Assembly: GCA_004299095.1 (NCBI GenBank)
Contig: SCQQ01000066.1
Span: 1 to 56,300 of the forward strand
DNA from: Burkholderiaceae bacterium
GTDB lineage: Bacteria > Pseudomonadota > Gammaproteobacteria > Burkholderiales > Burkholderiaceae_C
DNA length: 56,300 nt
Direction of reading: 5' to 3'
This document shows, one piece after another, positions 1-56,300 of the stretch. The position numbers and the translations under genes were made by a program. Below the pieces are notes generated by a model, which was not told where the DNA came from, did not search any database, and saw nothing but the letters and a program-made list of their open reading frames with translations. Position 1 is the stretch's first letter; every line of letters starts with the position of its first letter.

Positions 1-1
1 G

Positions 2-211
<210 letters not shown>

Positions 212-578
212 GCACTGCTGGCTGGGATTCGCAGGGGCCGCCGGCCCCTGCGTGCGTCTTGGGGGTGCCTTTCTTTTCGCGGGCTGGTGCACCCATCGTC
301 ATGCCACCGCTATTTCGCGTTTGCGGTTTCTGCTTCCGGTTGGTTCCCGAAGAGAGCGCCGTCCCGATCAACCCGCTGCATTCGGACGCCGGGGGCTGCG
401 CGTGTCGAGCCGGCGCAAATGGCGCCATGGCGACCGTTTTGTCGGATCAGAAAACGGGCGGCGCCCCGTTGAGAGACGCGCGCTGTCGCATGGACGCCGA
501 ACGGAATCAAGCCATGACGCGCGGTGTTGTATCAAACTTCAAGTGACGCATTGCCGCGTCGAGGACGAACAAAGCACC
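212..578. other. Intergenic stretch without a supported gene
   Basis: No open frame here has the look of a protein family, a sensible start with a ribosome binding site, or a continuation across the stretch. The overlapping frames are short and rich in Arg, Ala and Pro, as expected of random high-GC DNA. It may be decayed coding sequence between acs and the small ORF at 579. Confidence 0.5.
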
Positions 579-800
579 ATGGAACGAAACACATCACGAA
601 AGGACTTGCACGCTGTCGCCGAAGCCGTGCGTGACGCCTGCCTGGAAGCGGCGCTGGACGGCTACGAGCGCGCCGGCTTGAGCGGCCTGTGTGAGGCGGG
701 CCGCTGGGAGATGGTGGTCGATGCACTGCGCTCGCTGGACGTCGACGCGGTTGTTGCGCAGGTGTCGCGCAAGAGTGCTGCGCGCAAGACGATTGCGTAG
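579..800 (+). CDS. Small hypothetical protein (73 aa)
   Basis: A 73-residue ORF starts at the ATG of the sequence caccatgg and ends with TAG. The product is predicted to be largely helical and soluble, with an amphipathic pattern (VAEAVRDACLEAALDGYERAG) followed by LCEAGRWEMVVDALRSLD and a basic tail. It has no signal peptide or membrane segment. I do not recognise the family with certainty, but the Trp/Arg/Glu-containing middle is more protein-like than the surrounding frames. No clear Shine-Dalgarno sequence precedes the ATG. It stands alone between acs and a regulator remnant, so context gives no function. Confidence 0.5.
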   Translation: MERNTSRKDLHAVAEAVRDACLEAALDGYERAGLSGLCEAGRWEMVVDALRSLDVDAVVAQVSRKSAARKTIA

Positions 801-1020
801 TGCGCCGGCGGCGCCCACTTTTCCGTCCTTGCGCTGGGTTACTTGCGCCGACGTCACTCCAACCGTCGCTCGAGGCCGGTTCTGGTGCGCGTCGCACCGA
901 AGCTCCGTCCAGGCGTGCCGTCACGCAATGCCCGCGAGCATTGCCGCCGTTTGATCGGCCGTGCGACCGCGGAGCGGGGCCCAAGAATAAATTCAAGCCA
1001 TAAAGCAGGAGACGTCAATC

Positions 1021-1357
1021 ATGGAGACCGCGGACACGGACTTGGTCCATCCATCACAGGTCCATCCGCGGCATGCGGTCGCGTTGCTGATCTACGACGG
1101 CATTGGCTCGTTTCATCTTGCAGCCTGTTTTGGGCCTCTGGTTGACCGGCGCCACGGTGCTGCAGTGGCGCTTGCATCAGCAATTCCTGCGCGTGCGTCA
1201 CCTGCTTGAAACCAGCGATACGCCGCCGAAACTGGTTGCTGAAGAAGCGGGCTTCGGCTCGGCCATGGCGCTGCGCAAGCACCTTACGCGGAAGTTCGGT
1301 ACGTCGCCCTCGAAATACCGCAGCGAAGTGCAGCTTCGGTGGCCATTCCATCGGTAA
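1021..1357 (+). pseudogene. Remnant of a GlxA/FtrA-type AraC-family regulator
   Basis: Two pieces of one regulator lie in different frames. The first, from the ATG at 1021 behind a good ribosome binding site (caggaga), encodes HPRHAVALLIYDGIGSFHLA, which resembles the start of the DJ-1/PfpI-like domain of GlxA/FtrA regulators. The second, about 1130 to 1357, encodes the end of the AraC helix-turn-helix domain: RVRHLLETSDTPPKLVAEEAGFGS followed by LRKHLTRKFGTSPSKYR, the standard second helix-turn-helix and terminal P-x-x-Y-R motif. Intact members are about 320 residues, so some 200 residues, including most of the amidase-like domain and the first helix-turn-helix, are missing and the frame has changed. 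It should be non-functional. Confidence 0.75.
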
Positions 1358-1427
1358 CGGAACGAGAAAGCGGCAGGCCTTGCGCGCTCCCAGGGGTTGC
1401 GAGACAAGACGTCGTGCTCGGTGCCGC

Positions 1428-1964
1428 TCACTTAGGGGGCATCACAGTTTGCGGAAGATTCCGCTCGCGAACCTGGTCTTCCGGTGCCATGCGCACGTAA
1501 TGCTGGGCGATTGCGCCGCGCTCGAACACCAGCGTCAGGTTCTTGCCGTCATTCGAGAGCACGAAAGCCAGATCGATCGCCAGCCCATTCATTGGCGCAA
1601 TGTGCAGCCGGCCGTGCTGTCCGGTGGCACGCCTCCCCGCCGGGGCCTGCTCCACCGCATAGCTGTACGCGGCGTCGACCGGTTGCGCGCCGACGAGGTC
1701 GAGATGCACGGTGTGCGTCCTGCCATCGAAGCGCACGGTGCCCGGCCAAGGTCCGTCCACTGCGTGCCAGGCGCTGGCCGCAAAGAGGTCAACTGGCGGG
1801 AGGGACGCCTGGGCGTCGGCGGGCAAGATAGTGATACCCACGCCGAACGTGGTGCTCACTTGGGCCGCCTGAACCGCGTCAATCGGCACCGCGGTAAATC
1901 CCACCGCCAGCGCAGCACTGCCCGCGGCAGCCAGTCTGCGAACGGCCCTGGCCCAGCGAAACAC
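1428..1964 (-). CDS. Exported protein of unknown function
   Basis: From a GTG at 1964 this ORF gives 178 residues beginning with a typical Sec signal peptide: a basic start (FRWARAVRRL), a hydrophobic Ala/Val/Gly core and a cleavage-like A-V-Q-A site near residue 30. The frame runs open further upstream, but the preceding residues look non-coding, which is why the GTG is preferred. The mature part is mostly beta-strand-like, with segments such as TVRFDGRTHTVHLDLVGA and LTLVFERG, and no cysteines or lipobox. I do not recognise a domain. It is probably periplasmic. It lies alone in a decayed region, so it may itself be a relic. Confidence 0.5.
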   Translation of the reverse strand: MFRWARAVRRLAAAGSAALAVGFTAVPIDAVQAAQVSTTFGVGITILPADAQASLPPVDLFAASAWHAVDGPWPGTVRFDGRTHTVHLDLVGAQPVDAAYSYAVEQAPAGRRATGQHGRLHIAPMNGLAIDLAFVLSNDGKNLTLVFERGAIAQHYVRMAPEDQVRERNLPQTVMPPK

Positions 1965-2304
1965 ACGTGCTCGGCCACCATGTGGGCAGGATGATTTCGT
2001 TTGAGGTCCACGGACGCCAGTGCAAGGATTGCGCTCGACGCGTCGGCGGGTGGGCAATGCGGGGCCGCATGGTTCAAGCCAACCGGCCGAAGCCCTCGGC
2101 GCGGAGGCGCGCTGGCACATAGCGTTGCGGTGTGATCCGGAAATGGTGCGCAGCATGGTGTTCCGCTCGAGGTTGCTTCATTACGGCACAAAAACCAACA
2201 CCATGTTCATACGGCAGCATGTGATCGCGCAGCCAGTCTTCTGCCTGCTTCTGCGCCGTGGCGATTGCTTGATGCGGCGTCTTTTTATGAACCTGAACGT
2301 AAGC

Positions 2305-2596
2305 CTACAGTACGTGTGGAAGCAATTTCAGGTACCACACGGTCGCGTCGTCAGGGCGGATGTCGTACTCGTACCAATCGCGTGCGGCGCTTGCCATGGC
2401 ATTGGAGAGGCCGCGGGACGTGTCGTGGAGCGCCTTGTACTCCGCCGCGTCCGTAGCCAGCACCTGCAAGTGCGCTACCGCGCACGTGACTTCGACCCGG
2501 TCTTGACCGGCCCGGATCTTCGACAGCACACAGGGTGCAGAAGATGGGTCTGAATCCGGCCATCACGACGTAGCCGTCGATAGGTGGCCGCAGCAC
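2305..2596 (-). pseudogene. Possible decayed short gene, unidentified
   Basis: On the minus strand, a frame starting near 2596 (PPIDGYVVMAGFRPIFC) stops making sense near 2535, where a second frame takes over (LSKIRAGQDRVEVTCAVAHLQVLA, then YKALHDTSRG and DWYEYDIRPDDATVWYLKLLPHVL) and runs to a stop at 2305. The second part has a natural-looking composition (Trp, Tyr, Asp, His) unlike the surrounding Arg/Pro-rich frames. I infer a small gene broken by a frameshift, without being able to name it. A real 74-residue ORF from 2529 to 2305 is the alternative. Confidence 0.3.
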
Positions 2597-2932
2597 TGCT
2601 TTGTTGCGCCAGGAATACGTTGCCCCTGCGTTCTGACATCGCGTTTGTCTTCACCTTTTTTATGTCGGGTACCGTACGGCCCGGTTGCGGCGGTCCTGCG
2701 CTGTGATTAAAGCGGGGGTTCCGTGCACTCGGGCGACGCGCCAATGGCCCGCGGAACTTGCTCCGCGTGACTGTTCTTCGTTGTTGGGCATGCCGCCTCG
2801 GGAGGGCGCGAGGTTCAGGACAGGAAGCGCTACAAATCAGTCACGGACACTAGAATCGCCGAGACCTTTAGGGTCCCCCGCCATGTCGTTCCGCTCCAGA
2901 TCAACGCATTCAATCGTACGTACCCAATATCC
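2597..2932. other. Intergenic stretch, no gene seen
   Basis: Nothing in these roughly 340 bases looks like a gene. The part just before the lipoprotein gene should carry its promoter, but I could not identify convincing -35 and -10 boxes. Confidence 0.4.
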
Positions 2933-3547
2933 ATGCTCATGAAACGTATTTCCCTTGTCGTTGCGGTTGCCGCTTTCGGCACCCTCCTGTCCGGCTGCGA
3001 GGCACTCCAGACGCAGAAGAACGCGACCGCTCAACCGGCCGCGCCTGCTGCCGCCGCGGCGCCAACAGCTCAGAATCCGCCGGCGCCACCGACCGTCCCG
3101 GCAACGCCGCCCAGCGCAGCGGCTGCTCCGAATGGCGCGCCGCAACCCGCGGCGGGGGCCGCCCAACAGCAAGGCGCGCCGGTGTTGTTCCTGCTGGCGC
3201 AGCCGGAAAAAGCGCAGGGCCTGAACGAACTCAAGTTGAAGGACGGTTCGCTCTGGTATCTGCCGCAGCCCGCGCTGAGCCGGGATGACCTGACCCGTGT
3301 CACGCCGCTGCAGGAAAAAGATGGAAAAGGCGTGGTGCGTTTCGATTTCAACCCGGCCGGCGCCAAAAAGCTCGCCGACCTGAGCCAGAAGTTCCAGGGC
3401 AAGTACTTGGTTCTGGTGGTTGGCCGCGATGTGGTCGCGGCGCCGCGCATCGCGGGCGCGATGAACCAGGGCGCGATGTTCATCGTGGTTCCCAACGCGG
3501 CCCAGGCGCAAGCCATTACGCAGGACATTGCGGGCGCACGTCAGTAG
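2933..3547 (+). CDS. Lipoprotein with SecD P1-head-like domain
   Basis: The 204-residue product begins with a lipoprotein signal peptide whose lipobox is L-S-G-C, so the mature protein should start at Cys22 or so and sit in a membrane facing the periplasm. A Pro/Ala/Gln-rich linker of about 50 residues follows. The C-terminal part (VVRFDFNPAGAKKLADLS, then GKYLVLVVGRDVVAAPRI) matches the pattern of the P1 head subdomain of SecD, where a strand with F-x-x-x-G-A-x-x-F/L is followed by a G-K-x-L-x-x-V-x-x-G-x-V-x-x-A-P stretch. SecD itself is much larger and has membrane helices, which are absent here. Two ATGs (2933 and 2939) are possible starts. Function is unknown. A strong terminator lies about 125 bases downstream. 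Confidence 0.8.
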   Translation: MLMKRISLVVAVAAFGTLLSGCEALQTQKNATAQPAAPAAAAAPTAQNPPAPPTVPATPPSAAAAPNGAPQPAAGAAQQQGAPVLFLLAQPEKAQGLNELKLKDGSLWYLPQPALSRDDLTRVTPLQEKDGKGVVRFDFNPAGAKKLADLSQKFQGKYLVLVVGRDVVAAPRIAGAMNQGAMFIVVPNAAQAQAITQDIAGARQ

Positions 3548-3671
3548 TCACGGTAACCCCACAGGCGAAGGCCGCAGCGGAGCGAGCGGTGATGCGCGCG
3601 ACTGGGCGCGCGAGCGACGGACACCCATGCTCCTTGAATGTGCCGCCACATTCATCTGGGTCAAACCAAGT

Positions 3672-3704
3672 AAAAAAGCGGATTGAATTCGATCCGCTTT
3701 TTTT
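3672..3704 (+). terminator. Intrinsic terminator, probably bidirectional
   Basis: A perfect six-base-pair stem, gcggat (3678-3683) and atccgc (3692-3697), is flanked by six A on one side and seven T on the other. It therefore works as a terminator on either strand. On the plus strand it would end the lipoprotein transcript. It lies only 48 bases before hyi, which must therefore have its own promoter or depend on read-through. Confidence 0.85.
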
Positions 3705-3751
3705 ATGATTCGTCCACGATTCCTGTAAGCCAGATACCGAAAGTTACTCCC

Positions 3752-4612
3752 ATGCCGCGTTTCGCCGCCAATCTGTCGATGCTCTATTCCGAGCTGCCGT
3801 TCCTTAACCGCTTCGAGGCCGCGGCACGCGACGGCTTCACGGCGGTGGAGTGCTTGTTCCCGTATCACCACGCCGCCGAGGAACTGCGCGCGCACCTGCG
3901 TGGCAACGGCTTGCAGTTGGTGCTGTTCAACGCGCCGCCGGGCGGTACGGCCGCGGCCGATTGGGATGCGCACTGGAAGGCCGGTGCGCGCGGCACGGCG
4001 TGCCTGGCCGGGCGCGAGGCGGAATTGCACTGGGGCGTTCAATTGGCGCTGCGTTACGCTGAAGCGCTGGAATGCCCGCGCATCCACTGCATGGCGGGTA
4101 CGGTGCCGGCGGGTACGGCGCACGCTGCAGCGGGCGCGGTGTACCGGCGCAACCTGCGGTGGGCGGCGGATGAAGCCGTCAAAGCGGGCTGCGACGTGCT
4201 GATCGAACCCCTCAACCCGCGCGACATGCCGGGCTATTTCCTGAGCACGCAGGCCGAGGCGCACGCCATCGTCCAGGACGTGGGCGCGCCCAACCTGAAA
4301 GTGCAAATGGATCTGTACCACTGCCAGATCGTGGAAGGCGACGTGGCGACCAAGATTCGCACCTATTTGCCCACGGGGCGCGTGGGGCATATCCAGATCG
4401 CCGGCGTACCCGCGCGGCATGAACCGGATGACGGCGAGCTGAATTTCCGCTACCTGTTCCAGGTGATCGACGACGTGGCGGCACAAAGCGGCTGGCAGGG
4501 GTGGGTCGGGTGCGAATACCGGCCGCGGCTCGGTTCCCAGCCGGGCGGTACATCACGTGGTTTGGCCTGGCGCAAGACGCTGTTGGTGGCACCGGCACAT
4601 CCGGCAGGTTGA
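3752..4612 (+). CDS. hyi: Hydroxypyruvate isomerase family TIM-barrel protein
   Basis: This 286-residue protein belongs to the xylose-isomerase-like TIM-barrel superfamily and is closest in pattern to Hyi/OtnI. It starts with [11 protein letters not shown], the usual N-terminal strand of hydroxypyruvate isomerases. The metal/catalytic glutamates are visible in [14 protein letters not shown] (about residue 153) and near the C-terminus in V-G-C-E-Y-R-P. The conserved Q-M-D-L-Y-H-C-Q segment lies between them. Hyi interconverts hydroxypyruvate and tartronate semialdehyde in glyoxylate metabolism, while OtnI acts on 2-oxo-tetronate. No glyoxylate carboligase or tartronate semialdehyde reductase lies next to it, so the exact substrate is open. 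The start chosen is the ATG at 3752, since upstream residues in the frame lie in the terminator. Confidence 0.85.
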
Positions 4613-4637
4613 GCACGGCCGAGCCGGCAGTGCGCCG

Positions 4638-5021
4638 CTAGGCGAGTACCGCCCAAATCAGGTAAATCGCGTTGCCGACCAGCAGCGCACCGACGGCCAG
4701 CGACCCCAGGTCCTTGGCGTCGCGCGCGAATTCCGCCCATTCGGGCGAGAGCTGATCCACCAGCACTTCGATCGCGGTATTCAGCGCTTCCACCGCCACC
4801 AGCGCCAGGAACAGCACGACGAATCCGACGATGCGCGTGGGCGCCACGCCGATCAGCACCAGCGCGATCAGCGCCAGCAGACCCAGCGCCACTTCCTGGC
4901 GGAACGCGCTTTCCTTCAGCAGGCGGCGCAAGCCGGCGCCGGAATAGGTCGCGGCCGCCAGCAGGTGCGAGAAACCCGTCTTGCGCGCGGGCTTGGCGGG
5001 TGGGTCGCCGCCCGCACTCAT
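4638..5021 (-). CDS. dgkA: Diacylglycerol kinase
   Basis: A 127-residue integral membrane protein of the prokaryotic DgkA family. It has an N-terminal amphipathic region (GLRRLLKESAFRQEVALG), with the conserved E-x-A-F-R-x-E segment, followed by three membrane helices. The active-site stretch is visible as V-E-A-L-N-T-A-I-E-V-L-V-D (about residues 73-85) and A-K-D-L-G-S-L-A-V (about 97-105). It phosphorylates diacylglycerol to phosphatidic acid in the inner membrane. Its ATG overlaps the stop codon of the upstream phosphoethanolamine transferase (ATGA), so the two should be co-translated. This is sensible because that transferase uses phosphatidylethanolamine and releases diacylglycerol, which DgkA recycles. 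Confidence 0.95.
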   Translation of the reverse strand: MSAGGDPPAKPARKTGFSHLLAAATYSGAGLRRLLKESAFRQEVALGLLALIALVLIGVAPTRIVGFVVLFLALVAVEALNTAIEVLVDQLSPEWAEFARDAKDLGSLAVGALLVGNAIYLIWAVLA

Positions 5022-6664
5022 CCCGCGTCCTTGCGGCAGCCCGCCGTGAGGTCCAGCGCGTTGTCGCGCACCTTGGTTTGCACGTCGAGCAACCCGAGCA
5101 CGGTGGAAAACAGGTTGTCGTGGCTGGCGGGTTGGGCGGCGCGATCTTTCAGGCAGGTCATGCTCAGGTCCATGGTGTGCTGGTAGGTGGGCGACAGCCA
5201 CATCAACATGGGCACATGCGTCTGCACGTCTGGCGCCATCCAATACGGCGCGCCGTGCAGGTACAGGCCGTTCTCGCCCAGGCTTTCGCCGTGGTCGGCC
5301 ACGTACAGCAGGGACGATTCGATGTTGGTGCTGGCCTTCAACATATCGATCACTTGCGCCAGGAACCAGTCGGTGTGCACCACGGTGTCGTCGTAGGCGT
5401 TGACCAGTTCCTGGTTGGTGCAATCGGACAGTTGCGCCGTGTGGCAGGCGGGCTTGAACACTTCGTCCTCGGGCGGGTAGCGCAGCCAGTAGCTCGGGCC
5501 GTGGCTGCCGATCTGGTGCAGCACCAGCACGCTGTCCTGCGTCATCGAGGCGATGAATTTTTTCAGCGGCGGCAGGAACACGCCGTCCATGCACTCGCCG
5601 CGCGCGCAGGCGGCCGGGTCGTCGGCCTTGGTCATGAAGCGCACGTGAAAGCGCGCCGCCACGTCCTTGTCGCCGGTCTGGTTGTCCCACCAGTGCACCT
5701 TGAAGCCGGCGTGGCCGAGCACGTCCAGCAGGTTTTCGCTGCCCAGCGCCTTGTCGTAGCTGTAATTCTTGCGGCCGAAGTGCGAGAACATGCACGGCAC
5801 CGAAACCGCCGTTTCCGTGCCGCACGACGTGATGTGCGGGTAATAGACGATGTCGAGCTTGGACAGCAGCGGGTTGGTGTCGCGGTCGTAGCCGCCCAGC
5901 GACCAATTGGCCGCGCGCCCGGTTTCGCCCACCACGAACACGAACAGCACCGGCTTTTTGGCGGTGGTCAGCAGCGGACCTTTTTTGGCGTCGGTGCCGT
6001 AGGGCTGGGCAACGATGTCGTGCGCCCCCGCCACCATGCTCACGTAACCCAGCGTGCTGTTCAGCGTGGCGAGCGGCTGCAGCGTGTGCACCAGCTCCTT
6101 GTGGCCGCGCAACGTGGTCGCAAAGTAGCGCAGATTGGGGGCAAGGATGGCCACGATCACGGCCAGCGCCACCGCGTTGATGCCCACCCATTTCGGCGCG
6201 CTCGGAATGATGCGCCCGCGGCGCACGCGCGGCCAGAACACCAGAAACAGCCCCGGAATCGCGCGCAGCGCCACGTGGCCCAGCATGGCCGGCGTGAGCA
6301 GATGCTTGCCCTCGGCTACCGTGGTGGTGAGCACGTTCTGCATCATCGTCTGGTCGATGATGGTGCCGAGCGCGTCCTGATAGTAGGAACTGACCGCCGC
6401 CACGATGACCAAAACTGCCAGCACCGGTTTTTGCAGCCGGCGCACCGACAGCAGTGAAACGATGAAAAACGCCCAGACCGCAAACCCGGCGCCCAGCGCC
6501 ACCCTGGCAATCGGGTGGTCGGCCAGCGCGCTGCCCAGATACCGCCAGAACGTCGCGTTGCAGGTGGCGAGCAGATACGCCGTCACCAGCAGATTCAGCA
6601 CGATCGGCCGGACGGTGGCGCGCGGCCAGGGTTTGCGAGCCGGGGCGAACGGCGTGGAATTCAT
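5018..6664 (-). CDS. eptA: Phosphoethanolamine transferase (EptA/PmrC family)
   Basis: The product has 548 residues. The N-terminal part has about five membrane helices, and the C-terminal half is a periplasmic sulfatase-fold domain. The catalytic threonine is visible in V-V-G-E-T-G-R-A-A-N (about residue 245). Further zinc-site elements are T-S-C-G-T-E-T-A-V-S-V-P-C-M-F and, near residue 455, A-D-H-G-E-S-L-G-E-N-G-L-Y-L-H-G. Family knowledge: these enzymes move phosphoethanolamine from phosphatidylethanolamine to lipid A phosphates (EptA) or heptose/Kdo (EptB/C), lowering the surface charge and reducing polymyxin binding. The neighbour dgkA, overlapping by four bases, supports lipid A or a related glycolipid as the target. 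The gene diverges from the DUF1439 gene, leaving about 40 bases for promoters on both strands. Confidence 0.93.
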   Translation of the reverse strand: MNSTPFAPARKPWPRATVRPIVLNLLVTAYLLATCNATFWRYLGSALADHPIARVALGAGFAVWAFFIVSLLSVRRLQKPVLAVLVIVAAVSSYYQDALGTIIDQTMMQNVLTTTVAEGKHLLTPAMLGHVALRAIPGLFLVFWPRVRRGRIIPSAPKWVGINAVALAVIVAILAPNLRYFATTLRGHKELVHTLQPLATLNSTLGYVSMVAGAHDIVAQPYGTDAKKGPLLTTAKKPVLFVFVVGETGRAANWSLGGYDRDTNPLLSKLDIVYYPHITSCGTETAVSVPCMFSHFGRKNYSYDKALGSENLLDVLGHAGFKVHWWDNQTGDKDVAARFHVRFMTKADDPAACARGECMDGVFLPPLKKFIASMTQDSVLVLHQIGSHGPSYWLRYPPEDEVFKPACHTAQLSDCTNQELVNAYDDTVVHTDWFLAQVIDMLKASTNIESSLLYVADHGESLGENGLYLHGAPYWMAPDVQTHVPMLMWLSPTYQHTMDLSMTCLKDRAAQPASHDNLFSTVLGLLDVQTKVRDNALDLTAGCRKDAG

Positions 6665-6703
6665 GAAGGTCGTGCTGGAAAGCGCCTGCGGGAGAAGCGG
6701 ATC

Positions 6704-7291
6704 GTGACGGGAAATTCAGCGCGGCCTATTGTGCATCCGACGCGCCGCCGCGTGCTCGGTTTGCTGGTGTGGGGCGTGCTCGGGACCAGCGTGGCGCGCG
6801 AGGCGGGCGGCCAGGGTTTCACGCTCACGCGCCAGCGCCTGAACCAGTTGCTGGACAGTTCGTTCCCGTACACGCAAGACTTTTCCGGCCTGGCCGAACT
6901 GCGCCTGCAATCGCCGCGTCTCGGCTTTTTGCCGGCCAGCAACCGCCTGTCCACCGCACTGGACTTCGTCCTGACCGAAATGCTCACCGGCCAGTCGATG
7001 GCGGGCAACATGGACCTGGACTACGGCCTGCGCTTCGACCCGGCGCAAGGCGCGGTGCTGCTGGACGACGTGCGCCTCGATCGCCTCGACGTGAGCCGCC
7101 TGCCGCCAGCGCAGCAGCAACTGGTTTCGATGTATGCGCCGCAGGCTGCGCAACTCTTCCTGTCCGGCTTGGTCCTGTACCGCGTGCCGCCCGAACAGCT
7201 CGCCTTGATGCGCGACCTGGGCATGACCGTGAAGGACGTGCGCGTGCTGCCCGATGGCGTGCAGGCCGTGCTGGGGCCGGGCGGGTTGTGA
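6704..7291 (+). CDS. DUF1439 family exported protein
   Basis: The start chosen is the GTG at 6704, preceded by ggagaag about seven bases upstream. It gives 195 residues with an N-terminal signal sequence (T-R-R-R-V-L-G-L-L-V-W-G-V-L-G). The rest, beginning F-T-L-T-R-Q-R-L-N-Q-L-L-D-S-S-F-P and containing D-F-V-L-T-E-M-L-T-G and a D-Y-G-L-R-F-D segment, has the layout of DUF1439 proteins such as YceB, which fold like lipid-binding SMP/BPI-type proteins. There is no lipobox cysteine, so this member should be soluble periplasmic or membrane-anchored by an uncleaved helix. Its placement next to eptA-dgkA suggests an envelope-lipid role, but this is inference. Confidence 0.7.
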   Translation: MTGNSARPIVHPTRRRVLGLLVWGVLGTSVAREAGGQGFTLTRQRLNQLLDSSFPYTQDFSGLAELRLQSPRLGFLPASNRLSTALDFVLTEMLTGQSMAGNMDLDYGLRFDPAQGAVLLDDVRLDRLDVSRLPPAQQQLVSMYAPQAAQLFLSGLVLYRVPPEQLALMRDLGMTVKDVRVLPDGVQAVLGPGGL

Positions 7292-7498
7292 GGAGCAATG
7301 ACGGGATGACGTCGCCGCCGCCATCATCGAAGCGCCGCGAGGTCATGCCGTAGCGCAGCGGAGGCGGTCATTCCCGCCTGCCGTTCGTCGGCTCCATGCC
7401 ACCGGTCAGCGGAAACCTGTGTTGGAGCGGTCTGGCAGGAATACAGTGCGTGCCGTTTCCACGTGTTCGAGGGAGCGCGTTTAACAGCGCGGTGTTTT

Positions 7499-8066
7499 AT
7501 GTCAAACAATCGGAACCGCTGGCGCCGACGGGCGGCCGCTGGGTTCACCCTGATCGAGCTCATGATCACCGTCGCTGTGGCGGTCATCTTGCTGGCAATC
7601 GCGGTACCGAGTTTCCAGAACTTGATCCTCTCGTCTCGGGACCGTCTCGAACGCGCTGATTGATCGCCTCAATTCAGCGCGGCTGAATGCGATTAAATTC
7701 AACGCGCCCAGCCAGTTTTGCGGCAGCACCAGCGCCGTGAATACCACCGATACCTTGGGGACGGCGTGTGCCACGTCAGCGGGTGCGGTCTACGCGTTGC
7801 CGACGGGATCGGCTGGCGCAACCAAATTGCTTGCGGCCCCATCGGATTTGACGGGATCAATTCAGATCGCCAGCAGCGGAGTTGCAGCCGTCCGATTTTC
7901 GAGTCTCGGTTTTGGCTACAAGCCGACTGCTACATCGGCCAGCCCTTTTGGTGGGCTCCTTGCGGTGATCTGCACGCCACGGCTTTCAAGTAACAACCGC
8001 CGTGAAATCACGATGACCGGCGGCTCCATCATTACCACCGCCACCACGACCGGAGCTTGTCCGTGA
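7499..8066 (+). pseudogene. fimT: Type IV minor pilin FimT/GspH, frameshifted
   Basis: The first frame, from the ATG at 7499, encodes a type IV prepilin leader and helix: a basic leader, cleavage after the G of A-A-G-F-T-L-I-E-L-M, then a hydrophobic helix to F-Q-N-L-I-L-S-S-R. It stops at 7661-7663. The protein plainly continues one base further along in another frame, from about 7626, as L-G-T-V-S-N-A-L-I-D-R-L-N-S-A-R-L-N-A-I, down to a stop at 8066. One extra base (or two missing) somewhere near 7627-7637 explains this. Repaired, it would be about 188 residues, normal for FimT. FimT is a pilus-tip priming component and binds DNA in competent species. The gene overlaps pilV and heads the minor-pilin cluster. 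Confidence 0.85.
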
Positions 8067-8539
8067 ACCGCGCCAGCTACATGCAGCAAAACCGTCGCAG
8101 CCAATCCGGCATTGGGATGATCGAAGTGCTGATTACTTTGCTCGTGATCTCCTTTGGTTTCCTCGGCATCGCCGCGCTTCAGGCACGGGCGCTGTCAACC
8201 AACAACAGCTCGGCGGCGCGCACGATGGCGACGATTTCGACTTATTCGATCCTCGATGCGATGCGCGCGGATATCCTCAATGCGAAAAATGGGCTGTACA
8301 ACGGCACGGTTGCCGCGGACAACTGCCCTGCCGCGGGAGCCAGTCTGCCCAGCGCCCAGATCTATACCTGGTGCGAGCAGTTGGGGCAGTCGCTCAGCGC
8401 GACGGCCAGCACGACCGGCGTGATCAACTGCACGACCACGGGCGATTGCACGATCACGATCCAGTTTGACGATAGTCGTGCGGGCACCGACGCAGGCAGC
8501 AGCGCGTCGCAGCAAGTGATCACGATGGCGGAGCTATGA
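8063..8539 (+). CDS. pilV: Type IV pilus minor pilin PilV
   Basis: A 158-residue prepilin read from the GTG at 8063, which overlaps the fimT stop (GTGA). A TTG at 8057 and an ATG at 8081 are other possible starts. The prepilin peptidase site lies in S-G-I-G-M-I-E-V-L-I-T-L-L-V-I, with cleavage after the first Gly and Glu at mature position 5. A 20-residue hydrophobic helix ending F-L-G-I-A-A-L-Q-A-R-A is typical of PilV. The C-terminal part contains two Cys pairs (D-N-C-P, Y-T-W-C-E-Q-L; N-C-T-T-T-G-D-C-T), likely disulfides. PilV joins FimT, PilW, PilX and PilE in the minor-pilin complex that primes pilus assembly and carries PilY1. It overlaps pilW by four bases. Confidence 0.88.
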   Translation: MNRASYMQQNRRSQSGIGMIEVLITLLVISFGFLGIAALQARALSTNNSSAARTMATISTYSILDAMRADILNAKNGLYNGTVAADNCPAAGASLPSAQIYTWCEQLGQSLSATASTTGVINCTTTGDCTITIQFDDSRAGTDAGSSASQQVITMAEL

Positions 8540-9690
8540 CTGGAAGATCGCTCAATATCACAAGAGGCTGCGCTACTCGTAGTGGATCCGCCGATATGCG
8601 ACGTACCGCCGGAGTCCGGTGCAGCGCCGCTTTATGCGCGAGTTGCGGCTCGTGGGTATCGGATTGCCGTTCCGTGGCATCGTCAGCGCACTTCCGAGAG
8701 CGCGGGCTGACGCTGGTTGAGTTGCTGGTCGCCATGTTGATCGGGCTGTTCCTGATCGTCGGCATGGGCAGCATCTTCCTCATGAACCAGCAGACGTATC
8801 GCACCAGCAGCGCGCTTGCCAATGTGGAGGACGGTTCGCGCATCGCATTCGAATTGATGGCGCGCGACATCCGCAGCGCCGGCTCCACCGGTTGCGACAG
8901 TACCAGCGGGCGCGTTGCCAACGTGCTGAACGATCAGTCCATCGATTGGTGGGCCAATTGGAACAACGCGCTTCGTGGTTATGGTGGAAGCCAGGCCGAT
9001 CCTGCGGTGGCGACTGGCAGCGGCGTAGGCCAACGGGTGGCAAACACCGATTCAATCGAAATCGTCGGCGCCGGTAATTCGCTCGCCTCGATAGCCAAGC
9101 ACGACCCGAATGCAGCCAGCATGCAGCTGAATGCAGTGACCCCGGCTTTATATCCGGGCGCCATTATCGTCATCTGCTCGCCCGATCATGCAGCGATCAC
9201 CCAAGTCTCAAGCTACAACAGTTCCAATGTCACACTGGTTCACAACACCGGAAATACCTTTTCTCCGGGTAATTGTTCCAAGGGCCTGGGGTATCCGACG
9301 GATTGCACCACCACCAACGGCAATTCGTATGCATTCACACCGAATTCCAGCATATCCATGCTGTCCGCGACCGATTGGTATATCGGCAACAACCCTGTCG
9401 GCGGCCGTTCGCTTTATCGCATTGCTCTGGCGCAAATTACGAGTGGCGGAACGGGAATGGCGGCCCAGGCGCAAGAGATCGTGCGCAATGTGACTGATAT
9501 GCAAATCACGTATTTGCAGAGGCCCAATACTTCATTCATTGACGCGAGCGCCGTGACCGATTGGGGGCCGGTGATCGCAGCGCACGTGCAGCTTCAGGTG
9601 GAAAGCGGCCCCAATACCAGCACGAATGGCAATCAGCCGATCATTCGGACTTTCGAGGCCACGACCACCGTACGCAACCGGACGAATTGA
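8536..9690 (+). CDS. pilW: Type IV pilus minor pilin PilW
   Basis: The 384-residue reading starts at the ATG overlapping the pilV stop (ATGA). The prepilin motif R-E-R-G-L-T-L-V-E-L-L-V-A-M-L-I lies near residue 57, with Glu5 present and the typical PilW helix M-L-I-G-L-F-L-I-V-G-M-G. From this start the leader would be some 57 residues, Arg/Ser-rich and with five cysteines, which is odd for a prepilin. A GTG at 8674 would give an eleven-residue leader of normal kind and a 338-residue protein, so the true start is uncertain. The C-terminal part contains D-M-Q-I-T-Y-L-Q-R-P, as in other PilW proteins. PilW is a minor pilin of the PilY1-bearing priming complex. Confidence 0.85.
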   Translation: MTGRSLNITRGCATRSGSADMRRTAGVRCSAALCASCGSWVSDCRSVASSAHFRERGLTLVELLVAMLIGLFLIVGMGSIFLMNQQTYRTSSALANVEDGSRIAFELMARDIRSAGSTGCDSTSGRVANVLNDQSIDWWANWNNALRGYGGSQADPAVATGSGVGQRVANTDSIEIVGAGNSLASIAKHDPNAASMQLNAVTPALYPGAIIVICSPDHAAITQVSSYNSSNVTLVHNTGNTFSPGNCSKGLGYPTDCTTTNGNSYAFTPNSSISMLSATDWYIGNNPVGGRSLYRIALAQITSGGTGMAAQAQEIVRNVTDMQITYLQRPNTSFIDASAVTDWGPVIAAHVQLQVESGPNTSTNGNQPIIRTFEATTTVRNRTN

Positions 9691-9691
9691 C

Positions 9692-10312
9692 ATGAACTCA
9701 GCCATTCACCCTGACCGTCGCGCATATATTCGTGCGGCGCGAAGGCAACGGCGCCATCAGCGCGGCGCCGCCCTGATCGTCGCATTGGTTTTGCTGGTCG
9801 TGGTGGCTTTCGTTGGTTTCGCGGGAATCAGCCTGTCGATATTGCAAAACAAGGCTACTTCCAATCAGTACGGGCGGCAGGTCGCCTTCCAAAACGCCGA
9901 AGCGGCAATGCGCTCAGCCGCAGCGTTGATACCGAGCAACCCAGCCATAGTAGCTCGTGACTGCCAACTCGTAGGTATCGTCTGTGGCACGAATCCATTC
10001 ACTGACTCAACCCTGCCAGCGGGTTCGGTCCACGGGGTTCAGGCTACCAACCCTGTTGCAGGCGCCGGTTTCACCGTGAGCACGCTGGCGCCTATGCAAC
10101 CTCAATTCGTGGTTGAAAGCCTTGGTAATTGGGCCAATTCGCAAGGCAGTGCGAATTTCACGAATACTGCGAATGCCAGAAATTATGGCGTTCAGGGGTC
10201 GACAACGACGGCGGCTTACTACCGAATCACAGCGCGCAGTTGTGATCCCACAAATTCGCTTTGCGCAGGCGCAGCACTGGTGGTACTCCAGGCGGTCATC
10301 AAGCGTGGATAA
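9692..10312 (+). CDS. pilX: Type IV pilus minor pilin PilX
   Basis: The 206-residue product has an arginine-rich leader of about 28 residues ending R-R-H-Q-R-G, then A-A-L-I-V-A-L-V-L-L-V-V-V, the long hydrophobic helix of PilX proteins. As usual for PilX, there is no Glu at mature position 5. A second conserved landmark is Q-V-A-F-Q-N-A-E-A-A-M-R-S-A near residue 65. Late cysteines (S-C-D-P-T-N-S-L-C-A) may form a disulfide. PilX is thought to connect PilY1 to the minor-pilin complex at the pilus tip. The ATG lies two bases after the pilW stop, with no separate promoter apparent. Confidence 0.88.
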   Translation: MNSAIHPDRRAYIRAARRQRRHQRGAALIVALVLLVVVAFVGFAGISLSILQNKATSNQYGRQVAFQNAEAAMRSAAALIPSNPAIVARDCQLVGIVCGTNPFTDSTLPAGSVHGVQATNPVAGAGFTVSTLAPMQPQFVVESLGNWANSQGSANFTNTANARNYGVQGSTTTAAYYRITARSCDPTNSLCAGAALVVLQAVIKRG

Positions 10313-10373
10313 AGAGCCGAGTTTGCGCCACCGTACTTTCATACGATAAGTGCTTTGCGAGGAGAAACAGAAC

Positions 10374-13300
10374 GTGAAACGCGTAATTCATCTGTTCGAT
10401 CGGGTCGGCGGCGGACACGCTCGCAAAATCCTTTTTGTCTTGGTGATCGGGTTTGCAGAGCTGCTGGGGCCAATGGTTGGTGCTGCACAAACGGCACCGA
10501 CTATTGCACAACAACCGTTGATCCAGCAACCGGTTGTCCCTCCAAACATCATGTTGATGCTGGACGATTCAGGTTCCATGACATGGGACATCATGCCGGA
10601 TTGGAGTTATTTGCCGGCGCCGAATTGGGCCACTTTGCAAAACAATTGGAATGAGTTTGATAACAACTCCGTATTGCCATTAATCAATTCAAATATAAAT
10701 GGAGTTTACTACAATCCCACTGTGACTTATGCGGCCCCGCCTAGCGCTGGCGGTGGGAGCTATGCTCAATCCAGTTTCAGCAACGCACCGATCAATGGAT
10801 TTATCACAAATGGCTCGTCAGTAGATTTGAGTTCGTACCGTGGGATATATGATTCTAACGATACGTCTTACATGGCTTCGTCGGTACAGTATTCGATTTC
10901 TGTTCCGATTATCGGCGCTACCGCGTACACACCGGGTAATTGCCCGGTCAACGCAAATGCCGGCAATTCCAGCAAGTATCCGGGGTATTGTTGGTCCAAT
11001 ATCTTACCCGCGAAAACCGCATTCTTCGATACAACGAATGACGCTTATTATTCGAGATGCAATAGTGTGAGTGACGTTTATAACGCCGGGAACAATAGTT
11101 GCACGCCCGGAATATCGTTTTTCACCTACGCGACGACGGATTCAACAGGTGCTTTCACGAGATATTATGTATCTGAAAACTTAGGGGATTGTGCCAGCGC
11201 TGGCTTGACGAGCAATTGCGTCGCTGCATCAGATGCGAGCGGCGCGGCGGCGCCTGCCGGCGTTGCCGCGGGAGCCAACATAGCCAACTGGTTCTCGTAT
11301 TACCACACGCGGATCCTGGCGGCCAAGAGTGGATTGATGGCGGGCTTTGCAAATCTCCCGACGACTTTTCGATTTGGATTTGGATCAATCAATAACGCTA
11401 ACAGTAGCGGCCAAATGTTGCCGAACCGCGTGACGAGCGGAAACAACTTGCTCGCGCCAGTCCAAGTTTTTGGCGACGGCAGTGCCGGCACTCAAAAAGC
11501 TGCTTTTTGGAATTGGGTGGCAACTATCGACCCATTGGGTGGTACGCCGCTACTTCTGGGACTGCAATCGGTCGGAATGTACTATCAGACCAGTCAGCCA
11601 TGGCAGACCATGCAGGGCGATCCGACGAGCAGCACAAACGCACCCCTTGCTTGTCGCGCGTCCTATGCCATTCTCACGACCGATGGCTTCTGGAACGGGA
11701 GTACCCCTGCTGGCGTCGGGAACGCCGATGGTACGGCCGGCCCAACGATAACTGGGCCGAACGTCGCTCCCTACACGTATACGCCTGCCGCACCATTTTC
11801 CGGCGGCGATCCATCGCCCAGCACGACCCCATCGCTGGCCGACGTGGCGATGCAGTACTGGGAAACGGATCTCCAGCCGACCATGGCAAACGAAGTGCCG
11901 CCCAGCTCCGGAGACCCAGCGTTTTGGCAGCACATGACGACGTTCACCATGGGAATGGGGTTCGACCCGGTTGGAATCAGTCCTGTCGGAACGTCGACAG
12001 ACAGCATATTCAACTGGGCCCACGGCGGCACGCCGATCAGCAACTTCAGTTGGCCTCAGCCTGCGTCGAACTCAGAGAACAACATTGCTGACCTGGTGCA
12101 CGCGGCAGTAAACGGGCACGGTGCCTATTTTTCGGCCAAGAACCCCCAGGCCTTTTCTTCCGGCATCAAAGAAGCGGTGAAACGTATCGAGGAGCGCGTC
12201 GGCACGGGCGCGAGCCTTGCCGCCAACTCAACGCAGCTCAACACTGGAACTGTGGTTTATCAAGCCAACTACTACACCGGGAAATGGAAGGGTGACTTGA
12301 AAGCGCTGTCCGTCAATTCGGTGACCGGTAGCATTGCCGCGGCGCCGACTTGGCAGGCGGCAAATCTGATGCCATCTGCCGCCAGTCGCACCATCGAGAC
12401 ATGGAATGGCACGGGTTTTGTTTCGTTTGCGAACGACAGCACTGGGACGCCGCCGGTGCTGTCCAGCGCGCAGTCGGCGGCGCTGGGTGGCGGCAGCAGC
12501 GGCAGCGCGGCAGCGGAGGCTGCGCTGGTCAACTATTTGCGCGGCGATCCCTCACAGGAGCAGCGCAACGGCGGCGCTTTCCGCAATCGGGACACGGCGC
12601 TGGGTGACGTCGTGAATTCGCAGCCGGTTTATTCCGGGAAGCCCGATGTGAACGAGTTTTCCAATCAAACCTTTTTTGGATCCGACTCGTTCATGGCATG
12701 GGCCGCCGGTCCGGTCACCGGTGGCGATAGCCCGGCATCCACGCGACAACCGCTGATCTTCGTGGCTGCGAACGACGGCATGCTTCACGGTTTCAATGCG
12801 ACAACCGGCACGGAGGTTTACGCGTATCTGCCCGGCGCGGTGATCACTGCGGGGCTCAACAACTTGTCTGACCCTACTTACGGCGGCACGGGCCCGGCGC
12901 ACCAGTATTACAACGACGGTCAGCTCACCATTGCTGACGCTTATCTGCCCACACTGGCGCAAGTGAACGGCTCTTCGTGGCACACCATATTGGTGGGCAC
13001 CACTGGTCGGGGACTGGCCATGGCGGTCTACGCGCTCGATGTGACGGACCCGACCAACATCCAGCCGCTTTGGGAGCGTTCGGCTGGCGACACCTTGCCC
13101 GGCAGCAATTACATCGGGCAAATGGTCGGCAAGCCGGTGATCGCGCAGACCAACAGCGTCACCACCGGTTCCACGTGGTCGGTGCTCATGGGCAACGGGT
13201 ACAACAGTGCTGTCGGTGTTTCCGCGCTGCTGCAGTTCAATCTCGCGACCGGCACCCTGTCCGTTCATCCGACTGATGGCGCCACGGGCAACGGACTCTC

Positions 13301-14213
13301 GGGCCCGGTGACGTGGATGGACACTCCCGCCAATGGCGTGAGCGACGTTGCCTACGCCGGCGACCTGCTCGGTCGGGTCTGGTCATTCAATTTGAACGAC
13401 ACGACCGGCGCCAATCCCAGCCTGACCAGCACCGGCACGCTGCTATTCACGACGCAGGCGACCGAACCGGGTGGCGCGAACCAGCCAATCACCGCTGGGC
13501 TGTTGGCGGGCATGGGCCCGGCCGGTAACGTGTGGGTGTTCTTTGGCACCGGTGAGTATCTCAATAGCAACGATTTGAAGGATCTCAGTACACAGAGTTG
13601 GTACGGCCTTATGGCGAGGCAATGCACGATCAAGAAAAACGTGACGACCTGTGCGCCGCTATCCGCCCCCATCACTTTGTCGCAATTGGTGCAACGGACC
13701 ATTACCACACAGACCTCGGGTAGTGGCGGTTCGTTGTCGGCGCGTACGGTATCGGCTGCGACGACAAACGACATGAGTGGCAAATTGGGCTGGTATCTGA
13801 ATTTGCTTCAACCGAGCGCAGCAGGTACGCCCAACCAGGGCGAGCGCATGGTTGACGTCAACCAGTTCCAGGGCAGCCTGCTGGTCGGCGTGACACGCAT
13901 TCCGCCGACGTCGTCGAGCGATCCTTGTCAGCCGTCTGGCAACGGTTGGATCATGGCGCTCGACGCCTTCAGCGGCACTGCGCCACAGAGCAACTTCTTC
14001 GACGTGAACCGCGACGGCTACATCGACGCTTCAGATAGCGTGGGAGGCAATGTGGCTGCGGGCATTGGTTTCAGCTCATTGCCCAACGCGCCCATCTTTG
14101 TCAGCAACGTAATGGAAGTGAGCTTTGACAACGGCACGACCACCAGCGTCGGGACGGGAACTACGGCGGGGGCGATGCAGCGCGTTGATTGGCGCGAGCT
14201 GACTGGCCAATGA
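10374..14213 (+). CDS. pilY1: Type IV pilus tip adhesin PilY1
   Basis: The GTG at 10374, eight bases after gcgaggag, gives 1279 residues. A signal peptide is followed near residue 62 by L-M-L-D-D-S-G-S-M-T-W, the metal-ion-dependent adhesion motif of a von Willebrand A-like domain. The C-terminal half begins near residue 740 (F-R-N-R-D-T-A-L-G-D-V-V-N-S-Q-P-V-Y) and shows the PilY1 beta-propeller repeats, such as L-I-F-V-A-A-N-D-G-M-L-H-G-F-N-A-T-T-G. Near residue 1210, D-V-N-R-D-G-Y-I-D is an EF-hand-like calcium loop, the site whose calcium binding controls pilus extension and retraction in Pseudomonas. Located between pilX and pilE, it is the tip adhesin and mechanosensor of the pilus. The 5' third has visibly more A and T than its neighbours, as expected of a variable tip domain. 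Confidence 0.95.
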   Translation: MKRVIHLFDRVGGGHARKILFVLVIGFAELLGPMVGAAQTAPTIAQQPLIQQPVVPPNIMLMLDDSGSMTWDIMPDWSYLPAPNWATLQNNWNEFDNNSVLPLINSNINGVYYNPTVTYAAPPSAGGGSYAQSSFSNAPINGFITNGSSVDLSSYRGIYDSNDTSYMASSVQYSISVPIIGATAYTPGNCPVNANAGNSSKYPGYCWSNILPAKTAFFDTTNDAYYSRCNSVSDVYNAGNNSCTPGISFFTYATTDSTGAFTRYYVSENLGDCASAGLTSNCVAASDASGAAAPAGVAAGANIANWFSYYHTRILAAKSGLMAGFANLPTTFRFGFGSINNANSSGQMLPNRVTSGNNLLAPVQVFGDGSAGTQKAAFWNWVATIDPLGGTPLLLGLQSVGMYYQTSQPWQTMQGDPTSSTNAPLACRASYAILTTDGFWNGSTPAGVGNADGTAGPTITGPNVAPYTYTPAAPFSGGDPSPSTTPSLADVAMQYWETDLQPTMANEVPPSSGDPAFWQHMTTFTMGMGFDPVGISPVGTSTDSIFNWAHGGTPISNFSWPQPASNSENNIADLVHAAVNGHGAYFSAKNPQAFSSGIKEAVKRIEERVGTGASLAANSTQLNTGTVVYQANYYTGKWKGDLKALSVNSVTGSIAAAPTWQAANLMPSAASRTIETWNGTGFVSFANDSTGTPPVLSSAQSAALGGGSSGSAAAEAALVNYLRGDPSQEQRNGGAFRNRDTALGDVVNSQPVYSGKPDVNEFSNQTFFGSDSFMAWAAGPVTGGDSPASTRQPLIFVAANDGMLHGFNATTGTEVYAYLPGAVITAGLNNLSDPTYGGTGPAHQYYNDGQLTIADAYLPTLAQVNGSSWHTILVGTTGRGLAMAVYALDVTDPTNIQPLWERSAGDTLPGSNYIGQMVGKPVIAQTNSVTTGSTWSVLMGNGYNSAVGVSALLQFNLATGTLSVHPTDGATGNGLSGPVTWMDTPANGVSDVAYAGDLLGRVWSFNLNDTTGANPSLTSTGTLLFTTQATEPGGANQPITAGLLAGMGPAGNVWVFFGTGEYLNSNDLKDLSTQSWYGLMARQCTIKKNVTTCAPLSAPITLSQLVQRTITTQTSGSGGSLSARTVSAATTNDMSGKLGWYLNLLQPSAAGTPNQGERMVDVNQFQGSLLVGVTRIPPTSSSDPCQPSGNGWIMALDAFSGTAPQSNFFDVNRDGYIDASDSVGGNVAAGIGFSSLPNAPIFVSNVMEVSFDNGTTTSVGTGTTAGAMQRVDWRELTGQ

Positions 14214-14238
14214 ATGACGGACAAACGAGAGGGAAGCC

Positions 14239-14742
14239 ATGGACAGAAACGCATTGGTTGAGGGATTCAGACCACTTGGAGCGGATCGCAGACGTTCCTG
14301 CCGCGGCTTCACATTGATCGAATTGATGGTCGCCGTTGCGGTTGTCGCCATCCTCGCAGCGATCGCTTATCCGTCCTACACCCGCCAGATCGTGAAATCG
14401 CGTCGGACCGCCGCCTCCGGATGTCTCATGCAGTACGCGAACTACATGGAACGCTACTACACGACCAATCTGCGCTACGACAAAGCTGCCGATGGCACCA
14501 CTGCAAATGCACTCCCGGCACTCGACTGCGCAAGCAGCTCCCAAACAGGCCCGTATTACGGGTACCAGTTTTCGACCGGCTCGGTTCCGACGCGCACGAC
14601 GTACAACATTTGGGCCACCCCCAAGGGCGTTCAGGCCACGAGTGACGCCGCGTGTGGCACGTTGGCGATTGATCAGACCGGCCAGCGTTATTACCAGTCG
14701 ACATCCAGCGACGCCGCGGGGCTTTCTGCGTGTTGGAAATAG
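14239..14742 (+). CDS. pilE: Type IV pilus minor pilin PilE
   Basis: A 167-residue prepilin. The leader is 23 residues long and basic, with cleavage expected at R-G-F-T-L-I-E-L-M-V-A-V-A-V-V. Glu5 is present, followed by the pilin helix ending A-Y-P-S-Y-T-R-Q-I-V-K-S-R-R-T-A, a very typical PilE-like minor pilin segment. A Cys pair (A-L-D-C-A-S and the final S-A-C-W-K) could form the D-region disulfide. A good ribosome binding site (gagggaag) precedes the ATG. The gene closes the fimT-pilV-pilW-pilX-pilY1-pilE cluster. The pilus motor, secretin and major pilin genes are not in the window. Confidence 0.92.
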   Translation: MDRNALVEGFRPLGADRRRSCRGFTLIELMVAVAVVAILAAIAYPSYTRQIVKSRRTAASGCLMQYANYMERYYTTNLRYDKAADGTTANALPALDCASSSQTGPYYGYQFSTGSVPTRTTYNIWATPKGVQATSDAACGTLAIDQTGQRYYQSTSSDAAGLSACWK

Positions 14743-15022
14743 CTTTGAGTGTTTACCTGACCGACCGCCCTGATATGCGGGGCTGAGTCATTCCGAACAG
14801 TGTGGTGGCTGTGCATGATTCATCGGGACGGGCGCTAGGTAATCGTTCAGCGCCATCGGGATCGATCGCGGCCCCATATTTCAGCGTCTCTTGAGGTCAT
14901 CTGCGACGGCATCCCCGACGACGGCGAATCGTTGCCTGTTCATGAGGTAGCCACTTTACAAACACCGGCCCCGCAGCGAAGGCCTCCCTTGCGCAGCACC
15001 GACCGAGGGCGCCCGTCCGGTT

Positions 15023-16018
15023 TCAGTAGTTGACGGTCACTGTCACGGTATCGCTGTACGTGCCCGGTTGATAGTCGGCCGAAGGAGCGCGCGCGTAAAC
15101 AGGTATCGACTGCGCGGCACCCGTGCCCGTCCCGGCCTTTCCGTTCCCGGCACTGGCTGCGGTTGCGGTGTTGCCCCAAATTGTCGTAAGCCCCGCGTCT
15201 TGGTAAAGCTGATAGGGCACCGGGACAGAGCTGCCGTAGGTCATAGTGCCGGCGCCCGTAGTGCTGCCGTTTGACGGGCTCAGACCGATGTAATACGCGG
15301 TGCCGGTGGGACAAGTGACGCTGATGTTGTTGTTTCCCGAGATGTTGACCGCGGTCGCGGGGACTGTACCGAGGTTGATGTCGGACGCCGGCCCGGCGGT
15401 GACGGTACAAGAGTTGCTGACGCCAGCGGTTACCTGGAAAGCGGCGAAATTGCTGCCGCTTGTGGTGCCGCCGCTGCAGTTTGCTGGAAAGTTGTTGCCA
15501 CCTTCCACGACATTCAGTGTGTTATTGGTCAAAGTTTCTTGATAGTTGCCGGGGGCCGCTGTTGTCTGACCCGAGGGCACCCGACCATAGAGCGTCGCAC
15601 TACCCGAGAAGGTCGCACTGGCTGGCACCGTGACTTGGACGGACAACGCTTGAGGTGGCGAATTGTTGAAGCTGCTGCCCCACGGTGTTGTGAAGGCTGC
15701 ATCCTGATAAAGCTGGAACTGCAGATACTGACCGGCTCCAGCGATTGTCCGGCGGTTGGTTTGGTCCAAGTCTTGCGGGCCTGTGCCAATGGCGAAGCAG
15801 GCTGCAATTTGGTGGGGCGCGTTGCTGCCGTTCGTGCACGTGTAGCTGAGCGTGGCGTTCGCAGTCGTCAAACTGGATTGCGGGTTGACGCTTCCGAAAG
15901 CGAGATTGGTCATCGTTGCGGTGCAAGTGACCGGCCCGGCCTGCGCTGGGGCGGCCAAAAAGAGTGTGCAGTCGACCAGCAAGATCGCCCACAAACACTG
16001 CCGGATAAATCGAGTCAT
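15023..16018 (-). CDS. Spore coat U-domain pilus tip protein (CsuE-like)
   Basis: The 331-residue product has a signal peptide ending A-P-A-Q-A and two consecutive spore-coat-protein-U (SCPU) domains. The first begins C-T-A-T-M-T-N-L-A-F-G-S-V-N-P and the second C-T-V-T-A-G-P-A-S-D-I-N-L-G-T-V. It ends in the family's C-terminal strand, Y-S-D-T-V-T-V-T-V-N-Y. Two-domain SCPU proteins at the end of archaic chaperone-usher operons (CsuE of Acinetobacter) are the tip adhesins. The second domain supplies the pilin fold with its donor-strand acceptor groove and the first the adhesive part. The ATG overlaps the usher stop by four bases, which puts it in the same operon. Conserved cysteines are present in both domains. 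Confidence 0.88.
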   Translation of the reverse strand: MTRFIRQCLWAILLVDCTLFLAAPAQAGPVTCTATMTNLAFGSVNPQSSLTTANATLSYTCTNGSNAPHQIAACFAIGTGPQDLDQTNRRTIAGAGQYLQFQLYQDAAFTTPWGSSFNNSPPQALSVQVTVPASATFSGSATLYGRVPSGQTTAAPGNYQETLTNNTLNVVEGGNNFPANCSGGTTSGSNFAAFQVTAGVSNSCTVTAGPASDINLGTVPATAVNISGNNNISVTCPTGTAYYIGLSPSNGSTTGAGTMTYGSSVPVPYQLYQDAGLTTIWGNTATAASAGNGKAGTGTGAAQSIPVYARAPSADYQPGTYSDTVTVTVNY

Positions 16019-18414
16019 GGTCTTACCTCCTGGGCGCATGTGATCGGCCCGACTTGCGGGATCGCTCCGTCCGCCGCCTTGTGATAGTCGAATTGCGCGC
16101 CGCACGCGCCGGCCGGCGTCTGCACCGCGAGCTGGTTGTGGTTCGCCAGCGTATCCAGATACACCTCGCCGTCGTAGCCGACGATGGCCATGCCGGCCGC
16201 GCCATTCACGTGCACCGTGCTGCCGAGCGGCAGCGACTTGCCGGCGTTATCGACCAGCGTCACCAGTGCGGCCTTCACCGGCGTGATGTCGAACTCGACC
16301 AGCGTGCCGGCGCGGTCGCCGGGGGTGGCGATGGCGTTGACGCGGTCGATGCGCAGGTCGGCGGGCAGGTTCATGGTGTCGATCGACAGTTTGTTGTTTT
16401 GGTACGAATTCAGTGGCGTGACGAGCAACTGCCCGTTGGAATTGGTGGTGCCGATCCGATTGTTTTCCAGCAGCACCGGCACGTTTGGTACCCCATCGGT
16501 CGAGACCAGCGCGAAGGAATTGTCGATCTGGCGCGCGGCGAATGGGTGGCCGCCCATGAACACCAGCGCGCCGGCGGCTTCGCCATAGGCGAACGTGCTG
16601 CCGCTGGACGAGTTCACGCCGGCGTCGTAGCGGCCGTAGGGGCCGAGGTAGTTGACCTGGCCTTGCGCGTCGTTCTGGCCGTTGCCGCGGCGCGCCGCCG
16701 CGTTCCAGCCCCAGCCACCCTCGGTCGGCGTGGCGCGGCTGGCGCTGGCATACACGGCGTTGCCGGTGTCGTCGTGCTGCAGGCCGACGCTGGCGCTGGT
16801 GCGCGCGTCCAGCGCCCAGGTCAGCGTGGCGAACACGCCGCGCAGGTTGCGGTTCACCAGATCCTGATTCACCGTGACGGAGAGCGTCGCGCTGCGCCCG
16901 AGCGACTTGAACCAGCCGGCCGTCAGGTAACGTGAGGGTGTCTGCTGCGGGTAGCGCACGGTCAGGTAGCTGAGCGAAAAGCTGCCCATCTGCTCGGTGT
17001 TGTAGCCCACCGTGGCGCTGCCGGCGAGGCGCGGCGGCAGGCCGCCATAACGCGCGGCCACGTCCTGGTAGGCACCGGCGGTGCGTGTGGCGTTGAACGC
17101 GACGTTGAAGCGCTCGTTGCTCCAGTTGTAGCCCAGGCCGAATTGCGAGCCCTGCGCGCCCGAGCCGCTCGAACGCGCCAGCGAGCCGGTCAGGATGCCG
17201 CCGGTCTGCCCCAGCAGCCAGGCGCCGCCCACGCCGGCATTGGCCAGCCCGGCCGTGGCTTCGGCGTGCGTTTCGACGGTGAGGCTGTTGCTGAGGCCGT
17301 AGCGCCAGGTGCCGCTCGCCATCGGGTTGTGGCTGTAGTCGTTCGACACCAGGCCGTAGTTCTCGCGTACTTTGCCGAGCTCGACCGACCAGCTCGACAG
17401 GCCCTTTTTCAGCAACTGCTGCGTGCCGTAGAGCGAATAGTTCAACGTGGTGGTTTGGCCGAAGGCGTTGGTCAGCACCACTTGCGCGTTGCCCGCGCCG
17501 CTGATGTTGGGCAGGGTGTTGAGCTGGAACGGGCCCGCCGGCACCTGGCCGTTGTACTGGCGCATGCCGTTCACGTACAGGTCGATTTGCGACGGCAGCG
17601 CGGCCGATCCGAGCAGCGCCGGGATCGGCGTGGTCACGGTGTAGGGCTGCAGCGCGAAGTTGCTGCCGATCTGGATGCCGCCGATGCGGGTGGCGCGCGT
17701 CCACGAGAGCGCATCCGTGATCGTGTCGCCCACGCGCAGCGTGAGCATCTTGTCCGGCCATGACTGGCTCCAGGCAGTGTCCAGCCGCACCGACTGGCGC
17801 TGCCACGCACCGCCATTCGCGCGCGCCTGCTGCGACAGTGCGGTGCTGCTCAGCACACCCCAGGGCCCGAAGCCGCGCAATTCGGTGAAGGCGCTGAGCG
17901 ACGAGGTCCCGCCAGTGCCCTGCGTGCCGTACAGGTCGTAGTTCAGCAGCAGGCCGGGCGAGCTGGTGACTTTGCCCGGCTTGATGCCCGGCACGGCCAG
18001 CGTGGTCTCGGGCAGGTTCAGCAGCGAGAGTGGGGCGGTCAGCGTGACGCGCTGCTCGGCCCGGTCGTATTGCACCTGCAGGCCGGCGATGCTTTGCAGC
18101 CGCACCGGGTCCGGCGTGCCGGCCGGCAGGATGAAGCCCAACTGGCGCAGGGCGGCAGGCGATGCCCAGAGTTCGCCGCCACGATCGCCAAAGTGCGCCA
18201 GGCCGTGCGCGCTGCCATTCAGCGTGAGGTCTAGGTACACGTCCTGCCCGTTCGCGCCCGCCAGGCTGGCGTCGGCCGCACCGGCGATCGGCGCCGTGGC
18301 CGGCTCGGGACCGGCGCCCGCGGCATGCGCAGCGCCGGCCAGCAAGGCCAGTGGCAGCAGCAGGCGCTCAGCGTGCAGGCCCGGCCAGCGCGATGCTTTG
18401 ATTCGTATTGCCAT
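16015..18414 (-). CDS. Outer-membrane usher of archaic chaperone-usher pilus (CsuD-like)
   Basis: The 799-residue product carries a signal peptide ending A-G-A-A-H-A-A-G and then an FimD-type usher. The N-terminal periplasmic domain shows V-Y-L-D-L-T-L-N-G, the beta-barrel starts around N-Y-D-L-Y-G-T-Q-G, and the usher signature S-Q-I-D-L-Y-V-N-G-M-R-Q-Y-N-G-Q-V-P-A-G-P-F lies near residue 280. The C-terminal domains end A-C-G-A-Q-F-D-Y-H-K-A. Ushers recruit chaperone-subunit complexes and secrete the growing fibre through the barrel. Its length and partners (SCPU pilins) place it in the archaic/sigma group rather than the classical type 1 group. The start overlaps the end of the chaperone gene by 47 bases, a sign of tight coupling. 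Confidence 0.93.
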   Translation of the reverse strand: MAIRIKASRWPGLHAERLLLPLALLAGAAHAAGAGPEPATAPIAGAADASLAGANGQDVYLDLTLNGSAHGLAHFGDRGGELWASPAALRQLGFILPAGTPDPVRLQSIAGLQVQYDRAEQRVTLTAPLSLLNLPETTLAVPGIKPGKVTSSPGLLLNYDLYGTQGTGGTSSLSAFTELRGFGPWGVLSSTALSQQARANGGAWQRQSVRLDTAWSQSWPDKMLTLRVGDTITDALSWTRATRIGGIQIGSNFALQPYTVTTPIPALLGSAALPSQIDLYVNGMRQYNGQVPAGPFQLNTLPNISGAGNAQVVLTNAFGQTTTLNYSLYGTQQLLKKGLSSWSVELGKVRENYGLVSNDYSHNPMASGTWRYGLSNSLTVETHAEATAGLANAGVGGAWLLGQTGGILTGSLARSSGSGAQGSQFGLGYNWSNERFNVAFNATRTAGAYQDVAARYGGLPPRLAGSATVGYNTEQMGSFSLSYLTVRYPQQTPSRYLTAGWFKSLGRSATLSVTVNQDLVNRNLRGVFATLTWALDARTSASVGLQHDDTGNAVYASASRATPTEGGWGWNAAARRGNGQNDAQGQVNYLGPYGRYDAGVNSSSGSTFAYGEAAGALVFMGGHPFAARQIDNSFALVSTDGVPNVPVLLENNRIGTTNSNGQLLVTPLNSYQNNKLSIDTMNLPADLRIDRVNAIATPGDRAGTLVEFDITPVKAALVTLVDNAGKSLPLGSTVHVNGAAGMAIVGYDGEVYLDTLANHNQLAVQTPAGACGAQFDYHKAADGAIPQVGPITCAQEVRP

Positions 18415-19135
18415 TGATCATTGCTTCCCAGTGGCCGCCCGCGGCAAGCGCGGCAGCCGGTACCTTGACCGCCCAGCGCATGCGCGCGCCGGGCAGCACG
18501 TAGCCGAGCAGGCCGCGTGCCACTTCGTTGCGGTTGCCCGCGGCGTCGATGTAGGTCACGTCGGCGATCTGGGCGTGCGTGCCGCCGGCGTTGCTGACTT
18601 CGAGCAGCGTCTTGTCGCCCTCGCGCTGCAGCGTCCATTGCAGTTGCGGCGCAGTGGCCGCTGCCCCGGCCGGTTCGACGAACACCGGCATGGAGTAGCG
18701 CAGCACGTACTGCAGGCCTTTCTGGCCCGGCTTCTCGATCGGAAGTTCGTCCACGATCAAGCGGTAAGCCTGTTCGGCCCCGCCAGCGGGCGGCGCGCCC
18801 AGGCGGATTGCGCGGATCAGTTGGCGGTCGCCCGCGGCCAGCTCGATCATCGGCGGGCTCGCCAGCAGTTCGCGCGTCGGCACGAGCTTGTCGGCGTCGT
18901 CCTCCTGCGTCCAGCGGTACACGCGCACCTGGGCATGCACCACGTTTTCGCCGGTGTTGCTGAGCCACAGGCCGTCGGCCTGCTGCGTGGCTTTCAGGGT
19001 GAGCGAAACGGGGGAGACCTGCAGGCCGCTCGCGAATGCCGCGGTGCAGGCAAGCAGCGCGACGGCGCAGCCGGCGATGCACCGACGCAGGCGCAAGGCA
19101 GAGCGGGAAAAGGGACGATTTGATGCGTGGGACAT
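18368..19135 (-). CDS. Periplasmic pilus chaperone (CsuC-like)
   Basis: The 255-residue product begins at the ATG at 19135; an upstream ATG-containing extension is possible but would precede the basic start of the signal peptide. After the signal (cleavage near F-A-S-G) come two immunoglobulin-like domains: L-Q-V-S-P-V-S-L-T-L, then the conserved L-W-L-S-N-T-G-E strand, V-Y-R-W-T-Q-E and the central A-Y-R-L-I-V-D-E-L-P motif that in PapD/FimC-like chaperones marks the F-G region. The family donates a strand to pilin subunits, stabilises them and delivers them to the usher. It lies between the two pilin genes and the usher in the same direction. Confidence 0.93.
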   Translation of the reverse strand: MSHASNRPFSRSALRLRRCIAGCAVALLACTAAFASGLQVSPVSLTLKATQQADGLWLSNTGENVVHAQVRVYRWTQEDDADKLVPTRELLASPPMIELAAGDRQLIRAIRLGAPPAGGAEQAYRLIVDELPIEKPGQKGLQYVLRYSMPVFVEPAGAAATAPQLQWTLQREGDKTLLEVSNAGGTHAQIADVTYIDAAGNRNEVARGLLGYVLPGARMRWAVKVPAAALAAGGHWEAMINGNTNQSIALAGPAR

Positions 19136-19175
19136 GGGAATGCCAATCAGATCGAACACCAGCACTCTGGGCCGA

Positions 19176-19697
19176 TCAGTAATGTACGTTGACGGTCACG
19201 GTATCGGCATACGCGTCGGACCTGAAGTTGACTGTGGTCACCTGCGCATACGCCGAAAACGAAAGTGCCTGCGCTGCGGCCATGCCTTTGCCCGTGCCCG
19301 CCACGCCGTTGCCGCGATGCGTGCTGGTGGCCTTGTTGCCCCAGGTCTGCGTCAACGCGGCATTCGAATAAAGCCGGTACGGTACCTTGTTGGTGTTTCC
19401 TGTGGTCGCACCGCCCATCGTGCCGCGGCCGCTGGTGTTGCCGTTCGATGGCGCGAGGCCGATGAAGAACGGCGTTTTCTTCGAGCAGTTGACGCCGATC
19501 GTGGTGCTGCCGCTGTAATTCACGGTGCCCGTGCGGGCCGCAACCGAGCCGAGATCGATGTCCAGGGGCGCCGCACTCACCATGCATGCTCCGATAACGG
19601 TCATCTGAACGTAGAAGGTCGAGGTTGCAGGCACGGCGTGGGCAACACCGGAGGTGATCGCCGTCATGGCGAGCCCTGCGATCGGTCGCATGGTCAT
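19176..19697 (-). CDS. Spore coat U-domain pilin subunit
   Basis: A 173-residue pilin read from the ATG at 19697, preceded by the strong ribosome binding site aggagg. A signal peptide ends near V-A-H-A. The mature part is one SCPU domain: F-Y-V-Q-M-T-V-I-G-A-C, L-D-I-D-L-G-S-V, N-C-S-K-K-T-P-F-F-I-G-L-A-P-S-N-G and the C-terminal A-D-T-V-T-V-N-V-H-Y. The two cysteines should form the domain disulfide. It is close to the product of the next gene and could be a minor or adaptor subunit of the fibre (CsuA/CsuB role). It lies 40 bases upstream of the chaperone gene. Confidence 0.88.
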   Translation of the reverse strand: MTMRPIAGLAMTAITSGVAHAVPATSTFYVQMTVIGACMVSAAPLDIDLGSVAARTGTVNYSGSTTIGVNCSKKTPFFIGLAPSNGNTSGRGTMGGATTGNTNKVPYRLYSNAALTQTWGNKATSTHRGNGVAGTGKGMAAAQALSFSAYAQVTTVNFRSDAYADTVTVNVHY

Positions 19698-19872
19698 GAG
19701 TAGCCTCCTGTGTGGTTCGCGGTACCCGCGCGAGCTTGCGCGGACACCAGGGGTGTGGAAACGAATCGGACGATCGGACCGACGCGGGGATGGGCGCGCC
19801 GGCATTGTTCCGGCGGCGCTGCGCCACCGGAGCAGGCTGGCGCAGCGAGATCCGGCCGTTCGCCGCCGGCGA

Positions 19873-20409
19873 TCAATAGTTGACGTTGACGGTCACGGTG
19901 TCGGTGTAGATGTCGGGTTTGTAGTCCGAGCTTGTCGCTTGTACATACGCGATGAATGACACAGCATTGGCGCTAGCCATGCCGGCACCGGTGCCAGATT
20001 CACCGTTGCCTGCGCTGGAACTGGTTGCGGTATTGCCCCATACGGTGGAGAAGCCCGCGTCCTGATACAGCGTGTACGGCACCTTGTCGGTATTGCCGCC
20101 GGTGCCCGACATCGCGCCGACGCCGAGGGTATTGGCATTGGAGGGCGCCAGACCGACGTAGAACGGCGTCTTGTTCGAGCAGTTGACCTTGAAGGTCGTG
20201 CTGCCGTTTGCGGTGGTGAGTGCGGTTGTCGTCGCTGCAAAAGTACCGAGATTGATGAGTGATGGCGTCGGAGCAGAGGTGACTGCGCAGACTGACGTAA
20301 TGGTCATTTGCACTTGGAAGCTTGACTTGACGGTAGTGGCCTGAGCACTGACAGCACCGAAACCCAACGCGACCACCGCGGCAGCGGCAATAAAGTTTTT
20401 GACTTGCAT
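19873..20409 (-). CDS. Spore coat U-domain pilin, probable major subunit
   Basis: The 178-residue product has a clean signal peptide (V-K-N-F-I-A-A-A-A-V-V-A-L-G-F, cleavage after A-Q-A) and one SCPU domain. Landmarks are F-Q-V-Q-M-T-I-T-S-V-C, I-N-L-G-T-F, N-C-S-N-K-T-P-F-Y-V-G-L-A-P-S-N and the C-terminal Y-T-D-T-V-T-V-N-V-N-Y. As the first gene after the promoter, it is the likely main fibre subunit (CsuA/B role). A ribosome binding site (gagggaat) precedes the ATG. A 175-base gap with no evident gene separates it from the second pilin gene; this gap could host an attenuating structure that gives more of the major subunit, but I see no clear terminator. Confidence 0.88.
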   Translation of the reverse strand: MQVKNFIAAAAVVALGFGAVSAQATTVKSSFQVQMTITSVCAVTSAPTPSLINLGTFAATTTALTTANGSTTFKVNCSNKTPFYVGLAPSNANTLGVGAMSGTGGNTDKVPYTLYQDAGFSTVWGNTATSSSAGNGESGTGAGMASANAVSFIAYVQATSSDYKPDIYTDTVTVNVNY

Positions 20410-20480
20410 GTGAATTCCCTCTCGAAAATTAAAAATTGACTACTGGTGACACAACGTGCGTCGCCGCACACCTTCCATCA

Positions 20481-20497
20481 AGCAAGCGGCGTGCCAG
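20481..20497 (-). promoter_or_regulatory. Sigma-54 (RpoN) promoter of the chaperone-usher operon
   Basis: Read on the minus strand the sequence is CTGGCACG-CCGC-TTGCT. It matches the RpoN consensus (YTGGCACG-N4-TTGCW) at every position, including the GG (-24) and GC (-12) at the right spacing. Transcription should start about 12 bases on, near 20470, leaving a leader of about 60 bases before the first pilin gene. RpoN promoters need an AAA+ activator, and no gene for one lies in this window. Confidence 0.88.
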
Positions 20498-20514
20498 ATC
20501 GTGAAAACGGACAT

Positions 20515-20532
20515 TTCACCTTTGTGAATCAC
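20515..20532. promoter_or_regulatory. Overlapping dyads upstream of the sigma-54 promoter
   Basis: TTCAC-CTTT-GTGAA (20515-20528) is a perfect five-base inverted repeat. It overlaps a second palindrome GTGA-A-TCAC (20524-20532). They lie about 20-35 bases upstream of the -24 element. They could bind a regulator, but activator sites for RpoN usually lie 80-150 bases upstream, so a repressor or IHF-like accessory role is just as possible. Confidence 0.35.
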
Positions 20533-21127
20533 CATTCAAATTAGTCTTGGCACGCGATCTTCCGTGACGGATGGCTGTCGAGAATTCATGCCATGAAACA
20601 ACTGGCATTGACGTGCATGTGCCAATCGGGTTCGATGTCCAATGTCTGTACCGGCGCTTGCAGTGCTGTCGGGGGAAGTGGTCACGGCTGCCTGCTGTGG
20701 GAAAGGCCTGCGACTGGTTTCCATGCGGCCCTTCTCCTTTATTCCGGAGTCGGAAATCGAAGGAGCGCGTTTTGCCGAAGAACGTCAGGAGATCCTCGAG
20801 ATGAAGAACCGTCGTCCCCGCGAAGCCCGTCCTCGGCCTCGATCGGGGCCTCAGGTGTGCCGGCAATTCCCAAGGAAGGCACTGGATCCTCGCCTTCGCG
20901 GGGAGGAAGCTGTATCACGCTCGCGCGCGGATGACGAGGGAAGGGGGGTCGCCTTTGTTTCGACCACCGTGCAAGTCAGGCCAGGGTCACGCTTGCTGTG
21001 TTGCGGGAAGCGAAGACGCGAACGTCGCTCTGCGGGGAAGATCGCGGGATCCGACGGCTGTCGGCTTGCGGGAACTCGCAGGGTGATGCCAGCGCCCACC
21101 GCGACGGCCGAGCGGGCGCGGTGCGGC
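20533..21127. other. Long intergenic region without a gene
   Basis: About 600 bases between the pilus operon and the GST gene hold no supported coding sequence. A frame is open on the plus strand from 20642 to 22258 but it runs antisense through the GST gene and reads as Arg-rich shadow sequence. The region contains a REP-like inverted repeat (listed separately). Confidence 0.55.
20811..20903. repeat. REP-like inverted repeat
   Basis: The arms are CCCCGCGAAG (20816-20825) and CTTCGCGGGG (20894-20903). The wording gtcgtccccgcgaag ... cactggatcctcgccttcgcgggga is the typical pattern of extragenic palindromic repeats scattered through high-GC proteobacterial genomes. The two arms are 68 bases apart, longer than a simple REP hairpin, so this may be a decayed pair of elements. 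Confidence 0.45.
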
Positions 21128-21829
21128 TTAGCCCGCCGGAATCAGCAACCCGCGCTGCACCGCCGGTCGCGCGAGGAACGCGTCGAGCACGCGTTGCACC
21201 TGCGTGAAACGCTCGAACCGCACCAGCTCGCGCGCCTCGTAGAAACCGATCAGGTTGCGCACCCACGGGAAGATGGCGATGTCGGCAATGGTGTAGTCGC
21301 GGCCGAGCATCCAGTCGTGCCCCTGCAGGTGCCGGTCCAGCACGCCCAGCAGGCGCGCGCTCTCATTGACATAGCGGTCGCGCGGCCGCTTGTCCTCGAA
21401 ATCCTTGCCGCCGAATTTGTTGAAGAAGCCCACCTGCCCGAACATCGGGCCCACGCCGCCCATCTGGAACATCAGCCATTGCAGCGTGTGGTAGCGCGCC
21501 GCCGGGTCTTGCGGCAGGAAGCGGCCGGTCTTCTCCGCCAGGTAAATCAGGATGGCGCCCGATTCGAACAGCGCCAACGGCTGGCCGCCGGGTCCGTTGG
21601 GATCGAGGATGGCCGGGATCTTGTTGTTCGGGTTGAGCGACAGGAATTCGGGCGAGAGCTGGTCTTTGGCGTCGAAACTCACGCGGTGCACTTCGTACGG
21701 CAGCCCGGTTTCCTCCAGCATGATGGAGGCTTTCACGCCGTTGGGCGTGGCGAGCGAATAGAGCTGCAGGCGGTCCGGGTGCAGCGCCGGCCATTTGTGC
21801 GTGATGGGGAAATCCGGGAGTGCCGTCAT
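21128..21829 (-). CDS. Glutathione S-transferase, YghU/YfcG-like
   Basis: From the ATG at 21829 the product has 233 residues. The N-terminal thioredoxin-like domain shows L-Y-S-L-A-T-P-N-G-V-K-A-S-I-M-L-E-E (the nu-class wording), cis-Pro in N-N-K-I-P-A-I and the glutathione-binding L-F-E-S-G-A-I-L-I-Y-L-A. The helical C-terminal domain includes G-R-D-Y-T-I-A-D-I-A-I-F-P-W. Family knowledge: YghU and YfcG use two glutathiones or GSSG and show disulfide reductase and organic peroxide activity rather than classical conjugation. The gene diverges from the Cys-rich ABC operon across about 270 bases, so a shared thiol-related role is conceivable, though this is context only. Confidence 0.9.
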   Translation of the reverse strand: MTALPDFPITHKWPALHPDRLQLYSLATPNGVKASIMLEETGLPYEVHRVSFDAKDQLSPEFLSLNPNNKIPAILDPNGPGGQPLALFESGAILIYLAEKTGRFLPQDPAARYHTLQWLMFQMGGVGPMFGQVGFFNKFGGKDFEDKRPRDRYVNESARLLGVLDRHLQGHDWMLGRDYTIADIAIFPWVRNLIGFYEARELVRFERFTQVQRVLDAFLARPAVQRGLLIPAG

Positions 21830-22033
21830 GCGGCCGATGATAGCGAGCGGGCGCTGTGCCACTCGGCCATCGGGTGGCCGGCGCGCCGGCGTATTCGCCC
21901 CGCCTCCTGCCAGCGCGCCCCGCACGGAGCGCTGGACGCCTTCCCGGGTTTTTGTGGTCGGGACTCTTCGATTGCGCGTCGCAAGCTGCTGTTCGCATTC
22001 CTTCCTATATATCAATATATGGGCATAACGATT

Positions 22034-22048
22034 ATCTATTTCATAGAT
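22034..22048. promoter_or_regulatory. Candidate operator dyad upstream of the ABC operon
   Basis: ATCTAT-TTC-ATAGAT is a perfect six-base inverted repeat in an unusually AT-rich leader (about 22000-22065), about 55 bases before the start of the binding-protein gene. CATAAT at 22052-22057 could be a -10 box, which would place the dyad over the spacer and -35 region, a normal place for a repressor or a MerR-type activator. No regulator gene lies beside the operon. Confidence 0.4.
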
Positions 22049-22100
22049 TCTCATAATTTGACTAACATCCCTCGCAGACATTCAGGGAGGTGTTTCAAAT

Positions 22101-23171
22101 ATGAGTCATTGCTGCGATGGCGGCGGCGCCAGCCGAAAAGAGCCGGGAACGGGAATCGTGAGCCGCGGCATCAGCCGGCGCGCGCTGCTGCAGCGCCTGA
22201 GCGCGACCATGGGTGCCGCAGCCGCTGTGGCCGCGCTGCCTGCGTATGCGGCCGATGACAAGAAGCACCTGAAGCTGGCGTTCTGCAGCCAGCTTCTGTG
22301 CGTGGTGCCGTATGAAGTGACACGCGCCGCCGGCTTCTTCGCCGACCAAGGGCTGGACGTGCAACTGGTGTACAGCCGCGGCGGCTCGGCGGCGCTGCAG
22401 GCGCTCAATTCCGGCGGCGTGGATTACGCGGCGACCTCATTCGACGCGGCGCTGAATGCATTTGCGCACAAGGCCGACATCCAGCGTTTTGCCGAAACCG
22501 GCCGCCTGCCATTGTTCGCGTTGGCGACCGGACCGAAAACCGCATCGGCCATCCAGCACATCAGCGACTTGAAAGGCAAGACGGTGGGCGTGGCGCAGCT
22601 CGGCAACGCCGATTACGCGCTCACGCTGTTCCTGCTGAAGCAGGCGGGCGTCGATCCCAAGACGGTGCAGTTCGCGACGCTCGGGCCGAACCTGTACGAC
22701 GCGCTGCGCCTGGGGCAGGTCGACGCCGGCATGGTGCAGGAGCCGGGGCTCACGCTGCTGCAGCGCCAGGGCGCACGCGTGCTGGCGAACCTGATGGACT
22801 TGAAGGACGCCGATCACTATTTGGGCGGGCCGTACGCCTTCATGGGCGTGGCCATCCGCAAGGGTGAACTGGGCCAGCGCCAGGACGAAATGAAGAAGAT
22901 GGGCAAGGCGCTGGCGGCGGGCCTGGAATACACCAAGACAGCGCCGATTGCCGATCTGATCAAGGCGTTGCCTTCCGCGCTCATCGCGGGCGGCAACACC
23001 GAAGTGCTGGCATCCGCACTGAATGCGCACCGCGAGTCGCTGTACCCGTCCAAGGTGCAAATCGACCGCGCCGCCTGCGAGCGCGTGCTGCAGACGCAGC
23101 TCGACGCCGGCATCCTGAAGCAGACGGTGGACCTGGACGCGATCCTCGATACCTCGGTTCTGGGGGCGTGA
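22101..23171 (+). CDS. ABC transporter substrate-binding protein, NitT/TauT type, Cys-rich
   Basis: The 356-residue product has a Tat-like signal: S-R-R-A-L-L-Q-R-L at residues 25-33, a hydrophobic stretch and cleavage near A-Y-A (about 50). The N-terminus before the twin arginines carries a Cys pair (S-H-C-C-D-G-G-G). The mature protein has the SsuA/ThiY-type fold pattern: L-K-L-A-F-C-S-Q-L-L-C-V-V-P, A-A-G-F-F-A-D-Q-G-L-D-V-Q-L-V, L-N-S-G-G-V-D-Y-A-A, L-K-G-K-T-V-G-V and G-Q-V-D-A-G-M-V-Q-E-P-G. Cys62 and Cys67 lie in the first loop, where this family contacts ligand, and the family does not usually have them. It is therefore likely to bind a thiophilic ligand. The ribosome binding site gggagg supports the ATG at 22101. 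It heads a five-gene operon. Confidence 0.85.
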   Translation: MSHCCDGGGASRKEPGTGIVSRGISRRALLQRLSATMGAAAAVAALPAYAADDKKHLKLAFCSQLLCVVPYEVTRAAGFFADQGLDVQLVYSRGGSAALQALNSGGVDYAATSFDAALNAFAHKADIQRFAETGRLPLFALATGPKTASAIQHISDLKGKTVGVAQLGNADYALTLFLLKQAGVDPKTVQFATLGPNLYDALRLGQVDAGMVQEPGLTLLQRQGARVLANLMDLKDADHYLGGPYAFMGVAIRKGELGQRQDEMKKMGKALAAGLEYTKTAPIADLIKALPSALIAGGNTEVLASALNAHRESLYPSKVQIDRAACERVLQTQLDAGILKQTVDLDAILDTSVLGA

Positions 23172-23953
23172 TGCTCGATATCTCGAAGTTGACCTTCGGC
23201 TACGGCAGCGCCGAGCCGGTGCTGGAAAACGTGAGTTTCGGCGTGGAGCGTGGCGAATTCGTTTGCCTGATCGGCCCGTCGGGCTGCGGCAAGAGCACGC
23301 TGCTGCGCATCGTCATGGGACTGGCGCAAGCGCGCAGCGGCATCTTCAAGCTGGACGTGGATCGGCGCGACGTCGGCTTCCTGTTCCAGAGCAACGCGCT
23401 GCTGCCGTGGCGCACGGCGCGCGAGAACGTGGCGCTCGGCCTGCGCGCACGCGGTGCAACGCGCCAGGCCGCCGGCGTGGAAGCCGATCATTGGCTGGAA
23501 TCGGTCGGCCTGGCCGGCCTGGGCGAGCGCTACCCGCGCGAGCTCTCGGGCGGGCAGTGCAAGCGCGTGTCGATCGCGCAGGTGCTGGCGCTCAAGCCCC
23601 AGTTGCTGCTGATGGATGAGCCGTTTGCCTCGCTCGATGCGATCGTGCGCCGCTACATCACCGAGGATTTGCTCGCCTGGGTGGAAAGCGCGCAAACCAC
23701 GGTGCTGATGGTGACGCACGACCTGGAAGAAGCCGCGTCGATTTCGGACCGCGTGGTGATGATGAGCAACGGCCCGCGGGCGCGCGTGAAGGCCACCTTC
23801 GATGTGCCGTTCGGGCGCCCGCGCGACTTGGAGCACGTGCGCGAATCGCGCGGCTACGCATCGCTGGTGGCGCGGCTCTGGGGCGCGTTGTCCGAGGAAA
23901 TCCACGTTCCGCGCCGCAGCGCGCAACCGGCGCCCGCTGCACTGGCCGCCTGA
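23171..23953 (+). CDS. ABC transporter ATP-binding protein, NitT/TauT type
   Basis: The 260-residue ATPase has Walker A G-P-S-G-C-G-K-S-T at 35-43, a Q-loop in F-L-F-Q-S-N-A-L-L-P-W-R, the signature L-S-G-G-Q-C-K-R-V-S near residue 121, Walker B L-L-L-M-D-E-P-F-A-S-L-D near 138-149 and the H-loop V-T-H-D. The P-W-R after the Q-loop is typical of nitrate/sulfonate/taurine/thiamine-precursor importers. It drives import through the permease encoded next. The ATG overlaps the stop of the binding-protein gene (TGATG); a GTG one codon earlier is possible. Confidence 0.93.
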   Translation: MLDISKLTFGYGSAEPVLENVSFGVERGEFVCLIGPSGCGKSTLLRIVMGLAQARSGIFKLDVDRRDVGFLFQSNALLPWRTARENVALGLRARGATRQAAGVEADHWLESVGLAGLGERYPRELSGGQCKRVSIAQVLALKPQLLLMDEPFASLDAIVRRYITEDLLAWVESAQTTVLMVTHDLEEAASISDRVVMMSNGPRARVKATFDVPFGRPRDLEHVRESRGYASLVARLWGALSEEIHVPRRSAQPAPAALAA

Positions 23954-23975
23954 TTTTTTTCAAATTCCTCCGATC

Positions 23976-24743
23976 ATGAAATATCCCGGCCGCGCCGGCC
24001 TTTATCTGCGCCGCACGCTGGCGCTGGTCGCGGTGCTGATCTTCTGGCAGGCGGGCGTGGGCCTGCTGCACTGGATCAACCCGTTCTACCTGCCGGCGCC
24101 TTCGGCCATCGCCGCCACCCTCTACACGCTGTTTGCCGACGGCAGCATTTACACGCACCTGGAAGCCACCTTCGGCGCGGCGCTGGCCGGACTGGCGCTG
24201 GGACTCGCGACCGGCATCGTGCTGGGCTTCGTGGCCGCACTGGTGCCTCGGCTCGCGGAATTGCTGGAACCGGTGATGGTGCTTTTCAACGCCATACCGC
24301 GCGTGATCCTGGCGCCGCTTTTCATCATCTGGCTTGGCATCGGGCTGCCTTCCAAGATCGCGCTTTCGTTCATCCTGGTGGTGGTGATCATCTTTTTCTC
24401 GGTCTACAACGGCATCCGCGACGTCGATCGGCAACTGGTCGAGCGTGTGAAAACGCTGGGCGGCGGCACCGGCATGCTGATTCGCGACGTGTATATCCCG
24501 TCGGTGGTCTCCTGGGTCATGGGCAATCTGAAGGTGGCACTGGGATTTGCCTTTACCGGCGCCGTGGTGGGCGAGTTCGTGGCATCGACCCGCGGGCTGG
24601 GCTATCTGCTGGCGTTTGCGCAGTCGACCTACAACGCGGCGCTCAGCTTTGCCTTGATCGTGATCGTGGCCGCCGTGGTGATGCTACTGTTTGCCGGCGC
24701 GGCGCGGCTGGAGCGGCGCCTGCTGCGCTGGAAGTATTCGTGA
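23976..24743 (+). CDS. ABC transporter permease, NitT/TauT type
   Basis: A 255-residue membrane protein with about six helices of the BPD_transp_1 (SsuC/TauC-like) type. It starts with R-A-G-L-Y-L-R-R-T-L-A-L-V-A-V-L and the early motif F-Y-L-P-A-P-S-A-I. The cytoplasmic ATPase-coupling loop is visible as V-E-R-V-K-T-L-G-G-G-T-G-M-L-I-R-D-V-Y-I-P, and a later G-A-V-V-G-E-F-V-A-S-T-R-G-L-G-Y is the family's conserved stretch. The start at 23976 is the ATG of gatcatgaaa, 22 bases after the ATPase stop. It ends in an overlap with the next start (GTGA), tying the small cytoplasmic proteins to the transporter. Confidence 0.92.
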   Translation: MKYPGRAGLYLRRTLALVAVLIFWQAGVGLLHWINPFYLPAPSAIAATLYTLFADGSIYTHLEATFGAALAGLALGLATGIVLGFVAALVPRLAELLEPVMVLFNAIPRVILAPLFIIWLGIGLPSKIALSFILVVVIIFFSVYNGIRDVDRQLVERVKTLGGGTGMLIRDVYIPSVVSWVMGNLKVALGFAFTGAVVGEFVASTRGLGYLLAFAQSTYNAALSFALIVIVAAVVMLLFAGAARLERRLLRWKYS

Positions 24744-25156
24744 GCGCGTGCTGTTCCGAGGTCGGCAGCGCCTTGCGCCTGGCGCCGTTCGATTGCTTCC
24801 AGCGCGGTTTGGCCACGCGGCGCTTGCCGCGCCTGGCGATCGTCGGCCAACGCGTGGCCGGGCCGGATGGCCTGTGGGCGCAATTCAGCGTGCGGGTGCA
24901 GCGGCATCGACTGGCGGAGCTGCGCTTTGCCTGTGCGTCGTGTACCACGCTGATTGCCTGCTGCGAGGCGCTCGCCGAGTTGAATCGCGGCTGCGTACCG
25001 GATTCCATTTGCGTGCTGGACGCCGAAGCGCTCCGGGTGCGCCTGCCCGGCGTGCCGCGCGACAAATGGGATCGCGCCGCCCTCGCCGTGGCGGCCTTGC
25101 GCGCGGCGTTGGCGCCAGTCAAACGGTCGATTCTCGTTGCGCCGGAGGACGCGTGA
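24740..25156 (+). CDS. Divergent IscU/NifU-fold protein, Cys-rich
   Basis: The 138-residue product (GTG start overlapping the permease stop) has nine cysteines: 4, 5, 19, 65, 68, 74, 75, 85 and 91. The centre, L-A-E-L-R-F-A-C-A-S-C-T-T-L-I-A-C-C-E-A-L-A-E-L, aligns in pattern with the second-Cys helix of iron-sulfur scaffolds (F-x-x-x-G-C-x-x-A-I-A-S-S-S-x-x-T-E-L). The first scaffold cysteine (C-G-D) is replaced by ordinary residues (G-L-W-A-Q-F-S-V), and the H-C motif after it corresponds to D-K-W-D-R. New cysteines (C-x-x-C, C-C, and an N-terminal C-C) appear instead. I infer a repurposed fold that handles a thiophilic metal or a sulfur species delivered by the importer. A standard scaffold role is unlikely. 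Confidence 0.65.
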   Translation: MSACCSEVGSALRLAPFDCFQRGLATRRLPRLAIVGQRVAGPDGLWAQFSVRVQRHRLAELRFACASCTTLIACCEALAELNRGCVPDSICVLDAEALRVRLPGVPRDKWDRAALAVAALRAALAPVKRSILVAPEDA

Positions 25157-25491
25157 AAGTTGCCTACATTTTTTCCACCCAGAAGCACACGATTTCCTAC
25201 ATCCTGGCGCGCATGATCCTGCCGCAACTGGAGGAGCACCGCCACGGCGTCGAGGTGGTCGGCATGTTTTTCTTCGAGGACAACAACTACGTGCTGGTCG
25301 AAGGCAACCCGATCGGCGAGCGCCTGAAGAAAGTGGCCGACGCGAGCGGCATGCTGCTGATGGGTTGCGACCAGTGCTGCTACGAGCGTGAAATCGCCGA
25401 TCGCCTGATGGACGGCGTGCGTATCGGCTGCTTCCCCGATCTGTATGCGGCGCTGGCGACCAACATGCCGGATCACGTGATCACGCTGTAA
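25153..25491 (+). CDS. DsrE-like small protein with C-x2-C-C motif
   Basis: The 112-residue product reads from a GTG overlapping the previous stop (GTGA). The pattern fits the DsrE/DsrF-like alpha/beta fold: K-V-A-Y-I-F-S-T, a helix, V-E-V-V-G-M-F-F-F-E-D-N-N-Y-V-L, then a switch region ending M-L-L-M-G-C-D-Q-C-C-Y-E-R-E-I-A (Cys72, 75, 76) and I-G-C-F-P-D-L-Y (Cys93). DsrE-fold proteins commonly carry or relay persulfide sulfur on a cysteine at this position. Here the C-x2-C-C cluster could equally bind a soft metal. As I recall, a 'DsrE-related' protein is part of a proposed organometal transport cassette called SAO, but I cannot test that this is a homologue. Role inferred from its place in the ABC operon. 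Confidence 0.7.
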   Translation: MKVAYIFSTQKHTISYILARMILPQLEEHRHGVEVVGMFFFEDNNYVLVEGNPIGERLKKVADASGMLLMGCDQCCYEREIADRLMDGVRIGCFPDLYAALATNMPDHVITL

Positions 25492-25506
25492 GGTTTCGCT
25501 TCTTCC

Positions 25507-25526
25507 GTCCGGCGCGGTTGCCGGAC
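25507..25526 (+). terminator. Hairpin after the ABC operon, possible terminator
   Basis: GTCCGGC (25507-25513) and GCCGGAC (25520-25526) form a perfect seven-pair stem with a six-base loop, 15 bases after the last stop codon. There is no T tract, so it may stabilise the 3' end or act with Rho rather than as an intrinsic terminator. Confidence 0.35.
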
Positions 25527-25725
25527 CGTGTACGCTGAAACGTGGACGTCTGCGGCGAGCGCCGTGCGAGCGTGCTAAAAACGACGGGTTGCGCGGCGAT
25601 TTTTCACGCGGCCAGCGGCATTCGTTTCGACCGCGAGGTCGCGGGATGCCGGTCACGGCCGCAAAATCTCGATGCGCGCGCTGGCCTCGCGCCAATCCGC
25701 GAATTCACAGTCAACAGGAGCAACC

Positions 25726-26823
25726 ATGGGAAGAGCAGCAAAGGCGATCGTCTACCGCGAGGGCGGCCCGATCGCGATGGAGCCAATCGACGTGGCGCCG
25801 CCCAAGCGCGACGAGATCACGCTCAAGCTGGCGGCGTGCGGCGTGTGCCACAGCGATTTGTCGGCCACCAACGGCACCGTTCGCATGCCACCGCCGCTGG
25901 TGCTTGGGCACGAAGGCTTCGGCAGCGTGGTTGAGGTGGGCGAGGGCGTGGCCGGCTTCAAGGTGGGTGACGCGGTGCTCACGTCGTTTGCCCGCATGTG
26001 CGGCAAGTGCGCCGCCTGCGTGAGCGGCCACCCGGCGCGCTGCGAGCACGCAGCGGAAGCGTTTTCGACCCTGCCCGACGGCACGGTGCGCACGCACGAC
26101 GCCAAGGGCGAGCCGCTCAACGTCTTCTGCGGCCTGGGCGCCATGGCCGAATACGCCACCATCCACGTCGACAACGCCATCAAGGTGGACGCCCACGGCA
26201 TTCCGCCGGCGAGCGCTGCCATCGTCAGTTGCGCCGTCATGACCGGCGTCGGTTCGGTCACCAATACGGCCAAGGTCGAACCCGGTTCGCGCGTGGCCGT
26301 CTTCGGCCTGGGTGGCGTGGGGCTGAACGCCGTGCAGGGCGCGGTGCTCGCGGGCGCGGCCACCATCGTCGCGGTCGACACCAACGCCGACAAACTGGCA
26401 GCGGCCAAGCGCTTCGGCGCCACCGACGTGGTCAACGCCAAGGAGGAAGACATGGTCAAGGCCGTCCGCCGCCTGGGCCGCGTCGACTACGGCTTTGAAT
26501 GCGTGGGCTCGGGCGAACTGGTGTCGCAGGCCTACAAGTGCCTAGCGCCCGGCGGCACGCTGGTGATCGTGGGCGTGGCGCCCGGCAAAGATCAGGCCAC
26601 CTTCACACCGATTTCCATGGCGATGGAAGAGCGCTGCATCCGCGGCAGCACCTACGGCTCGGCGCGGCCGCAGAAAGACATTCCTGCGCTCTTGGCGCTG
26701 TACCGCGGCGGGCGTCTGAAGCTCGACGAGATGGTCACGCGCACCTATTCGATCGACCAGGGCCCGCAAGCCTTTGACGACTTGAAGGCCGGCCGCAACC
26801 TGCGCGGCGTAATCGTGTTTTAG
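25726..26823 (+). CDS. Zinc-dependent NAD(P) alcohol dehydrogenase
   Basis: A 365-residue medium-chain dehydrogenase. The catalytic zinc ligands are seen in G-V-C-H-S-D-L (Cys near 38) and G-H-E-G-F-G-S-V-V (His near 63). The structural zinc lobe is C-G-K-C-A-A-C-V-S-G-H-P-A-R-C, and the Rossmann fold has V-F-G-L-G-G-V-G-L-N-A-V-Q-G near residue 190. Length and wording are nearest to class III-like and NDMA-type alcohol dehydrogenases. It oxidises an alcohol whose identity cannot be read from sequence. A purine-rich ribosome binding site (acaggag) precedes the ATG. It sits 12 bases upstream of an aldehyde dehydrogenase gene, so the two probably oxidise an alcohol to the acid. Confidence 0.9.
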   Translation: MGRAAKAIVYREGGPIAMEPIDVAPPKRDEITLKLAACGVCHSDLSATNGTVRMPPPLVLGHEGFGSVVEVGEGVAGFKVGDAVLTSFARMCGKCAACVSGHPARCEHAAEAFSTLPDGTVRTHDAKGEPLNVFCGLGAMAEYATIHVDNAIKVDAHGIPPASAAIVSCAVMTGVGSVTNTAKVEPGSRVAVFGLGGVGLNAVQGAVLAGAATIVAVDTNADKLAAAKRFGATDVVNAKEEDMVKAVRRLGRVDYGFECVGSGELVSQAYKCLAPGGTLVIVGVAPGKDQATFTPISMAMEERCIRGSTYGSARPQKDIPALLALYRGGRLKLDEMVTRTYSIDQGPQAFDDLKAGRNLRGVIVF

Positions 26824-26835
26824 GAGTATTTGACG

Positions 26836-28269
26836 ATGGAACAGCACTTGCAGTTTTATATCGACGGCCGCTGGGTCGACCCGGTCAAGCCGGCGACCTG
26901 GGACGTGATCGACCCGTCGACCGAGCAGCCGATCGCGCAGATCAGCATGGGCTCGGCGGCCGACGTGGACGTTGCGGTGAAGGCCGCGCGGCGCGCGTTC
27001 GAGAGCTTCTCGCACACCACCAAGGACGAGCGCGTGGCGCTGCTGGAGCGCATCCTGGCCGAGTACAAGCGCCGCTACGACGACGTGGCGCAGGCCATTT
27101 CGCGCGAAATGGGCGCGCCCATCTGGCTCGCCAAGAAAGCGCAGGCGGCGATGGGCGTGGCGCACCTCATGCAGGCGATCAACGTGCTCAAGGGGTTCGA
27201 ATTCGTGCAGCAGAAAGGCACCTCGGCCGACCTGTACGAGCCGGTGGGCGTGGTCGGCATGATCACGCCGTGGAACTGGCCGGTGAACCAGATCATGTGC
27301 AAGGTGGCGCCGGCGCTGGCGGCGGGCTGCACCATGATCCTGAAGCCGTCGGAAATCGCGCCGCTCAGCGGCCTGCTGCTGGCCGAAGTGATGGATGCGG
27401 CCAAAGTGCCTGCGGGCGTCTTCAACCTGGTCAACGGCGACGGCGCGCACGTGGGCGAAGCGATGTCCAAGCACCCCGGCATCGACATGATGACGTTCAC
27501 CGGCTCGACGCGCGCCGGCATCGCCGTGGCCAAGGCTGCGGCCGATACCGTCAAGCGCGTGGCGCAAGAGCTGGGCGGCAAATCGGCCAACATCGTGCTG
27601 GGTGATGCCAACCTGGAACAAGCCGTGGCGGGCGGCGTGCGCGCGTGCTTCACCAACACTGGGCAAAGCTGCAATGCACCCACGCGCATGTTCGTGCCCC
27701 GGGCGCTGCAGGATCAGGCGATCGCCATCGCCAAGAAGACAGCCGAGGCCACGCCGGTGGGTGATCCCAGGGTCGACGGCAAGCACATCGGGCCGCTCTC
27801 AAGCAAGGCGCAGTTCGAGAAAGTGCAGGGCCTGATCCAGAAAGGCATCGCCGAAGGCGCCACGCTGGTGGCGGGCGGCGTCGGCCGGCCGGAGGGCTTC
27901 GCCAAGGGCTATTACGTCAAGCCCACCGTGTTTGCGAACGTGAAGAACGACATGACGATCGCGCAGCAGGAAATCTTCGGGCCGGTGCTCTCCATCCTGC
28001 CCTACGACAACGAGGACGAGGCGGTCAAGATGGCCAACGATTCGCCCTATGGCCTCTCGGGCTACGTGCAGTCGGGCGACCTGGAGCACGCACGGCGCGT
28101 GGCGGCGCGTCTGCGCACCGGTCAGGTACACCTGAATGGCGCGGCGCCCGATCCGGCGGCGGCGTTCGGCGGCTACAAGCAGTCGGGCAACGGCCGCGAA
28201 TGGGGCGAGCACGGCTTCCGCGAGTTCCTGGAAGTCAAAGCGGTCATGGGGTACAGCCCCAAGGCCTGA
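26836..28269 (+). CDS. Aldehyde dehydrogenase family protein
   Basis: A 477-residue NAD(P)-dependent aldehyde dehydrogenase. The active-site motifs are T-P-W-N-W-P-V-N (Asn near 150), the catalytic glutamate in Q-E-L-G-G-K-S-A-N-I-V (near 248) and the nucleophile in N-T-G-Q-S-C-N-A-P-T-R (Cys near 282). The cofactor motif F-T-G-S-T-R-A-G and the C-terminal F-G-G-Y-K-Q-S-G-N-G-R-E-W-G are also present. It should turn the aldehyde made by the adjacent alcohol dehydrogenase into a carboxylate. The chosen ATG at 26836 is preceded by taggag; an earlier TTG would add two residues. A terminator-like hairpin follows. Confidence 0.93.
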   Translation: MEQHLQFYIDGRWVDPVKPATWDVIDPSTEQPIAQISMGSAADVDVAVKAARRAFESFSHTTKDERVALLERILAEYKRRYDDVAQAISREMGAPIWLAKKAQAAMGVAHLMQAINVLKGFEFVQQKGTSADLYEPVGVVGMITPWNWPVNQIMCKVAPALAAGCTMILKPSEIAPLSGLLLAEVMDAAKVPAGVFNLVNGDGAHVGEAMSKHPGIDMMTFTGSTRAGIAVAKAAADTVKRVAQELGGKSANIVLGDANLEQAVAGGVRACFTNTGQSCNAPTRMFVPRALQDQAIAIAKKTAEATPVGDPRVDGKHIGPLSSKAQFEKVQGLIQKGIAEGATLVAGGVGRPEGFAKGYYVKPTVFANVKNDMTIAQQEIFGPVLSILPYDNEDEAVKMANDSPYGLSGYVQSGDLEHARRVAARLRTGQVHLNGAAPDPAAAFGGYKQSGNGREWGEHGFREFLEVKAVMGYSPKA

Positions 28270-28287
28270 GCATCCAGAGGTCAGTCG

Positions 28288-28316
28288 AGCCGGGCGGAGT
28301 GGTCCGGCTTCTTCTT
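28288..28316 (+). terminator. Probable intrinsic terminator
   Basis: AGCCGG (28288-28293) and CCGGCT (28304-28309) form a six-pair stem followed by the T-rich run tcttcttt. It lies between the aldehyde dehydrogenase gene and the peptidase gene, suggesting that the peptidase is separately transcribed or read through. Confidence 0.5.
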
Positions 28317-28330
28317 TGCAGGAGGTCCAC

Positions 28331-29803
28331 ATGAGTTCTTCTTCCACCGGCGCAACGCAGCCGCTGCTCGACGCAGCCGCGGCCAAACAGCAGATCGACG
28401 CCAAATGGGACGACGACATCGTCCACCGTCTCACCGAATACATCCGGATCCCGGCCAAGTCACCGGCGTTCGATCCCGATTGGGCCAAGCATGGCTATAT
28501 CGAGCAGGTCGTGACGAATGCCGCAGCCTGGGTCGAAGCGCAGAAAGTGCCCGGGCTGAAGCTCGAAATCGTGCAAGCAGAAGGGCGTACGCCGCTCATC
28601 TTCTTCGAGGTGGCAAGCACCAAGCCGGGCGCGACCAAGACGGCGCTGATGTATGGCCACTTGGACAAGCAACCCGAATTCACCGGCTGGCACGAAGGGC
28701 TGGGGCCATGGACGCCCAAGTACGACGCCGACGGCAAGCTCTGGGGCCGCGGCGCGGCCGACGACGGCTATGCGGTCTATGCCGCCACCACGGCGCTGCT
28801 GGAACTCTCCCGGCAAAAAATGCCGCACCCGCGCATCGTCGGCATCATCGAGGCGTGCGAGGAAAGCGGCTCGCCCGACTTGCTGCCCTACATCGACATG
28901 CTGCGCCCGCGCTTGGGCGACGTCGGCCTGGTGGTGTGCCTGGATTCCGGCGCCGGCAGTTACGACCAGTTGTGGCTCACGACCAATTTGCGGGGCATGG
29001 CGAGCGGCACATTGCGCGTGGAAGTGCTCACCCAGGGCGTGCACTCGGGCGATGCGTCCGGCATGGTGCCGGGCAGCTTCCGCATCCTGCGGCGCGTGCT
29101 CGATCGGCTGGAAGACAGCGCCACCGGCCGCTTGCTGCCCGCAGTCCTGCATTGCGACATCCCGGCCGAGCGCCGCGCCCAAGCCGAAGTGACCGCCAAA
29201 GCGTTGGGCGACGCGCTGTTCGACGCCTACCCGTGGGCGCACTATCCGCAGGGTGGCAACGAGCAAACCGTGCTGTCACCCTGCACCAGCGGTACCGAGG
29301 CATTGCTGGCGCGCACCTGGCAGCCGACGCTCACCATCACCGGGGCCGAAGGCCTGCCAGCGCTGAAAGACGCCGGCAACGTGCTCAGGCCCTACACGTC
29401 GCTCAAGCTCAGCCTGCGCTTGCCGCCGCTGGTCGATGGCGCGGTGGCGATGCGCGAGGTCAAGCGTGTGCTCGAAGCCGATCCGCCGTACCAGGCCAAA
29501 GTCACTTTCGACTGCCACGACAGCGCCACGGGCTGGAACGCGCCGGCGATGCAACCGTGGTTCACTGAAGCGCTGGAAGTCGCGTCGCAGGCCTTCTTCA
29601 ACGCGCCCTGCGGCTACATCGGCCAGGGCGGAACGATCCCGCTCATGGGCCAGTTGAGCGAAGGCTTTCCGACCTCGCAAATGATGGTCTGCGGTGTGCT
29701 CGGCCCAGGCAGCAACGCGCACGGGCCGAACGAGTTTCTGCATGTGCCGTATGCGAAAAAGCTCACGGCCTGCGTGGCCGAAGTGATCGCGCGCATGCCG
29801 TAA
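28331..29803 (+). CDS. M20 family metallopeptidase
   Basis: The 490-residue product is an M20 zinc peptidase of the dipeptidase/ArgE/DapE group. Metal and catalytic motifs are A-L-M-Y-G-H-L-D-K-Q-P (His-x-Asp near 110), W-G-R-G-A-A-D-D-G-Y-A (Asp near 143) and I-I-E-A-C-E-E-S-G-S-P-D (Glu-Glu near 179). L-D-S-G-A-G and the late N-A-H-G-P-N-E-F-L-H-V motif follow. The lid domain lies in the middle (T-Q-G-V-H-S-G-D-A-S-G). Substrates in the family include dipeptides and N-acyl amino acids, and the length fits the dipeptidase/carnosinase type. A strong ribosome binding site (aggagg) precedes the ATG. It is convergent with ttcA. Confidence 0.92.
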   Translation: MSSSSTGATQPLLDAAAAKQQIDAKWDDDIVHRLTEYIRIPAKSPAFDPDWAKHGYIEQVVTNAAAWVEAQKVPGLKLEIVQAEGRTPLIFFEVASTKPGATKTALMYGHLDKQPEFTGWHEGLGPWTPKYDADGKLWGRGAADDGYAVYAATTALLELSRQKMPHPRIVGIIEACEESGSPDLLPYIDMLRPRLGDVGLVVCLDSGAGSYDQLWLTTNLRGMASGTLRVEVLTQGVHSGDASGMVPGSFRILRRVLDRLEDSATGRLLPAVLHCDIPAERRAQAEVTAKALGDALFDAYPWAHYPQGGNEQTVLSPCTSGTEALLARTWQPTLTITGAEGLPALKDAGNVLRPYTSLKLSLRLPPLVDGAVAMREVKRVLEADPPYQAKVTFDCHDSATGWNAPAMQPWFTEALEVASQAFFNAPCGYIGQGGTIPLMGQLSEGFPTSQMMVCGVLGPGSNAHGPNEFLHVPYAKKLTACVAEVIARMP

Positions 29804-29824
29804 GCGGCGGTAGCCGGATGCGCG

Positions 29825-30790
29825 TCACGGCAGGTGCAGGATGTCGGGGCGCGAGCGGGGCACGGGCTCCGGCGCGTGCTCTTCGTCGAACGCCACGTCG
29901 CCCGCCGGATCGGCCACGCCGGTCGCTTCTAAATTCTTGAAATCGAACAGATCACTGTCCAGCAGGTGCGACGGCGCGATGTTCTGCAGCGCGGTGAACA
30001 TCGTCTCGACGCGGCCCGGGTGGGTCTTTTTCCATTCGCGCAGCAGGTCGCCCACCTGGCGGCGTTGCAGGTTGGGCTGGCTGCCGCACAGGTTGCACGG
30101 GATGATGGGGAACTGGCGGTATTCGGCCCAGCGGATCAGGTCGCGCTCGTCGACATAGCAAAACGGCCGGATGACGATGAATTCGCCGCTGTCGGTCACG
30201 AGCTTGGGCGGCATGGCTTTCAGCTTGCCGCCGAAGAACAGATTCAGGAAGAAGGTCTGCAGGATGTCGTCGCGGTGGTGGCCCAGCGCGATCTTGTTGC
30301 AGCCCAGTTCGCGCGCCACGCGGTACAGGATGCCGCGGCGCAGGCGCGAGCACAGGCTGCAGGTGGTTTTGCCTTCCGGGATTTTTTCCTTCACGATGCG
30401 GTAGGTGTCGCGCGTTTCGATGTGGAACGGCACGCCCAGTTGCGTGAGGTACGTGGGTAGCACCTCGGCCGGAAAACCGGGCTGCTTCTGGTCCAGGTTG
30501 ACTGCGACCAGCTCGAACGGCGCCGTCGCGCGCACCTGCAGGCGCAGCAGGACGTCGAGCAGGCCGTAACTGTCCTTGCCGCCCGAGAGGCACACCATTA
30601 CGCGGTCGCCCGCTTCGATCATGTTGAACGTGCGGATGGCCTGGTCGGCCAGATGCACCAGGCGTTTTTCCACTTTCAGCGCTTCACGCGTTTCCCTGCT
30701 GCGACCGGCGCGGCCGATCTTGTCGGCGGTTTCGTCGACCGCCGCGGGCGCAGCTTCCGGGGTGGCGGTGTCGATATTCGAAAGCGTCAT
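29825..30790 (-). CDS. ttcA: tRNA 2-thiocytidine(32) synthetase TtcA
   Basis: The 321-residue product starts at the ATG at 30790. It is a PP-loop ATPase with S-G-G-K-D-S (near residue 68), followed by the two Cys-x-x-Cys elements [11 protein letters not shown] and [11 protein letters not shown] that hold a [4Fe-4S] cluster. [12 protein letters not shown] is the usual TtcA wording. It adds sulfur to cytidine 32 in tRNA anticodon loops. A poorly conserved C-terminal tail rich in Asp/Pro is present. It is divergent from ybeY with about 80 bases between the starts. Confidence 0.95.
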
Positions 30791-30869
30791 GGCGTAATTG
30801 TCGCGCGACCCGCACCTATGTACGCCTCGCCGGCAGCGGTGAAGTGGCGTTGGTGCATGATCCCGCCCC

Positions 30870-31334
30870 ATGTCGCTGCCACCGCTTGAACTCTCCCTGC
30901 AATTCGCGCGCTTCGAAGACGTCGACGTCCATCGCGCCGCGCTGGCGCGCCACCACGTGCGGCGCTGGCTGCGTCACAGCATGGATGCGAATGTGGCATC
31001 GGCGGCATTCACCGTGCGCGTGGTGGATGCCGAAGAGGGCTTGGCGCTGAACAGCACCTACCGCCACAAGGACTACGCCACCAACGTCCTTACGTTCGGC
31101 TACTCGGAAGCGCCCGACGTGGCCGCCGATCTGGTGTTGTGCGCCCCCGTGGTCGCGCGCGAAGCGGTTGAGCAGGGCAAGTCGCTCGTGGCCCATTACG
31201 CGCACCTGCTGGTGCACGGTGCGCTGCACGCGCAAGGTTGGGATCACGAAGTCGAGGCGGAAGCCGAAGCGATGGAAGCGCGCGAGGTCGCGATTCTTGC
31301 GGCGCTGGGGTTCGCGAATCCCTACGCAACCTGA
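30870..31334 (+). CDS. ybeY: Endoribonuclease YbeY
   Basis: The 154-residue product carries the UPF0054/YbeY zinc motif in full: [15 protein letters not shown] (three histidines, residues about 110-124). Upstream is [16 protein letters not shown], the conserved R-x-K-D-x-x-T-x-V-L-S/T-F element. YbeY is needed for 16S rRNA 3'-end maturation and ribosome quality control. It is usually next to phoH and a CorC-like gene, but here it is next to ttcA and dtd. The ATG lies within cccatgtcg and has no strong ribosome binding site. Confidence 0.95.
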
Positions 31335-31353
31335 CGCGTCGACCAACCGCCGG

Positions 31354-31803
31354 TCAGCCAGGCGCCTGGATCCGCAGCGGAATCGTCACCGGCCCGTCGT
31401 TCACCAGCGCCACTTGCATGTCGGCGCCGAATGCACCGGTTGCCACGGTCAAATGACGCAACCGTGCGTGCGCAACGAAATGGTCGTACAGCGGCCGTGC
31501 GATCTCGGGTGGTGCCGCGGCGGTGAAGCTGGGCCGATTGCCGCCACTGGTGTCGGCCGCCAGGGTGAACTGGCTGACGATCAGCAGACCGCCGCTGACG
31601 TCCTGCACGCTCAGGTTCATTTTCCCGGCGGCGTCGGCAAAGATGCGCAGCTTGAGCAACTTGGCCAGCAGCTTGTCGGCTTCGGTCTCGGTATCGCCGT
31701 GCTCGGCACACAGCAGCACCAGCAGGCCGCGCTCGATGGCGCCCACGACGCGGCCGGCAATCGTCACGCGCGCCGCGCTCACGCGCTGGAGCAGGCACTG
31801 CAT
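31354..31803 (-). CDS. dtd: D-aminoacyl-tRNA deacylase
   Basis: The 149-residue product begins [13 protein letters not shown], the standard DTD N-terminus, which fixes the start at 31803 rather than at the upstream ATG at 31818. The active-site elements are present: [17 protein letters not shown] (about 78-94) and the Gly-cisPro motif N-D-G-P-V-T. It removes D-amino acids (and Gly from tRNA-Ala) mischarged on tRNA. It follows the CDF transporter gene by four bases and is likely in the same transcript. Confidence 0.95.
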
Positions 31804-31807
31804 GGTT

Positions 31808-32779
31808 TCAATCTGCACTCGGCGTGGTGGGAATCGGCACTGGTTCGGCCGCGTCGGTCAGGTCGGTGGCGATGGGCTCGACGCCGTCGGGCAGCATTTC
31901 GATGCTGAGGTAGAGCTCGGGCACGGCGTCCACCAGGGCGTGTTCGACGTTGCTGCGCAGCTTGGCGGCGCGCGCCAGCGTCCAGCTGGGCGGCATGTGC
32001 ATGTGCAGGTTCATGAAGCGGCGCTGGCCGGCCTTGCGCGTCATCACGTGGTCGAAGCGCACCACCAGGTGGTGGCCGTGGCGTTGGGTGAAGTGCTCCA
32101 GCACGGCGTTGATTTTTTCCAATATCTCAGGCTCGATGGCAGCGTCCATCAGGCCTTGCGAGGAGCGCCAGATCAGCCGCCCGCCTTCGCGCAGGATGTT
32201 GAGCGCAACGCCGATGGCCACCAGCGGATCGAGCCACGAGTGGCCGGTCAGCCCCACCAGCACTACGCCCGCCACCACGCCGGCCGACGTCCAGACGTCG
32301 GTCAGCAAATGGCGCGCATCGGCCTCGAGCGCGATCGAGCGGCGCGCGCGCGCGGTGCGCAGCATGATCCAGGCGAGCGTTCCGTTGAATGCGGAACTGA
32401 CCACGGCCAGCACCACGCCGATGCCGATTTGTTCCAGCGCCACCGGGTGTTGCAGCCGGTGCAAGGCGGTCCATATGATGGCGATGGCCGCGCCGATGAT
32501 CAGGATGCCTTCGAAACTGGAGGAAAAGTATTCGGCCTTGTCGTGGCCGAACGGGTGGCCCTGATCCGCCGGCTGGGCGGCCAGTGTCACCATCGTGAGG
32601 CCGAACACTGCCGCCGCCAGATTGACGAACGATTCGAGCGCGTCCGAGAGCAGCCCCACCGAGCTGGTGACCCACCACGCCGCGGTTTTCAGCAGGATCG
32701 TCACCAGCGCCACGCCAATGGATACCTGCATCAGGCGGCGCGGGGTCGACCAGCTTGCGATGAGGCGTGCGAACGTCAT
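31808..32779 (-). CDS. Cation diffusion facilitator (CDF) family exporter
   Basis: The 323-residue product has six membrane helices with the CDF pattern. The helix-2 metal site appears as S-D-A-L-E-S-F-V-N, a loop contains [12 protein letters not shown], and helix 5 carries [14 protein letters not shown] (the H-x3-D site). L-D-P-L-V-A-I follows. The C-terminal cytoplasmic domain has V-R-F-D-H-V-M-T-R and H-M-H-M-P. CDF proteins export Zn2+, Fe2+, Co2+ or Mn2+ by proton antiport. The S-D-x-x-E variant of the helix-2 site (in place of the zinc-type H/D-D-x-x-D) makes the metal uncertain. Confidence 0.9.
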
Positions 32780-32824
32780 GGGGCCAATCGTACCGGGCCG
32801 GCGCCGGAGTGGGCAGGCCGTGCG

Positions 32825-34063
32825 TCAGGTCAGCGTCACGCGGGCAAACTTGCGCTTGCCCACTTGCACCACATAGCGCCCAGGTGCCAGTTTCAGACCC
32901 TTGTCGCTGATCACGCCGGCGTCGACGCGTACGCCGCCGCCGTCGATGAGCCGATTGGCGGCGCTGGTGGAAGGCGCCAGGCCCGATTGCTTCAGCACCA
33001 GGCCGATGCCGAGTGGCGCGCCGCCCAACTGCACTTCGGGGATCACATCCGGCACGCCGCCCTTGCTGCGGTTGATGAAATCCTGCTCGGCCGCGTCGGC
33101 GGCCTGGGCGCTGTGAAAGCGCGTGGTGATTTCCTTGGCCAGCAGCACCTTGGCGTCTTTCGGGTTGCGGCCTGCGGCCACTTCCTTTTTCAGCGTTTCG
33201 ATGGCCGCCATGGGCTTGAGCGACACCAGCGTGTACCAGCGCCACATCAGCTCGTCGCTGATCGACAGCACCTTGGCGAACATGCTGTTGGCGTCTTCGG
33301 TAATGCCGATGTAGTTGCCCTTGCTCTTGGACATCTTGTCCACGCCGTCCAGCCCTTCCAGGAGCGGCATGGTCAGGATGCATTGCGGCTCCTGCCCGTA
33401 TTCCTGCTGCAGGTGGCGACCCACCAGCAGGTTGAATTTCTGGTCGGTGCCGCCCAGTTCCAGGTCGGCCTTGAGCGCCACCGAGTCGTAGCCTTGCATC
33501 AGCGGGTACAGGAATTCGTGCACCGAAATCGACTGCCCGGCCTTGAAGCGCTTGTTGAAATCATCGCGCTCCATCATGCGCGCCACGGTGTACTTCGCCG
33601 CCAGCTCGATCATGCCGCGCGCGCCCAGCGCATCGCTCCATTCGGAGTTGTAGCGGATTTCGGTCTTCGATTCGTCCAGCACCAGCTTGGCCTGTGCGAA
33701 GTAGGTTTCGGCGTTGGCATGGATTTGCTCCGCGGTGAGCGGCGGGCGCGTGGTGTTGCGGCCGGAGGGGTCGCCGATCAGGCTGGTGAAGTCGCCGATC
33801 AGGAAAATCACCTGGTGCCCCAGGTCCTGCAACTGGCGCATCTTGTTCAGCACCACGGTATGGCCCAGGTGGATGTCGGGCGCCGTCGGATCCAGACCCA
33901 GCTTGATGCGCAGCGGCCGGCCGGTGCTTTCAGCGCGCTGCAATTTGGTCAGCCAGTCGGCCTGCGGGATCAATTCATCCGCGCCGCGCTGGGTGATCGC
34001 CATGGCGTCGCGTACGGCGTCGGAAAGGGGGGGGCGCTGTGGGCTGCCGGAAGTTGAACTCAT
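32825..34063 (-). CDS. tyrS: Tyrosyl-tRNA synthetase (TyrRZ type)
   Basis: The 412-residue product starts at the ATG at 34063. The open frame continues far upstream, but only as antisense of the peptidase gene. Class I signatures are P-D-I-H-L-G-H-T-V (HIGH-like, near residue 55) and D-K-M-S-K-S-K-G-N (KMSKS, near 240). The tyrosine pocket includes L-M-Q-G-Y-D-S-V, and G-G-T-D-Q-K-F-N-L-L-V-G-R is also conserved. The C-terminal S4-like RNA-binding region (A-A-N-R-L-I-D-G-G-G-V-R-V) is present. It charges tRNA-Tyr. It is divergent from the M23 peptidase gene, a common arrangement in betaproteobacteria. Confidence 0.96.
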   Translation of the reverse strand: MSSTSGSPQRPPLSDAVRDAMAITQRGADELIPQADWLTKLQRAESTGRPLRIKLGLDPTAPDIHLGHTVVLNKMRQLQDLGHQVIFLIGDFTSLIGDPSGRNTTRPPLTAEQIHANAETYFAQAKLVLDESKTEIRYNSEWSDALGARGMIELAAKYTVARMMERDDFNKRFKAGQSISVHEFLYPLMQGYDSVALKADLELGGTDQKFNLLVGRHLQQEYGQEPQCILTMPLLEGLDGVDKMSKSKGNYIGITEDANSMFAKVLSISDELMWRWYTLVSLKPMAAIETLKKEVAAGRNPKDAKVLLAKEITTRFHSAQAADAAEQDFINRSKGGVPDVIPEVQLGGAPLGIGLVLKQSGLAPSTSAANRLIDGGGVRVDAGVISDKGLKLAPGRYVVQVGKRKFARVTLT

Positions 34064-34201
34064 GGGTTTGGCTTGTTTTCGCGGGGCGTTCGTTATACTT
34101 TGCACTTCAATTTTAGTAGGGGGTTCGTGCGGCGAGCCCCTTTTGGAGTGCGGTCGGCTGGTGTCGCGGGCGTGGCTCCTCATGCAGAAATCCAACAGCG
34201 C

Positions 34202-35566
34202 GTGAAGCAGCAATTCATTTCCTCCGGCTTGGCCGTTGCCGATTTCATTCATCGTTATCCGCGGCGCATCACGGCAACACTGGCGCTCCTCATGCTGGGC
34301 AGCGCCAGTGGCGCTTTCGCAGTGGCCAAACTGGCGCCGGCCGTACCGGCCGAGCCAATTCGGTTGGTGTCCGAGGACGTGGCCCTGGCGCCCTTGACGG
34401 CGCAACTCGACCAGCTCGACAGCCACTCGTTCACGCTGTACCACAGCGCCCGTACCCAGGTGGCTGATTCGCCGGCGAGCCTGCTGGAACGCCTCGGCAT
34501 CGCCGACCCTCAGGCGTCCGCGTTTTTGCGCCGCGACAAAGTCGCGCGGGATGCCTTGTTCAGCCGTGGCGCCGCCGGACGCGTGGTCAGCGCTGAAGCG
34601 GATGACCAGCAGAACCTGAAGCAACTCACAGTGCGCTGGCTGGATGCGAGCGACAACACGCGCTTCAATCGCCTTGTCGTCGAAAAGGCTGCCGAGGGCT
34701 TTACGGCGAAGGTTGACAGCGGTGCCCTGGTGCCGGCCGAGCGCCTCGCGAGCGGTGTGGTCGGGCAGGATGCCCTGACTGTCACTGGCGACACGCATCT
34801 GCCGGCCGACGTCACGCATCAGCTCTCGGATATTTTCAGCAACGGCCCGGGTACCAAGTCGAACGTTCGCAAGGGTGATCGCTTCGCGTTGGTCTATCAG
34901 GTCTGGGAAGCGGACGGCGAAGTGCTGCGCGTCGGGCGCGTGCTGAGCGCCGAACTCACGGCCGGTGGCAAAACCCAGCACGCGGTCTGGTTTGCCGACA
35001 AGGGCAGCCGCGGCGATCGGGGCGACTATTACGCGCTCGGCGGCGAGAGCCTGTACAAACCACGCTACGACTTGCCGCTTGGCAAGTTGCGTATCACCAG
35101 CGGCTTCGGCTTGCGCGTCCATCCGGTAGCGGGAGCGACGCGCCACCATGAAGGTGTGGACTTGGCCGCGCCCCGCGGCACGCCGGTTCACGCGGTGGCC
35201 GACGGACGGGTCGAGTTTGCCGGGGTGCAGCACGGCTACGGCAACGTGGTGTACGTGCAGCATGCGGACGGCCGCGACACCACGGTCTATGGGCACCTCT
35301 CGCGCATCGACGTCAAGATGAACCAGCGCATCACGCGCGGCGAACAGATAGGCACGGTGGGTTCCACCGGTATCGCGACGGGCCCGCACCTGCATTTCGA
35401 ACTGCGCGTCAACGGCAGCCCGATCAATCCGTCGCCGGTCCTGGCCGAGGCGCAGACCGACACGGCCGTGCCCGGCGTCTCGCGCGCCGCTTTTGCCGAA
35501 CAGTCAGCCGCGATGCTGGGACAGCTTGCGATTGCCGATCAGTTGCGCCCGGGCGGGTTTGAGTAG
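34202..35566 (+). CDS. M23 family (LytM) peptidoglycan peptidase
   Basis: I start it at the GTG at 34202; the frame is open further back to a TTG at 34073, but the added residues look non-coding. The result is 454 residues, with one N-terminal membrane anchor (R-I-T-A-T-L-A-L-L-M-L-G), a long helical/beta region and a C-terminal LytM domain. Zinc ligands are visible in H-H-E-G-V-D-L-A (H-x3-D, near 319) and H-L-H-F-E-L (H-x-H, near 398). The domain also has the typical G-Y-G-N-V-V-Y-V-Q-H and Y-G-H-L-S motifs. These are endopeptidases or regulators of cell-wall cleavage, of the Csd3/MepM-like membrane-bound type. A strong terminator follows. Confidence 0.92.
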   Translation: MKQQFISSGLAVADFIHRYPRRITATLALLMLGSASGAFAVAKLAPAVPAEPIRLVSEDVALAPLTAQLDQLDSHSFTLYHSARTQVADSPASLLERLGIADPQASAFLRRDKVARDALFSRGAAGRVVSAEADDQQNLKQLTVRWLDASDNTRFNRLVVEKAAEGFTAKVDSGALVPAERLASGVVGQDALTVTGDTHLPADVTHQLSDIFSNGPGTKSNVRKGDRFALVYQVWEADGEVLRVGRVLSAELTAGGKTQHAVWFADKGSRGDRGDYYALGGESLYKPRYDLPLGKLRITSGFGLRVHPVAGATRHHEGVDLAAPRGTPVHAVADGRVEFAGVQHGYGNVVYVQHADGRDTTVYGHLSRIDVKMNQRITRGEQIGTVGSTGIATGPHLHFELRVNGSPINPSPVLAEAQTDTAVPGVSRAAFAEQSAAMLGQLAIADQLRPGGFE

Positions 35567-35585
35567 CGCATCCTTGACATTGAGG

Positions 35586-35620
35586 CACAAAAAAGCCGCT
35601 TTAGAAGCGGCTTTTTTGTG
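35586..35620 (+). terminator. Strong bidirectional intrinsic terminator
   Basis: A 16-base-pair perfect stem (CACAAAAAAGCCGCTT and its complement) with a three-base loop. The stem includes A6 and T6 runs on either side of the GC-rich core. It lies between the convergent M23 peptidase and erpA genes and should serve both strands. Confidence 0.93.
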
Positions 35621-35669
35621 TGGCCCGGATCGACTCGGGTCGGCGACCTGGCAGGCGGCGGGCTACATT

Positions 35670-36047
35670 TCAGCTTTCCACTGCGAACGACGAGCCGCAA
35701 CTGCACGTGGTGCAGGCGTTCGGGTTGTCGATGACGAATTGCGCGCCTTGCAAATCTTCGCGGTAATCAATCTCTGCGCCGAGCAGATATTGATAGCTCA
35801 TGGCGTCGATCAGCAGTTGCACGCCGTTGCGCATGATGGTCAGATCGTCGGCGTTGACGGCCTCTTCAAAGGAAAAGCCGTATTCGAACCCGGAGCAGCC
35901 GCCGCCGCGCACGAAAACGCGCAATTTCAAAGCGGGGTTGCCTTCTTCCTCGACCAGTTGGGCCACGCGCGCGGCCGCGCTCTCGGTGAACCGGATGGCT
36001 TGGGCGTGCGCTGCGGCGTTGGATGTTTCGGTGGCAGTGGTTTGCAT
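35670..36047 (-). CDS. erpA: Iron-sulfur cluster insertion protein ErpA
   Basis: The 125-residue product is an A-type carrier of the HesB/IscA family. The three conserved cysteines appear as [10 protein letters not shown] (near residue 51) and [11 protein letters not shown] (near 112-120). The extra Thr-Cys wording and the E-Y-G-F segment are as in ErpA of betaproteobacteria. It delivers [4Fe-4S] or [2Fe-2S] clusters to apoproteins. It follows the bactofilin gene by 12 bases in the same direction and is preceded by no separate promoter that I can see. Confidence 0.93.
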
Positions 36048-36059
36048 GGTGCTTCTCGA

Positions 36060-36554
36060 TCAGTGGTCGTTGCCGGGCTGCAATTCCAAGTCCAGCGAGC
36101 GGTTGGGGTCCAGCGTGGGTTCGGTCGGTTCCTGCGCCGCGACTTGCGGGACTTCAGCGGCTGGTGTCGCGGCGGCTGGCTCTGCATCGCCGGTCAGTGC
36201 CGGCAGAAACTCCGGCTGCAGCAGGCCGATCACCACCGCGCCCGGGCGCATTTCCAACGTTTTATACCGCACATCGCCCTCGACGTGCGCGGTGGCCTTC
36301 AATTCCAGCACGTCCCCGGCGATCACGGGCCCGACCACCGTGCCGGCAAGATACAAGTGATTGGCGCTGACCCGGCCTTCGACGCGGCCGGACTCGCTCA
36401 GGATCAGCGTGCTGTCTGCGCTATCGTCAGCCAGTACGTCGCCGGCAATCCAGCCGTCGATGCGCAACTCGCCCTGGAACGCGCACGGTCCGGCGACTTT
36501 CATTCCGGCGCCGATGTGGCTGGGGGTGTGCGGCTGCTTTTTCATGGTCAGCAT
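36060..36554 (-). CDS. Bactofilin family protein
   Basis: The 164-residue product is a bactofilin (DUF583). The central beta-helix shows repeating G-x-V-x-G/A-D-V units: G-P-C-A-F-Q-G-E-L-R-I-D-G-W-I-A-G-D-V, G-R-V-E-G-R-V-S-A-N-H-L-Y-L and H-V-E-G-D-V-R-Y-K-T-L-E. The tail is Pro/Ala/Glu-rich and disordered. Bactofilins polymerise without nucleotides and scaffold cell-wall or polar structures. The ATG at 36554 is favoured over 36545 because aaggaaa lies about ten bases before it. It sits after the ribosomal protein operon, separated by a terminator, and before erpA. Confidence 0.93.
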   Translation of the reverse strand: MLTMKKQPHTPSHIGAGMKVAGPCAFQGELRIDGWIAGDVLADDSADSTLILSESGRVEGRVSANHLYLAGTVVGPVIAGDVLELKATAHVEGDVRYKTLEMRPGAVVIGLLQPEFLPALTGDAEPAAATPAAEVPQVAAQEPTEPTLDPNRSLDLELQPGNDH

Positions 36555-36609
36555 GGGTCTGGGGTTTCCTTTTCGGGGAATCGGTGCGGTGGGTGCGCTT
36601 CGATTGTAA

Positions 36610-36647
36610 AAAAACCGCGCAGGCCTGTGGCAGCGTGCGCGGTTTTT
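36610..36647 (-). terminator. Terminator of the rplM-rpsI operon
   Basis: On the minus strand a 12-pair stem (AAAAACCGCGCA paired with TGCGCGGTTTTT) ends in a run of T, about 20 bases after the rpsI stop. It should end the ribosomal protein transcript before the bactofilin gene. Confidence 0.88.
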
Positions 36648-36668
36648 GGGTTTGGCGAGCAGCCTGAA

Positions 36669-37061
36669 TCAGCGCTTGCTGAACTGCTTGCGCCGGCGCG
36701 CCTTGTGGAAGCCGACCTTCTTGCGCTCGACTTCGCGCGCGTCGCGCGTGACGAAACCGGCGGCCGAGAGTTGCGGCTTGAGCGCCGCGTCGTAGTCCAT
36801 CAGGGCGCGCGTGATGCCATGGCGCACCGCGCCGGCCTGGCCCGACTCACCGCCGCCGCGCACGTTGACCTGGATGTCGAATGCTTCGACGTTGCCGGTC
36901 AGCACCAGCGGCTGCTTGCAGATCATGATCGACGTCTGGCGGCCGAAGAATTCTTCGATCGGCTTGTCGTTGACGGTGATCTTGCCCGAGCCTTTTTTCA
37001 GAAAGACGCGTGCCACGCTGGATTTGCGTCGACCCGTGCCGTTGTTCCATTCACCCATCAT
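36669..37061 (-). CDS. rpsI: 30S ribosomal protein S9
   Basis: The 130-residue product has the full S9 pattern: [14 protein letters not shown] at the start, [28 protein letters not shown] in the middle, and the C-terminal [11 protein letters not shown] tail that reaches the P-site tRNA. The start overlaps the rplM stop by four bases (ATGA). Confidence 0.98.
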
Positions 37062-37501
37062 TGCGCGGCTCCTTGGATTTCGAGGACTTTGGGTTGCTGT
37101 GCGCTGTGCGGATGTTCGGCACCGCCGTACACCTTGAGCTTCTTGATCATGGCGTAGCCAAGCGGCCCCTTGGGCAGCATGCCCTTCACGGCTTTTTCCA
37201 GCGCACGGCCGGGGTGCTTGGCCTGCATGTCGCGAAAATTGGTTTCGCGCAAGCCGCCCGGGTAGCCCGAGTGGCGGTAATACTTCTTGTCGATCAGCTT
37301 GTTACCGGTGACCCGGAGCTTGGCCGCATTGATGACGACGATGTAGTCGCCGGTATCGACGTGAGGCGTAAAAATGGCTTTGTGTTTGCCGCGCAAACGG
37401 TGGGCAACTTCGCTGGCTACCCGTCCGAGCACCTTGTCGGTGGCGTCGATCACAAACCATTCATGCGTCACGTCAGCGGGTTTGGCGCTTAACGTTTTCA
37501 T
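37058..37501 (-). CDS. rplM: 50S ribosomal protein L13
   Basis: The 147-residue product starts [20 protein letters not shown] and shows the L13 signature [17 protein letters not shown]. The conserved [10 protein letters not shown] and the late G-M-L-P-K-G-P-L-G motif are also present. The ATG at 37501 is chosen on family length. In E. coli, L13 represses its own operon through the mRNA leader, and a conspicuous hairpin lies in the leader here (37531-37552). Confidence 0.98.
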
Positions 37502-37530
37502 GAATTTCCCTAGGCTAATAAAAGCATTGT

Positions 37531-37552
37531 GTGAGCCCGAATTCGAGCTCAC
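37531..37552 (-). promoter_or_regulatory. Leader hairpin upstream of rplM
   Basis: On the minus strand GTGAGCTCG-AATT-CGGGCTCAC folds into a nine-pair stem (one G-T pair) with a four-base loop, 30 bases before the rplM start. It has no T tract, so it is not a terminator. An L13 autoregulatory site or an mRNA-stability element is possible. Confidence 0.45.
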
Positions 37553-37722
37553 GGAGGCAGGCCCTTTTCCACGGTCGGTGCTCTTTTTGATCGGAGCCTC
37601 TTAGGTGGGATTGATTTTTTGCCGCGGGACCAAAACGCTGCAAAGCTATACATTTTACGATCAAACCAACCCCTGCGGGCGTTTGCGGAAGTCGCGGGAC
37701 GGTTTGACGCTACGATAGGCGC

Positions 37723-38679
37723 GTGTTCAGTTATCGCCACGCCTTCCATGTCGGCAACCATGCTGATGTATTGAAACACCTTGCGCTGGTGGCCACGGCG
37801 CGTCACCTGATGCAAAAGGATGCGCCGCTGCTGCTGGTGGACACCCATGCGGGCGCGGGCATTTACCGGCTGGATGGCGACATGGCGGCGAAGTCCGGCG
37901 AATCGGCCGCGGGTGTCGGGCAGCTTTGGGCACGTTGTTCAGGCAACCCGGGGCAGGCCGCGCGGCCCGTGTCGGCACTGGCGGATTATCTGGACGTGGT
38001 GCGTGCATTCAACGCCGGGTCTGCGGCTGCGGCGCCGCGCGTTTATCCGGGCTCGCCGCTGATCCTCTTTCACCTGATGGATTCGCCCGAGCGCGCTGCG
38101 GTGCGTGACCGGTTGAAGTTGTTCGAGCTGCATCCGACCGACAGCCGGCTGCTGCGGGAGCACGTGAAGCAGTTGCGTGCCGGCAGCCGCGTGGCGGTGG
38201 AGCGATCCGACGGCTTCGAAGCGCTCAAGCGCCTCTTGCCGCCTCCAGCGTCCGGCGGGTCACGACGCGCATTGGTGCTGATCGATCCGTCGTATGAAAT
38301 CAAGACGGATTACGCGCGCGTGGCGAACGCCGTCGAAGACGCGCTGAAGCGTTTCGCCACTGGCGTGTACTGCGTCTGGTATCCCGTCATCCCGCGCATG
38401 GCGGCGCACGAGTTGCCCAGGCGCCTGAAAACGCTGGCCCGCGGCGCCAAGCGTTCTTGGCTTCAAGCCACCTTGGCCGTGGGTACCTCGGCAACGGAGC
38501 CGGTGGACACGCGGGAGAAAGCCGCGGGTCGCTCGCGCAATCCGTTGTCGGCCAGCGGCATGTTCATCGTCAATCCGCCGCACACGCTTGAAGCCAGTCT
38601 GCGAGAGGTGTTGCCTCAGGTGATGCGCGCCCTGGCTCAAGGTGCGGGCGCACGCTGGACGGTGGAGTGCGGCAATTGA
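37723..38679 (+). CDS. rlmJ: 23S rRNA (adenine2030-N6) methyltransferase RlmJ
   Basis: The GTG start gives 318 residues beginning F-S-Y-R-H-A-F-H-V-G-N-H-A-D-V-L-K-H, the family's N-terminal signature. The SAM site includes V-D-T-H-A-G-A-G-I-Y (near 44), and the catalytic motif is L-I-D-P-S-Y-E-I-K-T-D-Y (near 188). In E. coli the motif reads D-P-P-Y, so the second proline is serine here. The C-terminal P-L-S-A-S-G-M-F-I-V-N-P-P is also typical. The enzyme methylates A2030 of 23S rRNA. It is convergent with rlpA. Confidence 0.93.
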   Translation: MFSYRHAFHVGNHADVLKHLALVATARHLMQKDAPLLLVDTHAGAGIYRLDGDMAAKSGESAAGVGQLWARCSGNPGQAARPVSALADYLDVVRAFNAGSAAAAPRVYPGSPLILFHLMDSPERAAVRDRLKLFELHPTDSRLLREHVKQLRAGSRVAVERSDGFEALKRLLPPPASGGSRRALVLIDPSYEIKTDYARVANAVEDALKRFATGVYCVWYPVIPRMAAHELPRRLKTLARGAKRSWLQATLAVGTSATEPVDTREKAAGRSRNPLSASGMFIVNPPHTLEASLREVLPQVMRALAQGAGARWTVECGN

Positions 38680-38753
38680 CGCCGCGCGGTTGGTTCAGCT
38701 TCTGCCGACGCATCCGCGCTGCGTTCACGGGCGCAGCGGTGGGGCGAGCGGAC

Positions 38754-39458
38754 TCAGGGACCGAACTTGACGCCCGGGTGCAGCGCGGCGATCACGGTGT
38801 CGGGCGTGTTCGGCGCCAGCGCATGCAGCACCACGATGTCGTGCCCGCGGCGCAGCATGCCGAGTGCCTTGGCGGCCGCCTTGCTCAGATCGATGATGCG
38901 CCCCCCAACGAATGGCCCGCGATCGTTGATGCGCACCACCACCTGCTTGCCGGTGCGCGGGTTCTTCACCAGAACTTTGGTGCCAAACGGCAGCGTCTGG
39001 TGCGCGGCGGTGAATTCGTCCTGGTCGAAGCGTTCACCGTTGGCGGTGGTCTGGCCGTGGAAGCCCGGGCCGTACCAAGAGGCCATGCCGCGTTCCAGCA
39101 GGCGACCGGGCTTGAGTCCGAGGCCCGTGGGCGGGCTGTGCCTTTTCAGGTAATCGCTGAGAGGCGCATCCGGCAGGTCGGCATCTGCCGTGTTGTATGT
39201 GCCGTCCGGCAAGTAGCCGCACGCCGTGCTGTTGACGCCGGCCAGTGCGCTGCAGACAATCCGAGCCGAGCGGCTCTGCTGCAAGGATGAATAGGCGGAA
39301 GTGTCAGGCGAAGTTGTCTGCGCGAACAACGGCACGGAGGCCAACGAGAGGACGCCGACAAGTACTGCATGTTGCAGGGCGCCCAAAGGCAGACGGTTTG
39401 CACTTCCTGAAGCCGGCGTTCGACATCGAGTCGTGCCGGGAGGCGTGTCCCGTTTCAT
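38754..39458 (-). CDS. rlpA: Septal ring lytic transglycosylase RlpA-like protein
   Basis: The 234-residue product has an N-terminal hydrophobic signal (A-V-L-V-G-V-L-S-L-A-S-V-P-L-F-A) without a lipobox cysteine at the expected place, so it may be exported free rather than as a lipoprotein. The C-terminal double-psi beta-barrel is clear: G-M-A-S-W-Y-G-P-G-F-H-G-Q-T-T-A-N-G-E-R-F, A-A-H-Q-T-L-P-F-G-T-K-V, V-V-V-R-I-N-D-R-G-P-F and G-R-I-I-D-L-S-K-A-A-A. The catalytic Glu and Asp of RlpA are present. No SPOR domain follows. Its ATG overlaps the stop of a small upstream ORF (ATGA). Confidence 0.9.
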   Translation of the reverse strand: MKRDTPPGTTRCRTPASGSANRLPLGALQHAVLVGVLSLASVPLFAQTTSPDTSAYSSLQQSRSARIVCSALAGVNSTACGYLPDGTYNTADADLPDAPLSDYLKRHSPPTGLGLKPGRLLERGMASWYGPGFHGQTTANGERFDQDEFTAAHQTLPFGTKVLVKNPRTGKQVVVRINDRGPFVGGRIIDLSKAAAKALGMLRRGHDIVVLHALAPNTPDTVIAALHPGVKFGP

Positions 39459-39526
39459 TCAAGCCATTTTATTGGCGTTGGTTGACTTGGCAACCACTTT
39501 TTCAATTCCTTGGCCGTTTTAGACAT
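39455..39526 (-). CDS. Small ORF (23 codons) coupled to rlpA
   Basis: The ORF runs from an ATG at 39526 to a TGA that overlaps the rlpA start (ATGA). The peptide is basic and amphipathic: M-S-K-T-A-K-E-L-K-K-W-L-P-S-Q-P, then T-P-I-K-W-L-E. It has no hydrophobic segment. The sequence agag lies about eight bases before the ATG. The codon choice and Lys/Trp content look natural compared with the neighbouring frames. It may be a leader peptide that couples ribosome arrival to rlpA translation, or a real small protein. Confidence 0.4.
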   Translation of the reverse strand: MSKTAKELKKWLPSQPTPIKWLE

Positions 39527-39688
39527 AAAGCTCTATTACGCATCGCCGTCTCATATGGCAGAGGGAATCAAGCGTGGGGTGCGCACGCATCGCGCACGGA
39601 TGTGCGGCGCGAGTTTGCCGAGTCTGCGACCCGGTGTCAGCGGTTTCGGCGCCGCGGTCGGTGATGAGTTCGCTGGGAATGTCCGTGG

Positions 39689-40525
39689 TTATTGCGCTGG
39701 CAAGTGCAGGCGCTCACACAGCGCCAGCGTGGGCGCCGCCTGATTGACCGTGTAGAAGTGCAGCGCCGGCGCGCCGCCTTCGATCAAGTGGGTGCAGAGC
39801 CGCGCCATGACGTCGACACCCAGCGCTCGGATCGCGTCCACGTCGTCGCCCAGGCTTTGCAGGCGCAACCGCAACCAGCGCGGGATTTCGGCGCCGCAGT
39901 TGGCGGCAAAGCGCAGCAGCCCGGAATTGCTGGTGATCGGCATGATGCCCGGGACGATGGGGATGCCGAGTCCAAGCCCGCGCACTTCGTCGACGAAGTG
40001 GAAGTAGGCGTCGGCGTTGAAGAACATCTGCGTCACCGCGACGTCGGCGCCGGCGCGCACTTTGGCGACCAGCGCCGCGAGGTCGGTCCGCAGCGATTCC
40101 GCTTGCGGATGCACTTCGGGATAGCACGCCGCGTAAATTCGGAAGTGGTCACCGGTCTCGGCGCGGATGAACGCGATCAGGTCGCTGGCGTAGCGGAATT
40201 CGCCGCCGCCGCCGTAGCCGCTCGGCAAATCACCGCGCAGCGCCACCAGCCGTTTGACGCCCATGCGTCGCAAGTGGTCGAGTTGCGTGGCCACGTTGGC
40301 GCGCGTGGCGCCGATACACGAGAAGTGGCAGGCCACTTCCATGCCTTCGGCCAGGATCTCGGCGACTGCGGCAAAGGTACCGCCGCGCGTGGAGCCACCC
40401 GCGCCATACGTCACCGAACAATACTCCGGGCGCAGTGCGTAAAGCTGCTGGCGTGTCACGCGCAGCTTTTCCACGCCGGCGGGTGTTTTCGGCGGAAAAA
40501 ACTCAAAGCTGATGGGCAGGGTCAT
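39689..40525 (-). CDS. metF: 5,10-methylenetetrahydrofolate reductase
   Basis: The 278-residue FAD enzyme starts I-S-F-E-F-F-P-P-K-T-P-A-G and contains the conserved S-V-T-Y-G-A-G-G-S-T-R, H-F-S-C-I-G-A-T and L-V-A-L-R-G-D-L-P segments. A-C-Y-P-E-V-H-P and T-Q-M-F-F-N-A-D-A-Y-F-H-F are also present. It makes 5-methyl-THF, the methyl donor for methionine synthesis. It lies downstream of ahcY in the same direction, 92 bases away, so both are probably under the SAH riboswitch found before ahcY. This pairing joins clearance of the SAH product with renewal of the methyl group. Confidence 0.97.
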   Translation of the reverse strand: MTLPISFEFFPPKTPAGVEKLRVTRQQLYALRPEYCSVTYGAGGSTRGGTFAAVAEILAEGMEVACHFSCIGATRANVATQLDHLRRMGVKRLVALRGDLPSGYGGGGEFRYASDLIAFIRAETGDHFRIYAACYPEVHPQAESLRTDLAALVAKVRAGADVAVTQMFFNADAYFHFVDEVRGLGLGIPIVPGIMPITSNSGLLRFAANCGAEIPRWLRLRLQSLGDDVDAIRALGVDVMARLCTHLIEGGAPALHFYTVNQAAPTLALCERLHLPAQ

Positions 40526-40617
40526 GGCGGGAGTGCGCTGGGGTTTGCTCGGCGGGGGCGGGCCGGGGACGGCAGGTGCCGGTCAGTCGCCGACCCGGAC
40601 CGCAGGCGCCTGCGCGT

Positions 40618-42075
<1,458 letters not shown>

Positions 42076-42103
42076 GGTTTTCTCCAGTGCATACTTTTGA
42101 AAA

Positions 42104-42145
42104 CCCACGCTGGGGCGCGTGACTCGCTGCCGCGCAAAGCGTGGG
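42104..42145 (-). terminator. Terminator-like hairpin in the ahcY leader
   Basis: On the minus strand CCCACGCT (42145-42138) pairs with AGCGTGGG (42111-42104), followed by TTTTC. It starts two bases after the SAH aptamer ends and closes about 30 bases before the ahcY start. It is the likely expression platform of the riboswitch, although its long loop (26 bases) and short T run make it weaker than a standard terminator. Confidence 0.5.
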
Positions 42146-42146
42146 C

Positions 42147-42217
42147 GAGCGTCGTTGCAAGAATGATGTGCCCGAGCCTTGCGCCTGGCGGATAACCGGC
42201 GCTGCAACGCTCCTCGG
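42147..42217 (-). ncRNA. SAH riboswitch aptamer
   Basis: The minus-strand leader shows the SAH-riboswitch layout. P1 is GAGCG-TTGC (42212-42204) pairing with GCAA-cga-CGCTC (42158-42147). P2 is GCGCC (42202-42198) with GGCGC (42185-42181). The pseudoknot is CCGAG (42217-42213) with CTCGG (42176-42172). The wording CCGAGGAGCG-TTGC and CAACGACGCTC is the known conserved core. Family knowledge: binding of S-adenosylhomocysteine turns on ahcY-type operons. Here it precedes ahcY and metF. Confidence 0.92.
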
Positions 42218-42228
42218 ATTGACCGCGA

Positions 42229-42234
42229 ATTATA
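42229..42234 (-). promoter_or_regulatory. -10 box of the ahcY promoter
   Basis: The minus strand reads TATAAT, a perfect -10 hexamer, 12 bases before the SAH aptamer begins, which fits a start at or just before it. The -35 region is weak (TGTTCA at 42256-42251, 16-base spacer). Confidence 0.65.
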
Positions 42235-42325
42235 GAAGCGCAGCGATAATTGAACACTTTGCGCAGCACGTGGTCGCAAGGTCCCTGCGGGTGGCTCGAA
42301 GACGCTGCGCCGGAGTTCGCAGATC

Positions 42326-43951
42326 TTGTCTTACACCAAAGAAACGGCGCGCCGCCGCACGTTCGCCATCATTTCCCACCCGGACGCCGGGAAAACCACG
42401 CTGACCGAAAAGCTGCTGCTGTTTTCCGGCGCAATCCAGATCGCCGGCAGCGTGAAAGCGCGCAAGGCGACGCGCTACGCCACCAGTGACTGGATGGAAA
42501 TCGAGAAGCAGCGCGGCATTTCCGTGGCTTCCAGCGTGATGCAGATGAGCTACCGCGACTATGTGGTGAACCTGCTGGATACGCCCGGCCACAAGGATTT
42601 TTCCGAAGACACGTACCGCGTGCTCACGGCGGTCGATTCGGCGCTGATGGTGATCGACGCCGCCAATGGCGTGGAAGAGCAGACGCGCCGCCTGATCGAA
42701 GTTTGCCGCCAGCGCGACACGCCGATCATCACGTTCATCAACAAGATGGACCGCGAAGTGCGCGATCCGCTGGAGCTGATGGATGAAGTCGAGCGTGAGC
42801 TCGGCATGCCGTGCTGCCCCGTCACTTGGCCGGTGGGCTCGGGCAAGCATTTCGGCGGCATCATCGACTTGCGCCACCAGGCCATGACGGTGTTCGAGGC
42901 CGGTACCGAAAAGCGCCCGCATGAATTCGAAGTGCTGCCGCTTGCGGATGGCACCGTGCTGCAGGCCCGCTTTGGTGTGTATTTCGACGAGGCGCTGGAG
43001 GGCATGGATCTGGCGGTCGGCGCTTCCGCCAAGTGGGACCACGACGCGTTTCTTGCAGCCAAGCTCACCCCGGTGTTCTTCGGTTCCGGCCTGAACAATT
43101 TCGGCGTCAAGGAGGTGCTCGATGCCGTGGTCGACATGGCGCCGCCGCCGCGGCCGCGCCGAGCGTTCACGAGTGCGGAGGGGCGGCTGCAGGAGACCAC
43201 CGTGCAGCCAGCCGATGAAGGGTTCTCCGGCGTGGTGTTCAAGGTACAGGCCAACATGGACGCGCACCACCGCGACCGCATCGCGTTTGTCCGCATCGCC
43301 TCGGGTAAATACACGCCCGGCATGAAAATGAAAGTGCAGCGCACCGGCAAGGAGTTGCGCCCAACCAGTGTGGTCACTTTCATGAGCCAACGGCGCGAGG
43401 CCGTGAACGAAGCCTATGCGGGTGACATCATCGGCTTCACCATCCACGGCGGCGTGCAGCTGGGCGACAGCATCACCGACGGCCCCGACTTGCGATTCAC
43501 CGGCCTGCCGTTCTTCGCGCCGGAAATGTTCCGCACCGTGGTGCTCGAGGATCCGCTGCGCACCAAGCAGTTGCAGCAGGGGCTGGAACAACTGGGCGAA
43601 GAGGGGGCGATCCAGGTGTTCAAGCCCGATGCCGGCGGCAACATGCTGCTGGGCGCGGTCGGGCAGTTGCAGTTCGAGGTGGTCCAGCATCGCCTGAAAA
43701 CCGAATACAACTGCGCCATCCGGCTGGACGGCAGCCAATACACCGGCGCGCGCTGGATTACCGCGGACAGCCCGGAGCACTTGCGTGAATTCGAGGACGC
43801 CTACCCGTTGCGCATGGCGCACGACGCGGCCGCCGCCCTGGCCTATCTGTGCACTTCGCCGTACGACGTGCGCCTAGCGCAGGAGCGCTTTCCCAAAATC
43901 AATTTCCATCCGCTGCGCGAGCACGCCGGCATGGCCCTGGTGAACGCCTGA
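42326..43951 (+). CDS. prfC: Peptide chain release factor 3
   Basis: The 541-residue GTPase is read from a TTG, because family members start a few residues before [19 protein letters not shown] and no ATG or GTG is available in frame; ggag lies 11 bases upstream. The G motifs are D-A-G-K-T-T (G1), [15 protein letters not shown] (G3) and F-I-N-K-M-D-R (G4). [14 protein letters not shown] and G-V-E-E-Q-T-R are RF3-specific. RF3 removes RF1 and RF2 from the ribosome after termination. It diverges from ahcY. Confidence 0.96.
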
Positions 43952-44099
43952 CTGCGGGGCGCGCCCGATTGCGGCTTTGAGACTGTGCCCGGTCAGCTGG
44001 GTGGGGTGGTCGCGGTGACCGGGATCGCGTTCGGGTTTTCCTCGCACGGCTACAGTCCCTGACATCCTGCATCACGCAGCGAAGCACGGGGAACGGAAC

Positions 44100-44561
44100 A
44101 TGAGCGCCACACGGCCGGGTGAATATCTTGAAGACCAGCACCATCGAATCGACGATGGCATCAAGCCGGTGGCGGACGGTGCGGGCGACTGGAAGGCACT
44201 GGCGGCATCGCTCGCGCTGCTGCGACTGCACCTCTATCTCGAAGAACAAATCCTGTTCCCGGTGCTGGAGAAAACCGGCCTGATGATGCCGGTGTTCGTG
44301 ATGAAGCGCGAACATGGCCAGATGTGGCCGACGCTCGCCAAGCTGACGGAAGCGTGCAAGGCCCAGGGCTCGCTCGACACCGTACGGGCGGACTGCGACG
44401 AGCTGTACAAGCTGCTGCGCATTCACAACCCGAAAGAGGAACAAATCGTTTACACCGCAGCCGATGCGCTGGGTGCAAAAGGCGCGGACGAGCACATGGT
44501 GGCCACGCTGGACGCGGCCGATGCACCCGACGATTGGGTGTGCGCCATGGCGCCGCACTGA
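44100..44561 (+). CDS. Hemerythrin-like protein
   Basis: The 153-residue four-helix protein shows a hemerythrin HHE pattern: E-D-Q-H-H-R-I-D-D-G at the start, H-L-Y-L-E-E-Q-I-L-F-P-V-L-E (H-x3-E near 44-48), V-M-K-R-E-H-G-Q-M and the closing H-N-P-K-E-E-Q-I-V-Y. These His and Glu residues should bind a non-heme diiron site. Such stand-alone proteins bind oxygen or respond to nitric oxide or iron. It follows prfC and is convergent with the PfkB kinase gene. The ATG is preceded by ggggaacgga, a weak ribosome binding site. Confidence 0.9.
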   Translation: MSATRPGEYLEDQHHRIDDGIKPVADGAGDWKALAASLALLRLHLYLEEQILFPVLEKTGLMMPVFVMKREHGQMWPTLAKLTEACKAQGSLDTVRADCDELYKLLRIHNPKEEQIVYTAADALGAKGADEHMVATLDAADAPDDWVCAMAPH

Positions 44562-44651
44562 GCGCCGAGGCACCGGCGGCGGCGCATGTCACGGCGGCAG
44601 ACGCCGCGGCGGTTTCACCCGCGAACGCGCACGCACCCGGGTTCGCGGCGT

Positions 44652-45599
44652 TCACACGTCGTATTGGCGCACTGACGCGGCCTCGGTCGCTTTCGCGGCA
44701 CTGATCAGCTCGGCCGCGTTCACTTGGTAGTTCTGCGGCCCGCGCGACGCCACCTTGAGCGCGCCGATGTGGTTGCCCAGCGCCGCGCAGCGCGGCAGCG
44801 CCCAACCCTGTTCCAGGCCAAACAGCAAGGCACCGCGCCAGGCGTCGCCGCAGCCCGTGGGATCGACTGGATCGGCGACGGTAACGCCGGGAATGTGCGT
44901 TTTCGCGCCTTGCTCCCACAGGTCGCAGCCGTGTTCGCCCAGCGTCACCACCAGCCCGCGCACCCGGCGCGAGAGCGCCGCCAGGTCGATGCCCATGCGG
45001 TCGCACAGCATCTTGCCTTCGTAATCGTTGACCGTGACCCAGGTGGCGAGATCGACGAAATGCGCGAGAGCGGCGCCGTCGAACATCGGCAGGCCCTGCC
45101 CGGGATCGAAAACGAACGGGATGCCGGCGGCGTGGAACTGCTCGGCGTGCTGCAGCATGGCGTCGCGCCCGTCGGGCGAGATGATGCCGAGGTGGATGTC
45201 ACCGGCCGCGGGCACGCGGTTGACGTGCGCCTGCGCCATGGCGCCCGGATGGAACGCGGTGATCTGGTTGTTGTCGCGATCGGTCACGATCATGGCCTGC
45301 GCGGTGTAGGTGTCGGCCACCTCGCGCACCCATTGGGTGCTGATCCCCTGTGACTTGAGGCGCGCCAAGTAATCCGCGCCGTCCACGCCCACGGTGGCCA
45401 TCGGCAGCGGCGTGCCGCCCAGTTGCCGCAGGGCGTAGGCGATGTTGCCGGCGCAGCCGCCGAAATCGCGGCGCAGGCTCGGCACCAGAAATGAGACGTT
45501 CAGGATCTTCAGCTGGTCGGGCAGGATTTGCTCGGCAAAGCGCCCCGGAAATCCCATGATGGTGTCGAACGCCAGAGAGCCGCAAATGAGGGTTGCCAT
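44652..45599 (-). CDS. PfkB-family carbohydrate (adenosine-type) kinase
   Basis: The 315-residue product is a ribokinase-fold kinase. Landmarks are G-S-L-A-F-D-T-I-M at the start, F-G-G-C-A-G-N-I-A-Y-A-L (substrate loop), L-P-M-A-T-V-G-V-D-G-A-D-Y and the catalytic anion-hole motif D-P-V-D-P-T-G-C-G-D-A-W-R-G (base Asp near 254). The usual G-A-G-D has Cys in place of Ala. The overall wording (S-L-A-F-D, N-D-Y-E) is that of the adenosine-kinase-like PfkB proteins found next to DUF3426/prmA genes in betaproteobacteria. Phosphorylating adenosine released by AhcY would be a fitting role, but substrate is inferred. Confidence 0.88.
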   Translation of the reverse strand: MATLICGSLAFDTIMGFPGRFAEQILPDQLKILNVSFLVPSLRRDFGGCAGNIAYALRQLGGTPLPMATVGVDGADYLARLKSQGISTQWVREVADTYTAQAMIVTDRDNNQITAFHPGAMAQAHVNRVPAAGDIHLGIISPDGRDAMLQHAEQFHAAGIPFVFDPGQGLPMFDGAALAHFVDLATWVTVNDYEGKMLCDRMGIDLAALSRRVRGLVVTLGEHGCDLWEQGAKTHIPGVTVADPVDPTGCGDAWRGALLFGLEQGWALPRCAALGNHIGALKVASRGPQNYQVNAAELISAAKATEAASVRQYDV

Positions 45600-45641
45600 G
45601 GAGGTAAGAATCGAATGGGAGCCGCCTGCTGGACAGGCGGC

Positions 45642-46832
45642 TCAAGGATAGAAAGCGGCCACTCGGTAGCTGGTGATCGCTTCAGGGTGGGCCACGCCCG
45701 CGATGTGCAGGGCGCGCGTGGCGTCGAATTCGCCGTGCGCCTTCAAGGTGGCGGGGGCATCCAGTTCGGTCGCCTGGATCACCCGGCGCACCAGCACGTG
45801 CCCCTGGATGTCCGAGAGCGTCAGTTGAAACGCGGGCATGGCGACGGCCACGTCAGCGCTGTTGCGCACGCTCAGGTCGAAGCGAAACGTATCCGCGTCG
45901 ATCGCCTTGAAGTCGGAGCCGTCGATGGCGATGGCATTCAGCATCCGGTACGGTTGCACCGTGCACCCCAGCGGCGCGCACAGCGCGCCGAGCGCCGGTG
46001 CGAGGGGCGGAACACGAGCGGCCAGCCAGTTGCGTTCGTGCAGCACCCATTGCGCGGCCAGGGCCGCAATCAACAGCGGCAACGCGATCCACAGCAGCGC
46101 CCGTACGATCGAAGAATCCCAGAAGCGATGCACTTTCGGCTGGCGGACGAAGGCCGGGATCACATTCGACGTACTGCGGGCGGCGTGTTCCAGCGAGGGA
46201 ATGCGTACCGACGCGAACGGATCCTGTCCCAGGGCCGGCTCCTCGCGGGATGGCGGCGCCGGCGGCATCTCGGGCGTCATTGGCGACGCACCTACCCAAT
46301 CGAACGAATCGGCTGCTGTTGGGCCGTCGTCCATGCGGAAACTGGGTTCGTGGGGTCCACCGCGAAGCGCGGTCGGTGCGTTCACGGCGAAGCGGTTCTC
46401 CGGCGGGCTTCCGGGGTCTGCGGAGAGGGCGGAGAACACATCGAGCGCCGCGACGGGGACCGGTGCGGCGGTTTGCCGCTCGGCTTCCTGCCGTTCAGCT
46501 TCCAGACGCACCGCGATGGAGGGCTCTTCCGGTTCCATCAAAACGGTGGGCTGGAAGTCGACTTCAGCTGCCGGCGCGCTGGGTTCGAACCCTTGCTCGA
46601 TTTCGCTTTCTGGCGTCGACTGCGGCGTGTCTGGGGCTGGATCCTCGGCGCGGAAGGCGAGAGGTACGTCATTCTTGACGGACGGGTCGCGCGCGGGCGG
46701 CCGGTCGATCAGATGGGCCTGGCCATCGAACAATTCACCACAGTGTCCGCAGCGTACCCAGCCAGCCGCGATGCGGAGTTGATCCGGGACCACCTTGAAG
46801 GCGGTCTGACACGAGGGGCAGCGCGTGATCAT
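45642..46832 (-). CDS. Zinc-ribbon and DUF3426 domain membrane protein
   Basis: The 396-residue product starts with an MJ0042-type zinc ribbon (M-I-T-R-C-P-S-C-Q-T-A-F, then W-V-R-C-G-H-C-G-E-L-F-D-G). A long acidic/Pro-rich linker follows, then one membrane helix (L-L-W-I-A-L-P-L-L-I-A-A-L-A-A) near residue 234. The periplasmic DUF3426 domain has L-C-A-P-L-G-C-T-V and N-S-A-D-V-A-V-A-M-P. Function is unknown. The combination is widespread in betaproteobacteria between prmA and the PfkB kinase, as here. Confidence 0.9.
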   Translation of the reverse strand: MITRCPSCQTAFKVVPDQLRIAAGWVRCGHCGELFDGQAHLIDRPPARDPSVKNDVPLAFRAEDPAPDTPQSTPESEIEQGFEPSAPAAEVDFQPTVLMEPEEPSIAVRLEAERQEAERQTAAPVPVAALDVFSALSADPGSPPENRFAVNAPTALRGGPHEPSFRMDDGPTAADSFDWVGASPMTPEMPPAPPSREEPALGQDPFASVRIPSLEHAARSTSNVIPAFVRQPKVHRFWDSSIVRALLWIALPLLIAALAAQWVLHERNWLAARVPPLAPALGALCAPLGCTVQPYRMLNAIAIDGSDFKAIDADTFRFDLSVRNSADVAVAMPAFQLTLSDIQGHVLVRRVIQATELDAPATLKAHGEFDATRALHIAGVAHPEAITSYRVAAFYP

Positions 46833-46855
46833 GACGTTTTAGGGGCGCCGGCGGA

Positions 46856-47740
46856 TTACGCCTGCATGCCGGTCAGCAGAACCCAACCGTCCTCCTGGTC
46901 GCTCGCCGTGAGCGTCATCCACGGTTGGTAGGCGCGCTGCAGCTCCTCGATCTGGCGCTCGAGGATGCCGGCTAGCGCCAGCGTTCCCCGCGGCTTGACG
47001 TGCCCGCACAGCAGCGGTGCCAGCACCTTGAGCGGCGTGGCCAGAATGTTGGCATAGACCGCATCGTAGAGGCCGTGCGCCTGCTCCGGCAAGCCCGTCC
47101 GAATCCGGACACGGTTGGTGATGGCATTCTCGTGCGCGGCTCCGACCGCCGCCGGATCGATGTCCACGGCGTCCACGGCGGCCGCACCAAAAAGCACGGC
47201 GGCGATTGCCAGGATGCCCGACCCGCAGCCGTAATCCAGCGCGCGCCACCCCTCGGGCGGATGCGCTGCGATCCAGCGCAGGCACATGCGCGTGGTCGGG
47301 TGCGTGCCGGTGCCGAACGCCAGTCCCGGGTCGAGCCGAATGACTTTTTTGGCCTGGGCCGGCGCTTGGCGCCAACTCGGGACGATCCAGAAGTCGGGCG
47401 TGATGGCCACCGGATGGAACTGGGATTGCGTCAGGCGCACCCAATCCAGTTCGGGCACTGGCTCGATCGCGGCGACGGTGCAACCAGCGAAGAAATCCTG
47501 CAACGCGAGCAGCCGGCCGGCGTCTTGGGCAGCGGCCAGATCCGGGAACAGCGCGCTCACTTGCGTGCGCGGCCAGCTTTGTCCGGTCTCGGGCAGACCC
47601 GGCTCGCCGAACAATGCGCGCTCGGCCGCGCTGTCGGCATCGGCATCCTGCGTGCTGATGCTCACGGCGTCCAGTGCCTGCAGGGCGTCGCTCACGGTAT
47701 CCACCGCGTACTGCGCACAAACCAACCGCAATTCAAACAT
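46856..47740 (-). CDS. prmA: Ribosomal protein L11 methyltransferase
   Basis: From the ATG at 47740 the product has 294 residues starting M-F-E-L-R-L-V-C. The SAM-dependent methyltransferase core shows D-P-G-L-A-F-G-T-G-T-H-P-T-T-R-M-C-L (the PrmA signature), L-D-Y-G-C-G-S-G-I-L-A-I-A-A (motif I), V-D-I-D-P-A-A-V and the motif IV N-I-L-A. It trimethylates several amino groups of L11. Longer open reading frame upstream is antisense to accC and is not part of it. Runs in the accB-accC-prmA order usual for these bacteria. Confidence 0.97.
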   Translation of the reverse strand: MFELRLVCAQYAVDTVSDALQALDAVSISTQDADADSAAERALFGEPGLPETGQSWPRTQVSALFPDLAAAQDAGRLLALQDFFAGCTVAAIEPVPELDWVRLTQSQFHPVAITPDFWIVPSWRQAPAQAKKVIRLDPGLAFGTGTHPTTRMCLRWIAAHPPEGWRALDYGCGSGILAIAAVLFGAAAVDAVDIDPAAVGAAHENAITNRVRIRTGLPEQAHGLYDAVYANILATPLKVLAPLLCGHVKPRGTLALAGILERQIEELQRAYQPWMTLTASDQEDGWVLLTGMQA

Positions 47741-47811
47741 CGGGTGACAACAAAGTGGTGCCGGCTCGGGCTTGCGGCGCACGGGTTGCTCCTCGTTCGC
47801 GCCGAAGGTGA

Positions 47812-49161
47812 TTACCGTTGGTGGCTCGCGAGCCAGCCTTCGAGGTAGTTGATGCTGACGCCGCCTTCGACAAAACGGGCGTCCACCAGCAACTCCTGGT
47901 GCAACGGAATGTTGGTCTTGATGCCTTCGATCACGGTTTCCATCAGCGCCGTGCGCATGCGCGCAATGGCTTGCTCGCGGGTATCGCCGTAGGCGGTGAT
48001 CTTGCCGATCATCGAATCGTAATAGGGCGGCACGACATAGTTGCTGTACACGTGCGAATCGACCCGGATGCCGGGGCCGCCGGGCGGGTGCCAAAGCGTG
48101 ATGCGGCCGGGCGACGGCATCAGGTTGAATGGGTCTTCCGCGTTGATGCGGCATTCGATCGCATGACCGCGCAGTGGAATCTGGCGCTGCGTGAACGGCA
48201 ATTTTTCACCCGCGGCAATCAGGATCTGGTGGCGCACGATGTCGATGCCCGTGACCCATTCGGTCACCGGGTGCTCGACCTGCAGGCGCGTGTTCATTTC
48301 AATGAAGTGAAACTCGCCGTTCTCGTACAGGAATTCGAACGTTCCTGCGCCGCGGTAGCCGATTTTCTTGCAGGCTGCCACGCAGCGTTCGCCGATTTTC
48401 TCGATCAGCCGGCGCGGGATGCCGAAGGCTGGCGCTTCTTCCAGGATTTTCTGGTGGCGCCGCTGCATGGAGCAGTCCCGCTCCCACAGGTAGACCGCGT
48501 GGCCGTGCTGGTCGGCCAGGATCTGAATTTCGATGTGGCGCGGGTTCTGGAGGAACTTCTCCATGTAGACCGACGGGTTGTTGAACGCCGCAGCCGCTTC
48601 GGCCTGGGTGGTCTGGATCGCGCTCACCAGCGCCGCTTCGGTATGCACCACGCGCATGCCGCGCCCGCCGCCGCCACCCGAGGCCTTGATCATGATCGGG
48701 TAGCCGATCGCCTTGGCCATGCGCCGCATGGCCACCGGGTCTTCGGGCACCGGGCCGTCCGAGCCCGGAACGCACGGCACGCCGGCTTTCGTCATGGCGC
48801 GCTTGGCCGAAATCTTGTCACCCATCATGCGGATCGCTTCGGGCGTCGGGCCGATGAAAGCAAAACCGCTTTTTTCCACGCGCTCGGCGAAATTGGCGTT
48901 CTCGCTCAGGAAACCGTAACCGGGGTGGATGGCTTCAGCGTCCGTCACTTCGGCGGCCGCGATGATGGCCGGCATGTTGAGGTAGCTGTCGGTCGATCGT
49001 GCCGGGCCGATGCACACGGCTTCGTCAGCCAGCTTGACGTATTTGGCATCCTTGTCGGCCTCGGAATACACCATGACCGCCTTGACGTCCAGTTCGCGAC
49101 ACGCGCGCTGGATGCGCAGCGCGATTTCCCCACGGTTGGCAATCAGAAGTTTTTTGAACAT
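47812..49161 (-). CDS. accC: Biotin carboxylase subunit of acetyl-CoA carboxylase
   Basis: The 449-residue product starts [14 protein letters not shown] and contains the ATP-grasp elements: [12 protein letters not shown] (glycine-rich loop), [34 protein letters not shown] and A-E-D-P-F-N. It carboxylates biotin on AccB, the first step of malonyl-CoA formation. The ATG at 49161 is chosen over one two codons upstream on family grounds. It lies 124 bases after accB with no gene between. Confidence 0.98.
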
Positions 49162-49285
49162 AAGCACCCTTGCGGCACATGGCCTGCGCGCCCCGGCGCG
49201 CCGATCAATGTGCTGGACTTGCCTGCGACCGAACGGCGCGTTGGGCGAGCCCGATTTGCTGGAAATCCGCCCTCGGCGGCGCGGG

Positions 49286-49747
49286 TTATTCGATCACGAA
49301 GAGCGGTTGGCCATATTCAACCGCGTCCCCGTTCTCGCTCAGGACCTGGGTGACCGTCCCGGCTTTTTCGGCGTTGATCTCGTTCATGATCTTCATCGCT
49401 TCGATGATGCAAAGGACGTCGCCCTCTTTCACTTTCTGTCCGATTTCCACCAGCGGGTTGCCATCGGCGCTGGCCGAGCGGTAGAACGTGCCGACCATGG
49501 GGGACTTGACGACGAACCCGCTCTCGCCTTCTGCGGCGGCCGCGGGCGTCGCGGGTACCGCAGCCTGGGCGATGGGTGCACCGGCGGCAACCGGCAAAAC
49601 CATGGGCGCTGCGGCGATGGCGGGCGCGGCAACCGCCGGGTTCGCCTTGACGATACGGACTTTTCCTTCGGCTTCGGTAATTTCCAGTTCCGAGATGTCG
49701 GATTCCGACACCAGGTCGACCAGGGTTTTGAGTTTGCGCAGATCCAT
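49286..49747 (-). CDS. accB: Biotin carboxyl carrier protein
   Basis: The product is 153 residues from [13 protein letters not shown] (49747). A GTG three codons upstream (49756) has a better-spaced ribosome binding site, so it may be the true start. The N-terminal helix is followed by an Ala/Pro-rich flexible linker and the biotinyl domain, with the modified lysine in [10 protein letters not shown] near residue 119 and the thumb in S-P-M-V-G-T-F-Y. AccB carries CO2 between biotin carboxylase and the carboxyltransferase. It heads the accB-accC transcript. Confidence 0.97.
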
Positions 49748-49826
49748 GTCGGGCACGTTTTCCTTAAGATGCCGCGATTTTAGTGCAACTGGCTTCGATA
49801 AGCCCGGAATTGCGCTTTAAAAAATC

Positions 49827-50387
49827 TCATGCCATCCATCGGCTCAGATCGGCTGCGCTCAACTCACCCAGCTTCCGGTGGCGGATGGCGCCATCGGCGT
49901 CGAAGAACACGCTAAACGGCAATGCACCGGCGTTATTACCCAGCTTCCTCGTCAAATCGACGCCGTCAGCGCCGGCCATGGCAATCGTGTAATGTACTGG
50001 CGTGCGCTGCAGGAATCGCTTGACGGCCTCGGGCTGGTCGACAGCCAAGCCCAGAATATTCAACTTGGATTTGCCAATTTGTTGGTAAAAGCCGTCAATC
50101 AGCGGCATTTCCTTCACGCATGGCGGGCACCACGTGGCCCAGAAGTTGATGATGAGCGGTCGTCCCTTGAAGTCGGCCAGGCGGATCGGCTTGCCGTCGA
50201 TGGCGGGGAAGCTTTGGGACCAAAGGTCACCTGCCTGTGGTCCACGAAGCGAAAAGTGGCGCGTAGCGACGGCGGCACCCACGGCGGCCGCGGCGCCGGC
50301 GAAAGCCACCAACGCCCAACGGCGAGTCGTCACCATGGAACCATGGGTTTTTGCTGCAGGCGGCGGAGCGTCGTGGCGGCCGGTCAT
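49827..50387 (-). CDS. TlpA-family thiol-disulfide protein
   Basis: The 186-residue product has one N-terminal membrane anchor (R-R-W-A-L-V-A-F-A-G-A-A-A-A-V) and a periplasmic thioredoxin domain with the active site F-W-A-T-W-C-P-P-C-V-K-E-M-P near residue 88. The W-C-P-P-C type is used in cytochrome c maturation or in keeping periplasmic thiols reduced. A cis-Pro loop (A-L-P-F-S-V-F) follows. It overlaps the upstream hypothetical gene by four bases (ATGA), so the two are co-translated. No CcdA or ResB gene lies next to it. Confidence 0.92.
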   Translation of the reverse strand: MTGRHDAPPPAAKTHGSMVTTRRWALVAFAGAAAAVGAAVATRHFSLRGPQAGDLWSQSFPAIDGKPIRLADFKGRPLIINFWATWCPPCVKEMPLIDGFYQQIGKSKLNILGLAVDQPEAVKRFLQRTPVHYTIAMAGADGVDLTRKLGNNAGALPFSVFFDADGAIRHRKLGELSAADLSRWMA

Positions 50388-50980
50388 GAGGTTGCCTCCT
50401 GCGCCAGGCGCGCCTGCAACGCGTCCCGGCTCCCGAGTACCGGCGGTTTGCCCGCTCGCGTTTTGAGTGTGCCACGCAAGTCGTCGTAATCGTGCACCAT
50501 CAAGTGCACGCCGATGTCTTCGGCGAGATCACGGCAAGGGGTTGAAAAGCTCAGCACTTCGATGGTCGCGCCACGAACGCCTGGCATGGACTGAACGGCA
50601 TAGCGGATGTCGTGGTTCACCAGCGCCAGCTCGGCTGCCTTCGGGTCGTCGCAGAACAGTTGCAAATGAATGTCCGTGCGACGCGTGGCCGTGCCGTTCC
50701 AGACCGCGCCGCAGACGTAGGGCCGAAATTCCGCCAGTCGATCCATCCACGCGAGTGCCAGGCGCCTGAGCGCGGCCAACTCGGCACCCTGGGTTTCTGC
50801 ATGGAACAGCGCGATGTGATCGCGCACATGCGCCTCGATCAAATCGTTGTCCGGCAGGGCCGCGCGCGGTGGAGCGCCCACAGTGTCGCGAGCGCGTGCC
50901 TTGGCGGCGCCGTAGCTCATGCCGTCGTCGACGATCAGGCGCGCCGCTTCGGCGGCAATGGTCTCAAGCAGTGCGGTCAT
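50384..50980 (-). CDS. Hypothetical protein divergent from mpl
   Basis: The 198-residue product begins M-T-A-L-L-E-T-I-A-A-E-A-A-R-L-I-V-D-D-G-M-S-Y-G-A-A-K-A-R-A (spread over two helices). It contains a conserved-looking H-V-R-D-H-I-A-L-F-H-A-E-T-Q and a central R-P-Y-V-C-G-A-V-W-N-G-T-A-T-R-R-T-D-I-H-L-Q-L-F. The G-A-V-x-N-G-T-A-x-x-x-S/T-D-I-x-L pattern resembles the G-S ... D-x-D loop of nucleotidyltransferases. I recall that such proteins occur next to mpl in Burkholderiales and are often labelled as Mur ligase by proximity, for which this sequence gives no support. Soluble, function unknown. Confidence 0.7.
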   Translation of the reverse strand: MTALLETIAAEAARLIVDDGMSYGAAKARARDTVGAPPRAALPDNDLIEAHVRDHIALFHAETQGAELAALRRLALAWMDRLAEFRPYVCGAVWNGTATRRTDIHLQLFCDDPKAAELALVNHDIRYAVQSMPGVRGATIEVLSFSTPCRDLAEDIGVHLMVHDYDDLRGTLKTRAGKPPVLGSRDALQARLAQEATS

Positions 50981-51050
50981 GGCAGGAATTTTGCCGCGTT
51001 GCGGCGGACGGGGTGTGGCCACTCGTCGGGCGCTGCATAGAATTCCCTCG

Positions 51051-52478
51051 ATGCACATTCACATCCTGGGCATCTGCGGTACGTTCATGGGAGGGCTCGC
51101 GGCACTCGCGCGCGAGGCCGGGCACCGTGTCACGGGTTGCGACGCTGGGGTCTACCCGCCAATGAGCGACCAGTTGCGCGCCCTGGGCATCGATTTGATC
51201 GAGGGGTACGGCACGGAACAGCTCGGGCTGAAGCCCGACTTGTTCGTGATCGGCAATGTGGTTTCGCGCGTGCACTCGGCCGCTGGCCTGCCGAAATACC
51301 CGTTGATGGACGCCATCATGGATGCGGGCGCACCTTATACCAGCGGGCCGCAGTGGCTGGCGGAACACATCTTGCGCGGTCGGCACGTGCTGGCGGTGGC
51401 CGGCACCCACGGCAAAACCACCACCACGTCGATGCTCACGTGGGTCCTGGAAGAGGCCGGGCTCAATCCCGGCTTCCTGATTGGCGGCGTGCCGCTGGAT
51501 TTTGGCGTTTCGGCCCGCCTCGGATCGCCCGTTGCCGGGCAAGCGCGCCCGCTGTTCGTGATCGAGGCCGACGAATACGACACCGCATTCTTTGACAAGC
51601 GCAGCAAGTTCATTCATTACCGTCCGCGGACCGCGGTGCTCAACAATCTGGAATTCGACCACGCCGACATCTTCGATGATCTCGCGCAGATTGAACGCCA
51701 ATTTCATCATTTGGTACGCACGGTGCCACCCGCCGGCCGGGTCGTGGTGAACGATCTCGAAGAAAGCCTGGCGCGCGTGTTGAACCAGGGCTGCTGGAGC
51801 AAGCGCTGCAGTTTCGGCACGCCAACCAGCGATTTTTGTGCCGTCGGGCCGGCATCTGACTTCGAGGTTCTGCACCATGGTCGCGCGGCGGGTCGGGTTC
51901 GATGGGCGCTTTCCGGCGTGCACAACCAGCTCAACGCTCTGGCGGCCATTGCCGCGGCAGAGGACGTCGGGGTGGCGCCCGATCGCGCGTGCGCCGCGCT
52001 CGGCGCGTTTCACAACGTACACCGGCGCATGGAAGTGCGCGGCACCATTGCGTGTGGCGCTGGACGACAACCCATCACCGTGTACGACGATTTTGCCCAT
52101 CACCCCACCGCGATCCGCACCACGCTGGACGGCTTGCGCGACCGGCTGGATGCGGAAGGCAAGGCGTCGGAGCGCATCCTGGCGGTGTTCGAACCGCGCA
52201 GCAACACCATGAAGCTCGGCACCATGAAAAGCCAGCTTCCGTGGGCGCTTGCGCACGCTGATCTGGCGTTTTGCCACGCCGGCGGCCTGGACTGGGATGC
52301 GGCGGCGGTCTTGGCGTCGATGGGTGCGCGGGCCCACGTGACCACCCGCCTGGACGACGCGGTTCAGGCAGTGGTCGCGGCAGCGCAATCGGGCGACCAC
52401 GTGGTGTGCATGAGCAACGGCAGTTTCGGCGGTATCCACCAGAAATTGATCCGGGCGCTCGAACGCCGAGCGGGCTGA
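51051..52478 (+). CDS. mpl: Murein peptide ligase Mpl
   Basis: The 475-residue Mur-ligase-family enzyme starts M-H-I-H-I-L-G-I-C-G-T-F-M-G-G-L-A, the Mpl version of the nucleotide fold. The ATP motif is V-A-G-T-H-G-K-T-T-T-T-S-M-L near residue 120. E-A-D-E-Y-D-T-A-F-F-D-K-R-S-K-F and H-N-Q-L-N-A-L-A-A-I are present, and the C-terminal domain has Y-D-D-F-A-H-H-P-T-A and F-E-P-R-S-N-T-M. Mpl attaches recycled L-Ala-gamma-D-Glu-meso-DAP to UDP-MurNAc, saving peptide from the old wall. Divergent from the hypothetical gene by about 70 bases. Confidence 0.96.
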   Translation: MHIHILGICGTFMGGLAALAREAGHRVTGCDAGVYPPMSDQLRALGIDLIEGYGTEQLGLKPDLFVIGNVVSRVHSAAGLPKYPLMDAIMDAGAPYTSGPQWLAEHILRGRHVLAVAGTHGKTTTTSMLTWVLEEAGLNPGFLIGGVPLDFGVSARLGSPVAGQARPLFVIEADEYDTAFFDKRSKFIHYRPRTAVLNNLEFDHADIFDDLAQIERQFHHLVRTVPPAGRVVVNDLEESLARVLNQGCWSKRCSFGTPTSDFCAVGPASDFEVLHHGRAAGRVRWALSGVHNQLNALAAIAAAEDVGVAPDRACAALGAFHNVHRRMEVRGTIACGAGRQPITVYDDFAHHPTAIRTTLDGLRDRLDAEGKASERILAVFEPRSNTMKLGTMKSQLPWALAHADLAFCHAGGLDWDAAAVLASMGARAHVTTRLDDAVQAVVAAAQSGDHVVCMSNGSFGGIHQKLIRALERRAG

Positions 52479-52584
52479 TGCAGCGCTGGCCAACATGGCT
52501 GATGCCGGGTTACGTCTCGCGCCGCGCGTGCACTTGCGGCTTTGCCCCGATGCGTGTTCCGCATCCGCTTGACGCTGAATCACC

Positions 52585-53239
52585 ATGACCCATGTCTTTT
52601 TGCTCGTGCTCGATCTGGGCGGCACGCTGGTTTTCGCCATCAGCGGCGCGCTGGCCGCGGTTCGGCACCGGCTGGACGCGTTCGGCGTCATGGTCTTGGC
52701 GTTTGCGGCAGGCAATGCGGGTGGTGTCACCCGCGATCTGCTGATCGGCGCGGTGCCCCCCCGCGGCGATCGCCAACTGGGGCTACCTCGCCGTGTCGAT
52801 CCTTGCCGGCTGGCTGGTGTTCTACGGCCACCGCTGGGTGCAGCGCTTCGATCAGCCGGTGCTTTGGCTGGACGCCGTAGGGCTCGCGTTCTTTGCGGTC
52901 GCGGGTGCGCAGAAGGCGCTGACTTACGGACTGGACCCTATCGCCGCCGCCTTGTTGGGCATGCTGACCGGCGTGGGCGGCGGCATGTTGCGCGATGTGC
53001 TGGTGCGCGAGATCCCCACCGTTTTGCGCTCTGATTTCTATGCGCTGGCCGCGCTCGCGGGTGCCGGTATCGTGGTGGCCGCGAATGCGTTCGGGCTGCC
53101 GGCCGGGGCGGCTGCACTCGCGGGTGGCTTGCTGTGTTTCTTCTTGCGCGCCATGGCCATTCATTACGGCTGGCACCTGCCGCGTGCGTTGCGTGGCCAT
53201 GCCGTGACCGAGCGCCCGAGCCAGCGGCCGCGGCGCTGA
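52585..53239 (+). pseudogene. TRIC/YicG-family membrane protein, frameshifted at a C7 tract
   Basis: The first frame, from the ATG at 52585, encodes the first two helices of a TRIC-type (UPF0126) protein: L-D-L-G-G-T-L-V-F-A-I-S-G-A-L-A-A-V, then A-A-G-N-A-G-G-V-T-R-D-L-L-I-G-A-V-P-P. A run of seven C at 52756-52762 follows. With six C the frame would continue A-A-I-A-N-W-G-Y-L-A-V-S-I-L-A-G-W, giving five more helices including G-V-G-G-G-M-L-R-D-V-L-V-R to a stop at 53239. Repaired length is 217 residues, normal for the family. As given, the gene is broken. Members are trimeric cation channels or transporters of unclear role. Confidence 0.85.
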
Positions 53240-53317
53240 TCTGCGCCGCATTCTCGGGTCAGGATTCCTGCTGACGCGGTTCGAACGGAGCCGGTTCGGA
53301 CGCTGAGGTCGCGTGTC

Positions 53318-54493
53318 TCAAACTGACTGAACGTCGGTTGCGGCTTCTTTCTCGGTGCTGGCCGGAACGATCTGCCGACGTGCCCGGACCGATTCGGCCA
53401 GGATTTTCAGGATTTCTTGCGAACCTTCCCAGCCGACGCAGGCGTCGGTGATGCTCTTGCCGTATTCGAGTTGGCTCACCGGGTCCTTGCCCGGCGTGAA
53501 TTTCTGTGCGCCGTCGTAGATGAAGCTTTCCACCATGGCGCCGAAAATACAGCGTGAGCCGGCGCTCACTTGGGCTGCGATGCTGCGCGCCACTTCGATC
53601 TGGCGCTCGTACTGCTTGTGGCTGTTACCGTGGCTCGCATCGATCATGATGCGCTGCGGCAGCCCGGCCGCGCTCAGCGCTTCGCAGGCAGATCGGACAC
53701 TGGCCGGATCGTAGTTGGGCGTTTTCTTGCCGCCGCGCAAGATGATGTGGCAATCCTTGTTGCCCTTCGTGTGCACGATGGCGACCTGGCCGTTCTTGTG
53801 CACCGACAGGAAGTGGTGCCCGTGCGCGGCGGCTTCAATTGCGTCGAGTGCGATCCGGATGCCACCGTCGGTGCCATTTTTGAAGCCGATCGGCGCGGAC
53901 AAACCCGATGCGAGCTCGCGGTGAATCTGGCTTTCGGTGGTGCGTGCGCCAATGGCGCCCCAGGAAATCAGGTCGCCGATGTATTGCGGCGAAATCACGT
54001 CGAGGAATTCGCTGCCAGCGGGCAAGCCGATGCGGTTGATTTCGATCAGCAACTCGCGTGCGATGCGCAGGCCTTCGTCGATGCAGTAGCTCTCGTCCAG
54101 ATAGGGATCGTTGATCAGGCCTTTCCAGCCCACCGTCGTTCGCGGCTTTTCAAAGTAAACCCGCATCACGATTTCCAGGTCCTTGGCGTAGAGGTCGCGC
54201 AGCGGCTTCAGGCGGCGCGCGTAGTCCTTGGCGGCCACCGGATCGTGGATCGAGCATGGCCCGATGACAACCAGCAGGCGATCGTCCTTGCCGGCGATCA
54301 GGCGGCGTATCGCTTTGCGCGTGTCGCTCACCAGTGTCTCGATGGTGGTGCCGCGAATGGGAAAGAAGCGAATCAAATCTTCAGGGGGGGGGAGCAAGGT
54401 GATCTCACGGATACGTTCGTCGTCGGTGCGCCCAGTGCGCGTTTGCGGATTGAGGGGGGTTGCGGTGGGCGCGTAGATTGCTTTGGGAGTCAT
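53318..54493 (-). CDS. aroG: 3-deoxy-7-phosphoheptulonate synthase, class I (AroFGH)
   Basis: The 391-residue product belongs to the AroFGH type of DAHP synthase, about 30 residues longer than the E. coli enzymes. Motifs include V-V-I-G-P-C-S-I-H-D-P near residue 85 (metal Cys), R-V-Y-F-E-K-P-R-T-T-V-G-W-K-G-L, W-G-A-I-G-A-R-T-T-E-S-Q, G-F-K-N-G-T-D-G and D-A-S-H-G-N-S-H-K. It joins phosphoenolpyruvate and erythrose 4-phosphate in the first step of aromatic amino acid synthesis. The N-terminal part should include the feedback-inhibition region. Transcription is preceded by a Phe/Tyr/Trp-rich leader peptide and a terminator 43 bases before the start, so it is probably under attenuation by aromatic amino acid supply. 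Confidence 0.97.
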   Translation of the reverse strand: MTPKAIYAPTATPLNPQTRTGRTDDERIREITLLPPPEDLIRFFPIRGTTIETLVSDTRKAIRRLIAGKDDRLLVVIGPCSIHDPVAAKDYARRLKPLRDLYAKDLEIVMRVYFEKPRTTVGWKGLINDPYLDESYCIDEGLRIARELLIEINRIGLPAGSEFLDVISPQYIGDLISWGAIGARTTESQIHRELASGLSAPIGFKNGTDGGIRIALDAIEAAAHGHHFLSVHKNGQVAIVHTKGNKDCHIILRGGKKTPNYDPASVRSACEALSAAGLPQRIMIDASHGNSHKQYERQIEVARSIAAQVSAGSRCIFGAMVESFIYDGAQKFTPGKDPVSQLEYGKSITDACVGWEGSQEILKILAESVRARRQIVPASTEKEAATDVQSV

Positions 54494-54535
54494 GGCGGAT
54501 TTCGGGGGGTGTCAATCGATTTGTCTTGGGCCAAT

Positions 54536-54568
54536 AAAAAAACCGCCGAGCGGATGCTTCGGCGGTTT
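54536..54568 (-). terminator. Attenuator terminator upstream of aroG
   Basis: On the minus strand AAACCGCCGA (54568-54559) pairs with TCGGCGGTTT (54549-54540), followed by further T residues (seven T from 54542 to 54536). It lies between the leader peptide stop (54599) and the aroG start (54493). The 5' arm segment CCGCCGA can pair instead with the identical copy TCGGCGG at 54617-54611 inside the leader ORF, which would form an antiterminator. Confidence 0.9.
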
Positions 54569-54598
54569 CTTTGAAGGGCTGCGTTACGACTTCGTGCT

Positions 54599-54661
54599 TC
54601 AGCCTCTCATCCGCCGACGGACCGAGAACCAAAAGTAGAAATAAAACGCAACGTGCTTCAT
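54599..54661 (-). CDS. aroG leader peptide (aromatic-rich)
   Basis: A 20-codon ORF encodes M-K-H-V-A, then the run F-Y-F-Y-F-W-F, and ends S-V-R-R-R-M-R-G. Seven consecutive aromatic codons (three kinds) in a 20-residue peptide just upstream of an intrinsic terminator and the DAHP synthase gene are the hallmark of an attenuation leader, as in the pheA and trp leaders. Stalling at these codons would leave 54617-54611 free to pair with the terminator's 5' arm and allow read-through. No strong ribosome binding site is seen before the ATG, which is a weak point. The ATG is 92 bases from the divergent cca start. Confidence 0.85.
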   Translation of the reverse strand: MKHVAFYFYFWFSVRRRMRG

Positions 54662-54753
54662 ATCGCAGGTGAATGTAGCACAACAACGCACTAAAGCGCC
54701 GGTGCCGGGTGCGCAGCGCGCTGCATCTGTGGCGTTGCCCATACACTTTGCCC

Positions 54754-55995
54754 ATGCACATTTACCTTGTAGGCGGTGCGCTGCGCGATCGGTTGCTGGG
54801 TTTGCCGGTCCAGGATCGGGATTGGGTTGTGGTGGGTGCGACGCCCGAGCAAATGACGGCACGCGGCTTCGTTCCGGTAGGCAAGGATTTCCCGGTTTTT
54901 CTGCATCCGGACACGCACGAGGAATACGCGCTGGCACGCACCGAGCGCAAGAGCGGTCACGGCTACAAGGGATTTACGGTTTTTGCCGATCCGGCCGTCA
55001 CGCTGGAAGACGATCTGGCGCGGCGTGACCTGACCATCAACGCGATCGCCGCACCCGCCGATTGGGATGGCCGCGCTACGGCACTGCTCGTGGATCCGTT
55101 CGGCGGCCAACGCGATTTGCAAGCCAAGGTGCTGCGCCACGTGACCGAAGCGTTTCGAGAAGATCCGGTGCGGATCTTGCGCGTGGCCCGTTTTGCCGCG
55201 CGCTTCCACGATTTCACGGTGGCCCCCGAGACCCTGGTGCTGATGCACAGCATGGTGATGGCTGGCGAGGTGGCTCATCTGGTGGCCGAGCGCGTCTGGC
55301 AGGAGCTGGCGCGTGGTCTGATGGAAGCGCAGCCTGCGCGCATGTTCGACGTGCTGCGCGCCTGTGGGGCGTTGGCGGTGGCGCTGCCTGAATTGGATCG
55401 GCTCTGGGGCGTGCCGCAGCGCGCCGATTACCACCCCGAAGTGGACACGGGCGTGCACGTGATGATGGTGCTGCAAATGGCCGCGCGCCTGAATGCGCCG
55501 CTGGCGGTGCGCTGGGCCTGCGTGATGCACGACTTGGGCAAGGGCACCACGCCGGCCGACGTGTTGCCGCGCCACATCGGCCACGACATGCGTGGCGTGC
55601 CGCTGGTGCGTTCGGTCGGCAAGCGCCTGCGCGTGCCGCGCGAATGCAGCGAGTTGGCCGAGTTGGTGGCGCGCGAGCACGGGAATATCCACCGCAGTCC
55701 TGAGTTGGGCGCTGGCGCTCTGTTGCGCTTGTTGCGGCGTTGCGATGCTTTCCGCAAGCCGGAGCGATTTGCCGACGCGCTGCTCGCGTGTGAATGCGAT
55801 GCGCGCGGTCGGCTGGGCTTTGATGAAGCGGCCTATCCTCAGCGCGCGCGCCTGCTGCAGGTGCTGCGGATGGCTCAAGACGTGGATACGGCGCGGATCG
55901 CAACGGACGCGGTGCGGCGCGGAGCACGCGCCGAAGCGGTCGGTCGCGCGATCGATCAGGCCCGAACCCGGGCGATTGAAGCGGGCATGGCTTGA
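54754..55995 (+). CDS. cca: CCA-adding enzyme (multifunctional, HD domain)
   Basis: The 413-residue product starts M-H-I-Y-L-V-G-G-A-L-R-D-R-L-L-G, the nucleotidyltransferase G-G-x-x-R-D motif, followed by D-R-D-W-V-V-V-G-A and L-A-R-R-D-L-T-I-N-A-I-A (nucleotide-binding motif C). F-R-E-D-P-V-R-I-L-R-V-A-R-F-A-A-R-F completes the head. The C-terminal HD phosphohydrolase domain is present (V-M-H-D-L-G-K-G-T-T near 257). It repairs or adds the CCA end of tRNA. The start is a good fit to the family N-terminus. It is divergent from the aroG leader. Confidence 0.97.
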   Translation: MHIYLVGGALRDRLLGLPVQDRDWVVVGATPEQMTARGFVPVGKDFPVFLHPDTHEEYALARTERKSGHGYKGFTVFADPAVTLEDDLARRDLTINAIAAPADWDGRATALLVDPFGGQRDLQAKVLRHVTEAFREDPVRILRVARFAARFHDFTVAPETLVLMHSMVMAGEVAHLVAERVWQELARGLMEAQPARMFDVLRACGALAVALPELDRLWGVPQRADYHPEVDTGVHVMMVLQMAARLNAPLAVRWACVMHDLGKGTTPADVLPRHIGHDMRGVPLVRSVGKRLRVPRECSELAELVAREHGNIHRSPELGAGALLRLLRRCDAFRKPERFADALLACECDARGRLGFDEAAYPQRARLLQVLRMAQDVDTARIATDAVRRGARAEAVGRAIDQARTRAIEAGMA

Positions 55996-56098
55996 CGGTC
56001 GGCTCATGGCGGCGGTTGCTCGGGAAATTGAAGGCCCTGCGCAGGTGCCGCATCGCTATGCTTTTGCCTTGACATGGGTCGAGATCGAGGAAACGTGA

Positions 56099-56300
56099 AT
56101 GAATGCAACAGATGTTGTCATCCTGGCTGCCGGCAAAGGCACGCGCATGAAGAGCGCTCGCCCCAAGGTGCTGCAGCGCTTGGGCGAGCGGGCGCTTCTG
56201 GCGCATGTCCTGATGGTCGCTGGCGAGTTGAAGCCGCGATCGGTCGTCGTGGTGACAGGACAAGCGGCGGAACAGGTGGAATCCGCGGCGCGCAAGACAG
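56099..56300 (+). CDS. glmU: Bifunctional GlmU, N-terminal fragment
   Basis: The gene starts at the ATG at 56099 and runs off the window after 67 residues. The visible part shows [13 protein letters not shown] and P-K-V-L-Q, the nucleotidyltransferase signature of GlmU (UTP/GlcNAc-1-P uridylyltransferase domain), followed by [12 protein letters not shown]. Full GlmU makes UDP-GlcNAc for peptidoglycan and lipid A. The C-terminal acetyltransferase half is not visible. agatcgaggaaacgtga precedes the start, with gagg as ribosome binding site. Confidence 0.9.

Follow-up and report, generated by a model that had tools for sequence, protein, structure and literature searches.

The selenocysteine-assisted organometal (SAO) system combines an ABC importer with a SaoD-related protein, and the same combination is found in the operon described here. 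By comparison, this operon contains no selenocysteine codon, its small protein misses the SaoD cut-off, and its importer scores far below the curated cut-offs of SaoA (174.9 of 360 bits), SaoP (97.0 of 295 bits) and SaoX (17.3 of 300 bits), SaoB being absent among the matches listed. On these cut-offs, we rejected SAO membership. The AztABCD and ZnuABC systems resemble the operon in two respects: a SaoD-family protein lies in or beside such clusters in Thermus, Thermomicrobium, an Armatimonadota bin, HR32 and an unclassified bin, and zinc is the cargo that we propose for the importer. They differ from it in their components, as the binding protein here belongs to PF09084 rather than PF01297, and the permease to PF00528 rather than ABC-3. 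The SsuABC/TauABC and NMT1/ThiY-class importers share their superfamily with this importer, whereas its Cys-Cys and C-x4-C motifs occur in 0 of 14 outgroup NMT1-class proteins from related genomes. To our knowledge, no SaoD or NifU partners are known for these classes. Finally, the IscU/NifU scaffolds share the NifU_N domain with one small protein of the operon, which has a single invariant Cys (C68) in place of the three IscU ligands.

The operon lies at 22101–25491 on the + strand of the window (the whole 56,300-nt stretch of DNA that was analysed). A first-pass annotation had described five closely packed genes for a binding protein, an ATPase, a permease and two small proteins, and all are in place:

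22101..23171, + strand: NMT1/SsuA-class solute-binding protein (SBP), 356 aa; PF09084 NMT1, 85.4 bits (gathering cut-off 20.5)
22110..22115, + strand: tandem Cys codons 4–5 (TGC TGC) in the predicted signal-peptide n-region of the binding protein
22284..22301, + strand: codons 62–67 of the binding protein, C-S-Q-L-L-C, predicted cleft motif
23171..23953, + strand: ABC ATPase, 260 aa; PF00005; 57% identity to the Thermus brockianus counterpart
23976..24743, + strand: ABC permease, 255 aa; PF00528; 60% identity to the Thermus brockianus counterpart
24740..25156, + strand: NifU_N/IscU-like protein, 138 aa, GTG start; PF01592, 25.1 bits (gathering cut-off 22)
25153..25491, + strand: SaoD/DsrE family protein, 112 aa, GTG start; NF040913, 174.5 bits (curated cut-off 152)

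Successive genes are joined by a 1-nt overlap, a 22-nt gap and two 4-nt overlaps. All five frames are open without an inner stop, and hence without an in-frame TGA or selenocysteine.

This importer type is rare among bacteria; 33 related loci besides the window were found, from several phyla. The binding-protein alignment covers 28 of the 34 SBP candidates (L081, L096, L102, L113, L115 and L119 omitted; L115 and L119 look frame-broken, and L120 has no called SBP gene). C4, C5, C62 and C67 are invariant in all 28 members. At positions 62 and 67 the outgroup has Gly (11/11 aligned) and Tyr (13/13 aligned), respectively, and in all 14 of its proteins E72 is replaced by Ser/Thr and E214 by Asp. 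By alignment, the binding proteins are a distinct clade of the NMT1 class, marked by C62-x4-C67 at the cleft and by Cys-Cys near the N-terminus. In the predicted model (mean pLDDT 87.9), C62 ends the strand 55–62 and C67 lies within the helix 65–76, which sets the pair where strand 1 gives way to the following helix, at the predicted cleft. Position 172, a possible ligand position occupied by His, is Tyr in the window's protein. C4C5 is followed by an RR motif (R26R27) that is also invariant (28/28); the Tat signal model TIGR01409 gives 15.1 bits for the window's protein against a cut-off of 16.7, and 3 of the 28 members match it at E 0.01. The nearest solved relative by profile is PDB 3qsl (E 9.8e-37), and PF01297, the ZnuA/AztC type, is absent from the nine Pfam matches of the binding protein at E up to 1.

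Judged by its profile scores, the DsrE-like protein is a member of NF040913 (SaoD/DsrE family), the sister of SaoD proper (NF040732), whose cut-off it misses at 150.7 versus 169 bits. The kinship with SAO suggested in the first-pass annotation is accordingly right in a remote sense, through this sister family, and fails for the importer models. C72, C75 and C93 are invariant in all 24 aligned rows, two of which (L003 and L032) are one and the same gene, and form the motifs C72-D-x-C75 and G-C93-F-P; C76 becomes Ala in a longer subtype of the family. The protein has no visible signal peptide. SBP and SaoD distances correlate (r 0.66, n=15), a value for which shared descent could account.

The NifU-like protein is predicted with a mean pLDDT of 85.2, and its PDB matches are NifU/IscU (best E 5e-12). 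C68 is its only invariant Cys (5/5 relatives), while C75 is kept in 4/5, the N-terminal CC in 3/5, and C74 is unique to the window. Identity as an IscU Fe-S scaffold, which requires three cluster-ligand Cys at what we take to be the IscU positions, was rejected: the third position aligns with a non-Cys residue, and no Cys is conserved before C68. In Thermus brockianus, SaoD is followed by an additional gene, which was compared as a hidden NifU and shows no meaningful similarity. Taken across the three proteins, the Cys positions in the first-pass annotation are all correct, and those central to the binding protein and the DsrE-like protein proved invariant; conservation is uneven elsewhere, with C76 of the DsrE-like protein and C74 of the NifU-like protein not kept and only C68 retained throughout the latter.

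The gene contexts of SaoD elsewhere bear on the cargo. Among 28 Deinococcota SaoD loci, 16 have ZnuA, AztD-like or CobW genes within 1.5 kb, 5 lie beside the ATPase and permease of a window-type importer, and 7 are beside neither group. In four genomes with a window-type importer, the sole SaoD sits in a zinc/manganese-type importer cluster. The Thermus SaoD neighbours are ZnuA, AztD-like and CobW genes, and the gene order is Fur-ZnuA-ATPase-permease-SaoD in Thermomicrobium, ZnuA-type SBP-SaoD-ATPase-permease at L152, NTPase-Fur-ZnuA-SaoD at L157 and SBP-SaoD at L158. At single loci, the importer operon itself adjoins WD40 and CobW genes, with ZnuA lying some 16 kb away (Microvirga massiliensis), or an Nramp gene (a Rhodospirillales bin). 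SaoD is also carried by 32 plasmid records, its context being examined in 6. Because the neighbours in the SaoD clusters miss the curated AztC and AztD cut-offs and some score higher with the manganese model MntC, these contexts do not fix the metal. In 29 other genomes of the window's class that carry SaoD without an importer match at E 1e-40, no ZnuA, AztD-like, CobW or ABC-3 match was found in the stretches examined. The link of SaoD to zinc/manganese-type import clusters had not been foreseen in the first-pass annotation. A search of the open-access literature turned up no description of the operon or of a SaoD–zinc link.

Because its binding protein keeps four invariant Cys and it often occurs with SaoD, which lies elsewhere in zinc-uptake clusters, the importer is probably of a hitherto unrecognised type, for zinc or a similar metal. 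We give not quite an even chance to the fuller reading, in which the operon specifies an ABC importer, distinct from the common ZnuA (PF01297) kind, whose cargo is a thiophilic transition metal passed on to SaoD; zinc, either free or in a small complex, would be the likeliest such metal. Of the ligands considered in the first-pass annotation, a thiophilic metal, an organometal or a sulfur compound, genome context favours the first. Against the metal reading stand the importer genomes without a SaoD match, the class genomes with SaoD but no importer match, the absence of a consistent Zur box by consensus counts, the ZnuA-family proteins that most importer genomes also have, and the Tyr at position 172.

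An importer of reduced sulfur or thiols is unlikely, yet it has several observations on its side. Here the cleft Cys would bind the cargo as a mixed disulfide or a persulfide, and its sulfur would be taken up in the cytosol by the DsrE-type and NifU-like proteins. All 28 binding proteins match the sulfonate subfamily SsuA (TIGR01728), the window's at 88.2 of 163.5 bits, which is below the curated cut-off, as is its TauA score (TIGR01729, 40.3 of 304.25 bits). Among PDB entries, SaoD has a single lead, to DsrE, a sulfurtransferase (E 0.17), and in Natrononativus SaoD lies beside rhodanese, TsuA-like transporter and MoeB/MoaD genes. A Cys/Met-metabolism PLP enzyme lies within the stretch of 3/34 importer loci (L095, L099 and L111), and PF01053 occurs in 2 of the 70 neighbour proteins scanned (of 74 listed). 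However, zinc/manganese-type contexts of SaoD are far commoner among those examined, and a sulfur-related family adjoins the importer in at most 3/34 loci, among the 25 commonest of 99 families. Beyond the five genes, no conserved neighbour was seen in more than 4/34 loci once shadow frames that overlap the core genes are set aside.

The distribution of the genes speaks to a second alternative, an ordinary NMT1-class importer for sulfonate, nitrate or pyrimidine, with structural (disulfide) Cys and small genes as passengers. All five genes stand together in 4/33 importer loci, SaoD/DsrE-type genes lie beside the importer in 13/33, and the remaining 20/33 contain importer genes only within the stretch examined. 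Since a NifU-like gene adjoins in only 4/33 and SaoD in 13/33, the three importer genes form the core unit. The co-occurrence expected in the first-pass annotation is borne out in part, in that distant genomes again have the genes side by side; homologues without the small genes, which it held to tell against the proposal, do occur at these frequencies. Such loci, and the commonness of the fold, are what an ordinary importer would lead one to expect. We regard it as quite unlikely nonetheless, given the four invariant Cys and their place in the predicted model, and given that SaoD neighbours the importer on separate branches of the SBP tree and under two gene arrangements. SaoD is present in 20/33 importer genomes versus 30/369 of the class sample (own genome included), and in 1/149 relatives, the one being the own genome; the 13 importer genomes without a SaoD match comprise, judged by their titles, 9 metagenome bins and 4 isolates. 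This enrichment is partly taxonomic, because SaoD is commoner in Deinococcota (over the cut-off in 24/111 genomes) than in the window's class, and 3 of the 5 importer genomes there have it.

A Cys-only SAO relative that takes up organometals or toxic soft metals, mercury species for example, is very unlikely: the sister family NF040913 is in the operon, SaoP is the permease's top NCBIfam match and 17/28 SBPs match SaoX at E 0.01, but SaoP (97.0 bits) and SsuC (95.9 bits) score about equally, no SAO match reaches its cut-off, and MerB (PF03243) has no match in the window's genome, in a search whose positive control gave no signal.

As for regulation, crude counts of the Zur, Fur and actinobacterial Zur consensus strings, which we assume to represent these boxes, gave no consistent Zur box upstream of the 34 importer operons and 31 class SaoD loci; scattered partial sites (Fur 14/19 in the window, actinobacterial Zur 12/15 in L114) carry no chance estimate. 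A ZnuA-family protein is also present in 32/34 importer genomes, the window's included, so we rejected ZnuA loss as a sign of replacement by the window-type importer.

In the favoured reading, a zinc or related metal importer, the binding protein would be exported by the Tat route, and C62 and C67 would hold the metal, joined by further residues, for instance E72, D171 and E214. The permease and ATPase would bring it in, and SaoD (through C72, C75 and C93), here aided by the NifU-like protein, would take it in the cytosol and pass it on, possibly to CobW/COG0523-type GTPases. A bolder version is possible, though we hold it doubtful: the operon may represent an undescribed class of importers for zinc or another d10 metal on a sulfonate/NMT1 scaffold. 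Thiolates in the cleft would capture the metal, the cytosolic acceptor would be shared with the Azt/Znu types, and the signal-peptide Cys-Cys would sense or gate metal at the cytosolic end before export.

If the metal reading is true, metal import would extend beyond the known binding proteins of the ZnuA type. NF040913, a widespread family named only by its resemblance to SaoD, would gain a testable function as a cytosolic metal acceptor, and the cytosolic handover of an imported metal would have a concrete model. The reading also bears on the role of SaoD within the SAO system.

The first-pass annotation had proposed a five-gene operon here, and this arrangement is borne out: all five frames are open, the first two genes overlapping by 1 nt, the second and third lying 22 nt apart and each of the last two junctions overlapping by 4 nt. 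The operon and its flanking genes are as follows.

21128–22081, minus strand: glutathione S-transferase, divergent from the operon
22101–25491, plus strand: the operon, comprising
binding protein, 356 aa, NMT1 class (profile match)
ATPase, 260 aa, ABC importer
permease, 255 aa, ABC importer
NifU_N protein, 138 aa (profile match)
NF040913 protein (SaoD/DsrE family, here SaoD), 112 aa (profile match)
25672–28269: alcohol dehydrogenase and aldehyde dehydrogenase, after the operon

The glutathione S-transferase gene has no match near other importer loci, and the dehydrogenase pair has no consistent counterpart there. The GC content of the operon (0.65) is close to that of the remaining contig. Because the downstream aldehyde dehydrogenase is 71–77% identical to proteins of two same-genus genomes, the contig looks native.

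The importer had no other match among 369 genomes of the class (profile search, E 1e-60, no more than five candidates scored per genome), and the best other matches in relatives are about 30% identical. By tblastn, one strong plasmid relative was found in Thermus brockianus, where binding protein, ATPase, permease and SaoD genes are consecutive and the first three products share 52.8%, 57% and 60% identity with those of the window. Scanning one genome per species with two patterns derived from this pair yielded 38 loci, 33 of which were accepted as relatives (identity at least 47%), the other five being unrelated NMT1 proteins; the scan is blind to relatives with neither pattern. The relatives span Pseudomonadota, Deinococcota, Actinomycetota, Armatimonadota, Tectomicrobia, one Myxococcota bin and others. 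An ATPase and a permease gene come after that of the binding protein in 32 of the 33, the exception (L092) meeting its contig end inside the ATPase gene. SaoD adjoins the importer in 13 relatives, downstream in proteobacteria and Thermus and upstream in Nitriliruptoraceae and one Actinomycetota bin; such SaoD/importer enrichment counts are raw and ignore kinship. A NifU-like gene adjoins it in four (L088, L089, L105 and L116). At the Chelativorans xinjiangense locus (L091:8527–9306), a DUF169 (COG2043) gene overlaps the end of the permease gene. The five-gene loci occupy two places in the binding-protein tree, implying at least two changes: the window groups with Ectothiorhodospiraceae (support 83/72), and Rhodospirillales with Xanthobacteraceae (96/90). 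The discordance of this tree with the species points to horizontal transfer or loss.

The binding proteins share a distinctive set of cysteines. C-x4-C is present in 34/34, and a Cys-Cys pair lies further upstream in 33/34, the exception (L115) being apparently frame-broken; C4, C5, R26, R27, C62 and C67 are invariant in a 28-row alignment. One of the two scan patterns includes C62 and so favours C62-bearing loci; 13 of the 33 relatives carry FCGQ or TCGQ, which that pattern cannot match, and still possess the cleft cysteines and Cys-Cys. In an outgroup of 14 NMT1-class proteins (about 30% identity) from genomes related to the window's, which itself encodes a 31% paralogue, position 62 is Gly in 11/11 and position 67 is Tyr in 13/13 aligned proteins, and no in-frame Cys-Cys follows the likely start, the single CC (L077) preceding it. 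In the structure model, C62 ends strand 1 and C67 lies in the first turn of the following helix, positions that we take to line the cleft in this fold; from this secondary structure and knowledge of the fold, both residues are placed at the predicted cleft. A cargo of zinc, copper(I) or a heavier d10 metal is in keeping with such cleft thiols. With the nearest preceding start codon taken as the start, Cys-Cys falls most often at residues 3–4, and a Shine-Dalgarno-like string (permissive pattern) precedes 24 of 30 such starts. Residues 1–4 and 6–24 have pLDDT below 50, and the Cys-Cys stretch ahead of RR is expected to be a cleaved-off signal peptide. This pair (within window 22101–22181) is invariant while the neighbouring sequence and length vary, with 2 to 28 residues between Cys-Cys and RR among relatives, and would be absent from the mature protein.

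The profile of the NifU-like protein matches NifU/IscU structures (E down to 5e-12). By comparison with IscU, a single ligand is matched by an invariant cysteine, C68, the only one invariant among five NifU-like proteins, and a standard Fe-S scaffold role is unlikely. The window's SaoD exceeds the NF040913 cut-off and falls short of that for SaoD proper; 24 aligned family members match both models at E 0.001, the cut-off comparison concerning the window's protein only. Every row of the family alignment has C72, C75 and C93. The SAO proteins are named in PMC13188914 and PMC10418091, both of which refer to the original publication.

SaoD of the short 112-aa type, found in the five-gene loci, also occurs without the importer. 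Among 29 class genomes with importer-less SaoD genes (L032–L060), 28 encode this type, 71–78% identical to that of the window, and L032 a longer one (49%). No importer was matched in these 29 genomes by a profile whose positive signal, in a separate search, was the window's genome, and none of the SaoD neighbours recurs in more than four loci, bar two clusters resembling shadow reading frames. In these genomes SaoD is a conserved protein without importer or conserved neighbours.

In 7 of the 20 importer genomes having SaoD, it lies apart from the importer, and in four of these it sits inside a zinc/manganese-type importer cluster; no such cluster surrounds it within the stretches fetched for the other three (L154–L156).

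Genes of the four zinc/manganese-type clusters containing SaoD
L152: NTPase, AztC-like binding protein, SaoD, ATPase (best match MntA), AztB-like permease, DUF488
L158: NTPase, AztC-like binding protein, SaoD
L157: NTPase, Fur, ZnuA-family protein, SaoD
L153: MntC/AztC-like binding protein, AztD-like protein, SaoD, CobW

Of six plasmid contexts opened, those in Thermomicrobium roseum, Thermus oshimai and the second Thermus brockianus copy are of the zinc/manganese type, and those in T. thermophilus HB27, T. thermophilus HB5018 and Natrononativus are not. Among 111 Deinococcota genomes, 27 have a SaoD match, 24 over the cut-off. Their 28 distinct loci, with two split genes each counted once and many from Thermus species and not independent, comprise 16 with ZnuA, AztD-like or CobW genes within 1.5 kb, five near window-type ATPase and permease genes and seven with neither; for the 25 over-cut-off loci the figures are 13, 5 and 7. 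AztC matches of the scanned binding proteins reach 138–230 of 350 bits and clear AztD matches 131–173 of 400 bits, and Deinococcus MntC outscores AztC for two of four binding proteins; the zinc assignment therefore rests on family resemblance and on Fur and CobW partners, the latter ZigA-like (236.5 of 600 bits). The SaoD gene is matched in two pieces, as if broken, in two Deinococcota genomes (L182/L186 and L183/L187) and in T. thermophilus HB5018 (L087). Genes annotated as nosD/nosL-type lie near SaoD in Thermus brockianus (L082:8506–10399) and Thermomicrobium roseum (L084:7087–10402), where a copper link may exist.

Two further hints come from one locus each. In Microvirga massiliensis, a WD40 gene and a CobW gene (tblastn) lie about 0.6 kb past SaoD on the opposite strand, and about 16 kb further a ZnuA gene adjoins an apparent permease and ATPase of its own; Nramp is encoded divergently beside the importer operon of one Rhodospirillales bin. 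According to PMC5387054, Paracoccus denitrificans pden4169, a predicted nitrate/sulfonate binding protein, was 6.9-fold up by RNA-seq in zinc-depleted medium, unchanged by RNA-seq in chelated medium and 11-fold up by qPCR; its authors took it for a nitrate transporter, and it may lie outside this clade. Three of 34 importer loci have a gene for a Cys/Met-metabolism PLP enzyme in the surrounding stretch, which counts against a metal cargo; we give a sulfur compound as cargo about one chance in four.

A shared cargo, or a common destination in the cytosol, best accounts for the alternation of SaoD between Azt/Znu-type importers and the window-type importer. A transition metal is the cargo that we consider possible at slightly below even chances, with zinc the leading candidate among such metals. 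We infer every step from capture to hand-over: the metal would be caught by the cleft thiols, imported and handed over.
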